Assembly: GCA_011523485.1 (NCBI GenBank)
Contig: WTGR01000428.1
Coordinates: forward strand, 1-11,593
Reading direction: 5' to 3'
DNA: 11,593 nucleotides
From: Acidobacteriota bacterium
GTDB taxonomy: Bacteria > Acidobacteriota > Vicinamibacteria > Vicinamibacterales > UBA8438
Shown here: positions 1 through 11,593 of the stretch, one piece after another
Layout: each line of letters begins with the position of its first letter
Numbering within the stretch: the stretch's first letter is position 1
Position numbers and translations under genes: made by a program
Notes under the pieces: generated by a model
Told to the model about the DNA's origin: nothing
What the model saw: the letters and a program-made list of their open reading frames with translations, nothing else
Databases searched by the model: none

Positions 1-619
1 GTCGCGCGAGTCGCTCCTCGACCACATCGACACCGAGCGGTACTTCCTGCTGCCCAACACCGCCGGCTGCTACACCGCGGACGACGCTATTCGCGCGGCG
101 CGGCTCGGTCGCGAGGCGGGGCTCTCGAACTGGGTGAAGCTGGAAGTGATCGGGGACGAGAAGACGCTCTTTCCCGACAACGAAGCGCTGGTGCAGGCCA
201 CCCGCGTGCTGGTCGGCGAGGGGTTCGTGGTCCTTCCCTACACGAACGACGACCCGGTCACCTGCCGCAAGCTGGAGGACGCCGGTGCCGCCGCCGTCAT
301 GCCGCTCGGCGCGCCGATCGGCTCCGGCCTCGGCGTGCAGAATCCGAACAACATCAGCCTCGTCAAGGAGGCGGCCGGCGTGCCGGTCATCGTCGACGCC
401 GGGGTCGGCACGGCCTCCGACGCCGCCGTCGCGATGGAGCTGGGCATCGACGGCGTGCTCATGAACACCGGCATCGCCGGCGCGGACGACCCGGTCGGCA
501 TGGCCGAGGCGATGAAGCTGGCGGTGCGGGCCGGCCGTCTGGCCCACCTCTCGGGTCGCATACCGCGCAAGCGGTACGCCACCGCCAGCAGTCCGCTGGA
601 GGGCGTGATCGGCAGTTAG
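1..619 (+). CDS. thiG: Thiazole synthase ThiG, 5'-truncated by the window edge
   Basis: ThiG forms the thiazole phosphate ring of thiamine from 1-deoxyxylulose 5-phosphate, dehydroglycine and the ThiS thiocarboxylate, in the cytoplasm. The reading frame is open from base 2 and gives 205 residues to the TAG at 617-619. About 60 N-terminal residues of the usual roughly 260 lie outside the window. Recognisable blocks are [33 protein letters not shown] (the Lys is the family's Schiff-base residue), [40 protein letters not shown], and the C-terminal [17 protein letters not shown]. These form the phosphate-binding end of the TIM barrel and the typical ThiG tail. GTG 134 is an internal codon, not the start. 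No other thiamine gene is visible, and the next gene, 22 bp downstream, is functionally unrelated. The identification is secure. Confidence 0.96.
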
Positions 620-641
620 CCCACGGTCGCCCCCCTTCCGC

Positions 642-2201
642 ATGGCCACCCGCATTGGCAGCAAGGACGATCTCGCGCGCTTGAAACGGGCGCGCGAAGC
701 CGCGGATCGCGCCTACAACGACGCCCTCACGCGGGTCGATCGCGCCCTGCCGCCGCGGCCCGCGCTGCCCGACCCGCCGCGCGCCTTCGATCAACGCCAG
801 CTCACCCCCGTCAACGAGGCTTGGCGTGTGGCGCCCGACGTCGAGCGCCTGCTCGGGACGGGGTGGAAGCGGCGCCTGCGCGCCTGGGTGTGGGACCTCG
901 TCGGCCCGATCGTGGAACGGCAACAGCACTTCAACGGGGTGCTCGTCGACCACCTCAACCGCACGGCGCCAGCGGAAACCGAGGGGCAGCAGGCCCTGAC
1001 CGCGGTCATTGCCGCGCTCGCCGAGCATACCGCCGCGCTGGAGGCCTTCCAGTCACGCCTCATTCAGTACGCGCAGCAGATTACGCCCTTCGTGGACACT
1101 AAGGTCGCGGGCGTATCCCCCGCCATGCTGAGCGCCCTGGACGACGGCCTCGGTGACGAGATGCGCCGGCGCGCCGAGGCGGCCGTCGCCCGCGAGCAAC
1201 GCTTCGCGCGCCAGGTCGACGAGCTACGGACCACGGTGGGGCAGGTGCAGCACGGCCTGCTCGCGATGCGCCGCCGGCTCGAGGGAGCCGCGACGGCAGA
1301 GACCGCGGCGGCAGAGGCCCCGACGGCAGAGACCGCGGCGGCAGCAGAGACCGCGGCAGCAGAGACCGCGGCGGCAGAGGCCGCGACAGGAGAAGCCGCG
1401 GCGGGCGAAACCGCGACGGGCGCGCCCTCCCCGACGAGCCAAGCCCCGGCCCGCGAAGCCGCCGGAACGAAGGCCGCGCTGGACGCCGCGACCGACGCCT
1501 ACGCCTACGTCGGTTTCGAAAACCTGTACCGCGGGTCGCGGGAAGAGATCCGCAGCCGGCTGGCCGAATATCTGCCGCTGTTCGCCGGCGCGTCCGACGT
1601 GCTCGACATCGGCTGCGGGCGGGGAGAGTTTCTCGACCTGCTGCGCGAGCAGGACGTCGGGGCGCGCGGCGTCGACGTCAACGCCGAGATGATCGAAGAG
1701 TGCCGCGCGCGCGGCCTCGACGCGAGCGCCGGCGACGCCCTCGCGTATCTCGACGCCCTGGAGGACGAATCGCTGGGGGGGCTGTTCGCCGCCCAGGTGG
1801 TCGAGCACCTGCAGCCGGACTACCTCGTGCGCCTGCTCAACGTGGCCGGCCGCAAGCTCCGGCCCGGCGCCCGCATCGTCCTGGAGACCGTCAATCCGCG
1901 CTGCTGGTTCGCCTTCTTCGACGCCTACATCCGCGACATCACCCACGTGCGCCCGCTGCACCCCGACACGCTGACCTACCTGCTCGGCGCCAGCGGCTTC
2001 CAGCGCACGACCGTCCGCTACCTCATGCCGTATCCGGACGACGGCAAGCTGCAGCGCATCCCGTTGCCGGACGGCCCCGGGACCGCCGACGCGGATCCCG
2101 CGCTGTCAGCGGCCGTCGAGACCTTCAACGGCAACGTCGACAAGCTGAACGACCTGCTGTTCACGCACCTGGACTACGCCGCCATCGGGGAACGCATCTA
2201 G
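642..2201 (+). CDS. Class I SAM-dependent methyltransferase with helical N-terminal region (glycan-locus type)
   Basis: This is a 519-residue protein. Residues 1-215 are helical and charged, and include the segment QQHFNGVLVDHLNR (about residues 89-102), which I associate with methyltransferases of polysaccharide and O-antigen loci. Residues 217-260 are an Ala/Glu/Thr low-complexity linker. The catalytic domain follows: a YVGFENLYRG lead-in, motif I VLDIGCGRGEF (320-330), a GVDVNAEM acidic strand that should bind the ribose of AdoMet, AAQVVEHL (E388-H389), KLRPGARIVLETVNP, and DITHVRPLHPDTLTYLL. It should transfer a methyl group from AdoMet, probably to a sugar or sugar phosphate, but the substrate is unknown. 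The start is the ATG at 642, 22 bp after thiG, with no clear Shine-Dalgarno sequence. The last 26 codons recur at 3071-3151. Confidence 0.88.
   Translation: MATRIGSKDDLARLKRAREAADRAYNDALTRVDRALPPRPALPDPPRAFDQRQLTPVNEAWRVAPDVERLLGTGWKRRLRAWVWDLVGPIVERQQHFNGVLVDHLNRTAPAETEGQQALTAVIAALAEHTAALEAFQSRLIQYAQQITPFVDTKVAGVSPAMLSALDDGLGDEMRRRAEAAVAREQRFARQVDELRTTVGQVQHGLLAMRRRLEGAATAETAAAEAPTAETAAAAETAAAETAAAEAATGEAAAGETATGAPSPTSQAPAREAAGTKAALDAATDAYAYVGFENLYRGSREEIRSRLAEYLPLFAGASDVLDIGCGRGEFLDLLREQDVGARGVDVNAEMIEECRARGLDASAGDALAYLDALEDESLGGLFAAQVVEHLQPDYLVRLLNVAGRKLRPGARIVLETVNPRCWFAFFDAYIRDITHVRPLHPDTLTYLLGASGFQRTTVRYLMPYPDDGKLQRIPLPDGPGTADADPALSAAVETFNGNVDKLNDLLFTHLDYAAIGERI
1291..1412 (+). repeat. 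GC-rich imperfect tandem repeat encoding an Ala/Glu/Thr linker
   Basis: A unit beginning CGACGGCAGAGACCGCGGCG occurs at 1291 and again at 1321, a 30-bp period, followed by shorter degenerate units of the form gcagagaccgcggcg. It encodes a run of AETAAAEA-like units between the helical part and the catalytic domain of the methyltransferase. Most visible units are multiples of three, so copy-number change would alter linker length rather than frame. Confidence 0.8.
2121..2201 (+). repeat. 81-bp direct repeat, copy 1 (methyltransferase 3' end)
   Basis: The last 26 codons and stop of the methyltransferase gene match 3071-3151 at 77 of 81 positions, offset by exactly 950 bp. The match stops at the stop codon; the flanking DNA beyond it is unrelated. 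Confidence 0.95.
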
Positions 2202-2338
2202 GGCCGCGTCGTCCAGCTCGTCCGGCAACGGCCAGCTCAGCCCGCTTTGCGCCGCCCTCTGCAAAACAGCGATTGACCGTTCCCACCCGCGATGCGCCCG
2301 AATCGCCGGGGTTCAGGGCAATGACGCGGAGCCGACCG

Positions 2339-2459
2339 TGCTAGGAGTCTGCGCCGTGGAACGAATTCTGGCATGATCGACCCCTTCATGTGGTGGTTTA
2401 GAATCGCCTGAACCACTACATATTGGGGCGAAAATTTCCTGCGGCGCAGACTCCTAGCA
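2339..2459. mobile_element. 121-bp MITE-like palindromic element with 18-bp perfect inverted ends
   Basis: TGCTAGGAGTCTGCGCCG at 2339-2356 is perfectly reverse-complemented at 2442-2459. Inside lies a second imperfect stem, TGTGGTGGTTTA (2389-2400) against TGAACCACTACA (2409-2420), 10 of 12 paired around an 8-nt loop, with weaker pairing continuing outward. The element is richer in A and T than its surroundings and has no room for a transposase. CTAG lies at 2341-2344 and 2454-2457, and the outermost bases would rejoin as TGCTAGCA. This fits a 109-bp element (2345-2453) with 12-bp ends inserted in a palindromic target and duplicating CTAG. Non-autonomous insertion is an inference; a long bidirectional terminator after the methyltransferase gene is the alternative. 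The 137 bp between that gene and the element show nothing else. Confidence 0.6.
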
Positions 2460-2481
2460 TCCGAATCGGAAGGTGAGTCGA

Positions 2482-2859
2482 ATGGAACAGTTGATCCCAT
2501 GGCTGACGCCGGCTCTGATACTCGGACTGTTCGGATGGTTGCGGTCCGACATCCGCAGCCTGCGCCAGGACGTCAACAAGCGTGTCGACGACCTGAAGAC
2601 CGACGTCAGGAAAAGCATCGACGATCTGAAGACCGACGTGAGCAACCGCTTCGACGCCCTGAAGACCGACGTGAACCACCGCTTCGACGACACGCACAAG
2701 CGGTTGGAGAATCTGAACGCGGAGATGAACCAGCGGTTCGACCAGGTCAACCGCGAGCTGGGCGAGAACCGCGAACGGATGGCCAAACTCGACGATCCGT
2801 TCCGCACGTTCCGCGAGTGGGGTACCAAAGCGGACGCCGAGGCGTATGCTGACCTTTGA
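2482..2859 (+). CDS. Small membrane-anchored 11-residue-repeat coiled-coil protein
   Basis: This is a 125-residue protein of unknown function. Residues 4-20 (LIPWLTPALILGLFGWL) form one membrane segment. Residues 21-103 are an uninterrupted charged helix built on an 11-residue repeat (VNKRVDDLKTD, VRKSIDDLKTD, VSNRFDALKTD, VNHRFDDTHKR), which suggests a hendecad coiled coil projecting from the membrane. I chose ATG 2482 because GGAAGG at 2468-2473 lies 8 nt upstream; GTG 2473 would leave no spacing. The tail FREWGTKADAEAYADL is not coiled coil and resembles the C-terminus of some small type II antitoxins. It overlaps the ATG of the MazF-like fragment by 14 bp, the arrangement seen in antitoxin-toxin pairs. 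The gene may therefore be a fusion made when a toxin-antitoxin locus was disrupted; this last point is weak. Confidence 0.7.
   Translation: MEQLIPWLTPALILGLFGWLRSDIRSLRQDVNKRVDDLKTDVRKSIDDLKTDVSNRFDALKTDVNHRFDDTHKRLENLNAEMNQRFDQVNRELGENRERMAKLDDPFRTFREWGTKADAEAYADL
2572..2703 (+). repeat. Four 33-bp tandem units encoding 11-residue coiled-coil repeats
   Basis: Units start at 2572, 2605, 2638 and 2671. The first three share the core CTGAAGACCGACGT near the unit end and the residues DLKTD or ALKTD followed by Val; the fourth has diverged. The 33-bp period keeps the frame. Confidence 0.8.
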
Positions 2860-3019
2860 GCAGGATCTCGCTCAGGCCGGGCTACCCGCTCCTTCGGTCA
2901 TCCGCACCGCCAAGATCGCCACCATCGAGTCGTCTGACGCGCGCCGGCTCGGCCGCATTGCGGCCGCTCAGCGCCGGCAGGTCATCCGCCGGGTGGTCCG
3001 CATGCTCGGCGTCCGATGA
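2846..3019 (+). pseudogene. C-terminal fragment of a PemK/MazF-like toxin
   Basis: A 57-residue reading frame from ATG 2846 to TGA 3017-3019. Its middle, AGLPAPSVIRTAKIATIE, followed by ARRLGRI and a helical end AAQRRQVIRRVVRMLGV, matches the C-terminal half of PemK/MazF-family endoribonucleases, which typically read GLxxPSxxRxxKIATl, then LGxL, then a final helix. Family members are about 105-120 residues. The N-terminal half that carries the RNA-binding strands and catalytic Arg is absent, so this should not be an active toxin by itself. The ATG overlaps the stop of the preceding coiled-coil gene. The fragment ends where the methyltransferase-like remnant begins, so the junctions look like deletion endpoints. 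Assignment rests on motif resemblance only. Confidence 0.5.
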
Positions 3020-3028
3020 TCCGGCTGA

Positions 3029-3151
3029 GGCCGCCGATCCGCGGGTCCCGCCTCGCCCGCCGCCACCACCACCTTCAACGGCAACGTCGACAAGCTGAAC
3101 GACCTGCTGTTCACGCACTTGGACTACGCCGCCATCGGCGAGCGCGTCTAG
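3029..3151 (+). pseudogene. Remnant of a second methyltransferase gene (3' end only)
   Basis: Bases 3071-3151 encode TFNGNVDKLNDLLFTHLDYA and six more residues to a TAG stop, the same C-terminus as the gene ending at 2201. Only the last residue differs (Val for Ile). Just upstream, ADPRVPP in a shifted frame recalls ADADPALS of the intact gene, so the relation may extend to about 3016 with an indel. The frame is open only from 3029, with no start codon or catalytic domain. It looks like the surviving end of a tandem paralogue. Confidence 0.75.
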
Positions 3152-3183
3152 ACCTGGTATGGGATGACGCTTCGGTCGGCGGC

Positions 3184-3471
3184 TCAGCTCACCGGAGTAA
3201 CCGGGAACAGCCAGCGCAGCAGGCCCAGCATCACCCCGAGCGCCGTGAGGAACCGCCACGTCTGGCCGTTGATCGCCTTCTGGAACTCAACCCGCAGTTC
3301 GCTGGTCTGCTTGTCCATGGCAGCCTTGAGATCGTCCTTGGTCGCCAAGTTCACGGTCGCTATGGCGTCGGCCCTCACGATCGCGTCCGCCTGCTGCTGG
3401 TCGAACCCGTGCTCCCGCAGTTCCGCGGCCGCCTGTTGCGTGTCGAACGGTGGGAGATCCGGCAACGTCAT
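3184..3471 (-). CDS. DUF1640-type (CCDC90-like) small coiled-coil membrane protein
   Basis: A 95-residue protein with the usual order of bacterial DUF1640 proteins. First comes an FDT-type head with a helix-turn segment (FDTQQAAAELREHGFDQQQA, residues 9-28, then DAIV). Next is LATKDDL (about 42-48) opening a short coiled coil. A C-terminal hydrophobic segment (about 73-90, FLTALGVMLGLLRWLF) should be the membrane anchor. The biochemical role of the bacterial members is not established. ATG 3469-3471 is the natural start, with no good Shine-Dalgarno sequence. A promoter-like motif lies so close upstream that a leaderless transcript is possible. It is the only minus-strand gene among the small plus-strand genes here and lies between the methyltransferase remnant and a further coiled-coil gene. 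Confidence 0.75.
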   Translation of the reverse strand: MTLPDLPPFDTQQAAAELREHGFDQQQADAIVRADAIATVNLATKDDLKAAMDKQTSELRVEFQKAINGQTWRFLTALGVMLGLLRWLFPVTPVS

Positions 3472-3479
3472 GAGCCGAG

Positions 3480-3510
3480 TGTATCACCCATCTCCACCGG
3501 ATCCTGTCAG
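3480..3510 (-). promoter_or_regulatory. Possible leaderless promoter for the DUF1640-type gene
   Basis: Read on the minus strand, CTGACA (3505-3510) resembles a -35 box and GATACA (3480-3485) a -10 box, with a long 19-nt spacer (18 nt if TGATAC is used). The -10 box ends 8 nt before the ATG, so transcription would begin at or next to the start codon. Weak motif evidence only. Confidence 0.25.
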
Positions 3511-3684
3511 CCCGGCCGCCGGGTCGTCCGTCAGGCAGTCGAACGTGCTGCCCAGCGCCTCGACCGATCACGAAGCGATGTCGGCTGTCCGCTCGGCAAT
3601 CACGTCACGCGCGAAGGATGCGGGGCGCCTCGGCGACGACGCTGGCTTGCGCCGCGGGATGCTCGTGATAACGTGAAGAGAAGA

Positions 3685-3954
3685 ATGAACGAAACTACTA
3701 TTGTCGTGTCCATCGTCGGAACGGGAATCGGCGTGACGGCCGTCGTCGTCAGCGTTATCGCGATCGTCGCCAATGGGATCAACAGCCGCCTGAACACCAT
3801 GAACGCCCGGATCGAGGCGCTCCGCAGCGACATGCGCGACGATCATCACGGATTGGATACCCGCCTCCGCAACGTTGAGATCGAGTTCGGCAAAGTCGGA
3901 CAACGACTCGAAACACTGGAGCGAGCCGTTCTTCCCCAGGCCCCCCCGGCTTGA
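3685..3954 (+). CDS. Small N-terminally membrane-anchored coiled-coil protein
   Basis: An 89-residue protein of unknown function. Residues 5-30 (TIVVSIVGTGIGVTAVVVSV onward) form a strongly hydrophobic membrane helix. Residues 31-82 are a charged heptad-like helix (LNTMNARIEALRSDM, LDTRLRNVEIEFGKVGQRLE), and a short Pro/Ala tail follows. This resembles many small hypothetical coiled-coil membrane proteins and is loosely like XhlA-type proteins, with no motif specific enough to name a family. ATG 3685 is supported by the purine-rich GAAGAGAAG just upstream. The gene converges with the exosortase operon, leaving 42 bp between stops and no obvious terminator hairpin. Confidence 0.7.
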   Translation: MNETTIVVSIVGTGIGVTAVVVSVIAIVANGINSRLNTMNARIEALRSDMRDDHHGLDTRLRNVEIEFGKVGQRLETLERAVLPQAPPA

Positions 3955-3996
3955 ACCGCGGCCACGCTGCCCACTTGGCGGGTGATACGCGCGCCC

Positions 3997-5514
3997 TCAA
4001 CCGGCCTGCGGCAGCGCGCGCGGCGGAACCGGCGACACGTCGATGACCTCGCGGCGCGCCGGGCGGGTGAGCCACCAGACGACGGCGGCGGGCAGAACGA
4101 GGGCCCAGCCCCGGATCAGGCCGACGTGCGGGTTGAAGCCATAGCGATGGGCGAGCTCGCCGACCGCCACGCCCAGCGCCGCCTGCGCGAGGACCACGCC
4201 GCCGAGCCCGAGCAGGGCGCGCCGCCACGATCGGCCGCCGCCGGCCACCGCGATCCAGAGCGCGGTGAACAGGCCGACCTGGAAGGCCGGCAGGATCGCC
4301 CACGCGCCCTGGTCGTCGGCGAAGGCGTGGACCGCGCGGCCGCCGAGGGCCTCCAGGCCCGCCGTGGCGCCGCCCGCGGCCGCACCGAGAACCGGCGCCG
4401 CGGCGAACGCGGCCACCGCACCCAGTGCGATAGCCACACCCGCGCGCGCCGCGCCGCGCCGCGCCGCGCCGGCCGTCGCGAACGCCGCCGCGGCGACCAG
4501 CAGGACGGCGACCAGCGTCTGCGAGAAGGCGTGGATGGCCGTCACGTACGACCCCACGACCGCGGCCGGAACGGCCAGCACCAGCAGGCGCGAGACGCCG
4601 AGCGCGAAGAAGACGGCCGGCGCCGCCACGAGCATCGCCGTCCGGCGCTTCCAGCCCAGGGGCGCGGCGAGGGCGCCGGCCACGTAGAGCGGGATGAGCG
4701 GGGTGAAGATGCACTCCTGCGTGACGACGAAGGCCCCGTGCCGGGTGAAGATGAGCGCCTCGTGCACGATCGCCCGCGTGCCCGCCGCACTCAGGATGGC
4801 CCCGCCGGTCACGGCGATCCACCCGGCGATCACGTCGACGGCCGGGCTCTGGTAGAAGAACGGGGCGGTGGCGAAGTAGGCCACCACGAGCAGCGCCGCC
4901 AGCAGCAGGAAGCGCCGCGCCGCGGGGCCGAGGACCGCGTCGCCGGGCAGCGCGCCGGCCGCCGCCCCGCCGCCGGGGCCGCCGTCCGCGGCAGTCCCCT
5001 GCCGGCCCATCCAGGCGTAGACGAACCCGGCCGCCGCCAGAATCAGGATGCCGGGCCAGATGTAGATGTGCAGCAGCTCGAGCAGCGCCCGGTCCTCGGC
5101 CACCAGCGACAGGTTGCCGAGCCGGACGACGTTCAGGGCGGTGATGACGGTCAGGCCGACCGCGGCCCCGCGCAGCCGCGCCCGCCAGGTGGCGGGGTAC
5201 GCGAGGATCGCCCCGGCGCACAGCGCCATCGGGTCGCCGCCGCTGCAGCTCGCGTCGGCGTAGACGAGGTCGGACGGCGCGCCGGTGAGCTGGTCGGCCA
5301 CCCCCTGCTGAAGCTGCGCGAACGGCGTCAGAAGCGTCCGCTCCACCCACGCCAGCCGCATCAGGCCGAACAGCCCGACGAACCAGGCGCCGGTGACCAG
5401 CGTGAACCGGAGCATGCCGTCCGACGCCGGTCCGGCCGGCGCGGGCTCGGGCGGCTTCCCGGCAGCCGAAGATCCCGACGCCGCCACTGGGGCCGGTGTG
5501 TTCTCTGCGTCCAT
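3997..5514 (-). CDS. Exosortase/archaeosortase-family protein with two catalytic-type domains
   Basis: A 505-residue polytopic inner-membrane protein. Exosortases are transpeptidase-like enzymes that cut C-terminal PEP-CTERM-type sorting signals using Cys, Arg and His. The first half has C90 in ASCSGGDPMALC, R131 in NVVRLGNL and H149 in LLHIYIWPG. The second half has C268 in VTQECIFTPL, R309 in GVSRLLVL and H328 in AIHAFSQ, after the family-like lead-in VDVIAGWIAVTGGAILSAAG. Cys-to-Arg spacing is 41 residues in both; Arg-to-His is 18 and 19. Residues 350-505 add further membrane segments and the motif GFNPHVGLIRG. Single-domain exosortases are usually about 180-300 residues, so this looks like a duplication or fusion. 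The second set is the less canonical (no CSG), so it could be non-catalytic. ATG 5514 overlaps the methyltransferase stop as TGATG, implying translational coupling. The proline/alanine-rich first 30 residues should be cytoplasmic. Confidence 0.82.
   Translation of the reverse strand: MDAENTPAPVAASGSSAAGKPPEPAPAGPASDGMLRFTLVTGAWFVGLFGLMRLAWVERTLLTPFAQLQQGVADQLTGAPSDLVYADASCSGGDPMALCAGAILAYPATWRARLRGAAVGLTVITALNVVRLGNLSLVAEDRALLELLHIYIWPGILILAAAGFVYAWMGRQGTAADGGPGGGAAAGALPGDAVLGPAARRFLLLAALLVVAYFATAPFFYQSPAVDVIAGWIAVTGGAILSAAGTRAIVHEALIFTRHGAFVVTQECIFTPLIPLYVAGALAAPLGWKRRTAMLVAAPAVFFALGVSRLLVLAVPAAVVGSYVTAIHAFSQTLVAVLLVAAAAFATAGAARRGAARAGVAIALGAVAAFAAAPVLGAAAGGATAGLEALGGRAVHAFADDQGAWAILPAFQVGLFTALWIAVAGGGRSWRRALLGLGGVVLAQAALGVAVGELAHRYGFNPHVGLIRGWALVLPAAVVWWLTRPARREVIDVSPVPPRALPQAG
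4446..4470. repeat. Pentanucleotide tandem repeat (GCGCC)x5 inside the exosortase gene
   Basis: Five exact copies of GCGCC lie at codons about 348-357, after the second Cys-Arg-His set and before the C-terminal membrane region. The unit is not a multiple of three, so gain or loss of one unit would shift the frame and remove the C-terminal part. Confidence 0.85.
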
Positions 5515-6386
5515 CAGGCCGCTCCTTCCCCGGCGGGCGGTTCCGCCGCCCGCGCCCCGGCCGCCTCGTCCGCGGCCGGCCGCACCGCGACCGTCGCCAG
5601 CAGGTAGCCGTGCCGCCGCAGCCACGGCCAGCGGCGCGACGCCAAGTCGAACGGCGCGCACAGGGCGCCCGTCAACCGGCCGAGCGGCCGGAGCCACGTG
5701 TGGCAGGCGAGGTCGAGCATCCGCAGCCAGCCCGGTATGAACAGGATACCGGTCTCGGCGGTCACCGTAAAGCCGGCCCGCTCCAGCATCCGGCGGAAGA
5801 CGGGCCGCGCGTACGACTTCTCGAAGCCGTAGTCGTAGAGGCCCAGGTGGTAGAGCGCCGCCACCAGCGCCGGGCGCAGGAACGGGTCGCGGCGGTTCGG
5901 AACGCCGATGACGGCCCGGCCGCCGGGGCGCAGCACGCGGAAGATCTCGCGCAGCGCGCCGTCGGTGTCGTCGAAGTGCTCGACGGTCCCCATCGAGTAG
6001 ATCGCGTCGAAGCTGCCGGAGCGGAACGGCAGCGTCCGGACGTCGCCGCGCACGCCGCCCAGGGCCAGCCCGTCCGCGGCGAAGCCGGCGCGGGCGTCGG
6101 CGACGATGGCGCCCGAGATGTCCACCCCGAACGCGTGCGCGCCGCGCCCCGCGGCCCAGCGCAGGATGCGGGTGTTCCGCGCCTCGTCCCAGAGGTCGGT
6201 CTTCAGCACCCGGCGGCCGGCCAGGTCGGGCAGGTGCGTGCACAGCAGCCACTCCTCGTCCGCGCGGTACTGCGCGGTGGAGCGGGCGCCGCCCAGATCG
6301 GGGAAGTTGTTGCCGACGTCGGCCCAGAACCCGCGGTAGCGCGCCTCGCTGTCGGCGTCGCCCGCTGCTATCGGCGCCCTACGCAC
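5514..6386 (-). CDS. Class I SAM-dependent methyltransferase with non-canonical motif I
   Basis: A 290-residue protein from GTG 6386, which overlaps the stop of the decarboxylase-like gene by 8 bp (GTGCGTAG). There is no ATG or GTG between it and the first conserved residues (ARYRGFW, about 15-21). The usual glycine-rich VLDxGCGxG is replaced by VLKTDLWDEARNT (60-72), a variant I recall from a family reading LKTDLFDEA. The rest is orthodox: GVDIS (87-91), GDVRTLPFRSGSFDAIYSMG (114-133), TVEHF (134-138), EIFRVLRPGGRAVIGVPN, then FRRMLERAGFTV. It probably methylates a glycan or lipid-linked intermediate at the membrane, as the C-terminal third has hydrophobic stretches; the substrate is unknown. 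Its stop overlaps the exosortase ATG by one base, so the two are probably made together. Confidence 0.82.
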   Translation of the reverse strand: MRRAPIAAGDADSEARYRGFWADVGNNFPDLGGARSTAQYRADEEWLLCTHLPDLAGRRVLKTDLWDEARNTRILRWAAGRGAHAFGVDISGAIVADARAGFAADGLALGGVRGDVRTLPFRSGSFDAIYSMGTVEHFDDTDGALREIFRVLRPGGRAVIGVPNRRDPFLRPALVAALYHLGLYDYGFEKSYARPVFRRMLERAGFTVTAETGILFIPGWLRMLDLACHTWLRPLGRLTGALCAPFDLASRRWPWLRRHGYLLATVAVRPAADEAAGARAAEPPAGEGAA

Positions 6387-6768
6387 CGGCCGTCCGCGAC
6401 GCGGAGGATCCGCCGGCGATCGCCAGCTCGCGCCAATCGGACGACCCGGGCGCGAAGCAGAGCGTGTCGAGCGCGTCGCGCAGCCGCTCGGCCTTTCCGG
6501 CATTCGAGGCGCGGTAGTCGCAGACGTGAAGATCGAGGGTGGCCCGATCCTGCTCGGGCCAGAGGTGCATCACCACGTGGGATTCGGCCAGCACCCAGAC
6601 CAGCGTGGCGCCGCCGCCGGGAAAGGGGACGGCCTTTTCGGCGACCACGTTCAGCCCGGCCGCCTGCACCCGTGCGGTCACCGCGGCGAGCATGCCCGTC
6701 GCCGCATCGCCGGCCGCCCGCAGGTCTTCGGATCGGGTTCCGCCCCCGATGAAATGATGTGCAATCAA
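6379..6768 (-). CDS. S-adenosylmethionine decarboxylase-like pyruvoyl enzyme (SpeD family)
   Basis: A 129-residue protein from TTG 6768. SpeD proteins cleave themselves before a serine, turn it into a pyruvoyl cofactor and decarboxylate AdoMet to supply aminopropyl groups for polyamines. The core is LAESHVVMHLWPEQDRATLD (60-79). With this start, E62-S63 is the cleavage site, H68 the processing histidine and C83 (in LHVCDY) the catalytic cysteine. These are the positions I recall for the Thermotoga maritima enzyme, which supports both the family and the start. A TTG at 6855 would add 29 residues without family resemblance and would place the likely promoter inside the gene. The usual CG after the cysteine position is CD here. 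No spermidine synthase is visible, and some SpeD relatives are reported to act on other amino acids, so the substrate is open. Confidence 0.8.
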   Translation of the reverse strand: MIAHHFIGGGTRSEDLRAAGDAATGMLAAVTARVQAAGLNVVAEKAVPFPGGGATLVWVLAESHVVMHLWPEQDRATLDLHVCDYRASNAGKAERLRDALDTLCFAPGSSDWRELAIAGGSSASRTAGA

Positions 6769-6825
6769 GGGTAGTCGTTCCGGGATACCGGGCCGCCCGT
6801 CATCGACCAGCCCATGCGCGAGCAG

Positions 6826-6855
6826 ACGATAGCACAAGTCGCGCGCCAACGCCAA
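6826..6855 (-). promoter_or_regulatory. Possible extended -10 promoter before the SpeD-like gene
   Basis: On the minus strand, TATCGT (6826-6831) is preceded by TGC, an extended -10 pattern, with TTGGCG (6850-6855) 18 nt further upstream. This would give a leader of roughly 50 nt before TTG 6768 and separate transcription of the decarboxylase-methyltransferase-exosortase trio. Motif-based and weak. Confidence 0.3.
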
Positions 6856-6919
6856 AGCCGCCCGCCGCGGGCGGGGGCGCGCCGATCACGAGTCGCCATG
6901 GGACGTTCGCAGCGGCCAT

Positions 6920-6933
6920 CGAAACCTGTTTCG
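6920..6933. promoter_or_regulatory. 14-bp near-perfect palindrome between glycosyltransferase and SpeD-like genes
   Basis: CGAAACCTGTTTCG is a 6-bp inverted repeat with a 2-bp centre, placed 65 bp upstream of the possible promoter. Its form suits a dimeric regulator's operator. The 198-bp gap between the genes otherwise holds only a GC-rich hairpin near 6858-6875. Confidence 0.3.
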
Positions 6934-6966
6934 GTCGATCCGGACGGGAACTTTATGGCTGGCCGG

Positions 6967-9474
6967 TCAGGGCGCGGGCCGCGCCGGGAACGGGTGGACC
7001 AGCACGCCGTACAGGCGCACGCCGAGCTCGCGCGGGTCCGGCGACGAGCCGAAGGCCCGCGGCTGGAACGTCGTCGACTCGATCTCCAGGTAGATCGGAC
7101 CCGCCGCGCCGGTCTCCGGCAGGTCCAGCCGGATCGTCTGCCGCCCCCGCGCGACGACCCGCCGATCGAGCACCCGCTCCCCCACCGACACGGCGATCTC
7201 CGCCGGCGGGGCGCCGGGCGGGCGGGCGCCGGCGACCACCAGCGTGACCGACCCGCCGGCCGGCAACGTGAGAGACGCGCGCGGCCCGGTCCACCGGAAC
7301 GTGTCGCCGGACGCATCCCCGTCGCGCTCCGGCGCATGGAAGCCCCGCAGGTCGTACAGGAGGTCGACGGCGGGCGTCCCGACGTCGACCGCCGCCCGGT
7401 CGCGGTCGATCCTCCCCGTGACCTGAAAGAACCGCAGCGGGACCGCCGTGCGCACGGTCTCCCGCGGGATCCGGTCGCGGGTGGTCTCCAGGGTGTGGAG
7501 GTCGACCTGCGTCCCGCCGATCGCGGCCAGCGCCAGATCCGGCGCGAAGAACGAGAATTCGTCCCGCCCGACCAGGAACACCGGCCGGCCGCGCGCCAGC
7601 CAGTCGCCGATGACGCGCCGCAGGACCGGGCCGTCGGGATTGCGCTGCTGGACGAGGATGGCGTCCACGTCATGGAGGTAGGCCAGCGACGTCGGGATGT
7701 GCGTGGGCGCCAGATCCGGGCTCATCAGCACGACCGCCCGGTCCGGGAACATCCGCGCCACCCGCGCGAGGGGATCGTCCCACAGCGGCTGGCCGATCAC
7801 GGCGAGGCTCGGGTGCGCGACCAGCGCCACGAGCAGCGCGCTGGCGGCCAGGGTCAGCCCCGCCCGATAGCGGGCGGCGGGCACGCGCGCCAGCAGGCGG
7901 ACGGCGGTCAGGGCGGCGAAGAGCATCGTGAGGGGAAGGACGACCGGCACGTAGCGCCGCATCGACCCGATCTGCAGGCCCGTCTCCAGCGGGTCCCACA
8001 GATACTGCAGGCCGACGACGCCGAGCAGCAGGCCGGCGAAGGCCAGCCCCGGCGGGACGGCGTCGCGCCGGACCAGTCCCAGCCCCGCGAGGCCCGACAC
8101 CGCCAGCCCCAGCCCCGCGAGGCCCAGCACCGGCCAGGAGAGGTACCAGCCCAGCCAGGCGATCGTCTCGTCGAGCCGGCCCGTGGTGGCCGTCACGTAG
8201 GCGGCGCCGTAGACGACGATCGCGCCCGCCGCGGCCAGCCCCCACAGCCGCCGGACCCACCGTTCCTCCGGCCGGCGCAGCCCGATGACGCCGGCGGCGA
8301 ACAGCACCCCCGCGGCCAGGGCCGCGCCCATCTGCAGCAAAAGCGATTCCCGCAGCAGGCCGAGCACCTCGGACGTCCGGATCAGGTACGCCACGTACTC
8401 CTTGTAGTGCGACTCGGAGGTGAGGTAGTGCACGAGGTTGTGCGCCGCCAGCAGGCCGAACGTGCCCAGCAGGGGCAGCAGCAGGGGCTGGTCGTCCGGC
8501 CGCGCGCGGCCGAGCAGCCGCACCGCGGCGACGGCCAGCAGGAAGACGCCGAGCAAGACGACGAGATCGACCTTGGCGAAGCAGGCCAGGCCCAGGAACC
8601 AGCCCGCGGCGCACGCCCACCGCGGGGCGCCGCGCGCGGTCGCCACCAGCCACGCGAGCACCCCGGCCAGCACGAAACACTGCGCGAGCGTCTCGGGCAG
8701 CGGGACCTTCGCGAACCAGATCTGCGGCATCGAAACGGCCGTCAGCGCGGCCGCGAGCCAGGCGGCGCCCACGCCGCCCAGCCGCCGCGCCACGCACCAC
8801 AGGCCGATCAGGCTCAGGGTGGCGAAGAGGGGCGCCACGACCAGCGCGCCCTGCGGCGAGACGAGCGCGTGGCCCAGGGCGGCCAGAACCGGAAACAGCG
8901 GCGAGAAGCCGGCGGTGACCGTCGGGTCGGCGATGTCCGGAATCAGCAGGCCGCCGGGGAACCGCGTATACGGCCGCCCGTCCAGGGAGACGCGCACGGT
9001 CCACGCCACGTCGCCGGGCACGCGGTTCAGGAACAGCTCGGCGCGGCTGGCGGGCGGCAGTTGGCGCAGCAGCGGATCCTCGAACTCGAGCGCGCCGTGG
9101 CGGGCGATCTGCCGGCTGAAGTTCAGATAGACGGTGGCGTCGCCGGCGTCCGTCTCGGTGTGGTAGGGCGGGAGGAACAGCGCGGCGCACGCCAGTATCC
9201 CGGCCGCCGCGGCCAGCGCCGGGCGCCATCCGCCGCCGGACGCGGCGGGCGCGGGCGGAACCGTGCGGAGGGCGCCCCACAGGCCGAACCCGATCACCGC
9301 GACCGCGAGCACGAACGCCACCAGGCCCAGCCGCAGCAGACCGAGCTCGGCCAGCAGCAGCGCCGACCACGCCACCACGCTCACGCCCAGCATCACGCGC
9401 AGGAACCAGCGCTCCACGCGCGACGCGCCGTCGCGGTCTTCGGGGTCGGGTTTTTCCGGCGGCGCCGCGGTCAT
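6967..9474 (-). CDS. Polytopic GT-C-type glycosyltransferase with C-terminal beta-sandwich-like domain
   Basis: An 835-residue inner-membrane protein. After two N-terminal hydrophobic segments and another at about 85-101 comes the periplasmic loop [20 protein letters not shown], whose acidic residues (D109, D112) sit where GT-C enzymes of the ArnT/PMT type keep their catalytic Asp. About ten more membrane segments follow to roughly residue 560. Residues about 565-695 form a soluble part. About 695-835 is a predicted beta-rich domain ([20 protein letters not shown], then [14 protein letters not shown] and [14 protein letters not shown]). It should use a polyprenyl-phosphate sugar to glycosylate an acceptor at the periplasmic face; donor and acceptor are unknown. 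ATG 9474 overlaps the dehydratase stop as ATGA, so both belong to one operon. Confidence 0.82.
8071..8130. repeat. Two 30-bp tandem units inside a membrane segment of the glycosyltransferase
   Basis: Bases 8071-8100 and 8101-8130 match at most positions around the core CCCAGCCCCGCGAGGCCC. They encode the repeated GLAGLGL of a transmembrane helix on the minus strand. The frame is kept; this looks like a local duplication. Confidence 0.7.
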
Positions 9475-10403
9475 GGCGCCCGCGACCCGCCTGCCGCGAG
9501 CCGCTCGACGTCCGCGTCGACCATCATCCGGATCATCGACCCGAAATCGACGAGACGGTCCACCTCGGCCGGCCGCTGCAGCGCCGGGTCGGTCCGCACG
9601 TACCTGCGCCAGTTGAGCCCGCCGTGGATGAACGCGCACTCGACGAGATCGCGCACCGAAAAGTCGAGCCCGGTGGCGATGACGTAGTCGTCCGGCCGAC
9701 CCTGCTGCAGCATCAGCCACATCGCCCGCACGTAGTCGCCGGCGAAGCCCCAGTCGCGCCGCGCGTCCAGGTTGCCGAGCGCGAGCGCGTCGCACAGGCC
9801 CGCCTTGATCCGCGCCACGCCGTCGGTGACCTTGCGGGTCACGAACTCCAGGCCGCGGCGCGGCGACTCGTGGTTGAAGAGGATGCCGGAGACGGCGAAC
9901 AGGTCGTAGCTCTCGCGGTAGTTCACCGTGATGTAGTGGGCGAAGACCTTCGAGACGCCGTAGGGGCTGCGCGGGTAGAACGGCGTCAGCTCCGTCTGCG
10001 GCGTCTCGCGGACCTTGCCGAACATCTCGCTCGACGACGCCTGGTAGACGCGGATCGACGGGTCAACCTGCCGGACCGCCTCCATCAAGCGGGTGACGCC
10101 CTGCGCGTTGTACTCGCCGGTCAGCAGCGGCTGGTCCCACGACGCCGGCACGAACGACATGGCGGCCAGGTTGTAGATCTCGTGCGGCCGCACCTCGTCG
10201 ACGAGCCGGATGAGCGACAACTGATCGAGCAGATCGGCCGGCCGCAACTCGATGCGGTCCAGCAGATGGGCGATGCGCCAGTGGTTGGGCGCGCTGAGCC
10301 GGCGCGTGACGCCGACCACCTCGTAGCCCTTCTCGAGCAGCAGCTCCGCCAGGTACGAACCGTCCTGCCCGGTGATTCCCGTGATGATGGCGCGCTTCGA
10401 CAC
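9471..10403 (-). CDS. gmd: GDP-mannose 4,6-dehydratase
   Basis: A 310-residue extended short-chain dehydrogenase. It converts GDP-D-mannose to GDP-4-keto-6-deoxy-D-mannose, the precursor of GDP-fucose, rhamnose, talose or perosamine. It has the NADP-binding GITGQDG (residues 9-15), [39 protein letters not shown] with E126, the catalytic YGVSK (Y148, K152), [26 protein letters not shown], and RPAEV (277-281), which contacts the nucleotide in the family. About 16 residues normally after RPAEV (the GDPxKAxxxLGW segment) are missing, making it shorter than the usual 320-370. GTG 10403 is preceded by AGGGG. It heads the minus-strand operon. No epimerase/reductase or aminotransferase for the next step is in the window. 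Confidence 0.93.
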
Positions 10404-10473
10404 GTATCCCCTGCCACGATGAGGCCGCGCCGGTCCCTATGCGGCCGAGACCTCGGTGGCCCTGCCGCCTCGA

Positions 10474-10503
10474 CCTGTCACAGGCTACCGGCACGCCGTA
10501 GCC
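10474..10503. promoter_or_regulatory. Two adjacent palindromes upstream of gmd
   Basis: CCTGTCACAGG (10474-10484) is a perfect 11-bp palindrome around one base. GGCTAC (10483-10488) pairs with GTAGCC (10498-10503), overlapping it by two bases. They lie 70-100 bp before the gmd start. They may be an operator or leader hairpin; a TAGGAT at about 10534-10539 on the minus strand is the only -10-like word nearby. The rest of the 10404-10616 gap shows no gene. Confidence 0.25.
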
Positions 10504-10616
10504 GGCGGAAGCGCCAGTGGTCCATTCGATCCTACCACGCGCGCGGCCGGCGGGGTGCCGGCGGGGCCGCACGCCCCGTCCATCTGAAGGGGGATGGAAG
10601 GTGCGAGAAAACAAAT

Positions 10617-10656
10617 GCGGCCGGCGCCCCCCAACGAGAGAGAGGGCGCCGACCGC
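10617..10656 (-). terminator. Rho-independent terminator of the fibronectin-domain gene
   Basis: GCGGTCGGCGCCC (minus strand, from 10656) pairs with GGGCGCCGGCCGC ending at 10617, 13 bp with one G-U pair and a 14-nt loop, followed by ATTTGTTTTCTC. It begins 25 bp after the stop codon and should separate this gene from gmd. Confidence 0.85.
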
Positions 10657-10681
10657 ATGGAGAAGAGAGCGGAGAGAGGGT

Positions 10682-11530
10682 CTAGCTGTTCAGCAACCGC
10701 TGCCGGCGCAGACGCCGCCGACCGGCCGCTACCAGACCCAGCCCGAGCGCGAAGGCACCGAAGAGCGGCAGAGCCGGCGTCGGCATGGCCCCTGCCATCG
10801 GCGTGGCATCCTCTTCGTCCGACCAGTCACCGCACATGTTGTAAGAGCAGGCGCGCACACGCACGGTGTACTCCATGTCGTTCTCCAGATTGGAGATCGT
10901 CCACTCGGTCGAGGTGTTCTTCATGCTCCCCATTCGAGAAGTCTTGTACTTGCTGTCCGCTTCGTCGGACATCTTGTACTGCACCTCGTAGCCCGTGACC
11001 GGGGAACCGTTGTCGGTGGTTTCGTCCCACATCGCCATGATCATGCCGTCACCCGCCATCAGCTCCAGACCCATGAGGTCATCCGGCGCGTCGGCAGTAT
11101 CGGTCTCCTCCGTGGCGAAGACCTCGCCAGCATCGGCCCCCGTTCCGGCTTCCGCGATAAGCCCAAAGATGTAGTCGGTACCCGGATCCAAACCGTCAAT
11201 GGTGACCGAGTAGTCATTGCTACCGGTCATCGGGTCAACATCCATCCGCATCGTGTTCATCGTGGCGAGGAAGTCGGCGGCGTCAAGGGTCGTGTCACCC
11301 GTCCCGCTGTTCGCGGCATCCCCCTTCTGATATCGAAGGGAGAAATTTTCGACGCCGCCCGCGCCCGCGTCGTGCTCCCAGGTAAGGCGTATCTTGTCAT
11401 GACCGCGCGCGTTGGCAGCGAAGCCTGTCGGGTCTCCGGCCTGCGCGAAGGCGGCCCCCGACGAGAACGCCATGAAGGCCACCATCAGGCAGCCGATCAC
11501 GAAAAGAGAACGCCGTCTGTGCATCATCAT
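10682..11530 (-). CDS. Secreted protein with two fibronectin type III domains and PEP-CTERM-like sorting tail
   Basis: A 282-residue protein. Residues 1-29 are a signal peptide (HRRR, then FVIGCLMVAFMAF, cleavage after AAFA). Two fibronectin type III-like domains follow. The first, about 33-135, contains KIRLTWEHD and YSVTIDGLDPGTDYIFGLIA. The second, about 148-243, contains VTGYEVQYKM, WTISNLENDMEYTVRVRAC and a terminal ATP; two close cysteines (RACSYNMC) may form a disulfide. The end is PTPALPLFG (250-258), a hydrophobic helix, then GRRRLRRQR. This is the short motif, membrane helix and Arg cluster order of exosortase substrates, though the motif is not a standard PEP. It should be exported and then processed or anchored, probably by an exosortase such as the one at 3997-5514. 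Three ATGs in a row (11530, 11527, 11524) follow GGAGGA; the second or third has the better spacing. Its GC content looks visibly lower than the operon's. Confidence 0.85.
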   Translation of the reverse strand: MMMHRRRSLFVIGCLMVAFMAFSSGAAFAQAGDPTGFAANARGHDKIRLTWEHDAGAGGVENFSLRYQKGDAANSGTGDTTLDAADFLATMNTMRMDVDPMTGSNDYSVTIDGLDPGTDYIFGLIAEAGTGADAGEVFATEETDTADAPDDLMGLELMAGDGMIMAMWDETTDNGSPVTGYEVQYKMSDEADSKYKTSRMGSMKNTSTEWTISNLENDMEYTVRVRACSYNMCGDWSDEEDATPMAGAMPTPALPLFGAFALGLGLVAAGRRRLRRQRLLNS

Positions 11531-11539
11531 GTCTCCTCC
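11531..11539 (-). promoter_or_regulatory. Strong Shine-Dalgarno sequence for the fibronectin-domain gene
   Basis: GGAGGAGAC on the minus strand directly precedes ATGATGATG. Spacing from GGAGGA is 3, 6 or 9 nt to the three ATGs, so initiation probably falls on the second or third. It is the best ribosome binding site in the window and suggests high expression. Confidence 0.75.
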
Positions 11540-11560
11540 ACTCCCCGTCGTCGAGACGGT

Positions 11561-11575
11561 GGACCCTGCGGGTCC
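11561..11575. other. Small hairpin upstream of the fibronectin-domain gene
   Basis: GGACCCTGCGGGTCC folds as a 6-bp perfect stem with a 3-nt loop, next to a second weaker stem (CCGTC 11545-11549 with GACGG 11555-11559). Either could be in the leader of the downstream mRNA. The window ends 18 bp later, so the promoter cannot be judged. Confidence 0.4.
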
Positions 11576-11593
11576 CGATTCACGGACTCCGCA

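Follow-up and report, generated by a model that had tools for sequence, protein, structure and literature searches.

We found that a single 505-residue protein encoded in the window (the whole 11,593-nucleotide stretch of DNA that was analysed) contains two exosortase domains, each with its own Cys, Arg and His, followed by a third membrane domain. By sequence comparison, both halves of this tandem protein are exosortase domains, and it is likely, though well short of certain, that the protein has two working active sites that serve one family of C-terminal tags.

Two exosortase domains in one chain

3997..5514, minus strand: tandem exosortase, 505 aa; ATG at 5514, stop ending at 3997
4990..5415, minus strand: first exosortase domain (D1), residues 34-175; C90, R131, H149; motif CSGGD
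4465..4932, minus strand: second exosortase domain (D2), residues 195-350; C268, R309, H328; motif VTQECIFTPLIPLY
4066..4464, minus strand: third membrane domain (D3), residues 351-483; four predicted helices, no Cys

The Cys-Arg distance is 41 residues in both triads (C90/R131/H149 and C268/R309/H328), and the Arg-His distances are 18 and 19. A recount of the sequence bore out the residues, the length of 505 aa and both spacings given in the initial annotation, which had the triads and the length right but omitted the strand: the gene lies on the minus strand. The G+C content at codon positions 1/2/3 of the minus-strand frame was 0.77/0.57/0.95, with the peak at position 3, as in 6 out of 6 other window genes tested. 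The antisense plus-strand ORF (541 aa, 3982-5607) had values of 0.93/0.59/0.78, highest at position 1, and based on these patterns we read the minus-strand frame as coding and the antisense ORF as non-coding.

We compared both halves with a profile of 16 single-domain XrtX-like proteins (17 were picked, and L108, a wrong ORF, was dropped). In hhalign the match of residues 34-185 spanned 145 columns at E 2.7e-29, and that of residues 192-350 spanned 152 of 159 columns at E 8.7e-11, in agreement with the initial claim of two exosortase domains in one chain. The Cys-Arg distance of 41 in the 17 single-domain picks was imposed by the search pattern, while the Arg-His distance was not, and the His stood 19 or 20 residues past the Arg in 16 of them. 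Aligned with each other, D1 and D2 shared 59 gapless columns in which C90 is paired with C268 and R131 with R309 (E 2.8e-5, probability 74%).

Among the NCBIfam models, the whole protein matched XrtX (67.6 bits), XrtY (50.5 bits) and XrtH (49.7 bits), with two matched stretches in each, and did not reach the cut-offs of XrtX (NF046081, 170 bits), XrtY (NF046083, 160 bits) or XrtH (TIGR04177, 86 bits). It passed TIGR04178 with 35.7 bits (cut-off 23), the match being the first half. A family search with each half, as the initial annotation had suggested, gave matches for both. Residues 1-190 scanned alone scored 38.3 bits with TIGR04178, above the same cut-off, and had XrtH as their best NCBIfam match (57.7 bits, also below its cut-off), and residues 191-360 matched XrtX (3.5e-7), XrtY and pacearchaeosortase; the isolated second domain of the window protein matched XrtX at 2.6e-7. 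Fifteen isolated second domains matched XrtX (14/15), XrtH (9/15, best 2.2e-11), XrtY (8/15), ArtE (7/15), TIGR04178 (7/15), archaeosortase B (6/15) and EpsH (3/15), and the second half of the G092 member scored 23.0 bits with TIGR04178, counted as over the cut-off. A Pfam scan of the window protein gave no match; PF09721, which we take to be the EpsH exosortase family, was annotated among the matches listed on some database relatives in one listing and on most in another.

The spacing of the second triad is weak evidence by itself. In 20,000 shuffles of residues 186-505, a Cys-Arg distance of 41 with an Arg-His distance of 18 or 19 arose in 0.2%, rising to 1.0% with a slack of 1 residue and 9.5% with a slack of 5, so that chance produces it at 0.2-10% depending on the slack and conservation has to decide. 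The reading of the second triad as a coincidence in an unrelated membrane domain could draw on this rate, but it is contradicted by the full-length profile match of D2, by the exosortase matches of 14 of the 15 isolated domains and by the G092 second half at the TIGR04178 cut-off, and its probability is vanishingly small.

The AlphaFold2 model of the whole protein (pLDDT 80, pTM 0.65) has long helices throughout, and the tandem exosortase is predicted to be a polytopic membrane protein. D1 was modelled with helices at 31-52, 55-77, 93-105, 110-137 and 142-177, and D2 with helices at 197-221 and 224-243, three strands, and further elements at 266-269, 273-283, 288-314, 317-320 and 323-348. In this model the helix order repeats, and the Cys, Arg and His of each domain fall at matching places: in each domain a short helix (93-105 or 273-283) follows the Cys, the long helix after it carries the Arg close to its end, and the final helix carries the His close to its start. 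A search by sequence for a solved exosortase structure found none.

The initial interpretation held for the two domains with conserved triads but left the third domain (about 351-483) unmentioned. D3 was modelled with helices at 351-390, 404-424, 430-458 and 464-483, and with the same helices when modelled alone (pLDDT 76). Its conserved residues are D400, Q402, P409, F411, Q412, R468 and W470; D400, Q402, P409 and R468 are each kept in 256 sequences of an alignment of 257. Its repeated helix order, and the position of R468, which corresponds to that of H149 and H328, had suggested a third repeat. Tested with hhalign as a decayed third exosortase copy, D3 showed no similarity (E 0.25, 0.32, 0.27), and the family search with about residues 351-483 matched no recognised family or relative.

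Conservation, divergence and origin of the two domains

We examined conservation in an alignment of the window protein with 256 distinct proteins among the matches listed (n=257), taken from three database searches that each scored about 8000 candidates and listed 120 of their 332, 338 and 1250 matches, respectively. All six triad residues were kept in 254 of the 257 sequences. The three exceptions (P0053, P0060 and P0074) depart in the first triad only, and P0060 is apparently frame-shifted in that region. The initial annotation had tied its second domain to the conservation of C268, R309 and H328 in homologues, and had looked to other members of similar length: the three residues are invariant (257/257), as are E267, T271, P272, L273, F330 and Q332, and 253 of the 256 relatives, 423-558 aa long, keep both triads.

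We sampled 100 genomes of the class of G008, which is Vicinamibacteria according to the locus titles, and found the tandem family in 18, the copy of G095 being a fragment and that of G089 lying in two pieces. All six residues were kept in 15 of the 18 loci; of the other three, L065 and L067 are truncated, and the single place covered by L066 and L068 is without the R309 region. Identity to the window protein was 62-93% in four of the intact loci and 33-39% in the other eleven.

Named loci come from metagenome assemblies of Acidobacteria or Vicinamibacteria (L006 is titled only 'bacterium'), where two neighbouring genes might have been merged by a sequencing or assembly error. Such an error is contradicted by the lengths of the 256 relatives, 253 of which have both triads, by the agreement of 15 of the 18 class loci, and by the tree, in which the D1 sequences group in one clade (96% of 200 bootstrap trees) and the D2 sequences in another (100%); we give it almost no credence. 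Because each domain forms one clade, the tandem form would most simply go back to one old event. The two domains do not come out as sisters, and since the placement of D2 rests on long branches, duplication and fusion are both possible origins. No close stand-alone second domain turned up when up to 12 candidates were scored in each of 297 phylum genomes: the second-domain profile A8 matched 6 tandem proteins, all below E 1e-55, and 17 ORFs of single-domain size, with E between 4e-8 and 5e-5. The tandem enzyme is the only exosortase in all nine genomes G001-G009, but we rejected this as a general rule, as G061, G063, G068, G076 and G095 of the class sample have a second TIGR04178 match on another contig.

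At the second site, the SG after the Cys is replaced by [IV]-x-T-P-L, and this site lacks the [ND]G found after the Cys in single-domain relatives. The initial annotation had described the second site as diverged, which stands for the change from SG to [IV]-x-T-P-L; the preceding QEC is no sign of divergence by itself, because two single-domain-size exosortases of the class sample (L082 and L088, the only 2 of the 22 loci of that set where the pick rule caught the exosortase ORF) read QECSG.

This divergence bears on whether D2 works. In a fused pseudo-dimer only D1, with its CSG, would cut, and the D2 triad would be kept for folding, substrate holding or regulation; the missing [ND]G, the long branch of D2 and the closer relation of D1 than D2 to the single-domain relatives are consistent with it. 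A domain that merely held the substrate would be expected to lose some triad residues, so the invariance of C268, R309 and H328 (257/257), which extends to class members only 33-39% identical to the window protein, counts against the pseudo-dimer, and we regard it as unlikely. Both active sites are probably catalytic. Since both are kept, two catalytic steps or two substrates would be preferred over one site with a scaffold. Of the three roles suggested in the initial annotation, one catalytic half with one holding half was thus the least favoured, both triads being kept, and the evidence did not separate the other two.

C-terminal tags and partner genes

10682..11530, minus strand: fibronectin-III protein with N-terminal hydrophobic leader, probable substrate; PF00041 3.3e-21; ends in the tag
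10685..10777, minus strand: C-terminal tag PALPLFGAFALGLGLVAAGRRRLRRQRLLNS, tail of the fibronectin-III protein

The tails of proteins encoded near the enzyme consist of VP[AT]LP, a hydrophobic stretch and an Arg-rich end, and are related to IPTL-CTERM. All 15 aligned tails share an invariant P, L, P, L and G, and the tag takes clade-specific forms (VPTLPQ, VPALPL, VPALPV). VPTLPQ tails were found near the enzyme gene in L119, L120, L124, L125 and L128, and the fibronectin-III protein of the window, which has relatives near the gene in L001, L002 and L127, ends in TPALPLFG..., a tail of the wider form P-x-L-P. The L119 tail passed IPTL_CTERM (TIGR04174) with 22.8 bits (cut-off 20.5), other tails gave weak matches to IPTL_CTERM or 'midcut_by_XrtH', and the window tail (49 aa) had no match to TIGR04174 at E up to 10. 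The system adds a type of tag whose window copy escapes the NCBIfam IPTL_CTERM model.

In the class sample, a tag profile (E 0.01) matched 12 of 18 enzyme-bearing genomes versus 6 of 82 others. Part of this link rests on the genes from which the profile was built; without the 8 seed genomes the counts were 4/10 versus 6/82 (Fisher 0.011, relatedness of genomes ignored). In the four non-seed genomes with both enzyme and tag (G011, G061, G096 and G097) the tag lies about 0.5-1.2 kb from the enzyme gene. TIGR04174 was over its cut-off in 5/18 enzyme-bearing genomes versus 3/82 others. In G035, which is tagged and enzyme-negative, a contig end not far from the tag gene reads by eye as the start of SpeD, and the enzyme gene may therefore be missing from the assembly. 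The tandem enzyme is likely to trim and anchor these surface proteins, a set recognised here for the first time.

The difference of tags between clades, together with the strict motif that D2 has of its own, would also fit two specificities, with each domain handling its own tag class. Against this, the tails are alike within G008 and within G009, the two genomes with several tails read, and an unsystematic look recognised no second tag class; we consider two specificities quite improbable.

Four of the tagged neighbours (L119, L120, L124 and L125) carry a domain that resembles ice-binding proteins (NF045625; E from 1.3e-10 to 4.2e-31, in each case below the cut-off). G009 has 17 tag matches in total, and in its loci L133, L134 and L135 tagged ORFs with VPALPLVG-like tails stand side by side in groups of two or three. 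L166 of G035 contains a lone D3-like fragment near a tag gene, on the contig that ends in the SpeD-like start.

5514..6386, minus strand: methyltransferase MT2, partner; ORF open to 6503, likely GTG start at 6386; motif KTDLWDEARNTRI
6379..6768, minus strand: SpeD/AdoMetDC-like decarboxylase; ORF open to 6855, likely TTG start at 6768; PF02675 3.9e-13
6967..9474, minus strand: membrane glycosyltransferase-like protein (PMT_2), possible partner; likely ATG at 9474; PF13231 27.4 bits, cut-off 26.1

We found that a SpeD-type decarboxylase and the methyltransferase MT2 are genetic partners of the tandem exosortase. If the likely starts are used, each window gene in the order SpeD, MT2, exosortase overlaps the next one at its end, and the last stop base of MT2 is the first base of the exosortase ATG (5514). 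A PMT_2-like glycosyltransferase is also found near the exosortase in L005, L009 and L127.

MT2 was detected at E 1e-40 in 17 of the 18 enzyme-bearing genomes versus 0 of 82 others (at most 24 candidates scored per genome; 11 of the 17 positive genomes gave rows to the profile), and in 6/7 versus 0/82 without the 11 profile-seed genomes. It lies on other contigs than the enzyme in G009 and G092, and is fused to it in G096, in one 728-aa ORF (L061, L123). MT2 contains the motif KTDLWDEAxNTRI. Its motif I reads KTDLWDE (invariant in 12/12 aligned); methyltransferase motif I is usually a Gly-rich loop. We dropped the idea that MT2 is exclusive to enzyme-bearing genomes, since six phylum genomes without a second-domain match have close relatives (E 1e-77 to 1e-103) and the class genome G014, without the enzyme, has a weaker one (4.9e-28). 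No exosortase was seen near the six phylum relatives in the stretches fetched (only 4.0 kb for L181 and 8.4 kb for L185). Ornithine/arginine-decarboxylase-like and sugar-epimerase-like ORFs lie directly upstream of the MT2 relative in L186 (Pfam) and L185 (by eye), and a radical-SAM-like ORF adjoins it in L183 (Pfam), L182 and L184 (by eye).

The linked type of SpeD (E < 1e-30) was present in 11/18 enzyme-bearing genomes versus 0/82 others, and at E 1e-6 the counts were 15/18 versus 8/82. The linked-type profile has rows from 9 of its 11 positive genomes; without seed genomes the counts were 2/9 versus 0/82 (linked type), a weak link, and 6/9 versus 8/82 (E 1e-6). The window copy is below the TIGR03330 (AdoMetDC/SpeD) cut-off of 75.65 bits (46.1) and the L119 copy above it (78.1). 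The ESH, H, WPE, D and C columns, presumably the pyruvoyl site, are invariant in 12/12 aligned sequences. The link has exceptions: L001-L004 and L009 show no close SpeD and MT2 matches next to the exosortase gene.

Finally, the window contains a MetW-like methyltransferase with a long low-complexity Glu-Thr-Ala linker (642-2201, plus strand) and a shortened GDP-mannose 4,6-dehydratase-like protein of 310 aa (9471-10403, minus strand; 376.6 bits versus a gmd cut-off of 415). Three small ORFs lie between the two large gene groups (2473-2859, plus; 3184-3471, minus; 3685-3954, plus), and the first and last of them, by eye, have one hydrophobic segment followed by a coiled-coil-like stretch.

Proposed mechanism and comparison with known systems

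To our knowledge, how bacterial exosortases resolve the cut substrate, and to what they attach it, is an open question. In the mechanism that we propose, an inner-membrane protein with a full Cys-Arg-His set in both of its complete exosortase domains, and with a Cys-free third membrane domain, would cut exported surface proteins at their VP[AT]LP-hydrophobic-Arg tag as proposed for ArtA. The Cys would attack the peptide bond just ahead of the hydrophobic stretch, a thioester would form, and an amine-bearing acceptor would resolve it, so that the protein is anchored or released. One guess is that SpeD and MT2 synthesise or modify this acceptor; as genetic partners, they point to a candidate pathway for it. 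In a speculative model for ArtA, the Cys thioester is resolved by the amine of archaetidylethanolamine, which is made with the decarboxylase HvPssD (PMC7157517). SpeD, too, is an amine-producing decarboxylase. Some of its homologues act on ornithine or arginine (PMC10407285).

Within this mechanism the two sites could divide the labour, the canonical CSG site cutting and the QECxxTPL site taking part in acyl transfer, an assignment that we favour, if only tentatively. A relay is a more doubtful proposal still: the cut protein would be passed from Cys90 to Cys268 in the membrane and joined to an amine or modified headgroup from SpeD and MT2. If true, the relay would be a new way of anchoring bacterial surface proteins, with separate sites for cutting and transfer. 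Two intact active sites in one chain also mean that each can be knocked out separately.

The superfamily is known. We found no tandem exosortase described among the open-access papers listed, and none of the NCBIfam model names returned by our scans denotes a chain with two intact exosortase domains. XrtH exosortases pair with IPTL-CTERM tags. Residues 1-190 have XrtH as their top NCBIfam hit, and 9 of the 15 isolated second halves match it too, but the tandem protein stays below its 86-bit cut-off and has two domains plus a third; likewise, the L119 neighbour tag passes TIGR04174, whereas the window tag (TPALPLFG) is unmatched by it. The single-domain XrtX-like exosortases of Acidobacteriota, relatives of NF046081 that all fall below its cut-off, align to both tandem halves near full length. 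They have one domain (151-243 aa in the 16 usable picks, versus 505 aa) and an Arg-His spacing of 19-20, versus 18 and 19. XrtE is an exosortase joined to a CAAX-type protease domain, and resembles the tandem protein as an exosortase in a multi-domain chain, but its second domain is another protease and not an exosortase.

ArtA has one exosortase-type domain. Haloferax volcanii ArtA needs C173 and R214, 41 residues apart (PMC9263693), and shares with the tandem system this Cys-Arg distance, a tripartite tag and a proposed amine-resolved thioester (PMC9263693, PMC7157517). The third residue is Arg253 in ArtA versus His in the tandem exosortase, and the partners of ArtA are the lipid-synthesis proteins HvPssA and HvPssD, whereas those of the tandem exosortase are SpeD and a methyltransferase.
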